Part shown: in pieces, positions 1 through 64,000 of the stretch | Layout of the letters: the number at the start of each line of letters is the position of its first letter | Numbering within the stretch: position 1 is the stretch's first letter | Source of the DNA: Ruania suaedae | GTDB taxonomy: Bacteria; Actinomycetota; Actinomycetes; Actinomycetales; Beutenbergiaceae | NCBI RefSeq assembly: GCF_021049265.1 | Contig: NZ_CP088018.1 | Coordinates: forward strand, 2,728,001-2,792,000 | DNA: 64,000 nucleotides | Reading direction: 5' to 3' | Position numbers and translations under genes: made by a program | Notes under the pieces: model-generated | Databases searched by the model: none | Told to the model about the DNA's origin: nothing | The model's input: the letters and a program-made list of their open reading frames with translations, nothing else

Positions 1-334
1 CCGCTTCCTTGTGCACCTTGGTCACCAACGGGCAGGTCGCGTCGATGGTGTCCAGGTTGCGCTCGGCCGCCTGGGCGTGGACCGCCGGGGAGACGCCGTG
101 GGCGGAGAAGATCACGCGGGCGCCCTCGGGCACCTCATCGGTCTCCTCGACGAAGATCGCACCCCGCTTGGAGAGCGTCTCCACGACGAACTTGTTGTGC
201 ACGATCTCCTTGCGCACGTAGATCGGGGCGCCATAGTGGTCCAGCGCCTGCTCGACCGCTTCGACAGCCCGATCGACCCCCGCGCAGTAGCCGCGGGGGG
301 CAGCGAGAAGGATGCGCTTAGCAGAAGTCGTCAC
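1..334 (-). CDS. ispH: 4-hydroxy-3-methylbut-2-enyl diphosphate reductase, N-terminal part (IspH), partial
   Basis: Last enzyme of the MEP isoprenoid pathway; a [4Fe-4S] enzyme that reduces HMBPP to IPP and DMAPP. Only the first 111 residues are inside the window; the gene runs off the left edge. A GTG start is followed by [19 protein letters not shown], which carries the first cluster cysteine in the YCAGV motif. Further on are EIVHNKFVV (substrate-binding His), [11 protein letters not shown] and [11 protein letters not shown] with the second cluster cysteine. These are textbook IspH motifs, so the assignment is secure. Transcription is leftward, downstream of the DUF418 gene. Confidence 0.95.
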
Positions 335-412
335 ACATCGAGTCTACGTGTCAGGTCCAGGTCCCGGTCGGCGCAGCCGTGTGGGATCAACCACCCGAAG
401 CGCAGCCCGCCC

Positions 413-1654
413 CTACCCCGCGGACCGGTGGTCGCGCCCCCGGCGGTAGGCCAGCCGGCGCAGCAGACTCTCGGCCGGACCCCGCCAGCCGCGCCGTTCC
501 CACAGGTACGCCAGTGCCGCGAGCGCCGCCCACCCTGCGATCGCCACGGCGGCCACACCCGCGCTGTTCAGCTCGGCCCCCAGTCCCAGACCCCAGGCGC
601 TGAGCAGCGGAGCGAAGATCACCGACTGCCCGAGATAGCTCGACAGCGAACGCTTCCCGACCGCCCTGATCGCCACCAGCGGTGCGCTCGTGGACGCGGA
701 GGCACGCAGCCGTTCGGCCAGGAGGGTGAGCAGCGCGACGTAGCCGAGCCCGCCGAAGAGGCCCGTCAGGGTCTGGGTCAGCATGAAGATCCACGACTGG
801 TGCGCTCCCAGCTCGATGACACCGACGTGGGTGAGGGCGTTCGGGATCCCGCCCAGCACGCCGACGCTCACACCGATCGCGGCCGTACGCCGCAGGAGCC
901 GCCCGTGCCGGCGGGGGTGCTCCAGGATCTGGCGGCGCGCAGCCCAGAAGGCCAGCAGCATCATCACCGGCACCACCAGACCGAAGATGCCCTGCCCGAG
1001 CGCGATCACCGGCCAGGTCGCCAACCGCAGCAGGACGGAGGTCAGGTAGTTCTCCTCCCCGCTCAGGGCCGCCGGGTCGGCGAACCCGGACTTCTCGAAT
1101 GCGGGATCGGCCGGGATGTGGGGCAGCGAGAGCAGCCCCAGCGCCGTGACCAGCGCCAGCAGGCTCGTCAGCACGGCCGCCCAGATGAGCAGGGTCCGGT
1201 CCAGGCGCCGGAAGAAGATCGCCACGATGAGCAGGCCGACCAGACCATAGGCGCCGACGATGTCGCCGAACCACAGCAGCGCCGCGTGGACCGCACCGAA
1301 GACGACCATCCACCAGTGCCGTCGGCGCAGAATCGCTCGCGCGGCGGCGTCGGTGACGCCGGCCTCCACCTGCCGCCGGTACAGCTGCACGATGCCGTAC
1401 CCGAACAGGAAGGCGAACAACGGGTAGATCCGGTAGTCGACGCCGACGATCAGCGCGAACTGCACGACGCGGTCGACCGTGGACCCTTCCGTCGGATGGG
1501 CCGACGTCATCGCCGAACCGTGACCGTAGAGGAGCCAAGGCGTGTTGGCCAGGGCGATGAGCAGCAGCATCAGGCCGCGCGCCAGGTCCGGTGCGAGGGC
1601 TCGCTCGGTTCCGGTCACAGGTCCGCGGGCCGCAGTGGCGATCGACTCGGTCAT
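413..1654 (-). CDS. DUF418 family multi-pass membrane protein
   Basis: A 413-residue protein with about ten hydrophobic segments. It shows the family traits: an N-terminal RALAPDLARGLMLLLIALAN helix, RIYPLFAFLFGYG near residue 90, and the C-terminal KRSLSSYLGQS motif followed by RGPAESLLRRLAY just before the end. DUF418 proteins (YeiB-like) are inner-membrane proteins of unproven function, often discussed as carriers or acyltransferase-like. I chose ATG at 1654 (MTESIATA); an in-frame start 12 codons upstream would add MCARPPGWHAAG, which looks like non-coding spacer. The gene is divergent from xseA. Function beyond membrane location is not assignable. Confidence 0.85.
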   Translation of the reverse strand: MTESIATAARGPVTGTERALAPDLARGLMLLLIALANTPWLLYGHGSAMTSAHPTEGSTVDRVVQFALIVGVDYRIYPLFAFLFGYGIVQLYRRQVEAGVTDAAARAILRRRHWWMVVFGAVHAALLWFGDIVGAYGLVGLLIVAIFFRRLDRTLLIWAAVLTSLLALVTALGLLSLPHIPADPAFEKSGFADPAALSGEENYLTSVLLRLATWPVIALGQGIFGLVVPVMMLLAFWAARRQILEHPRRHGRLLRRTAAIGVSVGVLGGIPNALTHVGVIELGAHQSWIFMLTQTLTGLFGGLGYVALLTLLAERLRASASTSAPLVAIRAVGKRSLSSYLGQSVIFAPLLSAWGLGLGAELNSAGVAAVAIAGWAALAALAYLWERRGWRGPAESLLRRLAYRRGRDHRSAG

Positions 1655-1752
1655 GCCTGCAGCGTGCCAACCGGGCGGCCGCGCGCACATCCGCCGTCAG
1701 GAGGATCTGCCGGCGAGACCTCGATGTCGGCGGGATGGGGCAGGCTAGAGCG

Positions 1753-3042
1753 ATGCAGTCAGCTGAGCCGCCCTCTGGCGCCGCCCCCGTCGGCGATCTG
1801 CCCGCCCGGGCACTGGACACCACCGCCGAACAACCCTGGCCGGTCCGGCTGCTCTCGGCGAAGATCGCCGACTACGTCAACAAGATGGCTCCGGTGTGGG
1901 TGGAGGGGCAGCTCGTCCAGGTCAACGCCCACAACGCCTCCGCCAGCGCCTACCTGACGCTGCGCGACACCGACGTCGACATGTCGCTGAATGTGACGAT
2001 GCTCAAGCGCCTGCTGCTCGCGGCCGGAACCGCGATCGAGGAGGGATCGCACGTGGTCGTGCGCGCCAAGCCGTCCTTCTGGACCAAACGCGGCACGCTC
2101 AGCCTGCGCGCCACCGACATCCGCGCGATCGGTCTCGGCGAGCTGTTGGCCCGCATCGAGCACCTCAAGCGGATCCTGGCCGCCGAAGGGCTGTTCGACA
2201 CCGAACGCAAGCGACCGCTGCCGTTCCTGCCCACGCGGGTGGGGCTGATCTGCGGGCGCGACGCCAAGGCCAAGCACGACGTCCTCGTGAACGCCTCCGC
2301 CCGCTGGCCGCAGGTGCAGTTCGAGGTGCGGGAGGTGGCGGTGCAGGGTCCAAGCAGCGTCGGCGAGGTGAGCCGGGCCATCGCCCAGCTCGACGCGAAT
2401 CCCGAGGTCGACGTCATCGTGGTGGCACGTGGTGGTGGTTCGGTCGAGGACCTGCTGCCCTTCTCGAACGAGACGATGGTGCGGGCGGCCGCCGCCTGCC
2501 GCACCCCACTGGTGGCCGCGATCGGGCATGAGACGGACTGCCCGCTCCTGGACCTGGTCGCGGACTATCGCGCCTCCACACCCACCGACGCGGCCAGGCG
2601 CATCGTGCCCGACATGGCCACCGAGCTCACCCGGATCACCCAGACCCGCGCCCGGATGGCAGGTGCACTGCGCCAGCGGCTCGCGCTCGAGTCCGACCGC
2701 CTGACGGCGCTGCGCTCGCGACCTGTCCTCGCTCAGCCACTGGTGCTCGTGACCAGCAGAGCCGACCACGTCCACCAGTGGCGCACCCGGAGCCGGGTGG
2801 CCTTCGCCGCGCGGCTGGACCGCGCGGGCGGGGAGGTGTCCAACCTCCGGACGGCGTTGCGCACCCTCTCCCCCGACGCCACCCTCCGGCGGGGGTACGC
2901 GGTGCTGCGCCATCAGGAGGGGACGGTCGTGCGCGATCCGGCGGAGGTCGCCGTCGGAGAGGACCTGCGGGCGCTGGTCGCGGGCGGGGAGTTGAGCGTG
3001 TCGGTGCGTGGGACCGGCGCCACTCGGGAGAACCGGACGTGA
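1753..3042 (+). CDS. xseA: Exodeoxyribonuclease VII large subunit
   Basis: Catalytic subunit of the single-strand-specific exonuclease VII. The 429-residue product has an N-terminal OB-fold ([20 protein letters not shown], about residues 38-57). The nuclease core follows: [47 protein letters not shown] and [10 protein letters not shown]-terminal helical region carries [10 protein letters not shown], where the small subunit docks. It lies 4 nt upstream of xseB. ATG 1753 has GGGGCAGG upstream; an in-frame ATG at 1735 is possible. It is the first gene of a rightward run xseA-xseB-kinase-carbonic anhydrase. Confidence 0.96.
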
Positions 3043-3046
3043 TTGG

Positions 3047-3331
3047 ATGTGCCCCGTGACTGCAAGGAACGACGTGCACGACCTCAGCTATGAGCAGGCG
3101 CGCGACGAGCTGGTCGAGGTCGTCGCGCAGCTGGAGAGCGGTGCGGCCTCACTCGAGGAGTCGCTGGACCTGTGGGAACGCGGCGAGGCCCTCGCCGACC
3201 GGTGCCAGAGCTGGCTCGACGCCGCCGGCGAGCAGATCCGGGCGGTCAGCGAGTCCGACGATGACGGCGAGGCTTCCGAGACCGCTCCCGCAGGGCCCGA
3301 CGAGCCGGCCGAGCAGGACGAGGAGGACTGA
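3047..3331 (+). CDS. xseB: Exodeoxyribonuclease VII small subunit
   Basis: Regulatory subunit that coils around XseA. The 94-residue protein contains the family signature [38 protein letters not shown] and a strongly acidic tail (SDDDGEASE...EQDEED). Start is ATG 3047 or GTG 3056; both lie within a few codons. Immediate adjacency to xseA matches the normal operon order. The acidic tail is longer than in E. coli XseB but is common in actinobacteria. Confidence 0.94.
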
Positions 3332-3332
3332 C

Positions 3333-4253
3333 ATGGCGCACGCGCTGGTGATCGGCGAGGCCCTGGTGGACGTGGTCCGTACCGCCGACGGCACGGTGAC
3401 CGAGCATCCGGGTGGATCGCCGGCGAACGTGGCACTGGGCCTGGCGCGGCTGGGACGCCACACGGAGCTGGCCACCTGGCTCGGGCCCGACGCCCGCGGA
3501 GAGCTGGTCGCCTCGCACCTGCGCGCCAGCGGCGTGCACCTGGTGCCGGGATCGGAACGCGCCGAGCGGACTCCGACCGCGATGGCCACCCTCGCCCAGG
3601 ACGGCAGCGCCACCTACGAATTCGATCTCGCCTGGCGCGTGCCCGAGGTCGCCCTCGATGACACGGTCGCGGTGCTGCACACCGGCTCGATCGCCGGGAC
3701 GCTGGAGCCGGGCGGGTCCGCCGTCGCCGAGATCGCCGCCGCGGCCCGCGAGCACGCGACCATCAGCTACGACCCGAACGCCCGGCCCACGATCATGGGC
3801 AGCGCCGAGGTGGCCCGGCCGGTGATCGAACGCCTGGTCACCCTGGCGGACATCGTCAAGGTCTCCGATGAGGACATCGCCTGGCTCTACCCGGGCGCCG
3901 ACGATCTCGAGATCATCCAGCAGTGGGTGCGCTCGGGGCCCTCGGTCGTCGTGCTCACCCGGGGAGGCGCCGGCTCGGTGGGCGTCAGACTCACCGGCGG
4001 GATCGTCGAGGTGCCCGCCCCGAGCACCACGGTGGTCGACACCGTCGGCGCCGGCGACTCCTACATGGCCGGCCTGCTCGACGGGCTGTGGAGCGCGGGG
4101 ATGCTCGGCGCCGGACGCCGGGACGCCCTGCGCCTCATCGACGAGGAGACGCTGCGTCGGGCCATGACCCATGCTGCCCGCATCGCCGCCATCGTGGTCT
4201 CCCGTGCCGGCGCCAACCCACCCACCACCGCCGAGCTGAAGGAGCACGCGTGA
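3333..4253 (+). CDS. PfkB-family carbohydrate kinase (fructokinase-like)
   Basis: A ribokinase/PfkB fold sugar kinase of 306 residues. Visible motifs are the N-terminal VIGEALVDVV strand, the substrate signature HPGGSPANVALGLARLG (residues 25-41) and the C-terminal anion hole DTVGAGDSYMAG with the catalytic base Asp242. The GGSPANVA form and lack of other signatures fit fructokinase, but the exact sugar cannot be read from sequence. It starts 1 nt after the xseB stop and its own stop overlaps the start of the carbonic anhydrase gene, so these genes are co-translated. Confidence 0.9.
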   Translation: MAHALVIGEALVDVVRTADGTVTEHPGGSPANVALGLARLGRHTELATWLGPDARGELVASHLRASGVHLVPGSERAERTPTAMATLAQDGSATYEFDLAWRVPEVALDDTVAVLHTGSIAGTLEPGGSAVAEIAAAAREHATISYDPNARPTIMGSAEVARPVIERLVTLADIVKVSDEDIAWLYPGADDLEIIQQWVRSGPSVVVLTRGGAGSVGVRLTGGIVEVPAPSTTVVDTVGAGDSYMAGLLDGLWSAGMLGAGRRDALRLIDEETLRRAMTHAARIAAIVVSRAGANPPTTAELKEHA

Positions 4254-4909
4254 GCACCCGCCCGACCACACCTGCCGAAGCATTCGCCGCGCTCACCGAG
4301 GGCAACCAGCGATTCGTCGCCGGTGAGATGGCTCATCCCAGCCAGGACGCCCAGCGACGTGCCGAGCTGTCCAGCTCCCAGCACCCGTTCGCGGTGTTGT
4401 TCGGGTGCTCGGACTCGCGGCTCTCGGCCGAGATCATCTTCGATCGCGGCCTCGGGGATCTGTTCGTGGTGCGTACCGCCGGTCACGTCGTCGACACCAC
4501 CGTGATCGGGTCGATCGAGTACGGGGTGGAGCTCGCCGGCGCCCCCCTGGTGGTGGTGCTCGGGCACGACAGCTGCGGCGCCATCGCCGCGGCGCATCAG
4601 GCCCTCACGACCGGCGCACTTCCCGGCAACTTCGTGCGCGCCGTCGTCGACCGGGTCATCCCGAGCCTGGTCACCGGAGCCGGCAGCGCCGAGGGAGCCC
4701 CGGCACTGGCCCACGAGGCCGGTTCGGTCCGGCTCCCCGCGCCGGAGGACCTCCAGACCGAGCACGTCCGCGCCACCGTGCGCATGCTGCACTCCTACTC
4801 GGCCACCCTCGCCGACGCCGTCGCCGAGGGCCGGTGCGCGATCGTCGGCATGGAGTACGCCCTCGGGGAGGGCACCGCCCGGGTGGTGGAGGTGCTCGGC
4901 GAGATCTGA
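4250..4909 (+). CDS. Beta-class carbonic anhydrase
   Basis: Zinc enzyme interconverting CO2 and bicarbonate, 219 residues. Zinc ligands are clear: Cys53 in FGCSDSR with the Asp55/Arg57 dyad, and His106/Cys109 in GHDSCGA. The GTG start at 4250 overlaps the kinase stop by 4 nt (GTGA), consistent with translational coupling. The product ends 10 nt before the convergent MurA-like gene, with no room for a separate terminator. Confidence 0.94.
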   Translation: MSTRPTTPAEAFAALTEGNQRFVAGEMAHPSQDAQRRAELSSSQHPFAVLFGCSDSRLSAEIIFDRGLGDLFVVRTAGHVVDTTVIGSIEYGVELAGAPLVVVLGHDSCGAIAAAHQALTTGALPGNFVRAVVDRVIPSLVTGAGSAEGAPALAHEAGSVRLPAPEDLQTEHVRATVRMLHSYSATLADAVAEGRCAIVGMEYALGEGTARVVEVLGEI

Positions 4910-4919
4910 GGCGCCGGCT

Positions 4920-6461
4920 TCAGTCGCGGAAGGTCTCGATCTGCGCACCGAGCTCGATCAGCCGCTCCTGCAGCTGCTCGTAGCCGCGGGCGATGATGTC
5001 CACGTTGCGCAGCACCGAGGTGCCCTTGGCAGCGAGCATGGCGAGCAGGATCACGACGGCGGGGCGCAGCGCCGGAGGGCAGCTCACCTCGGCCCCCGAC
5101 CACCGGGTCGGGCCGGTCACGTCCAGCCGGTGCGGGTCCAGCAGCCGCACATCCGCTCCCAGCCGGGTCAGGTCGGTGAGATGGATCGCCCGGTTGTCAT
5201 AGACCCAGTCGTGGATGAGCGTGGTGCCCGAGGCGGCGGCCGCGATCACTGCGAAGAACGGCAGATTGTCGATGTTCAGCCCGGGGAAGGGCATCGGGTG
5301 GATCTTGTCGATCGGTGCCCGTAGCTCGCTCGGATAGACGGTGACGTCGACGAGCCGCGTACGCCCGTTCGCCGCGGCGTACTCCTCGGATCGGGTGTAG
5401 CGCAGGCCCATCTCCGCCAGCGTCGCCAGTTCGATCTCCATGAACTCGATCGGCACGCGCGCCACGGTGATCTCGGAGTCGGTCACGATGCCGGCGGTGA
5501 GCAGGCTCATGGCCTCGACCGGGTCCTCCCCGGGGGCGTACTCCACGTCGCGGTCGATGTCGCGCACCCCGTGCACCTGCAGGGTGGTGGTGCCGATGCC
5601 GTCGACGCGCACGCCGAGGAGCTCGAGGTAGAAGCACAGGTCCTGGACCATGTAGTTCGGGCTCGCGTTGCGGATGGTCGTCACTCCCGGGTGCCGGGCC
5701 GCCGCCATCAGCGCGTTCTCGGTGACGGTGTCACCACGCTCGGTCAGTACGACCGTCGGACCGGGGGCGCGCTCGGTGCTGACGGTGGCCTCGTAGTTCC
5801 CGGCGGTGGCGACGACCTCGAGGCCGAACGGCCGCAGCGCGATCATGTGCGGCTCCACGGTGCGGGTCCCGAGGTCGCACCCTCCGGCGTAGGGGAGCTC
5901 GAAGGCCTGCTGGCGGCCCAGCAGCGGGCCGAGGAACATGATGATGCTGCGGGTGCGCCGAGCCGCATCGGCATCGATCGCGCCCAGGTGCAGCTCCGCG
6001 GGAGGGACGATCTCCAGATCCTTGCCGTCGGCCGACCACGTCGCCCGGACCCCGATCGAGCGCAGCACGTCGACGATCCGGTCCACCTCCACGATCCGGG
6101 CCACACCGCGCAGCGTCGTGCGCCCGCGGTTGAGCAGCGAGGCGCAGAGCAGAGCGACCGCGCCGTTCTTGGACGACTTCACCGTGATCGTGCCGGCGAG
6201 GCGTTGCCCCCCGGTCACCCGCAGGTGTGCGGCACGCGGGATGCCGATGGAGAGCAGATCGGCGTCGAGTGCGGCGTTGATCCGCGCGAGCAGCTCGACC
6301 GATAGGTTCTGACTGCCCTGCTCGATGCGGGCGATGGCGCTCTGGCTGGTCCCCAGACGCTCGGCGAGCTGGGCCTGGGTCAGGCCGCGGTTCTGCCGGG
6401 CACCCCGGATCAGGGTCCCGATCTCCGTGAGTGAGGTCTGCGTATCGTCGATCACCGTCAT
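4920..6461 (-). CDS. murA: HTH-domain-fused UDP-N-acetylglucosamine 1-carboxyvinyltransferase (MurA-like)
   Basis: A 513-residue fusion. Residues 14-66 form an XRE/Cro-type helix-turn-helix (IRGARQNRGLTQAQLAERLG, TSQSAIARIEQGSQNLS). Residues 80-513 form an EPSP-synthase-fold MurA domain. MurA transfers enolpyruvate from PEP to UDP-GlcNAc, the first committed step of peptidoglycan synthesis. The domain keeps Lys98-Asn99 (SSKNG), the PEP-reactive Cys195 in YAGGCDLGTR and the following Arg, so catalysis looks intact. The DNA-binding module suggests autoregulation or a regulatory role for this paralogue; a canonical MurA may exist elsewhere. A 22-bp near-palindrome lies 10 nt upstream of the ATG. 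Confidence 0.93.
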   Translation of the reverse strand: MTVIDDTQTSLTEIGTLIRGARQNRGLTQAQLAERLGTSQSAIARIEQGSQNLSVELLARINAALDADLLSIGIPRAAHLRVTGGQRLAGTITVKSSKNGAVALLCASLLNRGRTTLRGVARIVEVDRIVDVLRSIGVRATWSADGKDLEIVPPAELHLGAIDADAARRTRSIIMFLGPLLGRQQAFELPYAGGCDLGTRTVEPHMIALRPFGLEVVATAGNYEATVSTERAPGPTVVLTERGDTVTENALMAAARHPGVTTIRNASPNYMVQDLCFYLELLGVRVDGIGTTTLQVHGVRDIDRDVEYAPGEDPVEAMSLLTAGIVTDSEITVARVPIEFMEIELATLAEMGLRYTRSEEYAAANGRTRLVDVTVYPSELRAPIDKIHPMPFPGLNIDNLPFFAVIAAAASGTTLIHDWVYDNRAIHLTDLTRLGADVRLLDPHRLDVTGPTRWSGAEVSCPPALRPAVVILLAMLAAKGTSVLRNVDIIARGYEQLQERLIELGAQIETFRD

Positions 6462-6470
6462 GACAGCGAG

Positions 6471-6492
6471 AATATCTCGGATCTGAGATATT
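6471..6492. promoter_or_regulatory. Palindromic operator upstream of the HTH-MurA gene
   Basis: Perfect 8-bp arms AATATCTC / GAGATATT flank a GATC-centred core; 20 of 22 positions are self-complementary. It sits 10-31 nt upstream of the HTH-MurA start codon in an otherwise very GC-rich background. The location and symmetry fit a binding site for a dimeric XRE-type HTH, most simply the one fused to the gene it precedes. That link is inference. Confidence 0.7.
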
Positions 6493-6554
6493 CGCGGCCC
6501 GGTGTGGCGACCATCACGGAACCTTCACGGCCCTTTCACCCACCCCCAGCATAG

Positions 6555-6591
6555 GTCGACCCGCCCCGGCCGCAAGCCGGGGCGGGTCGAC
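6555..6591 (-). terminator. Rho-independent-like terminator after the PhoH gene
   Basis: Perfect 16-bp inverted repeat (GTCGACCCGCCCCGGC and its complement) with a 5-nt CGCAA loop, located 30 nt past the PhoH stop codon. There is no strong U tract, as is common in actinobacteria. It separates phoH from the downstream HTH-MurA promoter. Confidence 0.8.
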
Positions 6592-6620
6592 GCAGGGCGG
6601 GGGACGTCGTCGCCGGCTGC

Positions 6621-8027
6621 TCAGGCCCCTTCGAGCATCTCGGTGACCAGCGCGGCCACGGGCGAGCGCTCGGACCGGGTGAGCGTCACGTGCGCGAACA
6701 GCGGGTGACCCTTGAGCGACTCGATCACCGCGGCGACACCGTCGTGGCGGCCGACGCGCAGGTTGTCACGCTGGGCGACATCGTGGGTGAGCACCACCCG
6801 CGAGCTCTGCCCGATCCGCGACAGCACCGTCAGCAGCACGTTGCGCTCCAGGGACTGTGCCTCGTCCACGATCACGAAGGCGTCGTGCAACGAGCGCCCG
6901 CGGATGTGGGTCAGTGGCAGCACCTCGAGCATCCCGCGGTCCATCACCTCCTCCACCACATCGGCGGAGACGACCGCGCCCAGGGTGTCGAACACCGCCT
7001 GGGCCCACGGGTTCATCTTCTCCGACTCGTTCCCCGGCAGGTAGCCCAGATCCTGCCCACCCACGGCGTACAGCGGCCGGAACACCATCACCTTGCGGTG
7101 CTCCCGGCGTTCCAGCACGGCCTCCAGCCCGGCACTGAGGGCGAGCGCGGACTTCCCCGTTCCCGCTCGCCCACCCAGGGAGACGATGCCGATGTCGGGA
7201 TCGAGCAGCAGGTCGATCGCGATCCGCTGCTCGGCGCTGCGCCCGTGCATCCCGAAGACGTCCCGGTCCCCACGGACCAGCCGCACCTGCTTGTCCGGGG
7301 TGATCCGGCCCAGCGCCGAGCCCCGCGGGGAGTGCAGGACCAAGCCGGTGTGGCAGGGCAGGTCCCGCAAGGGCTCCGAGGCGACCACGTCGGCCACTGC
7401 CACCGTCTCCTCGGTGAAGAGCCGGCCCATCTCCTCCTCGGTGAACGAGCCCTCGGCCATTCCGCGGAACCCGGAGTCGACCGCGAGCTGGGCGCGGTAC
7501 TCCTCGGCACGCATCCCGACGGCGGAGGCCTTGACCCGCATCGGCAGGTCCTTGGAGACCACCACCACCGAGGCTCCTTCGGCCCGCAGGTTCGCCGCCA
7601 CCGAGAGGATCCGGGTGTCGTTGTCGCCCAGGCGCATGCCCGAGGGCAGGATCGCCGGATCGGAGTGGTTGAGCTCGACCCGGATCGTCCCGCCGAGCTC
7701 ACCGGCCGGCACGGGGCGGTCGAGGTAACCGTGGGTCTGCCGCAGATCGTCGAGCAGGCGCAGGGCACTGCGGGCGAAGTACCCGAGCTCGGGGTGGTGG
7801 CGTTTTCCCTCCAGCTCGGTGACCACGACGATCGGCAGGACCACATCATGCTCGGCGAACCGGTGGATCGCGCGGGGGTCCGACAACAGCACGGAGGTGT
7901 CGAGCACATAGGTGATGCGCTCGCCGTCGGGCGAGGAACCGGTGACCGGCAGCGGCGCGGCCTGTCCCTCACCACCCTCCGGCACATCGGGGACCGGGGT
8001 GTCGAACGTGAGGGACTCTCGGCTCAC
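6621..8027 (-). CDS. PIN-PhoH family ATPase (PhoH2-like)
   Basis: A 468-residue protein with an N-terminal PIN nuclease domain ([16 protein letters not shown], acidic residues later in the GDNDTRIL segment) and a C-terminal PhoH P-loop ATPase. Walker A is [10 protein letters not shown] with Lys292 and Walker B is [12 protein letters not shown]. Characterised PhoH2 proteins of mycobacteria combine RNA helicase and ribonuclease activity. The GTG at 8027 has GGAGGAG 8 nt upstream; an open frame extends 64 codons further without a comparable site. It is followed by its own terminator. In mycobacteria phoH2 is preceded by an antitoxin gene; none is visible here. Confidence 0.93.
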
Positions 8028-8307
8028 GGCTAGCTCCTCCAGCAGGACCTGCCCTGGCGCTCCCGCGACCAGGACCGGATCGGGGTGAGAGCGGCAGGCC
8101 CCACATGAGCGCAGGCGGCCGGTGGCTGCACCTGCAAACTCGTCTGCGTCATGGGCTGGCCTTCCGGCGAACGACCGGATGTCGTCCGGTAGGCACAACC
8201 TACGACGGCGACCGGTCACCGTCAGCCATAGGCGCGCCGTGTCGGGGCATCAGAGGCAAGAGTTCATACGCCGGTCACGTCGCCCTCACTGCCGGCGCAT
8301 TCCCGGA
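8028..8307. other. Intergenic region between the cis-prenyltransferase and PhoH genes
   Basis: 280 nt without a supportable gene. Both neighbours are leftward, so it holds the phoH promoter and leader. It includes the short symmetric stretch ACGACCGGATGTCGTCCGGT near 8171-8190 and is a little less GC-rich than the genes. I see no antitoxin-like ORF with a ribosome binding site and no clear terminator for the upstream gene. Confidence 0.4.
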
Positions 8308-9069
8308 CTACCGGCCCATCCGGCGTTCCCGGCCGGCGTAGGCACGCAGCGCCCGCAGGAAGTCGACGCGCCGGAAGTCGGGCCAGAACGCCTCACAGAA
8401 GTAGAACTCGCTCTGCTCGCTCTGCCACAGCAGGAAGCCACCGAGCCGCTGCTCACCGGAGGTGCGGATCACCAGATCCGGGTCGGGCTGGCCCTTGGTG
8501 TAGAGGTGACCGGTGATCGCCTCGGGGGTGATCGCCTCGTCCAGGTCCGCCAGCCCACGGCCGGACTCGAGCAGCTCGGTGATGAGGGAACGCACCGCAC
8601 CGGCGATCTCGTCCCGGCCGCCGTAGCCGACCGCGATGTTGACGTGCAGACCCTCGACGTCTCCGGTGAGAGCCTCCGCCGCCCGTAGCCGCTGCGCGAT
8701 CTCCTCGGGCAGCAGATCGAGCTCGCCCACCAGCTGCAGTCGCCACCGTCGCGTGGCTGCGAGCCCGGCCACGGTGCAGGCGATGATCTCGAGCAGATCG
8801 GTCACCTCGCGCTCCTCCCGGCGGAGGTTCTTCGTGGAGAGCATCCACAAGGTGACCACGGGGATCTCGACGTCCTCGCACCATCGCAGCAGGTCGGCGA
8901 TCCGATCGGCGCCCGCCTGATGCCCCTGAGCCGCCTCGAGGCCCGCCGAACGCGCCCAGCGCCGGTTCCCGTCGAGCATGACACCCACGTGGTGCGGCAA
9001 CCGCGCGCCGTCGAGGGCACGCGTGAGACGGCGCTCGTAGAGGCCGTACAGAAAGGACGGTGGACGCAT
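8308..9069 (-). CDS. uppS: Isoprenyl transferase (cis-prenyltransferase, UppS/Rv1086-like)
   Basis: Adds isopentenyl units in Z configuration to an allylic diphosphate, feeding undecaprenyl/decaprenyl carrier lipid. The 253-residue protein has HVGVMLDGNRRWAR with catalytic Asp33, QGHQAGADRI, WMLSTKNLRR, NIAVGYGGRDEI and RTSGEQRLGGFLLWQSEQSE followed by the EAFWPDF segment. The usual SNF in the RTSGEQR motif reads GGF here. ATG 9069 has a strong AAGGAGG. Actinobacteria carry paralogues making short or long chains; which this is cannot be told. Confidence 0.9.
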   Translation of the reverse strand: MRPPSFLYGLYERRLTRALDGARLPHHVGVMLDGNRRWARSAGLEAAQGHQAGADRIADLLRWCEDVEIPVVTLWMLSTKNLRREEREVTDLLEIIACTVAGLAATRRWRLQLVGELDLLPEEIAQRLRAAEALTGDVEGLHVNIAVGYGGRDEIAGAVRSLITELLESGRGLADLDEAITPEAITGHLYTKGQPDPDLVIRTSGEQRLGGFLLWQSEQSEFYFCEAFWPDFRRVDFLRALRAYAGRERRMGR

Positions 9070-9171
9070 CGGGTGGTGACCTCCTTCGCAGCACAGCATT
9101 GCGGGTGCGGGGGCGCCCGACCAACTCCATCGCTCGCTCACACCGTACCTTCACAGGTCCTCCCGCCTACC

Positions 9172-9200
9172 TACGCTGACGTAACCTACGATGGCGTAGG
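9172..9200. promoter_or_regulatory. Paired ACG-N4-CGT inverted repeats upstream of hemolysin III gene
   Basis: Two adjacent palindromes lie in the divergent uppS/hemolysin III intergenic region: TACG-CTGA-CGTA (9172-9183) and CCTACG-ATGG-CGTAGG (9185-9200). They end 41 nt before the hemolysin III start, overlapping where its promoter should be. Such symmetry fits a TetR-type regulator site; the regulator is unknown. Confidence 0.5.
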
Positions 9201-9241
9201 AAGCGGGTCCGCCCGCTGCGCCCGCCAGATCAGGAGCACCC

Positions 9242-9919
9242 ATGAGCCCTACCCGAGAGCCCCTCGCGGGCATCCCGCCGGAGATCGCGGTCAAGCCCCG
9301 ACTGCGCGGATGGATCCACAGCGTCATGGCCCCGATCTCGCTGGTGGTGGCACTGATCCTCGTGCTCGGTTCGACCACCACGACGGCGGCCCTGACCACC
9401 GCCGTCTTCGGTCTGACGACCGTGGTGCTGTTCGGTACGAGTGCGATCTATCACCGCGGCACCTGGTCACCGGGCACCTTCGCGGTGCTGCGACGCCTGG
9501 ACCACTCCAACATCTTCCTGGTCATCGCCGGGACGTACACGCCGCTGGCGGCGCTGCTGCTGCCGGCAGCCACCGCCAGGGTCCTGCTGATCGTCGTCTG
9601 GTCCGGCGCCCTGGTGGGCCTGCTGGCACGGATGTTCTGGATGAGCGCCCCGCGCTGGTTCTACGTTCCCGTGTACATCGCGCTCGGCTGGGTGGCGCTC
9701 TGGTTCCTGCCGCAGTTCTGGGGCGAGGGCAGCCCGGCCGTGGCGATCCTGGTCATGGTGGGCGGGCTCGGCTACACCCTCGGCGCGCTCGCCTACGGCC
9801 TCAAGCGACCCAACCCGGTGCCGGGCTGGTTCGGCTTCCACGAGATCTTCCACACGGGCACCGTGATCGGATACGGCGCTCACGCGGTGGCCATCGCGAT
9901 CGCCGCCTCGATCCTGTGA
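9242..9919 (+). CDS. Hemolysin III / PAQR family membrane protein
   Basis: A 225-residue protein with seven predicted membrane segments. PAQR/hemolysin III signatures are visible: LFGTSAIYHRGTW in the second segment, LRRLDHSNIFLVIAGTYTPLA, and the C-terminal FHEIFHTGTVIGYGAHAVAI. The conserved Ser-His-Asp-His set could bind zinc as in PAQR receptors. Bacterial members are linked to membrane homeostasis, though the exact activity is not settled. ATG 9242 follows AGGAG. Confidence 0.92.
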   Translation: MSPTREPLAGIPPEIAVKPRLRGWIHSVMAPISLVVALILVLGSTTTTAALTTAVFGLTTVVLFGTSAIYHRGTWSPGTFAVLRRLDHSNIFLVIAGTYTPLAALLLPAATARVLLIVVWSGALVGLLARMFWMSAPRWFYVPVYIALGWVALWFLPQFWGEGSPAVAILVMVGGLGYTLGALAYGLKRPNPVPGWFGFHEIFHTGTVIGYGAHAVAIAIAASIL

Positions 9920-9964
9920 CCCCGGGCTAGGGTGGGGCGGACCTAACCGAGAGGATCCTGGCCC

Positions 9965-10915
9965 ATGGCCCGCGACTTCAGCGCACCCGTTGCCGACCTG
10001 CTCCGCGTGGACGACGACTTCGACCTCACCTCCTTCGACCGGCGGGGCACACCCGGGTGGGAGCACGGCAAGAAGGCGGCCGAGAAAGCCCTCGCCGCGC
10101 GGGGCGAGCGACTCTCCGAGCTGCAGGAGCGGCTGTTCGCGGAAGGGCGCGCGGGCGGCACGCGATCGGTGCTGCTGGTGCTGCAGGGCCTGGACACCGC
10201 CGGTAAGGGCGGGATCGTGCGCCACGTGATCGGGATGGTCGACCCGCAGGGCGTGGACCTGGCCTCCTTCGGCGTGCCCACCGCGCAGGAGCAGAAGCAC
10301 CACCACCTCTGGCGGGTGCGCCGGGCGTTGCCGCGCCCGGGGCAGATCGGGGTCTTCGACCGTTCGCACTACGAGCAGGTGCTGGTGGTCAAGGTCGAGG
10401 AGCTGGAGCCGCCCGAGCTGCAGGAGAAGCGCTACGCCGAGCTCATCCGTTTCGACCGCCTCACGGCGGCCGCGGACACACTCGTGATCAAGGTGGCCCT
10501 GATGGTCTCCCACGAGGAGCAGGGCGAGCGCCTGCTCGAGCGCTTGGACCGCCCCGACAAGCACTGGAAGTACAACCCCGCCGATCTGCACACGCGGCAG
10601 AAGTGGGACCAGTACCAGGCGGCCTACCAGGAGATGTTCGAGCGCACCTCCATCGACGAGGCTCCCTGGCACGTGGTCCCCGCCGACCGGAAGTGGTACG
10701 CCCGTCTCGCGGTCACCCAGCTGCTGGTCGACGCGCTGGAGTCGATGGACCTGACCTGGCCCGAGGCCGACTTCGACGTCGATGCGCAGCGGACCCTGCT
10801 GGCGGAGACCGCCCGGTCCCGCGCCAAGGACGAGCCGCCGGCCGCCAAGAAGTCGGCCAAGAAACCGGCCGCTAAGAAGTCGGCCAAGAAGTCGAAGAAG
10901 CCCGCGAAGAAGTAG
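9965..10915 (+). CDS. Polyphosphate kinase 2 family protein with lysine-rich C-terminal tail
   Basis: PPK2 enzymes move phosphate between polyphosphate and nucleotides. The 316-residue protein carries Walker A LVLQGLDTAGKGG (Lys81) and Walker B GVFDRSHYEQVL (Asp132-Arg133) plus the lid region HWKYNPADLHTRQKWDQY. Whether it is an AMP- or NDP-phosphorylating subclass is not decided by sequence alone. Residues 290-316 form a Lys/Ala/Pro tail with AAKKSAKKP-type repeats that resembles histone H1 tails and is not part of the PPK2 fold. It starts at ATG 9965 and ends in a strong terminator. Confidence 0.93.
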   Translation: MARDFSAPVADLLRVDDDFDLTSFDRRGTPGWEHGKKAAEKALAARGERLSELQERLFAEGRAGGTRSVLLVLQGLDTAGKGGIVRHVIGMVDPQGVDLASFGVPTAQEQKHHHLWRVRRALPRPGQIGVFDRSHYEQVLVVKVEELEPPELQEKRYAELIRFDRLTAAADTLVIKVALMVSHEEQGERLLERLDRPDKHWKYNPADLHTRQKWDQYQAAYQEMFERTSIDEAPWHVVPADRKWYARLAVTQLLVDALESMDLTWPEADFDVDAQRTLLAETARSRAKDEPPAAKKSAKKPAAKKSAKKSKKPAKK

Positions 10916-10938
10916 CGGGGGGCGGAACGGAACTGACG

Positions 10939-10984
10939 GCCCTGAGCGCCTCCGTGCCAGATGTGGCGCGGAGGCGCTCAGGGC
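10939..10984. terminator. Bidirectional terminator between ppk2 and the nitrilase gene
   Basis: A perfect 16-bp inverted repeat (arms 10939-10954 and 10969-10984, GCCCTGAGCGCCTCCG) with a 14-nt loop sits between two convergent genes. It can serve both directions. Confidence 0.85.
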
Positions 10985-10991
10985 TGTCTGT

Positions 10992-11795
10992 TCAGTCCCG
11001 CCGCGGCACCACCGTGTACCGCCGGTGCGCCAGGCTCGGCACCTGCTCACGGACGTCGCGGACCAGCGCCGGGTCCAGCTCGGCGTGGACGATGGCCGCG
11101 GTGCTCGCATCCTCGGTGCCGGCCAGGAGCCGGCCCGTGGGGTCGATCACCTGCGTGCGTCCGCTGCGGCCGTCCCCGCCCTGACTGGCCAGGACGAGGT
11201 AGGCCGTGTTCTCGATCGCCCGCGCGCGCACCAGCACGTCGAGCTGGTCCGCCTTCCCCGGGCCGTCCGCCCACGCCGCCCCGACCACGAACACCTCGGC
11301 GCCGGCATCGGCGAGCACCCGGAAGGTCTCGGGAAAGCGCAGGTCGTAACAGGTCGCCAGGCCCACCCGCAGGTCGCCCACCTCGATCACGACCGCATGC
11401 CCGGACGGGCCGGCATCGAGCACCTCCGACTCCCGGACCCCGAACGCGTCGAAGAGGTGCACCTTCTCGTACCGGGCGCAGGGTGCGCCGTCGGGGCCGA
11501 CGGCGAAGGCGACGTTGACGCACCGGCCTGCCTGGCCGGAGGGCTCCATCGTGCCGGCCACCACCGTGACCCGCTCCTGCGCAGCCACCGCGGCGATGCC
11601 CTGGTGGAAGGCGCCCGACCGGTCCTCACCCAGGCCCGGGTGCAGCCGCGGCGCCCAGCCCGAGGCGTACTCGGGCAGCACCACCAGCTGCGCTCCCGCC
11701 CGCGCGGCCGAGCGAATCTGATCGACGGCGAGACGCAGGTTCTCGGCACGGTCCTGAGTCGCGTTGAGCTGGACGGCGGCGACGGTCACGCTCAC
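10992..11795 (-). CDS. Carbon-nitrogen hydrolase (nitrilase superfamily, Nit-like amidase)
   Basis: A 267-residue amidase with the full Glu-Lys-Cys triad: Glu42 in VVLPEYASG, Lys111 in YEKVHLFDAFG and Cys149 in LATCYDLRFPE. The CYDLRFPE form and EKVHLFD place it near the Nit1/Nit2 branch, whose eukaryotic members hydrolyse deaminated glutathione or omega-amides. The GTG start at 11795 overlaps the stop of the preceding small membrane protein gene by 4 nt. That gene in turn overlaps mca, so all three are coupled. Substrate is not known. Confidence 0.92.
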   Translation of the reverse strand: MSVTVAAVQLNATQDRAENLRLAVDQIRSAARAGAQLVVLPEYASGWAPRLHPGLGEDRSGAFHQGIAAVAAQERVTVVAGTMEPSGQAGRCVNVAFAVGPDGAPCARYEKVHLFDAFGVRESEVLDAGPSGHAVVIEVGDLRVGLATCYDLRFPETFRVLADAGAEVFVVGAAWADGPGKADQLDVLVRARAIENTAYLVLASQGGDGRSGRTQVIDPTGRLLAGTEDASTAAIVHAELDPALVRDVREQVPSLAHRRYTVVPRRD

Positions 11796-12070
11796 GACGG
11801 ACCGCGCTCGCGTGGGGGCTGGGCCGGGGGCGCGTCGTCGGTGGGACCGGCCTGCTGCGCCTCGTCCTCGCTGGCCCTGCCATCCTCCGCGTGCCGGTCC
11901 GCCTCGGCCTGCTCGGCCGCCCGGGCCTGGATGCGGCGCATGTGCACGGTGAAGGACCGGGCGATCAGGATGATGACGACGGCGAGGATCAGCAGTACCC
12001 AGAAGGCTCCGACGCCGGGGCTGACCATCGTGGGGTCGAATCCGTTCGCGAGCGGCGAGGCGGCCATCAT
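11792..12070 (-). CDS. Small single-pass membrane protein
   Basis: A 92-residue protein. It has a short N-terminus, one membrane helix ([21 protein letters not shown], about residues 19-39), then a positively charged patch ([12 protein letters not shown]) and a hydrophilic acidic/proline-rich C-terminus, probably cytoplasmic. It overlaps the mca stop by 4 nt (ATGA) and the nitrilase start by 4 nt (GTGA). Small proteins of this kind often follow mca in actinobacteria, but I cannot name a function. Confidence 0.82.
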
Positions 12071-12933
12071 CGCAACCCGTCGAACAGATCGTCCTCGGGC
12101 GGGGACGTCGCCACCCGGGAGTGCACGAGTTCGTACTCCTCGATCGGCCAGACCTCACGCTCGAGATCGCGGGGGACGGCGAAGAAGAAGCCGTCCGGGT
12201 CGATCTGCGTCGCATGCGCGAGCAGGGCCCGGTCCCGGCGATCGAAGTAGTCGGCGCAGTGGATCCGGGTGGTGACCTTCTCGGCGCGGTCATCCCTGTC
12301 CCAGCGGTCCATCCACTCCGCGAACGGGGACTCCAGCCCCTGCGCGAGCATCGCCTCGTGCACGGCATGGATCCGCTCCCGGGAGAAGCCGTGGTCGTAG
12401 TAGAGCTTGGAGACCTCCCACGGCTGCCCGGCCTCTGGGAAGCGGTCCGCGTCGGCGGCGGCCTCGAACGCGGCCATCGACACCTCATGGGTGCGGATGT
12501 GGTCCGGGTGCGGGTAGCCGCCCTGCTCGTTGTAGGTGGTCATCACGTGAGGGCGGAACTCGCGCACCACCCGCACCAGCGCCTCCGCCGACTCCTCGAG
12601 CGGCACCAGCGCGAAGCATCCCTCCGGCAGGGCCGGCAGCGGATCGCCCTCGGGCAGGCCCGAGTCGACGAAGCCCAGCCAGAGCTGACGCACGCCGAGC
12701 GCCTCGGCGGCGGCGGCCATCTCCCGGCGCCGGTAGCCGATCATGTCGCGCTGCACCTCGGGGTCGTCCTGCAGGCGAGGGTTGAGCACGTCTCCCCGCT
12801 CTCCCCCGGTGCAGGTCACCACGAGGACCTCCACCCCCTCATGGGCGTAGCGGGCCATGGTGGCGGCACCCTTGCTCGACTCGTCGTCCGGGTGAGCGTG
12901 GACGGCCATCAGCCGCAAGTTCTCGCCAGGCAC
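12067..12933 (-). CDS. mca: Mycothiol S-conjugate amidase
   Basis: Zinc amidase that cleaves mycothiol conjugates of toxins or antibiotics into a mercapturic acid and GlcN-inositol. The 288-residue protein has the LmbE/PIG-L metal motif AVHAHPDDE (residues 11-18, ligands His14 and Asp17) and HPDH (142-145), with the Mca-type [11 protein letters not shown] segment. MshB is the close paralogue; [12 protein letters not shown] and the [23 protein letters not shown] tail favour Mca. GTG 12933 has GGAGG upstream. It heads a three-gene overlapping operon. Confidence 0.93.
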
Positions 12934-13024
12934 AGCTGGATCCTCCGGGGAGCGATGGTGGACAATGGGGGTGCCTCGCCGTGGACCGGCGAGTCACGAT
13001 GCTCCCTAGTCTAAGGACGTCCGC

Positions 13025-13486
13025 GTGGTTCCAGCACCGCCTCGGTCAGGAGCCGATGTGCGCCCAGGCGACCGCGACCCCGAGGACGTCGCCGCCCTGA
13101 TGGCCCGGCGCTACGGCCGCAGCGCCGAGGGGGACACCCGTCGGCGACGCCGGACCTGGGTGGTGGCGGCCGTGTGCGCCGTCCTGGGTCTGTCGGCGCT
13201 GGCCATGGTCACGGTCGGCCTGCTCGAGCCCACGGTGAGCTCCCAGGACGTCGGGTTCGAGGTGCTCGACGCCGAGACGGTCCGGGTGACCTTCGATGTC
13301 ACCCGACCCGCCGGCCGGGAGGCTCAGTGCACCCTGGAGGCGTTGCACACCGGGTTCGGGCAGGTGGGCCTGCTGGAGGTGCCCGTGCCGGTCTCGCAGG
13401 GCCACACCGACCGGATGACGGTCGAGATCGCCACCACCGAGCTGGCCACGACGGGCATTGTCCGGGAGTGCCGGCTGCTCGACTGA
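13025..13486 (+). CDS. DUF4307 domain membrane protein
   Basis: A 153-residue protein: a short N-terminus with ALMARRYGRSAEG, one membrane helix (WVVAAVCAVLGLSALAMVTVG, residues 45-65) and an extracytoplasmic beta-rich domain ending in IVRECRLLD. This is the DUF4307 layout, an actinobacterial family commonly found between mca and greA, exactly as here. Start is GTG 13025; ATG 13100 region is less likely. Function unknown. Confidence 0.85.
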   Translation: MVPAPPRSGADVRPGDRDPEDVAALMARRYGRSAEGDTRRRRRTWVVAAVCAVLGLSALAMVTVGLLEPTVSSQDVGFEVLDAETVRVTFDVTRPAGREAQCTLEALHTGFGQVGLLEVPVPVSQGHTDRMTVEIATTELATTGIVRECRLLD

Positions 13487-13665
13487 CGCGCCCGGCGCGG
13501 AGCGCTGATCGCGCGTGCAGGCACCGGAGCCGCTATGATGACTGTTTCCCGCCGCCCCGGTGCGGCCGCACAAGGCAAGCCAGCCCGGGGGCCGGAACTC
13601 CCGCACACCCACATCGAGGTGTGATGCGGTCGAGCGCCGGCCAACGCAGATCGTAGGAGGAAACC

Positions 13666-14145
13666 GTGTCCGATACCACGTGGCTGACCAAGGACGCATT
13701 CGACCGTCTTCAGGCGGAGTACGACCACCTGATCAGTGTCGGGCGGGCCGAGATCGCCGACCGCATCGAGTCCGCGCGCGAGGAGGGCGACCTCAAGGAG
13801 AACGGGGGCTACCACGCCGCCCGCGAGGAGCAGGCCAAGCAGGAGGCAAGGATCCGTCAGCTCGACGACCTGCTGCGCACCGCCGAGGTCGGCGAATCAC
13901 CCGCCGACGACGGCGTGGTCGAGCCCGGCATGGTCGTGACGGCCAAGGTGGCCGGCGAGGAGATGCAGTTCCTGCTCGGCTCCCGCGAGGTCGCGGGCGA
14001 CACCGACCTGGACGTCTACTCCTCGAACTCCCCCCTGGGCAGCGCCATCGTCGGCAAGAAGGTCGGCGAGAAGGCGTCCTACGAGGCCCCCAACGGCAAG
14101 ACGATCACGGTCGAGGTCGTCAACGCGACGCCCTTCTCCGGCTGA
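13666..14145 (+). CDS. greA: Transcription elongation factor GreA
   Basis: Rescues backtracked RNA polymerase by stimulating transcript cleavage. The 159-residue protein has the N-terminal coiled coil with the tip motif ESAREEGDLKENGGYHAAREEQ, where the acidic Asp/Glu pair reaches the polymerase active site, and a C-terminal FKBP-like domain (NSPLGSAIVGKKVGEKASYEAPNG). The GTG start has an excellent GGAGG. A strong hairpin follows the stop. Confidence 0.97.
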   Translation: MSDTTWLTKDAFDRLQAEYDHLISVGRAEIADRIESAREEGDLKENGGYHAAREEQAKQEARIRQLDDLLRTAEVGESPADDGVVEPGMVVTAKVAGEEMQFLLGSREVAGDTDLDVYSSNSPLGSAIVGKKVGEKASYEAPNGKTITVEVVNATPFSG

Positions 14146-14165
14146 GGTCGACCCGCACGAACGCC

Positions 14166-14199
14166 GGTGCCCGCCCGATCATCCGATCGGGCGGGCACC
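14166..14199. terminator. Bidirectional terminator between greA and the AI-2E family gene
   Basis: Perfect 15-bp stem (GGTGCCCGCCCGATC and its complement) with the 4-nt loop ATCC, 20 nt past the greA stop and 30 nt past the end of the convergent gene. Confidence 0.88.
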
Positions 14200-14229
14200 G
14201 TCATGTGTGGAGGCGGAGACCGCGGCGGC

Positions 14230-15390
14230 TCACCCGCGCTCCGGCTCGGGCTTGGCCCCTCTCGACCCGGGCCGCCGCCGGATACGGCGCCGTCTCGGTA
14301 TGACGGGCACCGGCTCGGGGCGCCCGGCGAGATGGCTCACCACGGTGTTCCCGACCGCGATCACCGGTACGGCGAACAGCGCCCCGACCACGCCACCGAT
14401 GATCGTGCCGGTGGCCACCGCCAGCAGCACCGCGACCGGGTGGAGCTTGAGCGCCCTGCTCATCAGGATCGGCTGCAGCAGATTCGACTCCGCCTGCTGC
14501 ACGAGCAACACCACGCCGAGCATCGCCAGCGCGATCAGCGGCCCCTGGTCCACGAGTGCGACCGCGACCGCGATCGATCCGGTGACGACCGCACCGACGA
14601 TCGGGATGAACGCCCCGACGAACACCAGCACCCCGAGCGGCAACGCCAGCGGCACACCGAGGATCCAGGCGCCGAGCCCGATGCCGACGCCGTCGATGAA
14701 GGCCACCATCAGCTGGGTCCGGGCGTAGACGCTGAGGCTGACCCAGCCGCGCTGCCCGGCGCCGTCGACCCGGTCCCAGGTGGCGCGGGGGAAGAGCTGC
14801 ACCACCCAGTTCCACACGAGCCGCCCCTCCTTCAGGAAGAAGAAGAGGCAGAAGATCGCGATCAGTGCGCCGGCGACGACATGCCCCACCGAGGTGCCGA
14901 CCGAGAGCGCACCGCTGAAGATCTGCTGCGCGTTCGCCTCCAGCTGGTCCTGGATCTGGGTGATGTAGCTGTTCAGGTCGGCGGTGGACAGTTGCAACGG
15001 ACCCGTGTTCAGCCAGTCGATGAACTCCTGGATCCCTTGCCAGGCCGTCTCGGCCAGGTCGCGGATGCCGGAGACGATGGAGGCGCCGGCGAGGGTCAGC
15101 AGGCCCCCGACCGCGGCGATCGCCACGATCATGGTGCCCACGGTCGCCAGGGTCCGCGGCACCCGCCGGCGATCCAGCCAGTTCACCACCGGGGCGAGCA
15201 GCGAGGAGACCAGGACGGCGACCAGCACCGGCACGACCACCGTCTTGATCTGCACCAGCCCGAGCACGACGATCGCGATCGCGAGCACGATGAGCAGGAA
15301 GCGCCAGGACCACGCCGCTGCCGCCCGGACCGGCCTGGTGACCGGGGACTCCCGCTCCTCACCCTGCCGGGCACGCTCCTCGTCCGCCAC
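14230..15390 (-). CDS. AI-2E family transporter (DUF20/PerM-like)
   Basis: A 386-residue integral membrane protein with about eight helices. It shows the family pattern of two N-terminal helices (FLLIVLAIAIVVLGLVQI, VVVPVLVAVLVSSLLAPVVNWLDRR), a soluble central segment (QEFIDWLNTG to DQLEANAQ) and a C-terminal block with GALIAIFCLFFFLKEG and GAFIPIVGAVVTG. The family includes AI-2 exporters and Na+/H+ antiporters, so the substrate is open. GTG 15390 is preceded by AGGAAGG. The C-terminal tail is very basic (IPRRRRIRRRPGSRG). Confidence 0.9.
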   Translation of the reverse strand: MADEERARQGEERESPVTRPVRAAAAWSWRFLLIVLAIAIVVLGLVQIKTVVVPVLVAVLVSSLLAPVVNWLDRRRVPRTLATVGTMIVAIAAVGGLLTLAGASIVSGIRDLAETAWQGIQEFIDWLNTGPLQLSTADLNSYITQIQDQLEANAQQIFSGALSVGTSVGHVVAGALIAIFCLFFFLKEGRLVWNWVVQLFPRATWDRVDGAGQRGWVSLSVYARTQLMVAFIDGVGIGLGAWILGVPLALPLGVLVFVGAFIPIVGAVVTGSIAVAVALVDQGPLIALAMLGVVLLVQQAESNLLQPILMSRALKLHPVAVLLAVATGTIIGGVVGALFAVPVIAVGNTVVSHLAGRPEPVPVIPRRRRIRRRPGSRGAKPEPERG

Positions 15391-15524
15391 GTCTGGCCCC
15401 TTCCTGGTCACAGGGCACAGCGTAGGCACGTGCGCAGGCCGATGCACTGCCGCACCGCGTGTAGCGTGAGTTTCGACCGCGAGACAGCGACCGGCGAGGC
15501 CGATGCGAGGAGCCGTTCCCCCCG

Positions 15525-17171
15525 ATGACCCAGCACCTGCCGACCGGACTGGTCGAGGCCGAACCGGATTTCAACGCATGGAGCTTCTGGTCCACGGCGA
15601 GCGAGGAGAAGCAGCACGCCCAGCGTGAACGCCTCACCGCCCTGGCCGACGGCGGAGCCGACCTTGCCGAGGGGTGCGTGGTCTCGGAGTGGGCAGCCTG
15701 CTTCCCGGACGCGCTCACGCTCGGGCCGCGCTCCTATCTCGCGGCGTTCAGCTACGTCACCGGTGACGTCCACATCGGGGCGAACTCGACGGTCAACGCC
15801 TACGCCGTGGTCCGTGGCACCGTCCGCATCGGCGACGGTGTCCGGATCGGTGCCCACACCTCGCTGCTCGGTTTCGACCACACCTTCGCACCCGACCGGC
15901 CCGTCCACGAGCAGCCGCTGACCAGCGCCGGCATCACGATCGGCGACGACGTCTACGTCGGCTCCCACGTGAGCGTCGTGGACGGCGTCACGATCGGGGC
16001 GCACAGCGTGATCGGCGCCGGATCAGTGGTCACCAAGGACGTCCCGGAGTGGTCGATCATGGTCGGCAACCCGGCCCGGCGCATCCGGGACCGGCGCGGC
16101 CCTGGTGCGCCGGCCGGGCCGGGCGGGCCGGCGGACTCCCTCGCCCGGTTCGCCGACCGGGCCCGGGCGGAGGCGCCCGCACTCCTCGCCCGCTACTGGG
16201 ACGAGGACGCCGGATCCTTCTCGGACACCCCGGGCGCCACGGCGACCGTGCGGGCCCTGTGCGACGCCGTCGAGGTGGCTGACCTGCTCGGACTGGGCAC
16301 CCCCGACCAGCTCGACCGTGACCGGATCGTCCACGAGCTCACCGCGTCACAGGACCCGGCCACCGGCCTCATCCCCCAGCTCGGCGGCACGGTCGAGGCG
16401 ACCGGCGCCGATCTCGGCGGCGGAGCCGTGCGCTACCACCTCCTGTGCGCCGGGTACGCCCTCGATCTCCTCGGCGCGCGGCTGACCCATCCGATCCGGA
16501 TCGTCGACGACCTGCGCGGCGACGCGATGATCGCGGCGCTCGAACGGCAACCGTGGGACGAGAACGCCTGGGGCGCCGGCGACTGGGTGGACTCCGTGGG
16601 CACCGCGCTGCTGTGGAACCGGGACTGGTTCGGGCTCACCGGGCCGCTGAGTACGCTGATCGGCTGGCTGCACCTGAACGTCGACCCGCGCTCGGGGACG
16701 TGGGGTTCGCCCCGCCCCGGCGATGGGCTACGCCAGCCGGTGAACGGGTTCTACCGCCTCACCCGTGGCACGTTCGCGCAGTTCGGGCTGCCGCTGCCTG
16801 CGCCCGAGGCGACGATCGACACCGTCCTAGCCCACGCCCGCGACGACCGGCGCTTCGGCCCCGGGCGCGCGACCGCCTGCGATGTGCTCGACATCGCCCA
16901 CCCGCTCTGGCTCGCCGGCCACCAGAGTGCGCACCGCCGCAGTGAGGTGCGCGCCTGGGCAACCGCACAGGTTCACCGGCTGATCGAGGCGTGGCACCCG
17001 CACGCCGGATTCGGCTTCGCCCAGCGGCCCGACGGCCGCGGTCAGGCGACGCCGAGCCTGCAGGGGAGCGAGATGTGGCTGGCGATCAGCTGGTACCTGG
17101 CCGACCTCCTGGGTGGCGCCGGCAGTCTCGGCTTCGAACCGCGCGGCGTCCACCGGCCCTGGGCGCGCTGA
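15525..17171 (+). CDS. Two-domain protein: hexapeptide-repeat acyltransferase fused to an all-helical toroid-like domain
   Basis: A 548-residue protein. Residues about 60-190 are a left-handed beta-helix of hexapeptide repeats (HIGANSTVNAYAVV, RIGDGVRIGAHTSLLGF, TIGDDVYVGSHVSVVDG, GAHSVIGAGSVV) ending in the typical MVGNPARRIRDRR, as in maltose/galactoside acetyltransferases. A Gly/Pro linker (RGPGAPAGPGGPA) leads to about 340 residues rich in Trp and helical segments, with repeats such as DENAWGAGDWVDSVGTALLWNRDWFGL and LQGSEMWLAISWYLADLLG. That part resembles alpha/alpha-barrel carbohydrate-active or cyclase-like domains, though I cannot name the family. Likely an O- or N-acetyltransferase acting on a sugar. 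Confidence 0.82.
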   Translation: MTQHLPTGLVEAEPDFNAWSFWSTASEEKQHAQRERLTALADGGADLAEGCVVSEWAACFPDALTLGPRSYLAAFSYVTGDVHIGANSTVNAYAVVRGTVRIGDGVRIGAHTSLLGFDHTFAPDRPVHEQPLTSAGITIGDDVYVGSHVSVVDGVTIGAHSVIGAGSVVTKDVPEWSIMVGNPARRIRDRRGPGAPAGPGGPADSLARFADRARAEAPALLARYWDEDAGSFSDTPGATATVRALCDAVEVADLLGLGTPDQLDRDRIVHELTASQDPATGLIPQLGGTVEATGADLGGGAVRYHLLCAGYALDLLGARLTHPIRIVDDLRGDAMIAALERQPWDENAWGAGDWVDSVGTALLWNRDWFGLTGPLSTLIGWLHLNVDPRSGTWGSPRPGDGLRQPVNGFYRLTRGTFAQFGLPLPAPEATIDTVLAHARDDRRFGPGRATACDVLDIAHPLWLAGHQSAHRRSEVRAWATAQVHRLIEAWHPHAGFGFAQRPDGRGQATPSLQGSEMWLAISWYLADLLGGAGSLGFEPRGVHRPWAR

Positions 17172-17202
17172 CCCGGGAACGCGACCACCCGCCCGACCAC
17201 GG

Positions 17203-17238
17203 ACGAGCCCCCGGCACCTCACGGTTCCGGGGGCTCGT
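17203..17238. terminator. Terminator between the acyltransferase fusion and FKBP genes
   Basis: 12-bp perfect stem ACGAGCCCCCGG / CCGGGGGCTCGT (17203-17214, 17227-17238) with a 12-nt loop, between convergent genes. Confidence 0.8.
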
Positions 17239-17261
17239 TCGATACGCAGCGACGTCGTGGG

Positions 17262-17663
17262 TCAGGAGGCGCCGAGGATGTCGACGACGAAGACGAGTGT
17301 GTCGTCGCCGCCGATCCCGGCCTGCGGCACACCATTCGGCCCGTAGCCCTCGTGCGGCGGGATGGAGACCAGCACACGGGACCCGATGGGCTGGCCGACG
17401 AGGCTGTTGTCCCAGCCGGCGATGACGGTGCCGACGCCGATCGGGAACTGGATGGAGGACCCCCGGTCGTAGGAGTTGTCGAACATCGACCCGCCCCAGA
17501 CCTGGCCGAAATAGTTCACGTCGATCGTCTGGCCCGCCTCGACGAGCGGACCCTCGCCGGCGCTGAGGACCTCGATCTCGAGCTCGGCCGGAGCCGCGCT
17601 CTCGGGGAAGGTCAGGACGGGCTTGTCCCCGAAGGAACCGGAAGCGGTGGGAAGCGTGGCCAT
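17262..17663 (-). CDS. FKBP-type peptidyl-prolyl cis-trans isomerase
   Basis: A 133-residue single-domain FKBP. Family residues are present: GPLVEAGQTIDVNYFGQVW, FDNSYDRGSSIQFPIGVGTVIAGWDNSLVGQPIGSRVLVSIPP (the Val-Ile-x-Gly-Trp core of the active site) and HEGYGPNG, then TLVFVVDILGA. No signal peptide is visible, so it is cytoplasmic. It catalyses proline isomerisation in folding proteins. Confidence 0.95.
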   Translation of the reverse strand: MATLPTASGSFGDKPVLTFPESAAPAELEIEVLSAGEGPLVEAGQTIDVNYFGQVWGGSMFDNSYDRGSSIQFPIGVGTVIAGWDNSLVGQPIGSRVLVSIPPHEGYGPNGVPQAGIGGDDTLVFVVDILGAS

Positions 17664-17703
17664 CAGATGGATCCAATCAGTGGATGGGTGCCGGACATGC
17701 CGA

Positions 17704-17752
17704 ACGGCACGTGCGGCGGGTCTCGAGGCACAAGACCCGCTCCACGTGCCGT
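17704..17752 (-). terminator. Terminator downstream of the Bax inhibitor-1 gene
   Basis: 20-bp inverted repeat with two mismatches (arms 17704-17723 and 17733-17752, ACGGCACGTG outer part) around a 9-nt loop. It begins 22 nt past the stop of the leftward membrane protein gene and 40 nt before the FKBP start. Confidence 0.8.
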
Positions 17753-17774
17753 CCGGCCGGGGTGCGGGAGTCGA

Positions 17775-18662
17775 TCAGTCGCCGCCGCGCAGGATGGCGA
17801 GCAGGCGCAGGAACTCGACGTACAGCCAGATCAGCGTGACGGTGATGCCGAACGCGGCCGCCCAGGCGAACTTGCGCGGGGCGCCGTTGCGCACGCCCTT
17901 GGCGATCATGTCGAAGTCCATGATGAGACTCATCGCGGCCAGGATGATCGCGATGGGGCCGATCAGCAGACCGAACGGGATACCCAGGACGGGCACCTCC
18001 ATGCCACGCAGGCCCCAGGCCGGGACGAAGTCGCTGAAGAACAGCATCGCCCCGAGGTTGACCAGGCAGAACGCCGCGTAGCTGATCACACCGATCATCA
18101 GGATCTTGGTGAACTTCGGCGTCACCCGCACCTTGCCGGACTTGAACAGTGCGAGCGTCACACCGAAGGTCACGAAGGTCGCGAGCACCGCCTGGGCGAC
18201 GATGCCGCCGAACTGGGCCTCGAACACCTTGGAGAGGATGCCGAGGAAGGCTCCTTCGAGAACCGCGTAGGTCAGGATCAGAGCCGGGCTGGGCTCCTTC
18301 TTGAACGCGTTCACCAGGCCGAGGATCAGCCCGCCGACGAGGCCGACGATCATCACCGGCATCGCCAGCGCCGGCGGCACCAGCATCCAGGCCGCCGCGG
18401 CGGCGAGCACGACCACGCCGACGACGCCCGCAGTCTTCATGATCACGTCGTCGTAGGTGAGCCGGCCGGTCTCGCGCGAGCTCGCATCGGGTGCGTAGTA
18501 GGACTGCTCCACACCGGCGAACTGCTGGTCGTAGCTGGTCGGGGTGGCCGTGGTGGCGTACCCGCTGGACTGGGAGCCCTGGGGCACACCGCCGTACGGG
18601 CTCACCGCCGCGGGCTTGCTCTTGCCGAACAGCGAGCTGTTCGACAGGTACGGGTTGCTCAT
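17775..18662 (-). CDS. Bax inhibitor-1/YccA family membrane protein
   Basis: A 295-residue protein: an N-terminal Ser/Gly/Tyr-rich disordered stretch (about 75 residues) and then seven membrane helices. Family features include LTYDDVIMKTAGVVGVVV, LTYAVLEGAFLGILSKVFE, the TPKFTKILMIGVISY segment and the C-terminal GAPRKFAWAAAFGITVTLIWLYVEFLRLLAILR. Actinobacterial members are annotated Bax-inhibitor-1-like and may act as pH-sensitive calcium leak channels. ATG 18662 follows AGGAGG; an ATG seven codons upstream has no such site. Confidence 0.92.
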   Translation of the reverse strand: MSNPYLSNSSLFGKSKPAAVSPYGGVPQGSQSSGYATTATPTSYDQQFAGVEQSYYAPDASSRETGRLTYDDVIMKTAGVVGVVVLAAAAAWMLVPPALAMPVMIVGLVGGLILGLVNAFKKEPSPALILTYAVLEGAFLGILSKVFEAQFGGIVAQAVLATFVTFGVTLALFKSGKVRVTPKFTKILMIGVISYAAFCLVNLGAMLFFSDFVPAWGLRGMEVPVLGIPFGLLIGPIAIILAAMSLIMDFDMIAKGVRNGAPRKFAWAAAFGITVTLIWLYVEFLRLLAILRGGD

Positions 18663-18967
18663 CTCGCCTCCTGATCGCGACATCCGGGCGGCGCGCGTGC
18701 GCCGCTGCGCCGGTGTGGTCCCATCCTACGTGCCCGCCACTGCCGAGCAGCGGGGGCACCGGGACCCTCTGCCTGTCTCAACGCACGTACAGCGGTTGCT
18801 GTTCCCACCGGATGGCACCGGGGCCCGCACTCACCCGGAAGGATGAGACCTCCCCCTCTCGGACGAAGCCGCGCCCCCGGGAAGATCAGCCCCTGGCCGG
18901 TCCCCACGGCACCCGTGCGCGGCCTACGGTGGCATCGTCACCCACACGAGAGCGAGGCAGAGCCCCC
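18663..18967. other. Divergent intergenic region, Bax inhibitor-1 / ABC exporter
   Basis: 305 nt holding the promoters of two divergent transcripts. I see no gene, RNA fold or convincing -35/-10 pair. The only suggestive element is the TACGGT hexamer near 18932, possibly a -10 for the ABC operon. Confidence 0.35.
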
Positions 18968-19927
18968 ATGATCGAGGCACGAGGCCTGACCAAGAGGTAC
19001 GGCGCCAAGACCGCCGTCGACGACATCTCCTTCACCGTCGAGCCCGGCCAGGTCACCGGCTTCCTCGGCCCGAACGGCGCCGGCAAGTCCACCACGATGC
19101 GCATGATCGTGGGACTGGACCGGCCCAGCGCGGGCGAGGTGACGGTGAACGGCAAGCCCTATGCCCAGCACAAGGCACCGCTGCGCGAGGTCGGCGCCCT
19201 GCTGGAGGCCAAGGCGGTGCACACCGGCCGCAGCGCCGAGAACCACCTGCGCGCCCTCGCCGCCACGCACGGGGTCGGTCGCAAGCGGGTCGAGGAGGTC
19301 GTCGAGATGACCGGCCTCGGGGCCGTCGCCCGCAAGCGAGCAGGAGGCTTCTCGCTCGGCATGGGCCAGCGGCTCGGGATCGCCTCGGCGATGCTCGGCG
19401 ATCCCCGCACCCTCATCCTGGACGAGCCCGTCAACGGCCTCGACCCCGACGGCGTGCGCTGGGTGCGCACGATGGTGCGCTACCTGGCCGACGAGGGCCG
19501 CACCGTCTTCCTCTCCTCACACCTGATGAGCGAGATGGCCATCACCGCCGACCGGCTCATCGTCATCGGCCGCGGAAAGATCGTCGCCACCGGGGACGTG
19601 CAGGACGTCATCGACTCCGCCACCAAGTCCACCGTGCGCGTACGCACCCCCCGCGCGAGCGACCTGGCGGCTCGGCTGCAGTCCGATGGCGTCACCGTGA
19701 CCTCCGTGGAGCCCTCGCTCCTCGACGTCGACGGTCTCACCGCCCCGCAGATCGGCGACGCCGCCCTAGCCGCCGGCATCGTGCTGCACGAGCTCACCCC
19801 GCAGAGCGCCTCGCTGGAGGACGCCTTCATGACCCTGACGGCCGGCGACGTCGAGTACACCTCGGGCGCCGTGCCCGAGCACCAGACCACCGACACCACC
19901 TCCGTCTCCGAAGGAGCGAACCGATGA
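18968..19927 (+). CDS. ABC transporter ATP-binding protein (DrrA/CcmA-like exporter subunit)
   Basis: A 319-residue ATPase with Walker A GFLGPNGAGKSTTMRM, Q-loop region REVGALLEAKAVHTGRS, signature FSLGMGQRLGIASAM (LGMGQ form) and Walker B LILDEPVNGLDPDG, followed by the SSHLMSEM switch. A C-terminal extension of about 90 residues (TVRVRTPRASDLAARL...SLEDAFMTLT) is typical of two-component exporters of drugs, lantibiotics or lipids. The stop overlaps the permease start by 4 nt. Confidence 0.94.
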   Translation: MIEARGLTKRYGAKTAVDDISFTVEPGQVTGFLGPNGAGKSTTMRMIVGLDRPSAGEVTVNGKPYAQHKAPLREVGALLEAKAVHTGRSAENHLRALAATHGVGRKRVEEVVEMTGLGAVARKRAGGFSLGMGQRLGIASAMLGDPRTLILDEPVNGLDPDGVRWVRTMVRYLADEGRTVFLSSHLMSEMAITADRLIVIGRGKIVATGDVQDVIDSATKSTVRVRTPRASDLAARLQSDGVTVTSVEPSLLDVDGLTAPQIGDAALAAGIVLHELTPQSASLEDAFMTLTAGDVEYTSGAVPEHQTTDTTSVSEGANR

Positions 19928-20793
19928 CCGCCGCAGCAGCCACCGAGGCCAGGACCGCCCGTCACGGCGATGCGCTGGCAGGTGCCCACGTGAGCTTCGG
20001 GCGCGTGCTGCGCTCGGAGTGGATCAAGTTCACGAGCCTGCGCTCGACCGCATGGACCATGTCCATCACCGTCCTGGTGATGGTCGGCTTCGCGCTGCTC
20101 TCGGTGTGGGGCATCACCCAGATCCTCTCCAACCCGGAGATGGCTGCCGGTCCCGGTGGCGAGCCGCTCGTCCCCGGGGAGAACGAGAGCGCCTTCATGG
20201 CCACGATGATCGCCAGCAGCTACGTGATGGCGCAGATCGTGGTGGCGGTCTGGGGGGTGCTCGTGGTCTCCGGTGAGTACAGCACCGGTCAGATCCGTTC
20301 GACCCTCGCCGCCGTGCCCAAGCGCCTGCCGGTGCTCGCCGCCAAGGGCGTCCTCGTGGCGCTGACCTCGTTCGTGGTCGGCACCCTGGGCACGGTGCTG
20401 TCGGTGCTCGCAGTGACCCCGATGCTGAACTCGAACGACCTCGCGCTCGACCTCGGCGACTCCGAGACGCTGCGCATCCTTCTCGGGGCCCCGCTGTACC
20501 TGGCGGCCATCGCCCTGCTCGCGCTCGGCTTCGGCTCCCTGCTGCGCCACTCCGCCGGTGGGATCGCCTCGGTCCTCGGGCTGCTCATCGTGCTCCCCGC
20601 ACTGTCGGCCATCCCGCTCGACTGGGTGGGCGACATCGCGCCGTACTTCCCCGGCGCCGCGGGCGAGCGCATCGTCGCCGAGAACAACCCCGACGCCGTG
20701 CTCGGCCCCTGGCAGGGCTTCGGAGTCCTGGGGATCTACGTGGCCGTCATCCTGGCGGCCGCCGCAGTGCTGTTGCGTCGGAGGGACGCCTGA
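19924..20793 (+). CDS. ABC transporter permease (ABC-2 type)
   Basis: A 289-residue protein with six predicted membrane helices and a long extracytoplasmic loop after the first (SNPEMAAGPGGEPLVPGENES). The sequence VSGEYSTGQIRSTLAAVPKRLPVLAAKGV is the conserved cytoplasmic coupling region of ABC-2 permeases. Together with the preceding ATPase it forms an exporter; the following two-component system probably controls it. Substrate unknown. Confidence 0.92.
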   Translation: MTAAAATEARTARHGDALAGAHVSFGRVLRSEWIKFTSLRSTAWTMSITVLVMVGFALLSVWGITQILSNPEMAAGPGGEPLVPGENESAFMATMIASSYVMAQIVVAVWGVLVVSGEYSTGQIRSTLAAVPKRLPVLAAKGVLVALTSFVVGTLGTVLSVLAVTPMLNSNDLALDLGDSETLRILLGAPLYLAAIALLALGFGSLLRHSAGGIASVLGLLIVLPALSAIPLDWVGDIAPYFPGAAGERIVAENNPDAVLGPWQGFGVLGIYVAVILAAAAVLLRRRDA

Positions 20794-20807
20794 GCACTGC
20801 CGGAGGG

Positions 20808-20842
20808 CCGACGCCGGCGGGTCTCCACCCGCCGGCGTCCGG
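20808..20842 (+). promoter_or_regulatory. GC-rich hairpin between permease and histidine kinase genes
   Basis: Perfect 12-bp stem GACGCCGGCGGG / CCCGCCGGCGTC (20810-20821, 20828-20839) with loop TCTCCA, extendable with one bulge. It falls inside the 68-nt gap between the exporter permease stop and the kinase start, in the same transcript direction. It could be an intra-operon attenuator that lowers kinase/regulator expression relative to the exporter. Confidence 0.55.
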
Positions 20843-20861
20843 CCTGCCCGGTCTGACCGGC

Positions 20862-22169
20862 ATGTCCGATCGGGGCGACCAGGGCCTGATGCTCGAGGAC
20901 CACCTCCGGCGCGGACCGGTCCGCCGCTACTTCGCCGCCCATCCGGTCGCGATGGACGTGGTCGTCGTCGTGATCTTCCTGCTGCCGCACGCCATCCTGC
21001 GTGCCGTCATCGAGCCGCGGCTGGCGCCCTACCTCGCACTCGCCGCGGCCGCCGTCGTGCTCCTGTGGCGGCGGCGCCGGCCACGATCCGTGTTCGTCGC
21101 TCTCACCGCGCTCATCGGCGTCCACATCGCCGTCGCGGGGGACACCGGCGGGATCGAGGTGGCGCTGGCGTTCTCGCTGTACACGCTCGTCACCGCTCGC
21201 GGCCCCAGGACCGGCTGGCTCGCCCTGGCCGTCGCGACCCTCGCCAGCTCGACGGCGCTGCTGCTGTGGGGTGACCCGATCGGGGATGCGGTCACCGCTG
21301 CCGGCGATACCCCGCTGCTCGAGCGCGCCCCCTCCATCGCCGGAGCCCTCGTCGGCATCCTTCTCACGCTCCTGGTAGCCCTCGCCATCGGCGTCAGTGT
21401 CCGCAGCCGCCGCGATCAGCTGCAGCGTCTCATCGACCAGGCCAACCAGTACCGGCTGGAGCGGGACCAGCGAGTGCAGCTCGCGACGGCCACCGAACGC
21501 GCCCGCATCGCACGGGAGATGCACGACGTCGTCGCACACAGCCTCTCGGTGATGGTGGCCCTGGCCGACGGCGCACGCGCCAGTGCGGTCAAGGCGCCCG
21601 AACGCAGTGCCGACGCCCTGACCGAGCTCTCCCGGACGGGCCGTTCCGCGCTCGGCGACATGCGGCGCATCCTCGGGGTGCTGCGGGAGGAGGACGCGCG
21701 AGCCGCGATGCAGCCGCAGCCCGCCGCACCCGCGCTGGAGGATCTGGTGGCGCAGTTCCGTGCGGCCGGGCTGGACGTCTCCGTCAGCCACACCGGCCCG
21801 CCGCTGCCGGGCGACGCCGCCCTACAGCTGACCGTCTACCGCATCGTGCAGGAAGGGCTGACGAACGTGCTGCGCTACGCCCCCCGCGCACGCCGGATCA
21901 CCGTGGCCGTCGCACGCGCTCACGCCGAGGTGACCATCACGATGCGCAACAGTCGCCCGGACTCCCCTGCCGAACGCCGTCCGGGCCACGGACAGGGTCT
22001 GATCGGCATGCGCGAACGGGCCGCCACCTACGGCGGTACCGTCACCGCAGGGCCGGACGAGACCGGTGGCTGGCGCACCCAGGCCACCCTCGTCCTGGAT
22101 GAGGCCGAGCCGGAGAGCCGGCGCGGCACGAGCAGCGCTGCCGGAACGGACAGGACGGGTGGGTCATGA
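20862..22169 (+). CDS. NarL-family sensor histidine kinase
   Basis: A 435-residue kinase. The N-terminal half has about five membrane helices ([15 protein letters not shown] through [17 protein letters not shown]) with no large extracytoplasmic sensor domain. The HisKA_3 dimerisation domain has phospho-acceptor His221 in [18 protein letters not shown]. The HATPase follows with [11 protein letters not shown] and [18 protein letters not shown]. Such intramembrane-sensing kinases often watch membrane damage and drive exporter genes. Its stop overlaps the response regulator start by 4 nt. Confidence 0.94.
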
Positions 22170-22840
22170 TCTCGGTGCTCCTGGTCGACGACCAGTCGCT
22201 GTTGCGGATGGGCTTCTCGATGGTGCTCGACGCCGAGGACGACCTGACCGTCGTCGGTGAGGCCGCCGACGGCGCCACCGGTGCGCGGATGGCCCGCGAA
22301 CTCCGGCCGGACGTGGTCCTGATGGACGTCCGGATGCCCGGCACGAACGGGATCGAGGCGACCGAGCGGATCGTCGCCGACCGGCCCGAGACCAGGGTGA
22401 TCATCCTCACCACCTTCGACCTGGACGAGTACGCCTTCGCCGGGCTGCGTGCCGGGGCGAGCGGGTTCCTCCTCAAGGACACCGACCCGGAGGAGCTCGT
22501 GGCCGCCATCCGGACCGTGCACGCCGGTGATGCGGTGGTCTCGCCCAGGATCACGCGGAGGATGCTCGAGATGTTCGCGACCTCACTACCCTCCGAGCCT
22601 GCGCCGGTGGACTCCCAGCACGCCGCTCCGGGCCGGCCGGGTGGGCTCACCGAGCGCGAGCACGAAGTGCTCCTGGCGATCGCCGAGGGCCTGTCCAACG
22701 GTGAGATCGCCACGCGGCTGTACGTCTCGGAGGCGACAGTGAAGACTCATGTGGGTAAAGTGCTTGCGAAACTCGGGTTGCGGGATCGTGTGCAGGCTGT
22801 CGTCTACGCCTATGAGAACGGTGTGATCCGCCCCGCATGA
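22166..22840 (+). CDS. NarL/LuxR-family response regulator
   Basis: A 224-residue regulator. The receiver domain has Asp8-Asp9 in [10 protein letters not shown], phospho-acceptor Asp54 in [13 protein letters not shown] and Lys in [12 protein letters not shown]. The LuxR-type HTH follows ([58 protein letters not shown]). It is translationally coupled to the kinase; the natural target is the exporter operon it belongs to. Confidence 0.96.
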
Positions 22841-22865
22841 ACAGCGCGTGCAGGAAAGGGCATTG

Positions 22866-23414
22866 ATGGGTGAGCAGGTCCGCCAGGGGCCGGTCGGCGT
22901 CCGCGAGGCAGGGCCGGAGGATGCCGAGTTCCTCGTGGACATGCTCCTCGCTGCCATCAACTGGACCGGCGAGGACCGCTACACGCGGAAGCAGATCCTC
23001 AAGGACAAGTCCACCTCCGGCTACGTCGCCGGATGGCAGCGCGACGGTGACCTCGGGGTGATCGCCGTGGATCTGGCCGGACCGAACGGTCTGCAGATCC
23101 CGATCGGCGCCGCCTGGGTGCGCCGGTTCCCGGCGCGCAACCCCGGTTTCGGTTTCGTCGCCGAGGACGTCCCGGAGCTGTCGATGGCCGTCATCAGCCA
23201 CCACCGGGGCCGCGGGATCGGCTCCGGCCTGCTCCGCGCCCTCGCCACCCGGCTGCAGACCGCCGGGATCCCCCGGATCAGCCTGAGCGTCGAGCACGGC
23301 AACCGGGCCAGGGCGCTGTACGAACGACTCGGATTCACCACCTTCGCCGAGGGCGAGACCGCCACGACGATGGTGGCCGACGTCGCGTCCCTGACTCAGT
23401 CGGTGCGTTCGTAG
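22866..23414 (+). CDS. GNAT family N-acetyltransferase
   Basis: A 182-residue acetyltransferase. The acetyl-CoA binding motif A is MAVISHHRGRGIGSGLLRALATRL, and motif B is ISLSVEHGNRARALYERLGFTTFAEGE. The N-terminal VREAGPEDAEFLVDMLLAAINW is typical. ATG 22866 follows AGGAAAGG; a GTG at 22848 would add six residues. It overlaps the convergent lipoprotein gene by 19 nt at their 3' ends. Substrate unknown. Confidence 0.9.
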   Translation: MGEQVRQGPVGVREAGPEDAEFLVDMLLAAINWTGEDRYTRKQILKDKSTSGYVAGWQRDGDLGVIAVDLAGPNGLQIPIGAAWVRRFPARNPGFGFVAEDVPELSMAVISHHRGRGIGSGLLRALATRLQTAGIPRISLSVEHGNRARALYERLGFTTFAEGETATTMVADVASLTQSVRS

Positions 23415-24256
23415 ACCACCTCACGCTCCTCCACGCGGACCACGAACCTGCCCACCACCTGCCGCGTGCTCGTGACGGCATAGACCACCTGCGCGTCCGG
23501 CTCCTCCGCGGCCTCGGGTGAGGGCGGCAGCACCACCTGGACGAGGTCGACGCGGTCCGCGTCGGCGACCACCGACCGCAACACCTCGAGCTCGGTGCGA
23601 TCGGTGCTGCTACCCCCGGAGAGGTCGGCCAGCGCCGCCCAGCGCTCCTCCTCGAGCAGCTGCAGGAAACGGCGCACCGCGCCGGTGGGTGAGGACAGCC
23701 CGGCCCCGGAGTCGACCACGGCCCGGCCGTCCTCCTCCTGCCAGGGCGCGAGCATCGTCAGCGTGCCGCCATCCCACACGGCGAGGTAGTCGGCGCTGGT
23801 GACACGCGTGGGCGAGTCCGGCCGGTTGACCTCGGTGTCCACCCGCACCCGTGCCACCGGATCGCCCTGGTAGGCACCGACGATCTCGGCGCTGCGCACC
23901 TCCACCTGCACCTGCCGCGCCTCCTCCTGTGCCGACCATGCGTGGGCCAGGGCTGCCGCGACCGCCGTCGGCTGCTCCCCCAGGTCGAGGGCCTCGGCCA
24001 GCTCGGTGGCAGCGATCGCCGGGGCGGCGCCGCCGGAGACGATCTGCGTGGCCGCGGCATCGGTCCCGAACGCGCGCGCCACCTCCGTCAGCAGATCCAC
24101 CACGTCCTCGGTGACGGCACCGGTGGAGGTGGTGGCCCCGCCCGGAGCATCCACCGGGTGCACCGGATCCGGGGCGCACGCCGCCATCGCCGCGAGCGAG
24201 GCCGTGAGCACGACGGCGGTGCACGCGCGCCGCCAGGTCGGCAGGGGTGGTGGCAT
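23396..24256 (-). CDS. Predicted secreted lipoprotein, unknown function
   Basis: A 286-residue protein with a lipoprotein signal: charged start, hydrophobic core CTAVVLTASLAAMAAC and lipobox cysteine Cys27. The mature part has alternating helical and beta segments (VTEDVVDLLTEVARAFGT; GAVRRFLQLLEEERWAALADLSG), the second reminiscent of NTF2-like or DUF4878 folds in which a Leu-rich helix precedes a beta sheet. It is divergent from the Ser/Thr kinase, sharing a 114-nt promoter region. I do not recognise the family. Confidence 0.8.
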   Translation of the reverse strand: MPPPLPTWRRACTAVVLTASLAAMAACAPDPVHPVDAPGGATTSTGAVTEDVVDLLTEVARAFGTDAAATQIVSGGAAPAIAATELAEALDLGEQPTAVAAALAHAWSAQEEARQVQVEVRSAEIVGAYQGDPVARVRVDTEVNRPDSPTRVTSADYLAVWDGGTLTMLAPWQEEDGRAVVDSGAGLSSPTGAVRRFLQLLEEERWAALADLSGGSSTDRTELEVLRSVVADADRVDLVQVVLPPSPEAAEEPDAQVVYAVTSTRQVVGRFVVRVEEREVVYERTD

Positions 24257-24370
24257 CGACGGCTCCTCAGATCGGCGGACGGTCCTTCGCCTCCCAACGT
24301 ATCCAACCTCGGCGCCGTAGGATCGCAGGGCGCACCATGGCCACGGCGCACCGTCGGGGAGGAGGACCAC

Positions 24371-26116
24371 ATGCGCGACCTCGACCCGCCGTCGATCCCT
24401 GGCTTCCGGCCGCTGCGCGCCCTGGGTCACGGTGGCTTCTCCGACGTCTACCTGTACGAGCAGCAGATGCCCCGGCGTCAGGTGGCCATCAAGGTGTTGC
24501 GTACCGAGTCCCTCACCCCGGCTGTACGAGCCCGGTTCGCCACCGAGGCGCATCTGATGGCGCGCCTGTCCGGTCACACCGGGATCGCCGACATCCTGGC
24601 TGCCGATGTGGACGAGGCCGGCGAGCCGTACCTGGTGATGGAGCACTGCCCCGGCGGCAGCCTGGGCGACGTCTACCGCACCCGGTCCATGTCCGTGGCG
24701 GAGGTGCTGCGCCTCGGCGTCCGCCTGGCGTGCGCGCTGGAGTCAGCCCACCGACAGGGCATCGTGCACCGCGACGTCAAACCGGCGAACATCCTGCTCA
24801 CCGAGTACGGCGTGGCCGTCCTCGCGGACTTCGGGATCTCCACCGTCGACGACGCCTTCCCCGGTTCCGCGAGCACGCGACTCGAGCTGGACCTGCAGGA
24901 GGAGGCGAGCTCCGCCGTCGGGATGAGCCTGCCCTGGGCGGCGCCGGAGGCGCTGGCCCGGCCGCCGGTCTCCGACGCGCGGTCGGACCAGTACGGGCTG
25001 GCGGCCACGCTCTACTCGCTGCTGGAGAGCCGTTCCCCGCACGAGGTCCCCGGCGGCCCCAACGGATCGGCGCACCTGACGGGGCGCATCCGCAGCGGCT
25101 TCATCGCGGCGATGGCCCGCACGGACGTGCCGGAATCGCTGCAGACCGTGCTCCGTGCCGCCATGTCCTACGACCCGGGCGCTCGCTACGAGTCCTGTCT
25201 CGCGCTGGCGCTCGCCCTACAGCAGGTGCAGCGCGAGATCGGTGAGAGCGTCACCGCGCTGGAGGTGCCGCTGAGCGCCGGTCCGCTGCCGGGACGTGCC
25301 GATCCGATGCCGACCATCGTTCCCGGCCACGACCCCGCCCGGGAAGCGGCCCGCTCCGACGGCGGCCCGAGTGGTCCGGGCGGTCCGGGCGGTCCGGGCG
25401 GTCCGGCCCCGTGGCCCACCGCGGAGCCGGGCGAGAGCACCTGGGTCCCGGCCGAGCATCCCGCGGGGACCGCTGCCGCCCCGGGGGGTGTCTCGTCCCA
25501 ACAGGTCACGAACGCCGGCGCCCCGGCCGGTGCGGCGCCGGTCACCGCCATGGCGCCCCCGGTCATGCCGGCGGTCGCACCCGCGGCCCGGACCGCGGGG
25601 CGCGTCGCCCTCATCGCCGCCGTCACCTTCGTGGTGCTGGCGTTCGTCGCGGGCGGCAGCATGCTGGTCGACTGGATCTCCATGCCTCACTTCACCGGGC
25701 GCGCCGTCGACAACGCCGAGGTGAGCCGGACGGCGGCGGGCGCCTACGAGGTGAGCGTTCCCGAGGGCCTGGAGGCACCCGAGCAACTCGAGAGCCGCAT
25801 CCTGGAGAGCCCGGTGGACGCCGCGGAACCGGCGCTCGAGGGGGCCGACGAGGCCGTCGTCTCGGTGGACACCGCCCGCTGGACCCCGGGCGGCACGGTC
25901 GTGCTGAACCCGCGCGAGGGCGAGACGGCAGGCACGCTCCAGCGCATGGACGCCGAGACGTTGCGCGGTGCGCTGGCCCTGGGCCCGGACGAGGAGATCT
26001 CCGCCGGCTCGGTGGTCCTCGCCGCCGCGCCCGCCGCCTACTTCGTGAACGTCACTCCCGAGCTGGGCGTGAGCGCCAGCGAATCCACCCTGGTCCTGGT
26101 CTCGATCGTGGAGTGA
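24371..26116 (+). CDS. Transmembrane Ser/Thr protein kinase (PknB-like, Hanks type)
   Basis: A 581-residue kinase. The kinase domain (about 10-270) shows the glycine loop ALGHGGFSDVYLYE, Lys41 (VAIKVL), Glu59, HRDVKPANILL with Asp135/Asn140 and DFGIS with Asp153. The activation segment is followed by WAAPEAL. A Gly/Pro/Ala linker (about 285-405) with a GPGG repeat leads to one membrane helix (VALIAAVTFVVLAFVAGGSMLV, about 411-433) and a roughly 150-residue extracytoplasmic domain. That domain is not PASTA, LRR or NHL and I do not recognise it. ATG 24371 follows GGAGGACC. Confidence 0.93.
   Translation: MRDLDPPSIPGFRPLRALGHGGFSDVYLYEQQMPRRQVAIKVLRTESLTPAVRARFATEAHLMARLSGHTGIADILAADVDEAGEPYLVMEHCPGGSLGDVYRTRSMSVAEVLRLGVRLACALESAHRQGIVHRDVKPANILLTEYGVAVLADFGISTVDDAFPGSASTRLELDLQEEASSAVGMSLPWAAPEALARPPVSDARSDQYGLAATLYSLLESRSPHEVPGGPNGSAHLTGRIRSGFIAAMARTDVPESLQTVLRAAMSYDPGARYESCLALALALQQVQREIGESVTALEVPLSAGPLPGRADPMPTIVPGHDPAREAARSDGGPSGPGGPGGPGGPAPWPTAEPGESTWVPAEHPAGTAAAPGGVSSQQVTNAGAPAGAAPVTAMAPPVMPAVAPAARTAGRVALIAAVTFVVLAFVAGGSMLVDWISMPHFTGRAVDNAEVSRTAAGAYEVSVPEGLEAPEQLESRILESPVDAAEPALEGADEAVVSVDTARWTPGGTVVLNPREGETAGTLQRMDAETLRGALALGPDEEISAGSVVLAAAPAAYFVNVTPELGVSASESTLVLVSIVE
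25373..25406 (+). repeat. 9-bp in-frame tandem repeat in the kinase linker
   Basis: About 3.8 copies of GGTCCGGGC encode the GPGGPGGPGG linker of the Ser/Thr kinase. The unit is a multiple of three, so slipped-strand changes would alter linker length without breaking the frame. Confidence 0.85.
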
Positions 26117-26134
26117 GCGGCCAGGGCGCGCACG

Positions 26135-26208
26135 TGCCCCCACAGGGACTCGAACCCTGACTGTGCCGATTTTAAGTCGGCTGCCTCTGCCGATTGGGCT
26201 ATGGGGGC
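26135..26208 (-). tRNA. tRNA with UAA anticodon (tRNA-Leu by codon), short variable arm
   Basis: A full cloverleaf reads 5'-to-3' on the minus strand. Acceptor GCCCCCA pairs TGGGGGC, the D arm contains AATCGGCAGA, anticodon stem GCCGA/TCGGC flanks loop CTTAAAA, the variable loop is 5 nt (ACAGT) and the T arm CAGGG-TTCGAGT-CCCTG is perfect. Discriminator is A; CCA is not encoded. The anticodon TAA reads UUA leucine codons. However, leucine tRNAs normally have a long class II variable arm, absent here. Confidence 0.9.
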
Positions 26209-26255
26209 GGGGCCGTGACGATCCTATGCCGTTCCGGCGCCCACCCCAGGGAGCA

Positions 26256-27656
26256 CTACTTGCGGGCCCCGGCGCTCGCCTTCTTGGCCTCGGGCTTCTT
26301 GCTGGTGGCCGCGCTGATGAAGGACTCCCGCGGGCTCTGCAGCGACCCGAGCGCGACCATCTCGCGCCGGAACAGCAGTGCGGTGGTCCAGTCCAGCAGG
26401 ATGCGGGCCTTCCGGTTGAAGCTCGGCATCGCCCACATGTGATACGTGCGGTGCATGAACCAGGCGATCGGGCCGCGCAGCTTCAGGCCCTGGATGTTCG
26501 CGACACCCTTGTACAGCCCCATGGAGGCGACGGTGCCGACGTTCTTGTGGGCGTAGTCCTGCACCTCCTCGCCGGAGAGGTGACGCACGATGTTGTCACC
26601 GAGGTGGCGGGCCTGGCGGACGGCGTGCTGCGCGGTCGGACCGCAGGTCGCGCCCGGCTCGTCGGCGGTGAGGTCGGGGACGGCGGCGCAGTCGCCGGCC
26701 GCCCAGGCACCGTCGATGAGCTCACCGTCGTCGTCGCAGACCTGCAGCGTCGGGTGCGTCTGCACCCGGCCCATCGAGTCCAGCGGGAGGTCGCTGTCGG
26801 CGAGCACCGGGTTTGCCTTCACCCCGGCCGTCCAGACGAGGGTGTCGGAGTAGAACTCGTCGTCGTCGGAGCAGACGATCTTGCCGTCCTCGGCCGAGTT
26901 GAGGAAGGTGTTGAGCTTGACCTCGATCCCGCGGGCGCGCAGCTGCTCGAGCGCGTAACCACCGAGTTCGTCGCCGACCTCGGGCAGGATCCGGTGCATC
27001 GCCTCGATCAGGACGAAGCGCAGGTCCTCCTGTTGGATGGAGTCGAAGTCCTTGCAGGCGGCGCGGGCCATGTCCTCGACCTCGGCGATCGCCTCGATCC
27101 CGGCGAAACCACCGCCGACGAAGGTGAAGGTAAGCATCCGCTTGCGCATCTCGGGGTCCCAGGTGGAGGCGGCCTGGTCCATCCGGCCGAGCACCTGGTT
27201 GCGCAGCGCGATCGCTTCCTCGATCTGCTTGAACCCGATGCCGTTCTCGGCCAGCCCGGGGATGGGGAGCACGCGGGCCACCGACCCCAGGCCCACGACG
27301 ACGTGGTCGTAGGAGACCTCGTAGGTCTCGCCCTCGGCGGGGGTGATGGTGGCCCGGCGCTCGGCGTGGTTCAACCCGGTGACCCGCCCGGAGAGCACCG
27401 TGCAGCCCTTCAGCAGCCGCCGGTGGGGGGCGACGACGTGGCGCGGCTCGATCGATCCGGCCGCCGCCTCGGGCAGGAACGGCTGATAGGTCATGTAGGA
27501 GCGGGGGTCGACCACCACGATGGCCACCTCGCGCCGACCCATCCGCTTGCGGATCTGCATCGCGGTGTAGAGCCCGACGTAGCCGCCGCCCAGGATGAGG
27601 ATGCGCGGGACCTTGCGGGTCTTCGACGCAGAGTGTGTGGCCGCCATTTCGCTCAT
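26256..27656 (-). CDS. ndh: Type II NADH dehydrogenase (NDH-2)
   Basis: Single-subunit, non-proton-pumping NADH:quinone oxidoreductase at the inner face of the membrane. The 466-residue flavoprotein has the FAD Rossmann motif RILILGGGYVGLYTA, the NADH-binding motif FTFVGGGFAGIEAIAEVEDMA, the second FAD motif GAWAAGDCAAVPD and the C-terminal amphipathic membrane-docking region (LRGPIAWFMHRTYHMWAMPSFNRKARILLDWTTALLFRREM). A Lys/Ala-rich C-terminus (KKPEAKKASAGARK) is extra. Monocistronic by spacing. Confidence 0.95.
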   Translation of the reverse strand: MSEMAATHSASKTRKVPRILILGGGYVGLYTAMQIRKRMGRREVAIVVVDPRSYMTYQPFLPEAAAGSIEPRHVVAPHRRLLKGCTVLSGRVTGLNHAERRATITPAEGETYEVSYDHVVVGLGSVARVLPIPGLAENGIGFKQIEEAIALRNQVLGRMDQAASTWDPEMRKRMLTFTFVGGGFAGIEAIAEVEDMARAACKDFDSIQQEDLRFVLIEAMHRILPEVGDELGGYALEQLRARGIEVKLNTFLNSAEDGKIVCSDDDEFYSDTLVWTAGVKANPVLADSDLPLDSMGRVQTHPTLQVCDDDGELIDGAWAAGDCAAVPDLTADEPGATCGPTAQHAVRQARHLGDNIVRHLSGEEVQDYAHKNVGTVASMGLYKGVANIQGLKLRGPIAWFMHRTYHMWAMPSFNRKARILLDWTTALLFRREMVALGSLQSPRESFISAATSKKPEAKKASAGARK

Positions 27657-27710
27657 CTCTTCAGTCTAGGACCGACCGGGCGTCCTCGCGTTGTGGGCTT
27701 GAACACCGCC

Positions 27711-28547
27711 TCATCCCGCCCGTCGGCAGCGCGCCAGGACGTCGTCGAGCATGGGTTCGGTCAGCCGCCCGGTGAACGTGTTCTGCTGGGAGACGTGGTA
27801 GCTGCCGACGACGGCGATGCCTCGCCCGCCCGGTTCGTTCACCTGCGCCTCACTGGCATGCCCGAAGCGTGGCAGCGGGCGTGGCACGTCCCATCCGAGC
27901 CGGCGCAGGGAGGCGAAGGTGGCCTGCCACCCGATGGCCCCCAGCGTGAGGATCGCCGTCAGGTGGGGTGTGAGGAGCTCGACCTCCCGGTCGAGCCACG
28001 GGGCACAGGCGCTCTTCTCCTCGGGCGTGGGGGCGTTGTCCGGGGGCGCGCACCGGACCGCTGCGGCGATACGCGCGCCGGTGAGCGACTGGCCGTCCGC
28101 CGCATCGATGCTCTCCGGCCGGGAGGCGTAGCCGGCGCGGTGCAGCGCGGCGAAGATCCAGTCCCCGGAGCGGTCACCGGTGAAGACCCGGCCGGTGCGG
28201 TTGGCCCCGTGGGCGGCCGGAGCCAGCCCCACGATGAGCAGGGCCGCCTGCTCGTCGCCGAAACCCGGGGCGGGGCGACCCCAGTACGGTTCGCCGGCGA
28301 ACGCCCGACGGCGCGTGGTCGCCACCTGTTCCCGCCAGGTCACCAGCCGTGGGCACGCCCGGCACAGGCTGGACCGGGCGTCGAGCAGCGGCAGCGAGCG
28401 CGCGGACGCGGCGAGGCGGGCGACGTCCTCGGGGGTGCGGGCGCGGGTGGTGCGCGGACAGGCCGGGTCACCGGGCCAGCCGGTACCCGGCGGGACCGGG
28501 GACGCAAAGAGCTCTCCGGTGCGCGGGTGCGGGTGGGGGTGCGTCAT
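27711..28547 (-). CDS. Uracil-DNA glycosylase family 5 (UdgB-like)
   Basis: Iron-sulfur glycosylase that removes uracil, hypoxanthine and related bases from DNA. The 278-residue protein shows cluster cysteines in LCRACPRL and further down (RCAPPDN, KSACAPWL), the active-site motif VGLAPAAHGANRTGRVFTGDRSG and the family-5 C-terminal motif GSYHVSQQNTFTGRLT. The Ala in GLAPAAHGAN rather than Asp/Glu separates UdgB from family 4. It is 16 nt downstream of the YbaK gene and probably cotranscribed. Confidence 0.94.
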   Translation of the reverse strand: MTHPHPHPRTGELFASPVPPGTGWPGDPACPRTTRARTPEDVARLAASARSLPLLDARSSLCRACPRLVTWREQVATTRRRAFAGEPYWGRPAPGFGDEQAALLIVGLAPAAHGANRTGRVFTGDRSGDWIFAALHRAGYASRPESIDAADGQSLTGARIAAAVRCAPPDNAPTPEEKSACAPWLDREVELLTPHLTAILTLGAIGWQATFASLRRLGWDVPRPLPRFGHASEAQVNEPGGRGIAVVGSYHVSQQNTFTGRLTEPMLDDVLARCRRAG

Positions 28548-28563
28548 GGGGTCACCGGTGTCC

Positions 28564-29028
28564 TCAGGCGTCGGTCACGTCCGCGACGGTGGCCTGCAGG
28601 TGCGTGAGGAGGTCCGCGGCGTCGAGGGTGAGGCCGATGCCGTGCCCGCCCCCGCCGATCGAGATGCGCCCGGAGAGGCGCTCGTCGGCGATCACCGGCC
28701 ACGCGCGGGTGGCACCGAATGGAGTGATCGTGCCGCGCTCGTAGCCGGTGACCTCCTTGGCCGTGGCGGCATCGGGCATCGAGAGGCGGTTCGCGCCCAG
28801 CAGGGAGCGCAGCCGCGGCCACGAGATCGAGCGAGTGCCGGGGACGAGGACGAACAGGTAGTCGTCCTCGCCCCGGCGCACCACCATCGTCTTGACGAGG
28901 CGGTCCGGTTCGAGTCCGCGCGCGGCGGCGGCCTCCTCGAGGGAGGAGACCGGCCCGTGCCGGGTGATCTCGTGCGCGAGCCCGGCGGCCGCGACGGCCT
29001 CGAGCGCGGGCGTGGATGTGTCGGCCAT
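28564..29028 (-). CDS. ybaK: YbaK/EbsC family aminoacyl-tRNA deacylase
   Basis: A 154-residue editing-domain protein: trans-acting hydrolase of mis-charged tRNAs such as Cys-tRNA(Pro). The conserved KTMVVR segment carries the catalytic Lys, GANRLSMPDAATAKEVTGYERGTITPFG matches the INS domain substrate loop, and ISIGGGGHGIGLTLDAADL is the GxxGxx C-terminal motif. ATG 29028 is unambiguous. It lies upstream of the UdgB gene. Confidence 0.9.
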   Translation of the reverse strand: MADTSTPALEAVAAAGLAHEITRHGPVSSLEEAAAARGLEPDRLVKTMVVRRGEDDYLFVLVPGTRSISWPRLRSLLGANRLSMPDAATAKEVTGYERGTITPFGATRAWPVIADERLSGRISIGGGGHGIGLTLDAADLLTHLQATVADVTDA

Positions 29029-29078
29029 TCCCCGATCATCGCATCCGGTACCGCCCGGCCCGGTGGGCACGGAGCAGG

Positions 29079-29450
29079 TCAGGGGCCGGCCCGCGCCAGG
29101 GCACGGTCGAGGGCCACCCGGACCGTGCCGGCACCGACGCCGTGCTCGCGCGCACAACGCACCAGCTCCTCGGCCTGCGCCAGCACCGCGGGCGGGACCG
29201 GGATCGGGACCGCATCCTCGGCCACCCGGGTCCCCCCGCCGCGCCGGGAGACGAGGTGGCCCGAGTCCTCCAGCTCCCGGTACGCGCGGGCCACCGTGCC
29301 GGCCGCGACGCCCAGATCGGCGGCGAGCTGACGGATCGGCGGCAGGCGGGCGCCGGCGGGCAGCGCGCCGGAGTGCACCAGGGCGAGCAGCTGACGACGC
29401 AGCTGGGCGTACGGCGGGGTGGGGTCGCCGTCGTCGATACGTACCTGCAC
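29079..29450 (-). CDS. GntR-family transcriptional regulator (YtrA subfamily)
   Basis: A 123-residue regulator. The winged HTH is PPYAQLRRQLLALVHSGALPAGARLPPIRQLAADLG, then VAAGTVARAYRELEDSGHLVSRRGGGTRV. The short C-terminal helical tail (about 45 residues) is the YtrA type rather than a ligand-binding FadR or UTRA domain. GTG 29450 begins 3 nt after the stop of the upstream membrane-protein gene, so the two form an operon. Matching twin inverted repeats in the operon promoter are probably its own operators. Confidence 0.93.
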   Translation of the reverse strand: MQVRIDDGDPTPPYAQLRRQLLALVHSGALPAGARLPPIRQLAADLGVAAGTVARAYRELEDSGHLVSRRGGGTRVAEDAVPIPVPPAVLAQAEELVRCAREHGVGAGTVRVALDRALARAGP

Positions 29451-29453
29451 CGG

Positions 29454-30320
29454 TCACCGCTCCGATCGCGCCGGCGCAGGCCGGGGCGAGAGCGCGGTGA
29501 CGAGGAGCGACACGGCGGCCGCCGCCGCGAGCGCACCCGCTGCGAGCATCGCGGCCAGGGCTGCCCTGGAGGTCCACGGCTCGTCGGCCGCGAGCGCGGC
29601 GGGCAGCAGACCGAACATCATCAGGCCCGCCGCGGTCGCGGCCACGGCGAGGGAGACCACGACGAGCGTGGCCGCCACCGCACTGGCGCGGGTGGCGTCG
29701 TCGGCAGCCTGGTCCGGCGCCTCGAGCGCGCCCCGGGGGCGGGAGACCACCAGCCGGATGTTCACCACCACCAGGATCAGCAGGATCACGAACGCCACGG
29801 CGAGCGGAGTGGTGTAGAACGTGCCCGGCCACGGCGTCCGGGTACCGGAGCAGCCAGGCCCGCAGGAGTAGCTCAGGGAGCGGCCGTCCGGGCCGGCGGC
29901 CAGGGTGGTGATCACGGTCGCGGCCACCAGCAGGCCGAGACCCAGCCCCAGGAGCTGGGCACCGCGCCGGGGCAGATACCGCCGCACGTCCCGCACCTCC
30001 AGGCCGGCGCCACCGTCCCGCAGCGCCGAGCGGGTCACCATCTCGGCGGCGAGACCACCGATCACCCACACGATCGCCACCACGGCCGGCGCGAGTGCGA
30101 GCCCCTGGCCGTGCACGCCCAGCGCGGAGACGTCCACCACCATGCGGACGGCCAGGACGGCGGCGGCCACGCGGGCGAGGGTGATCACCTGCCGCACCCG
30201 GCGGACACCGTCGTGGCCGGAGCGGGGCGACGTGCCACGACTGAACACCACCACCACCACGATCAGCGATGCCGCGGCGACGAGCACGAATGCCAGGAAA
30301 GCCCAGATGGCTCCGGACAT
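29454..30320 (-). CDS. Multi-pass membrane protein, unknown family
   Basis: A 288-residue protein with about seven hydrophobic helices (AIWAFLAFVLVAAASLIVVVVVF; VAIVWVIGGLAAEMV; LLGLGLGLLVAATVITTLAAG; PLAVAFVILLILVVVNIRLVV; ALAAMLAAGALAAAAAVSLLV). A Cys pair (SYSCGPGCSG) sits in an extracytoplasmic loop. It resembles the DUF1648/SdpI-like or generic membrane proteins paired with YtrA-type GntR regulators. ATG 30320 has AAGGAGG and an identifiable promoter. Confidence 0.82.
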   Translation of the reverse strand: MSGAIWAFLAFVLVAAASLIVVVVVFSRGTSPRSGHDGVRRVRQVITLARVAAAVLAVRMVVDVSALGVHGQGLALAPAVVAIVWVIGGLAAEMVTRSALRDGGAGLEVRDVRRYLPRRGAQLLGLGLGLLVAATVITTLAAGPDGRSLSYSCGPGCSGTRTPWPGTFYTTPLAVAFVILLILVVVNIRLVVSRPRGALEAPDQAADDATRASAVAATLVVVSLAVAATAAGLMMFGLLPAALAADEPWTSRAALAAMLAAGALAAAAAVSLLVTALSPRPAPARSER

Positions 30321-30330
30321 CACAGCCTCC

Positions 30331-30399
30331 TTCTTGTACCGTTGATGTGGCACAAGAATCCACCGCCAGGCATCTTGTGTCAAGTAGGCAGCACAAGAT
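30331..30399 (-). promoter_or_regulatory. Promoter with twin inverted-repeat operators for the GntR operon
   Basis: On the minus strand TTGACA (30383-30378), a 17-nt spacer and GATTCT (30360-30355) form a consensus promoter. Two inverted repeats of the same design overlap it: ATCTTGTG-N12-CACAAGAT (30372-30399, perfect arms) across the -35 and TTCTTGTA-N12-CACAAGAA (30331-30358, one mismatch) across the -10 and start region. Their centres are 41 bp apart, about four helical turns, so two GntR dimers would sit on the same face. Confidence 0.8.
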
Positions 30400-30455
30400 C
30401 GACGGCCATTGTCGGTGCCCGGTGGTGGACTGCGGTCCAGGGAGGTGAAGCGCCG

Positions 30456-31202
30456 ATGACGTCATGGCTGGACGGTCCGCTGCTCGGTTTCGACACCGAG
30501 ACCACGGGCGTGAACCCGTTCCGCGACCGGATCGTCAGCGCCGCCCTGATCGGCCGTGGGCCACGGGGCACGGCCCGGCGCGTCTGGCTGCTCCGGCCCG
30601 GCATCCCGATCCCGGAGGAGGCGGCGGCCATCCACGGGATCACCACCGCCCATGCGGCCCGGCACGGGATGGCACCGCGGGAGGCGCTCGCCCAGATCGG
30701 CGACGAACTCCTGGCCGCCTTTCGCCGGCGCACCCCGGTGGTGGCCTACAACGCCGCCTTCGACCTGACGATCCTCGAACGCGAGCTGGAGCGGCACGGC
30801 CTGCCCACCCTGACCGACGAGCTCGGCGGACCACTGGTCCCGGTGCTGGACCCGCTGCTGCTCGACCGCGGGCTGGAGTCCGGCCGGGCCGGGCACCGCG
30901 CGCTGATGAACCTGTGCGGGTACTACGGAGTCCAGGAGAACGGCCGCCTGCACACCGCGGACGTCGACGCCGCCGCCACCCTGGACATCCTCGCCGCGCA
31001 GGTTCGCGCCCACCCCGAGCTCACGCATCGGTCGCCGGCCACCCTGCACCAGTGGCAGGCCGGCCAGCACCGCCGGTGGGCGAGCGCCGAGGGCGAGCGC
31101 CGGCGTGGCTCCGGCCGGCCCGGCCCGGCACCCGGGTGGCCGCTGCACACGTGCGAGGTCGCCACCGGCGGGGCATCCGACACCTCGCAGCTGCCTGCCT
31201 GA
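30456..31202 (+). CDS. 3'-5' exonuclease, DnaQ/DEDDh family
   Basis: A 248-residue exonuclease-domain protein. DEDDh residues are visible: LGFDTETTGVNPFRDR (Asp and Glu), VAYNAAFDLTILERELERHG (Asp) and LHTADVDAAATLDIL (His and Asp). The remaining 60 residues at the C-terminus are Arg/Trp-rich with no recognised domain. GGAGGTGAAG precedes the ATG. It could be a stand-alone epsilon-like proofreading or repair/RNA nuclease; it is longer than plain oligoribonuclease. Confidence 0.9.
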   Translation: MTSWLDGPLLGFDTETTGVNPFRDRIVSAALIGRGPRGTARRVWLLRPGIPIPEEAAAIHGITTAHAARHGMAPREALAQIGDELLAAFRRRTPVVAYNAAFDLTILERELERHGLPTLTDELGGPLVPVLDPLLLDRGLESGRAGHRALMNLCGYYGVQENGRLHTADVDAAATLDILAAQVRAHPELTHRSPATLHQWQAGQHRRWASAEGERRRGSGRPGPAPGWPLHTCEVATGGASDTSQLPA

Positions 31203-31278
31203 GATCGGAATCTCCAGCGCCTCCCGGCGTTGCACCTGGTGGGCAGATCCGATCCCACGTCCGTCTCGAGGAGAGACC

Positions 31279-33090
31279 ATGTCCGCGCTCGCGCGCATCC
31301 TGCGATTCACCCGCTCCCTGACCCCCTACTACGTCGGCATCATGCTCGCCGCCATGGTGGTCACCGGGGCGGGGCTCGCCGTGCCGTTCATCACCGGCCG
31401 TGCCACCGACGTGATCGTCGACGCCATCGAACGGTCCGGCGCCGGCGACGACGTCCTCGCCGCGACCATCCGCACCGTGGTGCTGCTCGCACTGGCGCTG
31501 CTGCTGGCCGAGCTCGTGGACACCGTGGCGAGCAATATCGGCGGCTACTGGGGCGACGTGATGAGCGCGAAGATGCGCACGATCCTGTCCACCCGGTACT
31601 TCGAGAAGCTGCTCTCGCTCCCCCAGCGCTACTTCGACAACGAGCTCACCGGCACCATCGTGGCCCGGCTGAACCGGTCGATCGCCGAGATCACGAACTT
31701 CATGAAGTCGTTCTCGAACATGTTCGTCACGCTGATCATGACGACCATCGCCGTGTTGATCATCAGCGCGTGGCACTACTGGCCGCTCGCCCTCCTGCTC
31801 CTGCTCGCCTACCCTCTCTACCTCTGGCTGACCGCGATGACCTCCACGCGGTGGCAGCGGCTCGAAGGACGCAAGAACGAGCACGTGGACGTCGCCTCCG
31901 GTCGCTTCACCGAGGTGGTCGGGCAGATCCGCGTCGTGAAGTCCTTCGGCCGCGAGCGCAGCGAGCAGCACGAGTTCACCCGGCACTTCGATCGCACCGT
32001 CGATCTCACCGGCGAGCAGTCGCGGCACTGGCACAGGATGGACGTGATCCGCCGGGCCGCGCTGAACGTCATCTTCTTCGGGCTGTACACGATCATCTTC
32101 GTGCGCACCGTCCAGGGGCACTTCTCGCCGGGCGACATGGTGATGCTGGTGCAGCTGATGGCGATGGCCCGCCAGCCCGTGACGAGCCTGAGCTACGTGG
32201 TCGACACCGCCCAGCGGGCGATCGCGGGCTCCCGGTCCTACTTCGAGGTGATGAACCTGGAGGCCTCGGCCATCGAACCCGCGGGACGTCACCCGCACGA
32301 GGCAGCGGCCGGGAAGGGCGCCGATGGTGCGCTCGTGCGCTTCACCGACGTGCGCTTCGGCTACGACGACGACGCCGACGTCCTCAAGGACATCTCCTTC
32401 GAGATCGCCCGGGGCGAGCGAGTGGCGCTGGTGGGCGAGTCCGGTGGGGGCAAGAGCACCCTGATCAACCTCCTCCTGGGTCTGTACGCGATGCGGGACG
32501 GGTCGATCGAGGTGGCGGGCGCCGGTCGGGATCTCGGGTCACTTCGGGCGAACATCGGCGTCGTCTTCCAGGACGCCTCCCTGTTCTCCGGCACGATCGC
32601 GGAGAACATCGCCTACGGCCGCCCGGAGGCCACGCGGGAGGAGGTCGAGGCGGTGGCCCGGCGCGCCGCCGTCGAGGAGTTCGTCCGCAGGCTCCCCCAC
32701 GGCTACGACACGGTGATCGGCGAGCGCGGGATGAAGCTCTCCGGCGGTCAGAAGCAACGCATCGCCGTGGCCCGGGCCATGCTCAAGGATGCCCCGATCC
32801 TGGTGCTGGACGAGGCGACCTCGGCGCTGGACACGAAGTCGGAACGGCTCGTTCAGGCCGGTCTGGAGCGGCTGATGGCCGATCGCACCTCGCTGATCAT
32901 CGCTCACCGGCTCTCCACGATCGCCGAGGTGGATCGCATCATCACCCTGCGGGAGGGACGTATCGACGAGATCGGCACCCCGGACGAGCTGGCCGCCTCC
33001 GGTGGGATCTACGCCGAGCTGCTGGCGTTGCAGAATGCCTCGACAGCGTCGGCTCGCAAGCGCCTCAAGTCCTACGACGTGGTCGGCTGA
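31279..33090 (+). CDS. ABC exporter, fused membrane and ATP-binding domains
   Basis: A 603-residue half-transporter. Residues 1-320 form a six-helix exporter domain (YYVGIMLAAMVVTGAGLAVPF to ALNVIFFGLYTIIFV). Residues 340-590 form the nucleotide-binding domain with Walker A LVGESGGGKSTLI, Q-loop VVFQDASLF, signature MKLSGGQKQRIAVARAM, Walker B ILVLDEATSALD and H-loop LIIAHRLSTI. It resembles multidrug and lipid exporters of the MsbA/BmrA group. It would act as a homodimer, since no partner gene is adjacent. Confidence 0.95.
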   Translation: MSALARILRFTRSLTPYYVGIMLAAMVVTGAGLAVPFITGRATDVIVDAIERSGAGDDVLAATIRTVVLLALALLLAELVDTVASNIGGYWGDVMSAKMRTILSTRYFEKLLSLPQRYFDNELTGTIVARLNRSIAEITNFMKSFSNMFVTLIMTTIAVLIISAWHYWPLALLLLLAYPLYLWLTAMTSTRWQRLEGRKNEHVDVASGRFTEVVGQIRVVKSFGRERSEQHEFTRHFDRTVDLTGEQSRHWHRMDVIRRAALNVIFFGLYTIIFVRTVQGHFSPGDMVMLVQLMAMARQPVTSLSYVVDTAQRAIAGSRSYFEVMNLEASAIEPAGRHPHEAAAGKGADGALVRFTDVRFGYDDDADVLKDISFEIARGERVALVGESGGGKSTLINLLLGLYAMRDGSIEVAGAGRDLGSLRANIGVVFQDASLFSGTIAENIAYGRPEATREEVEAVARRAAVEEFVRRLPHGYDTVIGERGMKLSGGQKQRIAVARAMLKDAPILVLDEATSALDTKSERLVQAGLERLMADRTSLIIAHRLSTIAEVDRIITLREGRIDEIGTPDELAASGGIYAELLALQNASTASARKRLKSYDVVG

Positions 33091-33189
33091 GCCCCGCCGT
33101 CGGACCGAGGTTCCAGGCACCGACACACGGCGGAACGTCGGTCCGCGCCGGGGAGATCACTCCACACCCGGACCGTGTGTCCCTGCGGC

Positions 33190-34746
<1,557 letters not shown>

Positions 34747-34756
34747 TCACCTGCGA

Positions 34757-35677
34757 TCAGCGGCGGGCACCCGCAGCGTCCGGCACCGGGCGCTCGCTGA
34801 GCAGGTCGGCGATCTCGTGCACAGCGCCGGCCAGCGTGCGGGCGCGAGGCAGGTCGGCGAACTCCTGCGGTACGCCCGTGAGCGAGATCACGAACGCCGT
34901 CCGCCCGGACTCACGCATGGTCTGCACCACCGCGCTGGCGTCGTGCGGGTTCCCCAGCAGCACCGCGAGCCGGACGTGAGCTGCCGCGGAGCCGGCTGAG
35001 TCGGCGTCGCGCCTGCGCCGGGCCGGCCGCAGGACGCGGGCCTGGACGCCGTGCACGGCCAGCTCGGTGGCGAGGACGTGCGCATCGAGATGGTGGTCGT
35101 GATCGGCATGGATGATCACCGGCGCGTCGGCGCCGGAGTCAGGTGCGACCGACCGCAACGCCGCCAGCAGCGCAGCTCCGAGCACCGACACCGGGTCCCG
35201 GCCGGGCTGATCCCCGTGATCGCGAGCCTCCAGCAGGTCCAGTGCCGGGCGCACGAGATTCTGCCAGACACTCAGTCCTTCGCTCTGCCGCACCGCACGA
35301 GCGATCATCCGGTGGAGCCGCTGCTCGTCGGCCTCCACCGCCGCAGCAGCCATCGAGAGCGGGTCGAGGACCTCGTCTGCGTGGCCGGCAGTGAGCTCGG
35401 GGACCGCGTCACTGTCGGGGTCGAGCCCGCGAGCGACGCGGGCGGCGTCGGCAGGTGCGACGCCGTCGCGAGTCAGCCGGCGCATCGCCTCGAGCCGGTC
35501 GACGTCCTCGGCACTGTACCGGCGGTGACGCCCCGCGGTCCGCATCGACGGCCCGAGGCCGTACCGGCGCTCCCACGTGCGCAGGGTCGAGGCTGCGACG
35601 CCCAGGCGTTCGGCCACCGCGGCCACCGTGAGTCGTACCGTCACGCGCTCGTCGGGACCGGACTGCGCCTCAGGCAC
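34757..35677 (-). CDS. MerR-family regulator with cobalamin-binding-like C-terminal domain
   Basis: A 306-residue regulator. The MerR HTH is LTVAAVAERLGVAASTLRTWERRYGLGPSMRTAGRHRRYSAEDVDRLEAM (residues 16-65). Residues about 105-305 resemble the helical plus Rossmann B12-binding module of CarH/LitR regulators. The site expected to read DxHxxG is DHDHHLD (192-198), lacking the glycine, so cobalamin binding is doubtful. GTG 35677 follows GAGGAGA; the open frame continues upstream without a better start. It is divergent from whiB3 and probably cotranscribed with guaB. Confidence 0.88.
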   Translation of the reverse strand: MPEAQSGPDERVTVRLTVAAVAERLGVAASTLRTWERRYGLGPSMRTAGRHRRYSAEDVDRLEAMRRLTRDGVAPADAARVARGLDPDSDAVPELTAGHADEVLDPLSMAAAAVEADEQRLHRMIARAVRQSEGLSVWQNLVRPALDLLEARDHGDQPGRDPVSVLGAALLAALRSVAPDSGADAPVIIHADHDHHLDAHVLATELAVHGVQARVLRPARRRRDADSAGSAAAHVRLAVLLGNPHDASAVVQTMRESGRTAFVISLTGVPQEFADLPRARTLAGAVHEIADLLSERPVPDAAGARR

Positions 35678-35792
35678 GCCGTCTCCTCTCGTCCCGTAGC
35701 TGATCGACAGGTCGACACTACGCCGGAGGGTGGTGCCGAACAACCTGAACGAGGATCCCGCACAACTGTCGCAGCGATCGCGAACAAGTACC

Positions 35793-35821
35793 TTGAACAA
35801 CTTCTGCATCACTTGTAGGTT
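35793..35821 (+). promoter_or_regulatory. Putative whiB3 promoter
   Basis: TTGAAC, a 17-nt spacer and TAGGTT, 105 nt upstream of the whiB3 start, in the 248-nt divergent region shared with the MerR gene. The flanks hold an imperfect inverted repeat (GGTGCCGAACAACCT at 35732 and AGGTTGGGCACC at 35817), which might be a regulator site. Confidence 0.4.
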
Positions 35822-35925
35822 GGGCACCAGGTCGCGCACTGACGCTGGGGATGAGCGTCAGCGACAGCAGGGCCGGTGCCCCATCAACCGATACGGCACC
35901 ACAGGATGAACGGAAGGGTCAGACC

Positions 35926-36216
35926 ATGGCGGAACTCTCAAGGCTTCCCGGGCCGATCATGGACGTGTGGGAGTGGCAGTATCAGGGCGCTTGCCGCGAG
36001 ACCGGTGACGAGCAGTTCTTCCACCCCGATGGTGAGCGCGGAGCCTCGCGGCGCCGCCGGGACGCGAACGCCAAGGCAGTGTGCGCCCAGTGCCCGGTCA
36101 TCGAGCAGTGCCGTGAGCATGCGCTGAGCGTGCGCGAGCCCTACGGGGTGTGGGGCGGGCTGTCCGAGGACGAGCGCAGCGCCATCCTCGCCCAGCGTGC
36201 ACCAGCAGCGAGCTGA
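35926..36216 (+). CDS. whiB3: WhiB-family iron-sulfur transcriptional regulator (WhiB3/WhiD-like)
   Basis: Small [4Fe-4S] protein that binds sigma-A and senses redox/NO. The 96-residue product has four cluster cysteines (Cys23, Cys53, Cys56, Cys62; ACRETG, AVCAQCPVIEQC), the GVWGGLSEDER beta turn and a short basic tail. The N-terminus MAELSRLPGP and the FFHPDGERGASRRRRD segment match WhiD of Streptomyces and WhiB3 of Mycobacterium, as does the guaB/groES neighbourhood. ATG 35926 follows GGAAGGG. These proteins influence sporulation or redox homeostasis; the role here is inferred. Confidence 0.92.
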   Translation: MAELSRLPGPIMDVWEWQYQGACRETGDEQFFHPDGERGASRRRRDANAKAVCAQCPVIEQCREHALSVREPYGVWGGLSEDERSAILAQRAPAAS

Positions 36217-36251
36217 GGCACGATGCGCGGCGCCTGCCGCCGCGCACGCAT

Positions 36252-36286
36252 GACGAAGGCCCCGGTCCATGTCGGACCGGGGCCTT
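36252..36286. terminator. Bidirectional terminator between whiB3 and groES
   Basis: Perfect 15-bp stem CGAAGGCCCCGGTCC / GGACCGGGGCCTTCG with loop ATGTC between convergent genes. Confidence 0.88.
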
Positions 36287-36304
36287 CGCGCTGTCGTCAG
36301 TCGA

Positions 36305-36601
36305 TCACTTCGAGACGACGGCCAGCACGTCGCGGGCGCTGAGGATCAGGTACTCCTCGCCGGAGTACTTGACCTCGGTGCCGCCGTACTTGCTGTAGAT
36401 GACGACGTCACCTACGGCCACGTCCAGCGGGACGCGGTTGCCGTTGTCGTCGACGCGGCCCGGGCCGATGGCCAGAACCTCGCCCTCCTGGGGCTTCTCC
36501 TTGGCGGAGTCCGGGATGACGAGCCCGGACGCGGTGGTCTGCTCGGCCTCGAGCGTCTTGACGACGATCCGGTCCTCGAGCGGCTTGATGGAGACCGACA
36601 C
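36305..36601 (-). CDS. groES: Co-chaperonin GroES (Cpn10)
   Basis: A 98-residue co-chaperonin. Signatures include [40 protein letters not shown] (mobile loop TTASGLVIP) and [32 protein letters not shown]. The GTG start at 36601 has GGGGAGG. It caps GroEL rings during folding. No groEL follows; a terminator and whiB3 do, so groEL must lie elsewhere. Control by HrcA is indicated by the CIRCE element upstream. Confidence 0.97.
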
Positions 36602-36740
36602 TGCGGACCTCCCCTTCGCATGAGTGGTGAACAATGACAAGGGTCTCCCCCGGCCTCGGTGCCGTCCGCCGTCGCGGGGGTCGGGCATGCACCACAGCAC
36701 GTGGGTGACGCCCCTCCACGAGGAAGGGGCCTCAGGGAAC

Positions 36741-36777
36741 AATCTAGGCACCGATTAGCACTCGGTCAAGGCGAGTG

Positions 36778-36781
<4 letters not shown>
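36741..36781 (-). promoter_or_regulatory. groES promoter overlapped by a perfect CIRCE operator
   Basis: TTAGCACTC-N9-GAGTGCTAA (36755-36781) is a perfect CIRCE element, the HrcA repressor site. On the minus strand the -35 hexamer TTGACC (36769-36764) lies inside the CIRCE spacer, with a 17-nt spacer to TAGATT (36746-36741). HrcA binding would directly block polymerase. The far CIRCE arm also contains the stop codon of the neighbouring TetR gene. Confidence 0.93.
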
Positions 36782-40703
<3,922 letters not shown>

Positions 40704-40709
40704 GGAATC

Positions 40710-40754
40710 CCGCGCGATCCCCCGCCGATCATGGATGGGCGGGGGATCGCGCGG
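40710..40754. terminator. Bidirectional terminator between GH2 and CE7 genes
   Basis: Perfect 17-bp stem (arms 40710-40726 and 40738-40754, CCGCGCGATCCCCCGCC) with an 11-nt loop, between convergent genes. Confidence 0.9.
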
Positions 40755-40755
40755 C

Positions 40756-41730
40756 TCAGCCCAGGCGCTCGCGCAGCCAGCGCACCTGCCGGTGCCACTG
40801 GTGGAAGGCCCCGCCCTCGTGGCCGTTGAAGCCGTACACCTCGATCTGCTTGTCCGCGCCGGGGACGGCATTGAACGCTGCGAACACCGTGGACGGCAGG
40901 ACGACCTCGTCCATGAGCGCCACCGAGAACAGCGCCGGCGCCTGGATCCGCCGGGCCAGCACGGCACCGTCGACGTAGGACAGCGTCCGCAGGACTGACT
41001 CGGCCTGGTCGCGGTGGACCGAGAGGTAGCGCGTGATCTCGGTGAACGGCGGGTTCGGGGTGCGGGTGACGGCGCGCGGGAAGTCGCACAGGAACGGCAC
41101 GTCCGGCATCGCGGCCCGCACCTGCGGCGACAGCGCCGCGGCGGCGATGGCGATGCCGCCGCCCTGGCTGCCGCCGGTGACGGCGATCCGTTCGGGGTCG
41201 ACGAACGGGAGCCGGGCGACATGGTCGAGCAGCCGGACGGCGTCGGTGTAGACGCGACGGTAGTAGTAGCTCTCGGGCGAACTGATGCCCTGCGTCATGA
41301 ATCCCGGGGTGGCGGGACCGGAGCCGTGCGGATCGGGGGTGCCGCCGCCGGTGCCCCAGGCGCTCCCCTGCCCGCGGGTGTCCATCAGCACGTGCACGTA
41401 CCCGGCTGCCGCCCAGGCGAGCTTCTCTCCGGCCAGGCCGCGGCCACCGCCGTAGCCGACGAATTCCACGACCACCGGTCGCGGACGATCTCCCCGGGGC
41501 CGGGTGATCCAGCCGCGCACCGGGTCCCCGGCGAAGCCGGGGAAGACCAGGTCCTCGACGACGAGCTCGGTGAGCGGTTCGTCGACCGGCGTCAGGCGTG
41601 CCGGCTCCTCGTGGCGGCGCGCAACCGCCAGGGTGCGGGACCAGAACTCGTCCAGGTCGGCCGGCTCCGGCAGATCGGGCGCGTAGGCGCGGAGGTCGTC
41701 GAGGGGCATATCGGTGTAACTGAGGGCCAT
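40756..41730 (-). CDS. CE7 family acetyl esterase (acetyl xylan esterase / cephalosporin-C deacetylase)
   Basis: A 324-residue alpha/beta hydrolase. Catalytic Ser188 in VTGGSQGGG, Asp274 in ALMDEVVLPST and His304 in NGHEGGAFHQW are clear, as are the CE7 features MDTRGQGSAWGTGGGTPD and ESYYYRRVYTDAVR. It removes acetyl groups from small acetylated sugars in the cytoplasm; CE7 enzymes act on acetyl-xylooligosaccharides and other acetylated sugars. ATG 41730 follows GGAAGG. It is divergent from the sugar ABC operon and shares its AT-rich operator region. Confidence 0.92.
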   Translation of the reverse strand: MALSYTDMPLDDLRAYAPDLPEPADLDEFWSRTLAVARRHEEPARLTPVDEPLTELVVEDLVFPGFAGDPVRGWITRPRGDRPRPVVVEFVGYGGGRGLAGEKLAWAAAGYVHVLMDTRGQGSAWGTGGGTPDPHGSGPATPGFMTQGISSPESYYYRRVYTDAVRLLDHVARLPFVDPERIAVTGGSQGGGIAIAAAALSPQVRAAMPDVPFLCDFPRAVTRTPNPPFTEITRYLSVHRDQAESVLRTLSYVDGAVLARRIQAPALFSVALMDEVVLPSTVFAAFNAVPGADKQIEVYGFNGHEGGAFHQWHRQVRWLRERLG

Positions 41731-41776
41731 GAGGGCATCCTTCCATCAGTCATCGGATGTCTGGTGCGAGGCGCTG

Positions 41777-41807
41777 TTGACTTTTTGTTCCTTATCAACA
41801 CAAAATA
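41777..41807. promoter_or_regulatory. AT-rich candidate operator/promoter of the divergent CE7 and sugar-import genes
   Basis: TTGACT followed by an inverted repeat TTTTGT-N11-ACAAAA (41783-41788, 41800-41805), with TTGA/TCAA symmetry as well, in a patch about 70 percent A+T. TTGACT-N18-CAAAAT is a plausible promoter toward the binding-protein gene. AT-rich palindromes of this type are common for ROK/NagC-like repressors, and the ROK gene ends this operon. The link is inferred. Confidence 0.6.
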
Positions 41808-41909
41808 GTCGCGCCGATCGAGCACGCACGCCGTGCACGTCGGCGATCCGGTGGGGTGAACAGACGACCCCGCCTGGCACCGACAACGCTGTCCGGAAAG
41901 GGAACCCAC

Positions 41910-43223
41910 ATGAGTGCACGTCACCGTCGATCACGGCGAGGAATGCGAACAGCCGCAACGATGCTGGCCGGCGCTGTCGCCGTCACCGGGATCGCGGCCT
42001 GCTCGCCCGAGGAGGGGGCGAGCACGAGCGGTGAGCCGGTCGAGGTCGAGTTCTGGGGCTGGGTCCCTGGACTCGAGGAGCTCGTCGCAGAATGGAACGG
42101 GGACAACCCGGACATCCAGGTCACCTTCCATCGGATGACTGGCGATGACGGTCAGAAGGTCGAAGCCGCCGTGGACGCCGGGGCCGGACCGGACCTGGTG
42201 CAGTTGAGCACCCACAACCTGCCGGACTACGTCATCGCAGAACGCGTGCAGGACATCACCGACTACGTGGCCGAGGACGAGAGCAACTACACACCGGCGT
42301 CGTGGGCGTCGGTCAGCTTCGACGGGCGCGTCTTCGGGGTGCCTCAGGGCATCGGGCCCGCGGCCACGATGTACCGGCACGACATCTTCGCCGAGCACGG
42401 CATCGAGTTCCCCGGCACCTGGGAGGAGTACCTCGATGCAGCACGCGCGCTGCGGGAAGCCGACGATGACCTCTACCTCGCCAATCTCTCGCCCTCGGAG
42501 ATGGGCCAGTGGGTCCAGGAGATCCAGCAGGCCGAGAGCAGCTGGTACGGCATCACCGACGACGCCTGGACGGTCGGCGTGGATGACGAGGGCAGCCGGC
42601 TCGTGGCGGAGCGGTGGCAGACGCTGATCGACGAGGACCTGGTGACCACCGAGCCGATGTGGACCCCGGAGTACTGGTCGCTGGTCAACGACGGCACCAT
42701 CGCCTCCATCACCTATGCCGCCTGGTTCCCCAGCATCCTCGCGGAGAACGCCTCCGGCCTGGCCGGGCAGTGGTCGGTCGCGCCCATGCCCACCAACACC
42801 GGCTCGAACAACGGCGGTGACTCCGGAGGTGCAGCGGTGGTCGTCCTCGCGAACGCCGAAGCACCCGAGGCTGCGGCCGAGTTCGCCAGCTGGCTGAACG
42901 GCTCCGACGACACGCAGGAGGCACTCATCACCGAGGGCGGCCTGTTCCCCTCCACCGAGAACGGGCTGTCCTCGCCCGCACTGCTCCAGGAGAACGAGTT
43001 CTACGACGACCAGGTGATCAACGAGGTCTTCATCGAGGCCGCCGAGAACACCCCGGCGACGTGGGTGGAGGGACCGAACTTCGGGTTCATCCAGACCACG
43101 ATCCTGGACGAGTTCGCGGAGGTGGTCAACGGTGAGCAGACCTTCATCGAGGCCCTGGAGATCACCCAGGAGGCCGCTGTCGCCGACCTCGAGAACCGCG
43201 GCCTCGAGGTCACCTCGCCATGA
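41910..43223 (+). CDS. Sugar ABC transporter substrate-binding lipoprotein
   Basis: A 437-residue extracytoplasmic binding protein. The signal peptide starts SARHRRSRRGMRTAATMLAGAV and ends at lipobox VTGIAAC with Cys31. The mature protein shows the family-1 solute-binding signatures VEFWGWVPGLEELVAEWN, FGVPQGIGPAATMYRHDIFAEHGIEFPGTWEEYLDAARAL and GLFPSTENGLSS. It delivers an oligosaccharide to the following two permeases. No ATPase gene is present; a shared MsiK-type ATPase elsewhere is the usual actinobacterial solution. Stop overlaps the next start (ATGA). Confidence 0.94.
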   Translation: MSARHRRSRRGMRTAATMLAGAVAVTGIAACSPEEGASTSGEPVEVEFWGWVPGLEELVAEWNGDNPDIQVTFHRMTGDDGQKVEAAVDAGAGPDLVQLSTHNLPDYVIAERVQDITDYVAEDESNYTPASWASVSFDGRVFGVPQGIGPAATMYRHDIFAEHGIEFPGTWEEYLDAARALREADDDLYLANLSPSEMGQWVQEIQQAESSWYGITDDAWTVGVDDEGSRLVAERWQTLIDEDLVTTEPMWTPEYWSLVNDGTIASITYAAWFPSILAENASGLAGQWSVAPMPTNTGSNNGGDSGGAAVVVLANAEAPEAAAEFASWLNGSDDTQEALITEGGLFPSTENGLSSPALLQENEFYDDQVINEVFIEAAENTPATWVEGPNFGFIQTTILDEFAEVVNGEQTFIEALEITQEAAVADLENRGLEVTSP

Positions 43224-44158
43224 GCACGGCCACCGTCGGAGGTTCACGGCGCCGTCGTCACGGCGCCGTGAGCCCCTGGGCCCCGTACCTCTTCGTCGCC
43301 CCGTTCGTGCTGCTGTTCGTGCTCTTCCTGGTCGCGCCGATCGCGGTGGCGGTCGTGAACAGCCTGTTCTCACGCCAATCCAGCGGGCTCGGCTTCAGCG
43401 GTTCGAGCATCGAGTTCGTGGGCCTGACGAACTTCGCGCGGGCCTTCGCGGACCGCGACTTCATCGAAGGCTTCCCCCGCGTGCTGCTCTACGGCGCGGT
43501 CCAGGTCCCGGTGATGATGGCCGTCGCCGCCACCATCGCGCTGCTCTTCGACACGGCGTTGGTGAAGGCACGGCGATTCTTCCAGTTCGCCGTCTTCCTG
43601 CCCTACGCCGTTCCGAGCGTCATCGCGGCCCTGCTGTGGGGCTTCCTCTATCAGCCCTCGGTCAGCCCGATCCTGCAGTTCTTCGAGTCGATCGGCATCA
43701 CACTCAGCCCGCTCGCCTCCACCGTGGTGCTGTGGTCGATCGCCAATGTGGCGCTGTGGTCGCTGATCGGGATCAACATGATCATCCTGTTCTCGGCGCT
43801 CCAGTCGGTGCCGCGGGAGATGTACGAGGCCGCCCGTATCGATGGCGCCGGAGAGGTGCGCACCGCGTTGCAGATCAAGCTCCCGATGATCGCCCCTGCG
43901 CTGCTGCTGACCACGCTCTCCTCGATCATCGGGACCCTCCAGCTGTTCAACGAGCCACAGGTGCTGCAGACGATCACCTCGAACATCCCCAGCGACTACA
44001 CCCCCAACATGGCGATCTACGCCACCTCCACCTTGGGCAAGGACCCCCACCTGGCCTCAGCGATGGCAGTCATCCTCGGCCTGGCCACGCTCGTGGTCTC
44101 ACTGCTGGTGCTCGCCGCGAACAAGCGCACGACGAATCGAGCCAACCATGGTCTCTAG
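43220..44158 (+). CDS. Sugar ABC transporter permease, MalF/LacF type
   Basis: A 312-residue permease with six membrane helices (YLFVAPFVLLFVLFLVAPIAV first) and the EAA loop EAARIDGAGEVRTALQIKLPMIAPALLL that contacts the ATPase. It pairs with the second permease and the lipoprotein. The 3' end overlaps the next gene by 11 nt. Confidence 0.95.
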   Translation: MSTATVGGSRRRRHGAVSPWAPYLFVAPFVLLFVLFLVAPIAVAVVNSLFSRQSSGLGFSGSSIEFVGLTNFARAFADRDFIEGFPRVLLYGAVQVPVMMAVAATIALLFDTALVKARRFFQFAVFLPYAVPSVIAALLWGFLYQPSVSPILQFFESIGITLSPLASTVVLWSIANVALWSLIGINMIILFSALQSVPREMYEAARIDGAGEVRTALQIKLPMIAPALLLTTLSSIIGTLQLFNEPQVLQTITSNIPSDYTPNMAIYATSTLGKDPHLASAMAVILGLATLVVSLLVLAANKRTTNRANHGL

Positions 44159-45080
44159 CCCCGTGTCCCTGCGCGAGCCCGCGCCCTCAGCCCCGGTCGC
44201 CCCCAGACCCCGGCGGCGCACTGCCTTCGTCCACGGCGACCGCGTCTCACGAGGGTGGATGATCGTGGCCACGGTGATCATGGCGATCGCTGCGATCTAC
44301 TTCCTGGCGCCGGTCGCGTGGCTGGTGATCGCATCGACGAAGTCCACCGGGGATCTCTTCTCCACCCCGGGCTTCGCGTTCGCGGAGTTCAACCTGTTCG
44401 AGAACCTCTACGACCTCAGCACCTATCAGGGCGGGATCTTCTGGCGGTGGGGCCTCAACTCGATCATCTACTCGGTGATCGGCTCAGCCCTGACCACGAT
44501 GGTCTGCGCGATCACCGGCTACGCGCTGGCCGTCTACCGCTTCCGCGGCAGGTCCGCGCTCATCTCGGTGGTGCTGGCCAGCCTGCTGGTCCCCGGCACC
44601 GTCATCGCCCAGCCGACCTACGTCCTGCTCGTCACGCTCGGACTCGACAACACCTACGCCGGGCTGCTGCTGCCGGCGCTCGTCTATCCCTTCGGCGTGC
44701 TGCTGTGCTTCATCTTCGCGCAGTCCTCGGTACCGATGGAACTGGTCGAGGCGGCCCGCCTGGACGGTGCCGGTGAGTTGCGCATCTTCGTGGCGATCGG
44801 CCTCCGCCTGCTCGCCTCCGGCCTCGTCACGGTCCTGCTGTTCGCCTTCCTCGGTAGCTGGAACAGCTACATCCTGCCGCTGCTCGTCCTCACCGACTCC
44901 GAACTGATGCCGCTCACGGTGGGGCTGACCGGATGGAACCAGGCCTCGATCACGATCCCCGGGCTGCAGATCCTCACCGTCGTCGGGTCACTCGTCTCGA
45001 TCATCCCGATCGCGATCGTCTTCCTCTCGCTGCAGCGGTTCTGGAAGGCGGGACTCACCGCCGGGAGCGTGCGAGGCTGA
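44148..45080 (+). CDS. Sugar ABC transporter permease, MalG/LacG type
   Basis: A 310-residue permease with six membrane helices (IVATVIMAIAAIYFLAPVAWLVIAS; LNSIIYSVIGSALTTMVCAITGYALAVYRF), the EAA loop EAARLDGAGELRIFVAIGLRLLASG and the QRFWKAGLTAGSVRG C-terminus characteristic of the MalG group. It is followed 5 nt later by the GH95 gene in the same operon. Confidence 0.95.
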   Translation: MVSSPVSLREPAPSAPVAPRPRRRTAFVHGDRVSRGWMIVATVIMAIAAIYFLAPVAWLVIASTKSTGDLFSTPGFAFAEFNLFENLYDLSTYQGGIFWRWGLNSIIYSVIGSALTTMVCAITGYALAVYRFRGRSALISVVLASLLVPGTVIAQPTYVLLVTLGLDNTYAGLLLPALVYPFGVLLCFIFAQSSVPMELVEAARLDGAGELRIFVAIGLRLLASGLVTVLLFAFLGSWNSYILPLLVLTDSELMPLTVGLTGWNQASITIPGLQILTVVGSLVSIIPIAIVFLSLQRFWKAGLTAGSVRG

Positions 45081-45085
45081 CGACC

Positions 45086-47431
45086 ATGACTGCACGGTTG
45101 CGCTATCGCTCCCCGGCTACGCGGTGGCTGGAATGCCTCCCGCTCGGCAACGGCACCCTGGGCGCCATGCTCGACGGGGGCACCGCCTCCACCCGGATCC
45201 GGCTGAACGACGAGACCGCCTGGTCCGGATCCCCGGCGAGCGAAGCCTCCGGCGGCCTGCTGGACGCCGAGAGCGCCGCCGCCTGCCTGCGGGCGGCGAG
45301 GAGCGCCGTCGAGGAAGCAGACCCCATCGGGGCCGCCCGCGCACTCCTGCCCACCCAGGCGCGGTACTCCCAGACCTTCCTCCCCTTGGCGACGGCGGAG
45401 CTCATCCGCGAGATCCCCACCGCCGGCTACCAGCGCGAGCTCGACCTGCGCACCGCCCGGCATCGCACGAGCGGAACCGTGGCGGAAACCGGAGCGGAGA
45501 GGTCGGTGGAGGGTGGGGCCGTGGTGGAGACCACCTTCGTCTCAGCACCCCATGGGGTCCTCGTGCACCGGATCCAGGGAACGGCCCTGACCGGGCTGGA
45601 GCTGCAGACGCCGCACCAGGTGCTGGAGCATTCCTGCGACGCCGACGGCGGCGAGCTGTTGCTCCGGCTCCCCCGGGACGTGTCCCCGACGCACGAGCCG
45701 GATGCCGTCCCGGTCACCTGGGCCGACGGCCCGGGCGACTCGCTCGAGGGCGCCGTCGTGGTGGGGGTGCGACGAGAGGGTGCGACCACCCTGCTGGTGA
45801 TGGCGACCGAGACGACGTACGCGGGTCTGGGCCGCCCCCCGCACGGCTCGGCGCGCGACGCCGTGGAGGTGGCCAGGCGCCGTGTGCAGGCAGCGCTCGG
45901 GCTCGGCTGGGACGCCCTCGCCCGGGCGCACGCCGAGGACTACGAACCGCGGTTCGCGCGCGCCCGGATCACACTCGGCACACCGCACCAGCACGCCGAG
46001 GTGGCACACCTGAGCCCACCTGAGCGGGTGCACCGGGCGGAGCAGACGCCCTCCGCCGTGGCCGCCGACCCCGGGCTGCTCACGTTGATGTTCGACCTGG
46101 GCCGCTATCTGCTGCTCTCCTCCTCCCGGCCCGGGTCGCTGCCGCCGACGCTGCAAGGAATCTGGAACGAGCAGATGCAGCCACCGTGGAGCTCGAACTA
46201 CACCCTCAACATCAACGCCGAGATGAACATGTGGGCGGCCCACACCACTCGACTTGAGGAGTGCGCCGAGCCACTGCTCGACTTCGTCGAGGCACTGGCC
46301 GAGGCCGGACAGGACACCGCCGCGCGGCTCTACGCCGCACGCGGCTGGGTCGCGCACCACAACAGTGACGCGTGGCTGTTCACCTCCCCGGTCGGAGGCG
46401 GGCACGGCGACGTACGCTGGTCCGCCTGGCCGATGGCTGCCCCCTGGCTGGTACGGCACGTCCTCGATGCCGTCGAGTTCGGCGGTATCGACGAGGCCAC
46501 TGTGCACCGGATGTGGCCTGCCGTGCGCGGCGCGGCAGCCTTCCTCCTCGACCACGTCCGTCACCGTGAGAACGGGGAGTGGACCAGCGCACCGGCCTCC
46601 TCACCCGAGAACGCCTACCGGACACCCTCAGGCGAGGAGGCCGCCCTCGACACCACCACGGCCATGGATCTGAGCCTGACACATGCGGCGTACACGACCG
46701 CCGTCGAGGTCGCGCGTCACCTGGGCATCGAGGATGAGGTGGTGCACGAGTGCCGTGAGCGGCTGCCGCTGTTGCCCTCCGAACCGGCGGTGGGCGCGGA
46801 CGGCACCCTCGTCGAGTGGGCCCGCGAGCGCACCTCGACCGATCCACATCATCGGCACGTGAGCCACCTGTTCGGCCTGTACCCCGGTCACGGCCGGTTC
46901 TCGGCGCAGGCGAAAGAAGCCGCGGCCCGCACGCTGGCAGCCCGGGGTGATGAATCGTCGGGCTGGTCGTTGGTGTGGAAGGGGCTGCTCTGGGCCCGGC
47001 TGGGTCGAGGGGACCGGGTGGAGGCGCATCTGAACCTGCTGCTACGCGATGCCGAATCGCTCTCCGGCGCCTTCGCCGGCGGCGTCTACCCGAACCTCTT
47101 CGCAGCCCACCCGCCATTCCAGATCGACGCGAACCTCGGGTTCCCCGCGCTTCTCGCCGAGGCCGTGCTGCACAGTCACGACGGCATCCACCTGCTGCCG
47201 GCGCTGCCACCGGCGCTGCCCACGGGGCGAGCGGAGGGGCTGCTGGCCCGGCCCGGGATCGTGGTGGACCTGGCGTGGGCGGGGGGCCTGCTCACGACGG
47301 CGCACCTACGTTCGCGCTCCGGTCCCGCTCCGGTGCGGGTGCACTGGGCAGGTCGGGCACTGGATCGGGTGGTGACGCCGGAAGGCATCGAGCTGCAGGC
47401 ATCCGACTTCGGCGATGACGGGCGACCGTAG
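45086..47431 (+). CDS. GH95 family alpha-L-fucosidase (or alpha-L-galactosidase)
   Basis: A 781-residue glycosidase. GH95 landmarks are the N-terminal beta-sandwich (ATRWLECLPLGNGTLGAMLDGG, LNDETAWSGSP), the (alpha/alpha)6 core with PPTLQGIWNEQMQPPWSSNYTLNINAEMNMW, VAHHNSDAWLFTSPVGGG, RHVSHLFGLYPG, and the NLFAAHPPFQIDANLGFPAL region. It keeps the Asn, Asp and Glu residues used in the inverting mechanism with an Asn-assisted base. No signal peptide, so it works on imported oligosaccharides. GH95 typically removes alpha-1,2-linked fucose from galactose, as in xyloglucan or fucosylated glycans. Confidence 0.93.
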   Translation: MTARLRYRSPATRWLECLPLGNGTLGAMLDGGTASTRIRLNDETAWSGSPASEASGGLLDAESAAACLRAARSAVEEADPIGAARALLPTQARYSQTFLPLATAELIREIPTAGYQRELDLRTARHRTSGTVAETGAERSVEGGAVVETTFVSAPHGVLVHRIQGTALTGLELQTPHQVLEHSCDADGGELLLRLPRDVSPTHEPDAVPVTWADGPGDSLEGAVVVGVRREGATTLLVMATETTYAGLGRPPHGSARDAVEVARRRVQAALGLGWDALARAHAEDYEPRFARARITLGTPHQHAEVAHLSPPERVHRAEQTPSAVAADPGLLTLMFDLGRYLLLSSSRPGSLPPTLQGIWNEQMQPPWSSNYTLNINAEMNMWAAHTTRLEECAEPLLDFVEALAEAGQDTAARLYAARGWVAHHNSDAWLFTSPVGGGHGDVRWSAWPMAAPWLVRHVLDAVEFGGIDEATVHRMWPAVRGAAAFLLDHVRHRENGEWTSAPASSPENAYRTPSGEEAALDTTTAMDLSLTHAAYTTAVEVARHLGIEDEVVHECRERLPLLPSEPAVGADGTLVEWARERTSTDPHHRHVSHLFGLYPGHGRFSAQAKEAAARTLAARGDESSGWSLVWKGLLWARLGRGDRVEAHLNLLLRDAESLSGAFAGGVYPNLFAAHPPFQIDANLGFPALLAEAVLHSHDGIHLLPALPPALPTGRAEGLLARPGIVVDLAWAGGLLTTAHLRSRSGPAPVRVHWAGRALDRVVTPEGIELQASDFGDDGRP

Positions 47432-47434
47432 GCT

Positions 47435-48637
47435 GTGGCCGTGGAGACCTCGACACCGCGAGGGTCGAGCTGGCCGGCGGTCCCGGACACCGAACGCCGG
47501 GTGCTGCTCGAGCTGCTCGTCCACGGCGCCCTGCCCCGCGTGCGGATCGCCGAGCGTCTGGGCATGTCCCGCACGAGTCTGTCCCGGATCACCCGCACCC
47601 TCCTCGATGCCCAGCTCATCGCGGAAGGGTCCTCGGTGCCACTGGGTGGTCGCGGGCGGCCGGCCGAATCGCTCCACCTGCGCCACGACGCCGCCCACTT
47701 CGCCGGGATCAAGCTGACAGCCGAGACGATGTACCTGGTGCTCACGGACCTGCGCGCGCAGCCCGTGGCCGAAGTGGAGCGAGCGTTGCACTCGCGTGCC
47801 GTTCCGGACGTCGTCGCCCTGATCGCCGACTCGATCACGGAGGCCGCGGCGCGTGGGACCGGACGTGCCCGCAGCACCGGCAGTTCCGGCAGTTCCGGTG
47901 TCGTTGATGTCGTCGGCGTCGGTATCGCGGTGGCCGGAGACATCCGACCCTCCGCCGAAGGCCTTCTGCTGCGCCACTCGAACTTCCTCGGATGGGACGC
48001 CGTCCCGCTGGGGCAGCTGGTCAGCGCGGCGACGGGCCTGCCGGCGACGGTGGTCAACGATGTGCACGCCCTGGCCGGGGCGCACCACTGGTTCGGCAGT
48101 GACGCCAGCCACCGGTCGCTGGTGGTGTTCGGCGTCGGCGCCGGCATCGGTTCGGGTGTGGTGATCGACGGTGTCCTGCACCCGGGCGCGCACGGTCGCG
48201 CCGGCCGGGTCGGACACACCCGGATCGGCGGCAAGGGCCGGCGATGTGAGAACGGCCATCTCGACTGCGTGCACAGCTTCGTGACGATCCCGGCCACCGA
48301 GCACAACGCCGGCGTGGCACCGGGCGAGCACGCCCTCGCGCTCGCCCGGGCGAGGCGCGGTGAGGAACGCGCACTGCGCGCCTTTCAGGCCGCCGCCCGT
48401 GCGCTCGGGGCGGTCGTGGCCGACGCCGTCAACGCCTTCGACCCCGAGGCGGTGGCGATCATGGGCGAGGGTGTGGACATGCTGGATGTCGCACCGGAAC
48501 ACGCACATGCTGCGATGTCGGAGTTCCTCGAGCAGGGCGATCCCGACGATGTACCGGTGCAGCGCCCGCCGTTCACGTTCGGCCTGTACGCGCGCGGTGC
48601 GGCAGTGGCAGCGATGCGCGAGCTGCTCAGCAGTTGA
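47435..48637 (+). CDS. ROK-family transcriptional regulator
   Basis: A 400-residue repressor. The N-terminal HTH is ERRVLLELLVHGALPRVRIAERLGMSRTSLSRITRTLLDAQLIAEG, and the ROK sugar-kinase-like domain spans about residues 85-390 (GVGIAVAGDIRP, ATVVNDVHALA, VFGVGAGIGSGVVIDG). The zinc-binding motif, normally CxCGxxGC, reads CENGHLDC, so the second ligand is replaced by Asn. GTG 47435 starts 4 nt after the GH95 stop. It likely represses the sugar operon until a mono- or disaccharide inducer binds. Confidence 0.92.
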   Translation: MAVETSTPRGSSWPAVPDTERRVLLELLVHGALPRVRIAERLGMSRTSLSRITRTLLDAQLIAEGSSVPLGGRGRPAESLHLRHDAAHFAGIKLTAETMYLVLTDLRAQPVAEVERALHSRAVPDVVALIADSITEAAARGTGRARSTGSSGSSGVVDVVGVGIAVAGDIRPSAEGLLLRHSNFLGWDAVPLGQLVSAATGLPATVVNDVHALAGAHHWFGSDASHRSLVVFGVGAGIGSGVVIDGVLHPGAHGRAGRVGHTRIGGKGRRCENGHLDCVHSFVTIPATEHNAGVAPGEHALALARARRGEERALRAFQAAARALGAVVADAVNAFDPEAVAIMGEGVDMLDVAPEHAHAAMSEFLEQGDPDDVPVQRPPFTFGLYARGAAVAAMRELLSS

Positions 48638-48647
48638 GCAGCTCGCG
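48615..48647. terminator. Terminator after the ROK gene
   Basis: Perfect 14-bp stem GCGCGAGCTGCTCA / TGAGCAGCTCGCGC with loop GCAGT; it overlaps the ROK stop codon and lies just before the end of the convergent PrsW gene. Confidence 0.85.
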
Positions 48648-48655
48648 CGTGCCGC

Positions 48656-50062
48656 TCACACCCTCAGCGCCGTCTTGAACTGCGCCCGGGTGCGCCCGAT
48701 CGTCTCCAGCAGCACTGCCTCGTCCTGACGGGCGCGGATGCCGGTGTGACCGGTGTAGAGGTCCTGCCGGGCGTAGGCCAGGTTCACCGCCGCCTTCTGG
48801 AAGGACGTCATCGCGGCCGCCGCCTGGGGGCCACCGCGGGCCGCCCAGGCCTTCGCCTGGCGGCGCCCCGCCATCGAGGTCAGCATCGTGACCTCCTGCG
48901 GCACCAGCCAGCCCGAGGGCACGTACTCGCTCAGCCGCGCCCCCAGCAGCTGCGTCTCCTTCTTGCGCAGCCAGACCAGGATGATCGCCCAGATCACCAG
49001 CGGCACCCAGTTCAGGAACAGGAACATCGCGGCCAGGCCGCCCAGTGACCCGGTGTAGCTGGCGGCACCGTTCCACGCCCCGTGCAGCAGGACCGCGCCC
49101 AGGTAGCCGAGCGGCATGAGCCACAGCCACGCGTGCTTGCTGCGCTGACGTGAGGCCAGGCCGAGCGCCACCCCGATGCAGGCGGTGTAGATGAGGTGAC
49201 CGAAGGGCGAGGCGAGCCCGCGCATGATGAACGTGAACGCCATCCCGTCACCGGCACCACCGAGGTACTGGATGTTCTCCACGAACGCGAACGCCGCGGC
49301 GATCACCGAGGCGAAGACGATCCCGTCCACGGGGCCGTTGAACTGACGCCGCCGGACCAGGAAGATCAGCAGCACCCCCAGGCCCTTCCAGAACTCCTCG
49401 ACCACCGGGGCCCCGAAGACGGCCGGCATCACCGCCTCGGGCATCGACGGCGACACGAGGTTGCCGAGGGCGAGGCCGAACGGCAGGTTAAGCAGGCTGG
49501 AGAGCCAGACCGCCACCCCACCGCCCCAGACGAAGGCCGCAGCGAGCAGGAGACGCGGCTCGGGCTCCCACCGGTCCACCCAGAGCACCGCGGCGCCGAC
49601 GATGGCCAGCGGCACCAGCGAGAACAGCGCCGCGACGACGATGTTGCCCACGCCCATACCGAGGGCCATCAGGCCCACGATCGACAGCACGCCGAGCGCC
49701 CCAACGGCCAGCAGCAGGATCTCGAACACCACCCGGCGGCGCGGGTGCCTCGGCGGCGCCGTCACCCACGGGTGCTGCGCCGAGGGCGCGTACTGCTCCG
49801 ACGGCGGCGTGACGGCAACCGGGGCAGGTGCATAACCCGGGTGGCCGCCGTACTGGGTGCGACCCTGCTGTCCGCCGTACTGCGGGTGCGCAGCGCCACC
49901 GTAGGCGGCCTGGTACTGCGGTGCGCCCGGCTGACCGTGGTGCGGCTGGGGGGCCTGCCCGTACGCGGCCTGCTGCGGCGGGGAGCCCTGCTGCGGCGGC
50001 GCGTACGGCTGGCTCGGCCGCTGCTGCTCGGGCAGGGGACGGTTCGGCGGTTGATAGCTCAC
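48656..50062 (-). CDS. PrsW-family intramembrane metalloprotease
   Basis: A 468-residue protein: a roughly 110-residue Pro/Gln/Gly/Tyr-rich cytoplasmic N-terminus, then about nine membrane helices. The protease motifs are present: VVEEFWKGLGV (EExxK), AAFAFVENIQYL (ExxxN) and SPFGHLIYTACIGVALG with the metal-binding His. PrsW proteins cleave regulators such as anti-sigma factors. A 110-residue cytoplasmic tail follows. GTG 50062; divergent from the THUMP-like gene. Substrate unknown. Confidence 0.92.
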   Translation of the reverse strand: MSYQPPNRPLPEQQRPSQPYAPPQQGSPPQQAAYGQAPQPHHGQPGAPQYQAAYGGAAHPQYGGQQGRTQYGGHPGYAPAPVAVTPPSEQYAPSAQHPWVTAPPRHPRRRVVFEILLLAVGALGVLSIVGLMALGMGVGNIVVAALFSLVPLAIVGAAVLWVDRWEPEPRLLLAAAFVWGGGVAVWLSSLLNLPFGLALGNLVSPSMPEAVMPAVFGAPVVEEFWKGLGVLLIFLVRRRQFNGPVDGIVFASVIAAAFAFVENIQYLGGAGDGMAFTFIMRGLASPFGHLIYTACIGVALGLASRQRSKHAWLWLMPLGYLGAVLLHGAWNGAASYTGSLGGLAAMFLFLNWVPLVIWAIILVWLRKKETQLLGARLSEYVPSGWLVPQEVTMLTSMAGRRQAKAWAARGGPQAAAAMTSFQKAAVNLAYARQDLYTGHTGIRARQDEAVLLETIGRTRAQFKTALRV

Positions 50063-50145
50063 AGCGCGAACGCTAGCCGGTCCGGCGACGATGAGCGAGA
50101 AGCGGTGGTGGGCCGATCTCCCCGTGCCCATGACAGGATCACAGG

Positions 50146-51348
50146 GTGGACCGCCGCACTCTCGCCCAACTGCTCTCTCCCGAGGGCTGGGCACTGCTCG
50201 CCCAGCTCCCGCCCTACGACGAGAGTCAGGCTCTCCGGCTCGCGGAGGGGCTGCGCGCACGCGGCCTCGACCCCGATCTCGTGGCGGGCGCGCTGACGCA
50301 GAGCCGGCTGCGCACCCGCGCCCGCACGAAGTTCGGTGAGTTCGCCGCCGAGATGCTCTTCACCGAGAGCGGCCTCGAGCAGGCCACGCGATTGAGCGTG
50401 GCCGCCCGGCACGCCCGCCGGTACTCCGCCGCGGGCGTGCGCCACGTGGCCGACCTGGGGTGTGGGCTCGGCGCCGACGCCATGGCCATGGCCGCCCTGG
50501 GCCTGCAGGTACTCGCGGTCGAGCTGGACGAGGAGACCGCGACCCTGGCGACCGTCAACCTGCGCGCCTTCGAGCAGGCCCAGGTGCGGCTCGCGGACGC
50601 CACCACCCTCGACCTGGCCGCGGAGGGCGTCGATGGCGTCTTCGCCGATCCGGCCCGGCGGACGCGCTCCGGCGCCCGGGTCTTCGATCCGCGCTCCTAC
50701 TCCCCCGATCTGGACACCCTGCTCGCGCTGCGGGAGCAGGTGCCCAACCTCGGCCTGAAGGTCGGGCCGGGCGTGCCCTACACGGCGCTCCCCTCCGAGA
50801 CGCACGCCCAGTGGGTCAGCGTCGACGGCAGCGTCGTTGAGGCAGGGCTGTGGTTTGGCGACCTCGCTCACGAGGGCTCCGGCCGCAGCGCCCTGGTGCT
50901 CCAGGGCGACCAGGCCCACACGATCACGGGCCCGGGCGATGCGGACGCCCGCCCGGTGCAGGCGGCCGCCGCCGACCTGGGCACGTTCCTGTACGAGCCG
51001 GACGGCGCGGTCATCCGCGCCGGGCTGGTGGCCCAGCTGGCCGAGCAGCTGGACGGGGCCCTGGTGGACGAGTCGATCGCGTACATCACCACCGCCGGTG
51101 CTCGCGAGACCCCCTTCGCCACGGGATACCGGGTGCTGGACTCCTTCGACTTCGGCCTGAAGCGACTCCGGGCCTACCTGCGCACGCGGGAGGTGGGGCG
51201 GCTGACAATCAAGAAGCGAGGCACCGCCGTCGTGCCGGATCAGTTGCGCCAGCAGCTCGCACTGAACGGGCCGGAGGAGGCCACGATCGTGCTGACCCGG
51301 CTGCGGGGCAAGCAGAGCGTGATCGTGGTCGAGCCGCTGCGGGCCTGA
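50146..51348 (+). CDS. THUMP-like domain class I SAM-dependent methyltransferase
   Basis: A 400-residue protein. The SAM-binding motif I is VADLGCGLGADAMAMAALG (about 103-121) with VLAVELDEETA as motif II and VDGVFADPARRT as motif IV. The C-terminus (FGLKRLRAYLRTREVGRLTIKKRG, LTRLRGKQSVIVVEPL) is the THUMP-like segment named in actinobacterial annotations. The (F/N)PPY-type catalytic motif is replaced by ADPARR, so the target is not clear; an RNA substrate is likely. GTG 50146 start. Confidence 0.85.
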   Translation: MDRRTLAQLLSPEGWALLAQLPPYDESQALRLAEGLRARGLDPDLVAGALTQSRLRTRARTKFGEFAAEMLFTESGLEQATRLSVAARHARRYSAAGVRHVADLGCGLGADAMAMAALGLQVLAVELDEETATLATVNLRAFEQAQVRLADATTLDLAAEGVDGVFADPARRTRSGARVFDPRSYSPDLDTLLALREQVPNLGLKVGPGVPYTALPSETHAQWVSVDGSVVEAGLWFGDLAHEGSGRSALVLQGDQAHTITGPGDADARPVQAAAADLGTFLYEPDGAVIRAGLVAQLAEQLDGALVDESIAYITTAGARETPFATGYRVLDSFDFGLKRLRAYLRTREVGRLTIKKRGTAVVPDQLRQQLALNGPEEATIVLTRLRGKQSVIVVEPLRA

Positions 51349-51393
51349 CCGGCGCGTGGCACCGGCGGGCCGGTGCGGTGCAAGGATGGGCGG

Positions 51394-52545
51394 GTGACGA
51401 TCGAGTTCTCCCCCTCCACGCGGTCGACCCTCGGGATCGAATGGGAGCTGGCCCTGGTGGACAGCGACACCGGCGACCTGCGCCAGGTGGCCCAGACGGT
51501 GCTCGACGCGGTCGCCCCCGCTGATGGCTCCCAGCACCCGACCATCCGGCAGGAGTTGCTGCTGAACACGGTCGAGATCGTCTCCGGGGTGTGCCGTTCG
51601 GTGCCGGAGGCGATGGCGGACCTGCAGCGTTCGACCGCCCTCGTGCGCGAGATCACCGATCCGCTCCGGGTGGAGCTGGCGTGCGCGGGTACCCACCCGT
51701 TCGGGCACTGGGGGAACCAGCGCGTCACCGACAAGGAGCGCTATGCCACGCTGATCGACCGGACCCAGTGGTGGGGCCGCCAGATGCTCATCTACGGGGT
51801 GCACGTGCACGTGGGGATCGAGTCACGGGACAAGGTGCTGCCGATCCTGGGGGCGCTGCTGACCTACTACCCGCACCTGCTCTCGCTCTCGGCGTCCTCG
51901 CCGTTCTGGGACGGACGCGACACCGGCTACGCCTCCAACCGCGCGCTGCTCTTCCAGCAGCTGCCGACGGCGGGGCTGCCGTTCACCTCGATCACCACCT
52001 GGGCGGACCTGGAGCGCTACGTCGACGACATGCTGCTCACCGGGGTGATCGACGAGTTCGACGAGGTGCGCTGGGATCTGCGGCCGTCCCCGAAGTTCGG
52101 GACCCTGGAGATGCGGATCTGTGACGGCATCTCGAACGCACTGGAGCTCGCGGCGGTGGCGGCGCTGACGCACTGCCTGGTGGAGAAGTTCTCCCGGATG
52201 ATCGACGCCGGCGAGGAGCTGCCGCGGATCTCACCGTGGTTCCTGGCCGAGAACAAGTGGCGCTCGGCGCGCTACGGGATGGAGGCGATCATCATCCTGG
52301 ACGAGGCCGGCAACGAGGAGCTCGTCACCGATTCGCTGCAGGCCGTGCTGGCCGACCTCGCGCCGATCGCCGCGGACCTGGGGTGTGCCGCCGCACTGGA
52401 CGGGGTGCGCGAGATCATCCGCACCGGCGGATCCGCGGCGCGCCAGCGCGTGGTGGCGGCCGGGGGCGCGCCGGGCGACCTGGCGCGGGTGGTGGGGCAC
52501 CTGGTGGACGAGTTCCACGCCGGGCGGCCGATCGATCCGCGCTGA
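51394..52545 (+). CDS. Carboxylate-amine ligase, glutamate-cysteine ligase family 2 (YbdK type)
   Basis: A 383-residue member of the GCS2 superfamily. It opens with FSPSTRSTLGIEWELALVD, the metal-binding strand, followed by RQELLLNTVEIVSGV, THPFGHWG, YGVHVHVGIESRDK and FGTLEMRICDG. YbdK-like enzymes show weak glutamate-cysteine ligase activity, so the real acid-amine pair ligated is unknown. Actinobacteria use mycothiol rather than glutathione. GTG 51394 follows AAGGA. Confidence 0.9.
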   Translation: MTIEFSPSTRSTLGIEWELALVDSDTGDLRQVAQTVLDAVAPADGSQHPTIRQELLLNTVEIVSGVCRSVPEAMADLQRSTALVREITDPLRVELACAGTHPFGHWGNQRVTDKERYATLIDRTQWWGRQMLIYGVHVHVGIESRDKVLPILGALLTYYPHLLSLSASSPFWDGRDTGYASNRALLFQQLPTAGLPFTSITTWADLERYVDDMLLTGVIDEFDEVRWDLRPSPKFGTLEMRICDGISNALELAAVAALTHCLVEKFSRMIDAGEELPRISPWFLAENKWRSARYGMEAIIILDEAGNEELVTDSLQAVLADLAPIAADLGCAAALDGVREIIRTGGSAARQRVVAAGGAPGDLARVVGHLVDEFHAGRPIDPR

Positions 52546-52845
52546 GGCCGTGCGGGCAGGCTTCAGGGGGACGCCTCGCCGTCAGGGCTCGCCGCGCCGC
52601 GATGAGCGCGAGCCCGACAACGGGCCGAATATTTGACCCTATCGGCCTTCAGGGGTCGAACTTTCGTCCCCTGCAGGACCGGACGAAGGCTGCCAGACGA
52701 GGCCGTGACCGGATCGACACCGATGCGTGGAGTGCGGGGCCATGCTGCAGCAGACTGACGCATCCGTGTCGATCCCGTCACGGTGATCGGCGGAAAGACG
52801 ACCTCGCGTCGTCAACGGTCAGGCTTGAACTGCTGGCGTCATCGC
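52546..52845. other. Gene-free convergent intergenic region with two inverted repeats
   Basis: 300 nt between convergent genes. It holds a near-palindrome CAGGGGTCGAA-CT-TTCGTCCCCTG (52650-52673, one mismatch) and a larger inverted repeat with 22 of 24 bp paired (52705-52728 and 52758-52781, 29-nt loop). These probably terminate the ligase gene and the PadR operon respectively. A 72-codon open frame here lacks any family resemblance and is not called. Confidence 0.6.
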
Positions 52846-53448
52846 TCAGGACCGACCACGCTGGAGCTGGGCGGCGCGTCTGGAGCCGCGGATGACGAGG
52901 ACCAACAGCACCGCGATGGCGACGATCCCGAGGCCTGGCCCGACGAGCAAGCGGTCCCTGCCCGTGATGAAGTACAGCATCGTGAGTGCCAGTCCGAACG
53001 GCACGATCGTTGCGCCGAGAACCTTCTCCAGCGCGGTCCACAGGTTCGACAAGACCAGGGCTGCGAGGACTGCCAGGAGCGGGAGCCACGCGATTGGCGT
53101 GAAGGAGAACAACCCGATGATCAACAGCCCGGTCGTGACCGTCGGCGGAACCCAGCGCCCACCGAACTGCTCCCGCCAGCGGTCGAGTGTGTCGGTACCG
53201 GGACCGCTCGACACCGCCGCATGTCGCTCCGCCAGCGCCGCCTCGGCCACCTGCCCCGGCGATCCCAGCTCGGACAGGATGCGATTCGCATCTGCCTCAC
53301 CCGGCTCCCCCGGCACCTCGGCGAGCGCGGCATCGATGTGCTCACGCACCCCGTCGAGCACCCCGGCCCGCTCCACCGGCTCCAGCGCCGCGAGCAGCCG
53401 CGCGAGATCGTCCTGATAGCGGGCCAGCCGCTGGGTTGCCTCGGTCAT
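52846..53448 (-). CDS. HAAS/DUF1700 domain membrane protein
   Basis: A 200-residue protein. The N-terminal HAAS (DUF1700-type) helices are RYQDDLARLLAALEPVERAGVLDGVREHIDAALAEVPGE and the conserved ILSELGSPGQVAEAALAER, followed by about four membrane helices (VTTGLLIIGLF, IAWLPLLAVLAALVLSNLW, IVPFGLALTMLYFI, GLGIVAIAVLLVLVI). HAAS genes are routinely paired with PadR regulators, as here. Its ATG overlaps the PadR stop by 4 nt. Confidence 0.88.
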   Translation of the reverse strand: MTEATQRLARYQDDLARLLAALEPVERAGVLDGVREHIDAALAEVPGEPGEADANRILSELGSPGQVAEAALAERHAAVSSGPGTDTLDRWREQFGGRWVPPTVTTGLLIIGLFSFTPIAWLPLLAVLAALVLSNLWTALEKVLGATIVPFGLALTMLYFITGRDRLLVGPGLGIVAIAVLLVLVIRGSRRAAQLQRGRS

Positions 53449-53807
53449 TCGTCGTCCCCCAAGTTGGAATCGACGGCGTCCCGAAACGGTGACCAGGCGC
53501 GGATGAACACCTCGAGCGCCTGCTCACCCTCCCCGGTGAGCGCGTAGTACCGGCGCGGCGGCCCGGACGTCGACTCCTGCCAGTGGGTCTCCACCAGCCC
53601 CGACTTCCGCAGTCTCGCCAGCAACGGGTACAGCGTACCCTCACCGCTCATCAGCACGCCGTCCGCGCTGAGCCGGCGGGCAATGTCCCGGCCGTAGGAG
53701 GCACCCGCGCGCAGGGACGCGAGCACGCAGTACTCCACGGCGGCGCCGGCAGGTACCGAGCGGCTCCGCACCCCCTGGGAGCCCGCATCGGAATCCAGTT
53801 TCGGCAT
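53445..53807 (-). CDS. PadR-family transcriptional regulator
   Basis: A roughly 120-residue winged-helix regulator: AVEYCVLASLRAGASYGRDIARRLSADGVLMSGEGTLYPLLARLRKSGLVETHWQES, then the YYALTGEGEQALEVF wing and helix. PadR regulators repress their own operon, here with the HAAS membrane protein. The start is ambiguous: ATG 53807 (MPKLDSDAG) lies inside the left arm of the long inverted repeat, GTG 53771 would leave the repeat entirely upstream, and ATG 53864 would span it. None has a good ribosome-binding site. Confidence 0.85.
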   Translation of the reverse strand: MPKLDSDAGSQGVRSRSVPAGAAVEYCVLASLRAGASYGRDIARRLSADGVLMSGEGTLYPLLARLRKSGLVETHWQESTSGPPRRYYALTGEGEQALEVFIRAWSPFRDAVDSNLGDDE

Positions 53808-53861
53808 TGGAATCCGCGTGTGGAGCGTCAGAACCGGATTCCAATGCCGAAGGTGGATTCC
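53790..53861. promoter_or_regulatory. 27-bp inverted repeat at the PadR promoter
   Basis: Arms 53790-53816 and 53835-53861 match at 25 of 27 positions around an 18-nt loop. Each arm contains two GGAATCC/GGATTCC elements flanking a TTCGGCATT core. It lies at the 5' end of padR and just 3' of the GH3 gene. Its length and nested symmetry suit a PadR operator; it could also end the GH3 transcript. Confidence 0.75.
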
Positions 53862-53915
53862 CATGACTGGCGAGTCGATCTCAGTCCTGCCCGGTCCCCT
53901 CGTCGCGGGAGCCCC

Positions 53916-55601
53916 TCAGCAGGCAGTCGCCGCCAGTCCCTCGACCTCGATCGGCAGACTCCCCGGCGCTTCCGCCTCTCCCGTCAGCACAGCGGCCACG
54001 GCGTCCATCGCCCCGGCCGTGCGACCGAACGCGGCGATCTGCACGGGGGCGTCGCTACCGGCCAGTAGCCACGGCGCGTCCAGGTCCACGGCCACGTCCG
54101 CCCTCCCCGACGGCGTCGCTGCGGTGATCAGCCGGAGGTCGGTGTCCGCGGGCTGCTCCAACGGCACCACCTCCAGGCCGGCGCGCTCCGCCGCAGCGGC
54201 GAAACCCTCCCAGTCGTCCGCAGATCCGCCGCGCACGTGGATGCGCGGCCCGGCCAGCGCTCCCGAGCACTCCCCCTGAACGAGGGTCACGGCCGCGGCG
54301 CTCAGGTCCGCGGAGGCCTCGGCGCCGGCGTCGGACTGATCGATCTCGACGGCACCGGCCTCCTCGGCCGATTGCTCCTGCCACTGCATGAGCGCGATCA
54401 CCCGGCCCGCTGCTTCGTCCACCCGCTCGCGGTCCAACGTCCCGTCCTCGAGTGCACTGACAATCCCGTGGTGTGCCTCGGCCACGTCGGTCGGGCCGAG
54501 CAACAGGTCCGCGCCGGCCGCGAGCGCCTCGACGGCGATCTCCTCGGCGGTGCGGGTCTGCGTCAGCGCTCCCATGTCGAGGCCATCGGTGATCGCCACC
54601 CCGGTGAAGCCCAGCTCCTCGCGCAGCACTCGGTAGGCCTCCGGTGACAGCGACGCCGGCACGCCCGGATCCCACGCCTCGACCGAGATGTGACCCATCA
54701 TCACCGTCGGGGCACCGGCGTCGATCCCGGCCTGGAACGGCATCAGGTCCCGCTCGGCCAGCGCCTCGGCGGAGGCGGACTGCACCGGCAGGTCCTCGTG
54801 CGAGTCCACGGTGAGCGCCCCGTGGCCCGGGAAGTGCTTGAGGCTGGACACCACGGCGCCGTCGGTGAAGCCGTCCACGGCGGCGACCACGGCACGAGCT
54901 GCGCGGTCGGCGTCCCCGGCCGGAGCCCGATCCCGGATCACCGGGTCCGCTGCCCCGATCGTCACGTCCGCGACCGGCGCGAAGTCGTAGTTGACCCCGC
55001 TGGCCCGCAGCTCGGTCGCCATCGCCTCGGCGGCCGCGGCCACCACCTCGGGATCGTCGGCTGCGCCCGCAGCCATGAACGGCGGGAACGAGGTCCAGTC
55101 CCCCGTGTCCGCCGACAACCGCTGCACCAGGCCGCCTTCGTTGTCCACCGACACGATGGCGGGCCAGTCCCGCCCCGACTGCGCCTGCGCCTCCTGCACC
55201 GCCTCGGCGGTCGCGGCCACCTGCTCGGTCGAGGCGACGTTGTTCCCGAACACCACGAGCCCACCGAGGTGGTACTCGCTCAGCCTGGCTGCGGCGTCCG
55301 CCGGGTCCGTTCCCGGGAAGCGGGCGAGAATCACCTGTCCGGCGACCTCCCCCGGACTCATCCCGGCGGCGACCTCGGTTGCCGCGGCCACGTCGTCCTC
55401 GGTCGGGCCCCAGGCGAGCGACTCGGAGGTCGGCGACGGGGAGTCGCTGGGCTCCGGCGTCGGCTCCTCGGTAGGCGAGGCGGACGGGGACGGCGAACCC
55501 GAGGGCGCCGCCTCCTGCCCCGTGGGCGAGGTGCAACCCGCCAGTGCGAGTGCACCGGCGGTCGCCAGAGCGGCCAGGCGCGCGGAGGTGGGGAGCCTCA
55601 T
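53916..55601 (-). CDS. GH3 family lipoprotein (NagZ-like beta-N-acetylhexosaminidase)
   Basis: A 561-residue secreted lipoprotein with lipobox LALAGC (Cys23) followed by a Ser/Pro/Glu linker. The GH3 TIM barrel has [21 protein letters not shown] (the NagZ His loop in [21 protein letters not shown]) and catalytic Asp339 in [12 protein letters not shown]. About 180 extra C-terminal residues form a second domain. NagZ-type enzymes trim GlcNAc from peptidoglycan; an extracellular lipoprotein form suggests cell-wall turnover. The ATG overlaps the tsaD stop by 4 nt. Confidence 0.92.
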
Positions 55602-56662
55602 GTAGTCGCCAGCACCTGGGTCAGGGGCATCTGGGAGTCGATGGTGATGTCCAGCTCCGAGGGCGGCAGCCCCGCTGCCACCACGGCGGAACCGAGCGCG
55701 GCGATCATCGCGCCGTTGTCGGTGCAGTACCGGATCGGCGGAATCCGCACGTCGATCCCGGCCTCACCGAAGCGCTCCGTGGCGAGCGCGCGCAGCCGGC
55801 TGTTCGCCGAGAACCCGCCCCCGATCACCACGCAGCGCACCGAGCGTGCCTCGCACGCGGCCAGGGTCTTGGTGACCAGGACGTCGGCGACGGCCTCGGA
55901 GAAGGAAGCTGCGACGTCGGCCGCGGGTACCTCCTCGCCGCGGTCGGTGAAGCCCTCCACCACCCGGGCCACGGCGGTCTTGAGCCCGGAGAAGGAGAAA
56001 TCGAAGGCGTGGGCGGCCATGTCCTTGGGGCGGGAGAGCCCGCGCGGGAAGGCGAAGGCGGCCGGATCGCCCTGCTGGGCGAGCTTGTCCACGTGCGGCC
56101 CGCCCGGGTAGGGCAGGCCGAGCAGGCGGCCGACCTTGTCGAAGGCCTCCCCCGCGGCGTCGTCGAGGGTCTGGCCCAGCTCGACGACGTCGGTGGCGAT
56201 GTCGCGTACGTGCAGCAGGCTGGAGTGCCCGCCGGAGACCACCAGTCCCAGGAACTCCTCCGGGAAGGGGCCGTCCACCAGCGCGTCGACCGCGACGTGA
56301 CCGAGGATGTGGTTGACCCCGTACAACGGCACCCCGAGCGCGAGGGCGAGCGACTTGGCCGCCGCCACGCCCACGGTGAGCGATCCGACGAGCCCGGGCC
56401 CGGAAGTGACCGCCACCGCGTCGATGTCACCCAGGCTCACGCCGGCCTTCCCGACGGCGGAGCTCAGGGTCGGCCCGAAGGCCTCCAGGTGCGCACGGCT
56501 CGCGACCTCGGGCACGATCCCACCGAACCGTGAGTGCTCGTCCATCGAGGAGGCCGTGACGTCGGTGAGGAGCTCGGTCCCGCGGACCAGGGCGATGCCG
56601 GTCTCGTCGCAGGAGGTCTCGATGCCGAGCACGAGGGGCGCGTCGTGGTGCACTGATGCCAT
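55598..56662 (-). CDS. tsaD: tRNA N6-adenosine threonylcarbamoyltransferase (TsaD)
   Basis: Transfers threonylcarbamoyl to A37 of ANN-decoding tRNAs. The 354-residue protein has [11 protein letters not shown], the iron-binding HxxxH in [43 protein letters not shown] and [11 protein letters not shown] with C-terminal RYCTDNGAM (metal Asp). ATG 56662; a TTG three codons upstream is possible. It is part of the tsaE-tsaB-rimI-tsaD cluster. Confidence 0.96.
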
Positions 56663-56701
56663 GAGCGCCAAGCCTACGCCCGCGTGGGGGCGGCGTCGGC
56701 G

Positions 56702-58078
56702 CTAGTCGAGCCCGGTGGCCACCGGCCGTGCTTCGTCGGCCGACCACTGCGACCAGGACCCGGGGTACAGGCGGGCCTCGATGCCGACGGCGGCCAGCGC
56801 CGCCACCTCGTGTGCGGCGGTCACGCCCGATCCGCAGTACACCACCACGTCCTCGGCGTCCCGGGCACCGAGCGACTCGAACCGGCGGCGCAGCTCATCG
56901 CTGGTGCGGAACTGCTGGCGCTCGTCGAGGTTGTCGGCCGTGGGGGCGCTGACGGCGCCGGGGATGTGACCGGCGCGGGGGTCGACCGGTTCCACCTCAC
57001 CGGCGTAGCGCTCCTGCGCACGGGCGTCGAGCAGCACCCCGCGTGCGGGGGTGGCGGCGGCCTCGTCGGCGTCGGCGACCGGCATGTGATCGGGCGAGAG
57101 CGTGATCGTGCCCGGGGCCACCTGCACCTCCCCGTCCTCCATGATGCCGCCGTTCTCGCTCCAGGCGCGCAGGCCACCGTCGAGGATGCGCACATCCGGC
57201 ACGCCCGCCCAGCGCAGCAGCCACCAGGCCCGGGCTGCTGACATCCCACCGGAGTCGTCGTAGACCACGACCGGATCGCCGTCATCCAGACCCCACCGCT
57301 CGGCGGCGGCCTGCAGCGTCTCCAGGCTCGGCAGCGGGTGGCGTCCGTCATCGCTGCCGGCGGCGGACGCGAGATCGTGGTCGAGGTCGACGAACTGCGC
57401 GCCGGGCACGTGCCCGGCCAGGTAGAAGCGCCGCCCGTCCGGCTCGGCGAGCGACCACCGCACGTCCAGCACCGTCAACGGCACGCTGGAGGAGATCAGC
57501 TCGGCCAGCTCGTCGGCGGAGATCAGCACCCTGCGGCGCAACGGGTCTGCCTCGGTCATCGCTTGCGTCTCCTCGACTGGCTCGACGATCTCCGCGCCCA
57601 CGGGGCCGGGACTCCTGCTCGCTCTCAACCGTAACCGCATGACCACCGCGTCCGCCCCCTCGGGCTGGTAGTACCCGCGCCGCACGCCCAGCGCCTCGAA
57701 CCCGAACGAGACGTACAGCGCCTGCGCCCCGGCGTCGGTGGCACGCACCTCCAGCAGCACGCTCTCGGATCCGGCCGAGCGAGCCCGGCCGATCAGTTCG
57801 GCCAGCATCCGCCCGGCGTGCCCGCGGCGGCGGTGCGCCGGGTCGACGCCCACGGTCATCACCGAGGCGTCCACGCCGAGGGCGATGCCGGCGTACCCCA
57901 CCAGGTGCGAGCCGGTCACGGCCGCCACGTAGGCGCGATCCGGCAGCGCGAGCTCGTCCTCGTAGACCTCCCGGCTCCAGCTCGCCGGTCCGAACAGCAC
58001 CGGTTCGAGTGCCATCACGGCCGGCAGATCCGAGCGCAGCAGCGGCCGCAAGTCCGCCGAGCCTGCGGCCGCAGTCAC
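56702..58078 (-). CDS. rimI: RimI N-acetyltransferase fused in frame to a two-domain sulfurtransferase
   Basis: A single 458-residue open frame with no stop between two normally separate genes. Residues 1-150 are a GNAT acetyltransferase of RimI type (LRPLLRSDLPAVMALEPVLFG, VMTVGVDPAHRRRGHAGRMLAELI, LEVRATDAGAQALYVSFGFEALGVRRGYY). A linker of about 25 residues follows. Residues 174-458 are a thiosulfate/3-mercaptopyruvate sulfurtransferase with active-site Cys415 in VVYCGSGVTAAHEV. Met174 has a GAGGAGA, so a separate sulfurtransferase could also be made. A +1-frame stop TGA at 57627-57625 and a TTA codon at 57634-57632 lie where RimI usually ends, so a lost frame must be considered. The GTG start overlaps the tsaB stop by 4 nt. 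Confidence 0.85.
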   Translation of the reverse strand: MTAAAGSADLRPLLRSDLPAVMALEPVLFGPASWSREVYEDELALPDRAYVAAVTGSHLVGYAGIALGVDASVMTVGVDPAHRRRGHAGRMLAELIGRARSAGSESVLLEVRATDAGAQALYVSFGFEALGVRRGYYQPEGADAVVMRLRLRASRSPGPVGAEIVEPVEETQAMTEADPLRRRVLISADELAELISSSVPLTVLDVRWSLAEPDGRRFYLAGHVPGAQFVDLDHDLASAAGSDDGRHPLPSLETLQAAAERWGLDDGDPVVVYDDSGGMSAARAWWLLRWAGVPDVRILDGGLRAWSENGGIMEDGEVQVAPGTITLSPDHMPVADADEAAATPARGVLLDARAQERYAGEVEPVDPRAGHIPGAVSAPTADNLDERQQFRTSDELRRRFESLGARDAEDVVVYCGSGVTAAHEVAALAAVGIEARLYPGSWSQWSADEARPVATGLD

Positions 58079-58782
58079 CGGCCGGTGGGCTGTCCGGCGG
58101 CCACGTGCACGTCCGGCCGGCGCAGGTAGAGGGCGTCGGTGGGCTGGGCCACACCGGCCTCGGCGCGCTGCAGTGCCAGGCGCCCCAACCATGCAGGATC
58201 CACGACGGCGGCCCCCGCCCGCGCGGGGTCGCTCACCTGGGCGGCCAGCTCGTCCGGATACAAAGCCAGTCCCCGGCCCACCACGCTACCTGCGCGCACC
58301 AGGTCCTCATGGTCGGCGGCCACCTGCGCGGCTGCGGCGACGCCCGGCCCGGCCACGATGTGCACCCCCGCGGACTCCTCGCGCCGGTACCGGCCCCAGT
58401 ACACCTCGCGGCGGCGCGCATCGGTGGTCACGAGCACCTCCGCACCCCCGGCGGCGTCCTCCAGCGCCGCGGCCGCGATCGCGTCCAGGGAGCTGACACC
58501 ATGCACCGGCACCTCGCGCGCCTGGGCGAACAGGCGCGCCGTCACCAGTCCCACCCGCAGTCCGGTGAAGGGCGCGGGCCCGGTGCCCACGGCGATCGCA
58601 CTCACGTCGGAGGCCTCGAGACCACACGACTGCAGGCATCCCACGATCAGCGGGGTGAGGTTCTCCACGTGCCGGCGCGGGTCGTCGCTGCGGGCGGCAG
58701 CAAGAATGCGCCCCGCGCTCAGCACCGCCACCGCGGCCCCGTCAGAGGTGTCCAGGCACAGCAGGAGGGAGTTGGGGGTCAC
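58075..58782 (-). CDS. tsaB: tRNA threonylcarbamoyladenosine biosynthesis protein TsaB
   Basis: Pseudo-enzyme partner that bridges TsaD and TsaE. The 235-residue protein has the ASKHA start LLCLDTSDGAAVAVLS, VGTGPAPFTGLRVGLVTARLFA and VHGVSSLDAIAAAAL plus ARRREVYWGRYR. GTG 58782 lies 4 nt after the tsaE stop. It overlaps the RimI-fusion gene by 4 nt. Confidence 0.93.
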   Translation of the reverse strand: MTPNSLLLCLDTSDGAAVAVLSAGRILAAARSDDPRRHVENLTPLIVGCLQSCGLEASDVSAIAVGTGPAPFTGLRVGLVTARLFAQAREVPVHGVSSLDAIAAAALEDAAGGAEVLVTTDARRREVYWGRYRREESAGVHIVAGPGVAAAAQVAADHEDLVRAGSVVGRGLALYPDELAAQVSDPARAGAAVVDPAWLGRLALQRAEAGVAQPTDALYLRRPDVHVAAGQPTGR

Positions 58783-58786
58783 GTCC

Positions 58787-59344
58787 CTACCCTACGACCG
58801 CGCCCGGCAACTCGACCCCGTTCCAGCGGGCGCCGACCGGGCGCAGCACCACCCGCCGGGGCTGATCGGCGGCGGCGGCCTGCCCCAGCTCGACGCCCGC
58901 GCCCTCGACCCCGCGCGGACGCACCAGGTCGATTTCGAGCCGGTCCTGCGCGAGCCCTTCGACCAGCCCGGCGCCCCACTCGACCACGGTGACCGACTCG
59001 GCCATCGAGGAGTCCAGGTCGAGCGCGTCGACCTCGGCGATGGAGGCGAGCCGATAGGCGTCCACGTGGATCAGACCTGGCCCGTCCCCGGTGGGCGCGT
59101 GCTCGCGGGCGATGATGAAGGTCGGTGAGGCGACGCGCCCGCGCACGCCGAGACCCTCGCCGATCCCCTGGGTCAGGGTGGTCTTGCCCGCGCCGAGGTC
59201 GCCGGTGAGGATCACCAGGTCACCCGCGCGCAGCACCCGTGCCAGGCGACGGCCGAGCTCCCGGGTGGCGGCCGCATCGGTCAGCTGCCTCGCCGTGGCC
59301 CCCGCCTCGGCCTGCTTCCCGCTCGCCCGTGCGCTGCCCGTCAT
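58787..59344 (-). CDS. tsaE: tRNA threonylcarbamoyladenosine biosynthesis ATPase TsaE
   Basis: A 185-residue P-loop ATPase. Walker A is LTGDLGAGKTTLTQG (Lys54), followed by VRGRVASPTFIIAREH, IHVDAYRLASIAEVDALDL and VTVVEWGAGLVEGL. The C-terminal stretch after the core is longer than in E. coli. ATG 59344 follows AGGAGC and starts 4 nt after the alr stop. Confidence 0.95.
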   Translation of the reverse strand: MTGSARASGKQAEAGATARQLTDAAATRELGRRLARVLRAGDLVILTGDLGAGKTTLTQGIGEGLGVRGRVASPTFIIAREHAPTGDGPGLIHVDAYRLASIAEVDALDLDSSMAESVTVVEWGAGLVEGLAQDRLEIDLVRPRGVEGAGVELGQAAAADQPRRVVLRPVGARWNGVELPGAVVG

Positions 59345-59348
59345 CTGC

Positions 59349-60485
59349 TCATGCTCCTGTCCCTCGGTAGACCCGCGGCACCCGGGGCCCGATCTGCGTG
59401 ACGATCTCGTAGCTGATCCCCCCGACGGCGTCCGCCCAGTCCTGCGCGGTCGGCTCGCCCTGGGAGCCGCTACCGAACAGCACGGCCTTCTCGCCCGCGG
59501 CCACCGGCAGGTCACCCACGTCCAGCACGAACTGATCCATGCACACCCGCCCGGCGATACGCACCTGCCGTCCGGCGACCTGCACCGGTGCGGCGTTGCT
59601 CGCCCGCCGCGGGATGCCGTCGGCATAACCCAGCGGCACGGTGGCGAGGGTGGTCAGGGCGGAGGTGACGTAGGTGTGGCCGTAGGAGACGCCCTGCCCG
59701 GCCTCGGCCCCCTTGACCACGTGCAGATCCGCCTCCACCCGCATCGCCGGGGTGAGTCCGACCTGGGGCGAGGGGTGTGTCTGCGGCATCGGGGAGAGTC
59801 CGTAGACGGCGATCCCGGGCCGCACGAGGTCGTAGTGCGCCTGCGGCACCGCGATGGTGCCTGCCGAGTTCGCCAGATGGCGCACCTCCACCCGGGCACC
59901 GGCGGCCTCGGCACGCCGCACGGCCTCGTCGAAGACAGCGATCTGGTCGCTGACACCGGGCTGACCGTCCTCGTCGGCGCGGGCGAGGTGGGACCAGACG
60001 CCTACCAGCCGGACGAGACCCTCGGCCTCCAGCCGGAGCGACTCGTGCAGCATCTCGGTCCAGGTGTCCAGGAACGACCCGCCGCGGCCGAGCCCGGTGT
60101 CGACCTTGAGGTGCAGCCGGGCGGTGGTGCCGGTGACGCGGGCGGCCGCGGCGATCTCGGCGAGCGCCCAGGGCGCCGGGGCGGAGATGTCGATGCCGGC
60201 TCGCAGGACGTCGGCCAGCGGAGCACCGGGGCCGTACAGCCAGGTCAGCACCGGGGCCGTGATCCCGGCAGCGCGCAGCGCCAGGGCTTCGGGCAGCTGC
60301 GCGGCTCCGAGCCAGTCGGCGCCTCCGCGCAGCGCCGCGCGTGCCGCCGGCACCAGCCCGTGGCCATAGGCGTCACCCTTGACGACGGCCATCAGTTGCG
60401 CGGTCGGCGCACACTCGCGCAGCCGGCCGACGTTCGCCGCGATCGCGTCCAGGTCGACGACGGCGCGTCCCGGGTAGTAGGTCAC
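59349..60485 (-). CDS. alr: Alanine racemase
   Basis: PLP enzyme making D-alanine for peptidoglycan. The 378-residue protein has the PLP lysine Lys36 in LMAVVKGDAYGHG, RLHLKVDTGLGRGG, VWSHLARADE, RPGIAVYGLSP and the second-subunit base region GQGVSYGHTYV, as well as CMDQFVLDVG. GTG 60485 follows ACTGGAG; in-frame ATGs further upstream are less well placed. It lies between nnr and tsaE. Confidence 0.95.
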   Translation of the reverse strand: MTYYPGRAVVDLDAIAANVGRLRECAPTAQLMAVVKGDAYGHGLVPAARAALRGGADWLGAAQLPEALALRAAGITAPVLTWLYGPGAPLADVLRAGIDISAPAPWALAEIAAAARVTGTTARLHLKVDTGLGRGGSFLDTWTEMLHESLRLEAEGLVRLVGVWSHLARADEDGQPGVSDQIAVFDEAVRRAEAAGARVEVRHLANSAGTIAVPQAHYDLVRPGIAVYGLSPMPQTHPSPQVGLTPAMRVEADLHVVKGAEAGQGVSYGHTYVTSALTTLATVPLGYADGIPRRASNAAPVQVAGRQVRIAGRVCMDQFVLDVGDLPVAAGEKAVLFGSGSQGEPTAQDWADAVGGISYEIVTQIGPRVPRVYRGTGA

Positions 60486-60544
60486 GGCTCCAGTCTGCCA
60501 CCGCAGCGTAGCCGCCATGCGCGCTCGCGGGGGCGTCCTCCCGC

Positions 60545-62044
60545 TCACCGGAGCAGCTGCGCCACCGTTGCCGGCAGGGCCGCCACGAGGTCCGACGGCA
60601 CGATCGGCCCGCCGGGGTTGGCGTGGTGGGCGGCCAGTCCGTGCACGAGTGCGGCGGCCGCGGCGACCTCGGCGGCCGGCGCCCGCGCTGTGGCCAGCAG
60701 CGCGCCGGCGACCCCGGCGAGGACATCACCGGTGCCGGCCGTGGCCAGCCAGGGCGGGCCGTCCGCCTGCGTCAGGAGAGCGCCGTCGGGGTCGGCGATC
60801 ACGGTGATCGCTCCCTTGAGCAGCACCGTCGCACCGGTGGTCTCGGCCGCGATCCGTGCCCACCGCGCCGGTTCGGCCTCCACCTGAGCCCGGTCCACCT
60901 CGTGGCCTCGCCCGCCCAGCAGCTCGGCGAGCTCGCCGGCGTGCGGGGTGAGCACACTGCGCCGCCGCCGGTTGACCTGCGGGTCGGTGGGCAGCGCGGC
61001 GAGCGCCCCGGCGTCCCAGACGATCCCCGGTAGCGGCGCATGCGAGCGGGCGGCAGCCTCGTCGGCCTGCGCCACCAGGTGCAGCGCCCGCTCCCGGTCG
61101 GCGGCATCGCTCATTCCCGGGCCGAGCACCAGGGCCTGCACGCGCCCGGCGCCGGTGACGACCTCGGGGTAATGATCGAGCACCCGGTCGGCAACCGCGG
61201 GCTCGTCGACCAGGTAGCGGACCATCCCGCAGCCGGTACGCAGCGCCGCGCCCACGGTGAGCACCGCCGCACCCGGATAGCGAGCGGATCCCGCGACGAC
61301 GCCGAGCACGCCGCGGGTGTACTTGTGGTCGCCGACGCCCGGGACCGGCCACAGCCGGGCGACGTCGGCGGGCTCGAGGCGGCGCACGAGCGGTTCCTGG
61401 CCTGCGAAGGCGGCACCCAGATCGAGGTCGAGCACCTCGACCCGGCCGGCGAGCCCGGCGGCCGGGGGCAGCAGTAGCCCAGCCTTCATGGCCCCCATGG
61501 TCAGCGTGCGGTCGGCGCGTAGCACCGGCCCGTCGACCGGCCCGCCCTCGGCGCCCGTCCCGCTGGGGGTGTCGACGGCCAGCACCCGGACCGCCCGTTC
61601 CTGGCGCAGGCCCGCCAACCGATCCACGACGGCGGCGCTCGCCCCCCGCAACCCTCCTCGCGCCCCGATGCCGGCCATCGCATCGACCCAGACCTGGGCG
61701 AGGGCGGCCTCGCGGAGCCAGGCGTCGCCGTCGGAGGTCAGCAGCCGGACGCCGCGGCACCGGGCGTACTGCGCCCCCTCGAGGTGGACGTCCTCCCGCA
61801 CGAGCAGCGCATCGACGCCGATGCCGCGCTCGGCGAGCAGCCCGGCGGCGTAGAGGCCGTCGCCGCCGTTGTTCCCGCCGCCGACGAGCACGAACACCCG
61901 GGCGCGATGGCGCGGCAGGTGGGCCAGCTCGGACCGGACGGCCGCGGCGACGCCCTGGGCGGCCCAGCGCATCAGCGGACGGCCCTCCGCCAGAGCCGGT
62001 GCCTCGGCGGCGCGGACGGCGTCGGCTCCGTAGCCGCAGATCAT
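60545..62044 (-). CDS. nnrD: Bifunctional NAD(P)H-hydrate repair enzyme (epimerase and ADP-dependent dehydratase)
   Basis: A 499-residue repair enzyme for hydrated NAD(P)H. The N-terminal YjeF epimerase domain (1-215) has [17 protein letters not shown]. The C-terminal ribokinase-like dehydratase domain (about 235-499) has [46 protein letters not shown] and the [15 protein letters not shown] nucleotide site. ATG 62044 follows GGAGGGG and overlaps the acpS stop by 4 nt. The N-terminal half is the nnrE activity. Confidence 0.94.
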
Positions 62045-62397
62045 GGGTTCCCCTCCGCGATCGCGACCGCCGACGCGATCCCGGCGTCGTGCGAGATCGA
62101 CAGATGCCACGAGGCCACGCCACGTGCCTGCGCGGCGGCGAACACGGTGCCGCGCAGGTCGACCACCGGTGCGCCTCCGGGTACCCGGTGCACGGTCGCA
62201 TCCTGCCAGCTCATGCCCCCCGGGGCGCCGAGCGCCTTCGCAATGGCCTCCTTGGCCGCGAACCGTGCGGCGAGCGAGGCCGGAGGCAGCTCGCGCTCGT
62301 CCGGGGTGAACAAGCGCTCGCGCAGCCCGGGTGCGCGCTCGAGGGTGGCGAGGAAGCGCTCCACGTCCACCACGTCGATCCCGACACCCACGATCAC
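62041..62397 (-). CDS. acpS: Holo-[acyl-carrier-protein] synthase
   Basis: Transfers phosphopantetheine from CoA to ACP. The 118-residue protein has the metal-binding [12 protein letters not shown] (Asp8) and [13 protein letters not shown] motifs with [21 protein letters not shown] 62397 follows GGAGA and places the VGVGIDVV motif at the normal N-terminus; longer frames upstream read Arg/Ser-rich spacer. It begins 19 nt after the glmS stop. Confidence 0.95.
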
Positions 62398-62416
62398 GCG
62401 ATCACGTCTCCATCCG

Positions 62417-64000
62417 CTACTCGACCGTGACCGACTTGGCGAGGTTGCGCGGCTGGTCCACGTCCAGGCCCTTCGCAGTCGCGAGGGCGGCGGCAAAGAT
62501 CTGCAGCGGGACCACGGTCACCAGCGGCGCGAGCAGCGTCGGGGTCTGCGGCACGCGGAAGACGACGTCGGCGAACGGCTCGACGGCGTCGTCCCCCTCC
62601 TCGGCGATCACCAGGGTGCGGGCACCGCGGGCCCGGATCTCCTGGATGTTGGAGATGACCTTGGCGTGCAGCGCATCCCGCCCGCGTGGGGAGGGCGCGA
62701 TGACGAAGACAGGCTGCCCCTCCTCGACGAGCGCGATCGGGCCGTGCTTGAGCTCGCCGGCCGCGAACCCCTCGGCGTGGATATAGGCGAGCTCCTTGAG
62801 CTTGAGTGCACCTTCGAGCGCGACCGGGAAGCCGACGTGGCGTCCGAGGAACAGCACGGTGGGTTCGTCGGCGAGCTCACGGGCGACCCGCGTGACGTGG
62901 TCCTCGGTGTCGACCACCTGCTGGATGCGCTCAGGCATCAGCCGCAGCTGCTCGAGGTCCTCGGCGATCTCGTCGGGGAACTTGTTGCCTCGCAGCTGCG
63001 CGAGATAGAGGCCGAGCAGGTAGCAGGAGGTGATCTGGGCGAGGAACGCCTTCGTCGACGCGACGGCGACCTCGGGACCGGCGTGGGTGTAGAGGACCGC
63101 GTCGGACTCGCGCGCGATGGTCGAGCCGTGGGTGTTGACGATGGCGAGCACCTTGGCACCCTGCTCGCGGGCGTGACGCACGGCCATGATCGTGTCCATC
63201 GTCTCCCCCGACTGGGAGACCGCCACGACGAGCGTCTTCTCGCTGACCACGGGGTCGCGGTATCTGAACTCGTGCGCCAGCTCGACCTCCACCGGGATGC
63301 GGCACCAGTGCTCGATCGCGTACTTGGCCACGTGCCCGGCGTAGGCGGCCGTGCCGCAGGCGACCACGACGATCTTGTCCACCGAGCGCATCACGGTCTC
63401 GGAGATGCGCATCTCGTCCAGGATCAGCTCGCCGGTCTCGCCGATACGGCCGAGGAGGGTGTCGGCCACGGCCTGGGGCTGGTCGTGGATCTCCTTGTTC
63501 ATGAAGGTCGCGAACCCGCCCTTGACGGCCGCGTCGGCCGACCAGTCGACGGTGAAGCGGCGCGGCTGGACGACCGTGCCGTCGGCCGCGGTGACGACCA
63601 CGTTTTCGGCGGTGATCGTGACGATCTCGTCCTGGCCCATCTCCATGGCCTCGCGAGTGGAGGCGATGAAGGCGGACACGTCACTGCCCAGGAAGTTCTC
63701 CCCCTCGCCCAGGCCGATCACCAGCGGCGAGTTACGCCGTGCACCGACGACGGTGCCCGGCTGGTCGGCGTGCACGGCGAGCAGGGTGAACGCACCCTCG
63801 AGCCGTTCGACGACCTGGCGCATGGCGGCGGTCAGGTCGGCCGTCTGCGCGTAGGCCCGGCCGAGCAGGTGGGCGACGACCTCGGTGTCGGTCTCGGAGA
63901 GGAAGGTCACGCCGTCGCCCGCCAGCTCGCTCTTGAGGGAGTGGAAGTTCTCGATGATCCCGTTGTGGATGACGGCGAGGCGCCCGTCGGCGCCGAGGTG
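62417..64000 (-). CDS. glmS: Glutamine-fructose-6-phosphate aminotransferase (isomerizing), partial
   Basis: Makes glucosamine-6-phosphate, entry to UDP-GlcNAc. The window holds the last 527 residues; the first roughly 85-90, including the catalytic N-terminal Cys, lie beyond the right edge. Visible are [12 protein letters not shown] of the glutaminase domain, then two SIS domains ([79 protein letters not shown]) and the C-terminal NLAKSVTVE. First gene seen of the leftward run. Confidence 0.96.

Follow-up and report, generated by a model that had tools for sequence, protein, structure and literature searches.

Fusions known within the t6A/rimI gene cluster include TsaB-RimI or RimI-TsaD polypeptides, in which neighbouring genes of one cluster are joined and the partner of RimI is a t6A enzyme. 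In the window, that is, the whole analysed stretch of 64,000 nucleotides from Ruania suaedae, neighbouring genes of such a cluster are joined as well, but the partner is a sulfurtransferase; tsaB and rimI are separate in 158 of 158 loci. With RimI proteins (TIGR01575; PDB 2cnm, 5isv, 9mto) the product has in common a whole GNAT domain, the equivalents of Glu103 and Tyr115, and the site of its gene between tsaB and tsaD. It differs from them in that no stop codon follows the domain and the protein runs on into the sulfurtransferase. With 3-mercaptopyruvate sulfurtransferases (1urh, 3olh, 4jgt; SseB of M. tuberculosis) it shares two rhodanese domains, the CGSGVT loop and the fold, but here this enzyme sits behind RimI in one polypeptide. 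No paper on a RimI-sulfurtransferase fusion was found in a limited literature search, and we know of no sulfurated target for this pair of enzymes.

The initial annotation had described rimI as lacking a stop codon and running in frame, within the tsa cluster, into a complete two-domain sulfurtransferase. Indeed, the frame is open over 458 aa (Table 1), and its GTG start codon at 58078 overlaps the stop codon of tsaB (GTGA). The genes tsaB and tsaD both match PF00814, the TsaD family, to which TsaB also belongs. Both domains of the fusion are detected by Pfam in 11 of 11 fused proteins of the family. Most likely, the 458 aa product is a bifunctional polypeptide, RimI and sulfurtransferase on a flexible tether; the open frame, its sharing among relatives and the key residues, all read from sequence, point to this. 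The product would consist of two separately folded enzymes joined by that tether.

Table 1. Positions in the window of the fused reading frame, its parts and the adjacent tsa genes.
Feature	Positions	Strand	Basis and remarks
Fused ORF, 458 aa, RimI and MST-type sulfurtransferase	56702..58078	-	GTG start at 58078, TAG end at 56702, no stop between
RimI (GNAT) domain, residues 9-151	57626..58054	-	TIGR01575 match, alignment with 2cnm, pLDDT
RimI tail and linker, residues 152-185	57524..57625	-	Low pLDDT
Tail motif GPVGAE, residues 158-163	57590..57607	-	Pattern conserved in the family
Internal Shine-Dalgarno-like GAGGAG	57569..57574	-	Sequence, pairing energy
Internal in-frame ATG, codon 174; putative second product of 285 aa	57557..57559	-	Sequence, upstream Shine-Dalgarno box
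Tandem rhodanese domains, MST type, residues 186-456	56711..57523	-	Two PF00581 stretches
Cys415 in CGSGVT	56834..56836	-	Alignment of fused and separate proteins
tsaB, upstream neighbour	58075..58782	-	PF00814, 92.6 bits; named by place and length
tsaD, downstream neighbour, provisional start codon	55598..56671	-	PF00814, 290.3 bits
Longest ORF around tsaE, actual start probably internal	58787..59626	-	PF02367, 114.5 bits, residues 116-235

The N-terminal domain narrowly passes the rimI model TIGR01575 (89.3 bits against a cut-off of 86.4, residues 17-147) and misses the cut-off of another RimI model, PRK09491 (48.2 versus 173 bits). In an alignment with the RimI chain 2cnm, its Glu110 and Tyr122 fall opposite Glu103 and Tyr115, the catalytic residues of RimI, and all 15 fused and all 26 separate proteins aligned have the equivalents of both. 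The S18 gene of the same genome (L308 1477..1722, minus strand) encodes a protein beginning with MAKRDNR, that is, with alanine after the initiator methionine. The RimI part would acetylate this N-terminal alanine of ribosomal protein S18, and perhaps other N-termini.

The best PDB sequence match of the rhodanese part is the 3-mercaptopyruvate sulfurtransferase 1urh (7.4e-39), and the top Foldseek match is 5wqj, a 3MST; sequence identity to 3MST and MST structures is 31-33%, and the fold is the same. There are two tandem rhodanese domains with the cysteine in the second, as in 3-mercaptopyruvate sulfurtransferases, and CGSGVT at residues 415-420 fits the CG(S/T)GVT motif of these enzymes. The active-site Cys415 named in the initial annotation is in place; in the alignment all 15 fused and all 25 separate proteins have this cysteine, and likewise the CGSGVT motif. 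The score with PRK11493, the NCBIfam model of 3-mercaptopyruvate sulfurtransferase, is below the cut-off (152.8 versus 250 bits), and thus we call the enzyme MST-like and do not file it as that equivalog. Among the M. tuberculosis sulfurtransferases compared in one study, SseB alone has the MST motif, according to that report (PMC6856128). Judging by its domains and motif, the partner of rimI is a 3-mercaptopyruvate-type sulfurtransferase, SseB-like by motif, and the rhodanese pair would move sulfane sulfur via Cys415. A search of the same genome (query P0001) found neither a further RimI nor a further CGSG-type enzyme. The sole other place matched, L002, encodes an SseA-like protein of the CRIGER type beside a SufE-family gene, and was rejected as a spare copy on these grounds.

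In the predicted structure (mean pLDDT 91.7) both domains are mostly above 90, with block means of 90-98 over RimI residues 11-150, and their mutual orientation has no confident prediction (pTM 0.73). Between these two high-confidence domains pLDDT falls below 50 at residues 158-170 and 172-174, the GPVGAE stretch included; GPVGAE is conserved despite this predicted disorder. The model thus predicts a flexible linker between the domains. A linker of 25 residues had been proposed in the initial annotation. The linker exists, but it spans about 35 residues (151-185), the first of which still belong to the C-terminal tail of RimI itself. In raw counts over the ten pairs of the five fused congeners, codon differences in the tail and linker are mostly nonsynonymous (141 versus 43 synonymous), those in RimI number 324 nonsynonymous versus 424 synonymous, and those in the sulfurtransferase 518 versus 886. 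For the tail and linker, this is what a passive tether would show.

The pattern G[PAVL][VIL]G[AVS]E was found in the RimI tail in 21 of the 24 family genomes, fused and unfused alike, and at 1 of 105 loci of the sister family. In the unfused congeners RimI runs some 20 residues beyond the 57627 site and ends with G-P-V-G-[AS]-E-A-I-E-E followed by the stop codon. The three family genomes without the pattern are those in which rimI lies far from the sulfurtransferase gene, at 5.4-7 kb (G014, G018, G021); they form one clade and should be counted once. Two Georgenia RimIs (L060, L104) have similar tail endings. A TGA codon in the +1 frame at 57627-57625 had been taken to stand where RimI normally ends. 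The codon is present, but the conserved tail continues past it. Since the tail beyond 57627 also occurs in unfused relatives, RimI does not normally end at this site.

Within the genus, five of eight genomes have the fused frame (G000, G001, G003, G004, G006); in the family the count is 11 of 24, and four genomes of the sister family, which holds Cellulomonas, also have it (G184, G868, G873, G896). The four other fused congeners are 70-80% identical, and third-position G+C is 0.75-0.92 across the junction in the five. The six fused family genomes outside the genus represent four other genera (G011, G012, G015, G016, G019, G022). The two genes adjoin but are separate in ten family genomes (G002, G005, G007, G008, G009, G010, G013, G017, G020, G023). 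A stop codon between the genes in close relatives had been named beforehand as an argument for two ordinary genes; a TGA is indeed found there in the congeners G002, G005 and G007, and no such stop in the remaining five of the eight. Thus the fusion is a lineage trait and not universal.

For the sister family 221 genomes were searched. At E <= 1e-60, 193 of them gave a match and 28 gave none, and the loci read were the matches with an open frame of at least 430 aa; the smallest fused frame seen has 443 aa. Locus L281 (genome G905) was left out of the counts, as its frame stays open at the junction only because a run of N lies there. In this draft genome the run of N at the rimI-sulfurtransferase junction lies beside a G+C-rich repeat. 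In a phylum sample of 396 genomes, 16 had a match at E <= 1e-80, a threshold at which remoter fusions are missed, and only the match of the window spans both domains. In an order sample of 396 genomes, rimI stood beside the sulfurtransferase in 0 of 15 long-frame loci outside both families among the matches listed. A plasmid search gave no place covering 80% of the query.

It is extremely improbable that the frame results from a sequencing or assembly error, in which an incorrect base or a missing indel would have turned two ordinary genes into one. The same fused frame occurs in four other congeners and ten further genomes, and the +1-frame TGA, which together with the internal ATG and its Shine-Dalgarno box would speak for such an error, lies before the conserved RimI tail and not at the end of RimI; the stop codons in three genomes of the same genus also count on the side of an error. 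Since five of the eight genus genomes share the frame, the indel or frameshift caveat of the initial annotation is rejected for the genome of the window.

Over the loci read in both families there are 154 neighbouring pairs of rimI and the sulfurtransferase gene, 15 of them fused. Control pairs in the same loci, that of the window included, are never fused (tsaE-tsaB, 0 of 129; tsaB-rimI, 0 of 158), although these are imperfect controls whose spacing and frame offset differ from those of the rimI-sulfurtransferase pair. A quick tree of 130 genomes built from four genes needs five state changes, five being forced by starred branches, and an earlier tree of 54 rows needs four. Such counts cannot separate gain from loss: the states of G184 and G896 may go back to a gain plus a loss, and the placement of G896, a long row, is unsure. 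As the separate state is much commoner, the changes are taken as gains, and we read the fused state as having arisen four or five times. In these events, adjacent rimI and 3-mercaptopyruvate-type sulfurtransferase genes would have become one reading frame. A frame that recurs in 15 sequenced genomes suggests that the fusion is more than chance. On the other hand, where RimI tails are long and hold few stop codons, loss of a stop may be tolerated, and thus recurrence need not mean benefit.

The ATG at 57559 with its own Shine-Dalgarno box, pointed out in the initial annotation, is there, with an anti-Shine-Dalgarno pairing energy of -8.9 kcal/mol. All five fused congeners keep an in-frame ATG with a Shine-Dalgarno box near the old sulfurtransferase start (-8.9 to -13.8 kcal/mol), as does G016 (-10.3), and the likely sulfurtransferase starts of the separate congeners have values of -10.6 to -11.0. 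As a background, of the 52 ATGs that lie within domains in the 15 fused genes, 3 reach -8.9, and of 275 domain-internal GTGs, 51 are at -7.2 or below; the pairing energy disregards spacing. Since GTGs reach -7.2 by chance, weight was given to ATGs only. The sulfurtransferase probably once started at the ATG at 57559, and the fused congeners and G016 could make both the fusion and the free sulfurtransferase. In the genus of the window, the conserved internal ATG and Shine-Dalgarno box would thus probably give, from one mRNA, the fusion and the single enzyme.

The linkers of the Cellulomonas-like G868 and G873 contain no ATG, GTG or TTG, save a GTG right before LDVRW. With no usable internal start, the fusion is probably the sole form made there; in at least these two genomes no internal start would be left. 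In seven more genomes (G011, G012, G015, G019, G022, G184, G896) the linker has GTGs only, with pairing of -7.8 or weaker, and we lean towards the fusion as the only form in these as well.

These observations bear on a neutral read-through, in which the stop codon was lost, the sulfurtransferase is supplied via ATG 57559 and the fused form as such serves no function. This is possible, though on the unlikely side. It would account for the internal starts of the five fused congeners, so like the likely starts of the separate ones, and for the fast change of the tail and linker, but it fits poorly with G868 and G873 and with the seven genomes that have only weak linker GTGs. Moreover, all 15 fused proteins retain the key residues, RimI begun at its own codon is always the fusion, and the control pairs never fuse. 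For the bifunctional polypeptide, which we prefer, we infer that it would be expressed and would have both activities, that internal initiation would occur in addition, and that tethering would bring a benefit, such as fixed dosage or co-location near the S18/TsaD machinery.

The initial annotation regarded the sulfurtransferase as interrupting a usual order tsaE-tsaB-rimI-tsaD. This view did not hold: tsaE-tsaB-rimI-sulfurtransferase is the usual order both in the family and in the sister family, the sulfurtransferase gene following rimI in 21 of the 24 genomes of the family and, among the sister-family loci read, in most. Thus in the genome of the window there is no intrusion into the cluster. 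The tsaD gene comes directly next in 24 of 54 loci and lies further off in 30 (in three of the 30 the match is a spurious upstream one). It is set off in most other sister-family loci, but not in the genus of the window; at L179 and L129, the two loci looked at, an opposite-strand gene of the nitroreductase family (PF00881) lies between the sulfurtransferase gene and tsaD. In Pseudactinotalea terrae (L170 2943-8531) about 5.6 kb splits rimI from the sulfurtransferase gene; this stretch includes genes for a regulator of the PadR family and for a glycosyl hydrolase of family 38, alpha-mannosidase type.

A link of t6A or of S18 acetylation to sulfur transfer had also been suggested. From t6A, MtaB and TcdA lead to ms2t6A and ct6A. 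In the genome of the window the best match to TIGR01579 (MtaB-like), which we take to be MiaB, scores 314.6 bits, below the cut-off of 357.05 that 4 of 14 control genomes pass. For TcdA there is only a partial match of 53 bits against a cut-off of 304, passed by 1 of 14 controls. Neither route thus offers a link between t6A and sulfur; the suggestion was not borne out, and sulfur supply for ms2t6A or ct6A was rejected as unsupported.

A different possibility, by Rosetta-stone logic, is that the sulfurtransferase shares a target or complex of RimI (S18, TsaD, ribosome assembly), for instance by persulfidating a thiol, and that tethering helps. We consider this rather doubtful. The neighbourhood is common to two families and the fusion is repeated and specific to this pair, but the MtaB-like and TcdA cut-offs are not reached in the same genome, and at 66 of 80 named loci with a close sulfurtransferase no rimI was found within 400 bases (Frankia, Amycolatopsis and Rhodococcus among them). 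Also on the favourable side, a published report (PMC4926160) describes M. tuberculosis RimI as interacting with TsaD in a protein-fragment assay and as acetylating an N-terminal peptide of TsaD, though it did not acetylate folded TsaB-TsaD.

The functional link of RimI and the sulfurtransferase is a hypothesis with some comparative support from the sequences. As to the purpose of the tether, equal dosage would be the modest answer, and steering of sulfur transfer to the RimI/TsaD neighbourhood the bold one. In its strongest form, which seems to us quite unlikely, the two enzymes of Ruania- and Cellulomonas-like actinobacteria would truly function as a pair: the RimI domain or the GPVGAE tail would steer the sulfurtransferase to the neighbourhood of ribosome assembly and TsaD, sulfane sulfur would be delivered there, and the repeated fusion, whether or not a start that rescues the free enzyme is kept, would be the record of selection for the tether.

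For annotation, rimI and the sulfurtransferase gene should be treated as a single reading frame in the fused genomes. The presence of fused and unfused genomes within one genus provides a setting in which the effect of tethering could be measured. Finally, about five changes between the separate and the fused state in two related families, where neighbour pairs are never fused, hint, in a way that can be tested, that a sulfane-sulfur enzyme may cooperate with a ribosomal N-acetyltransferase.
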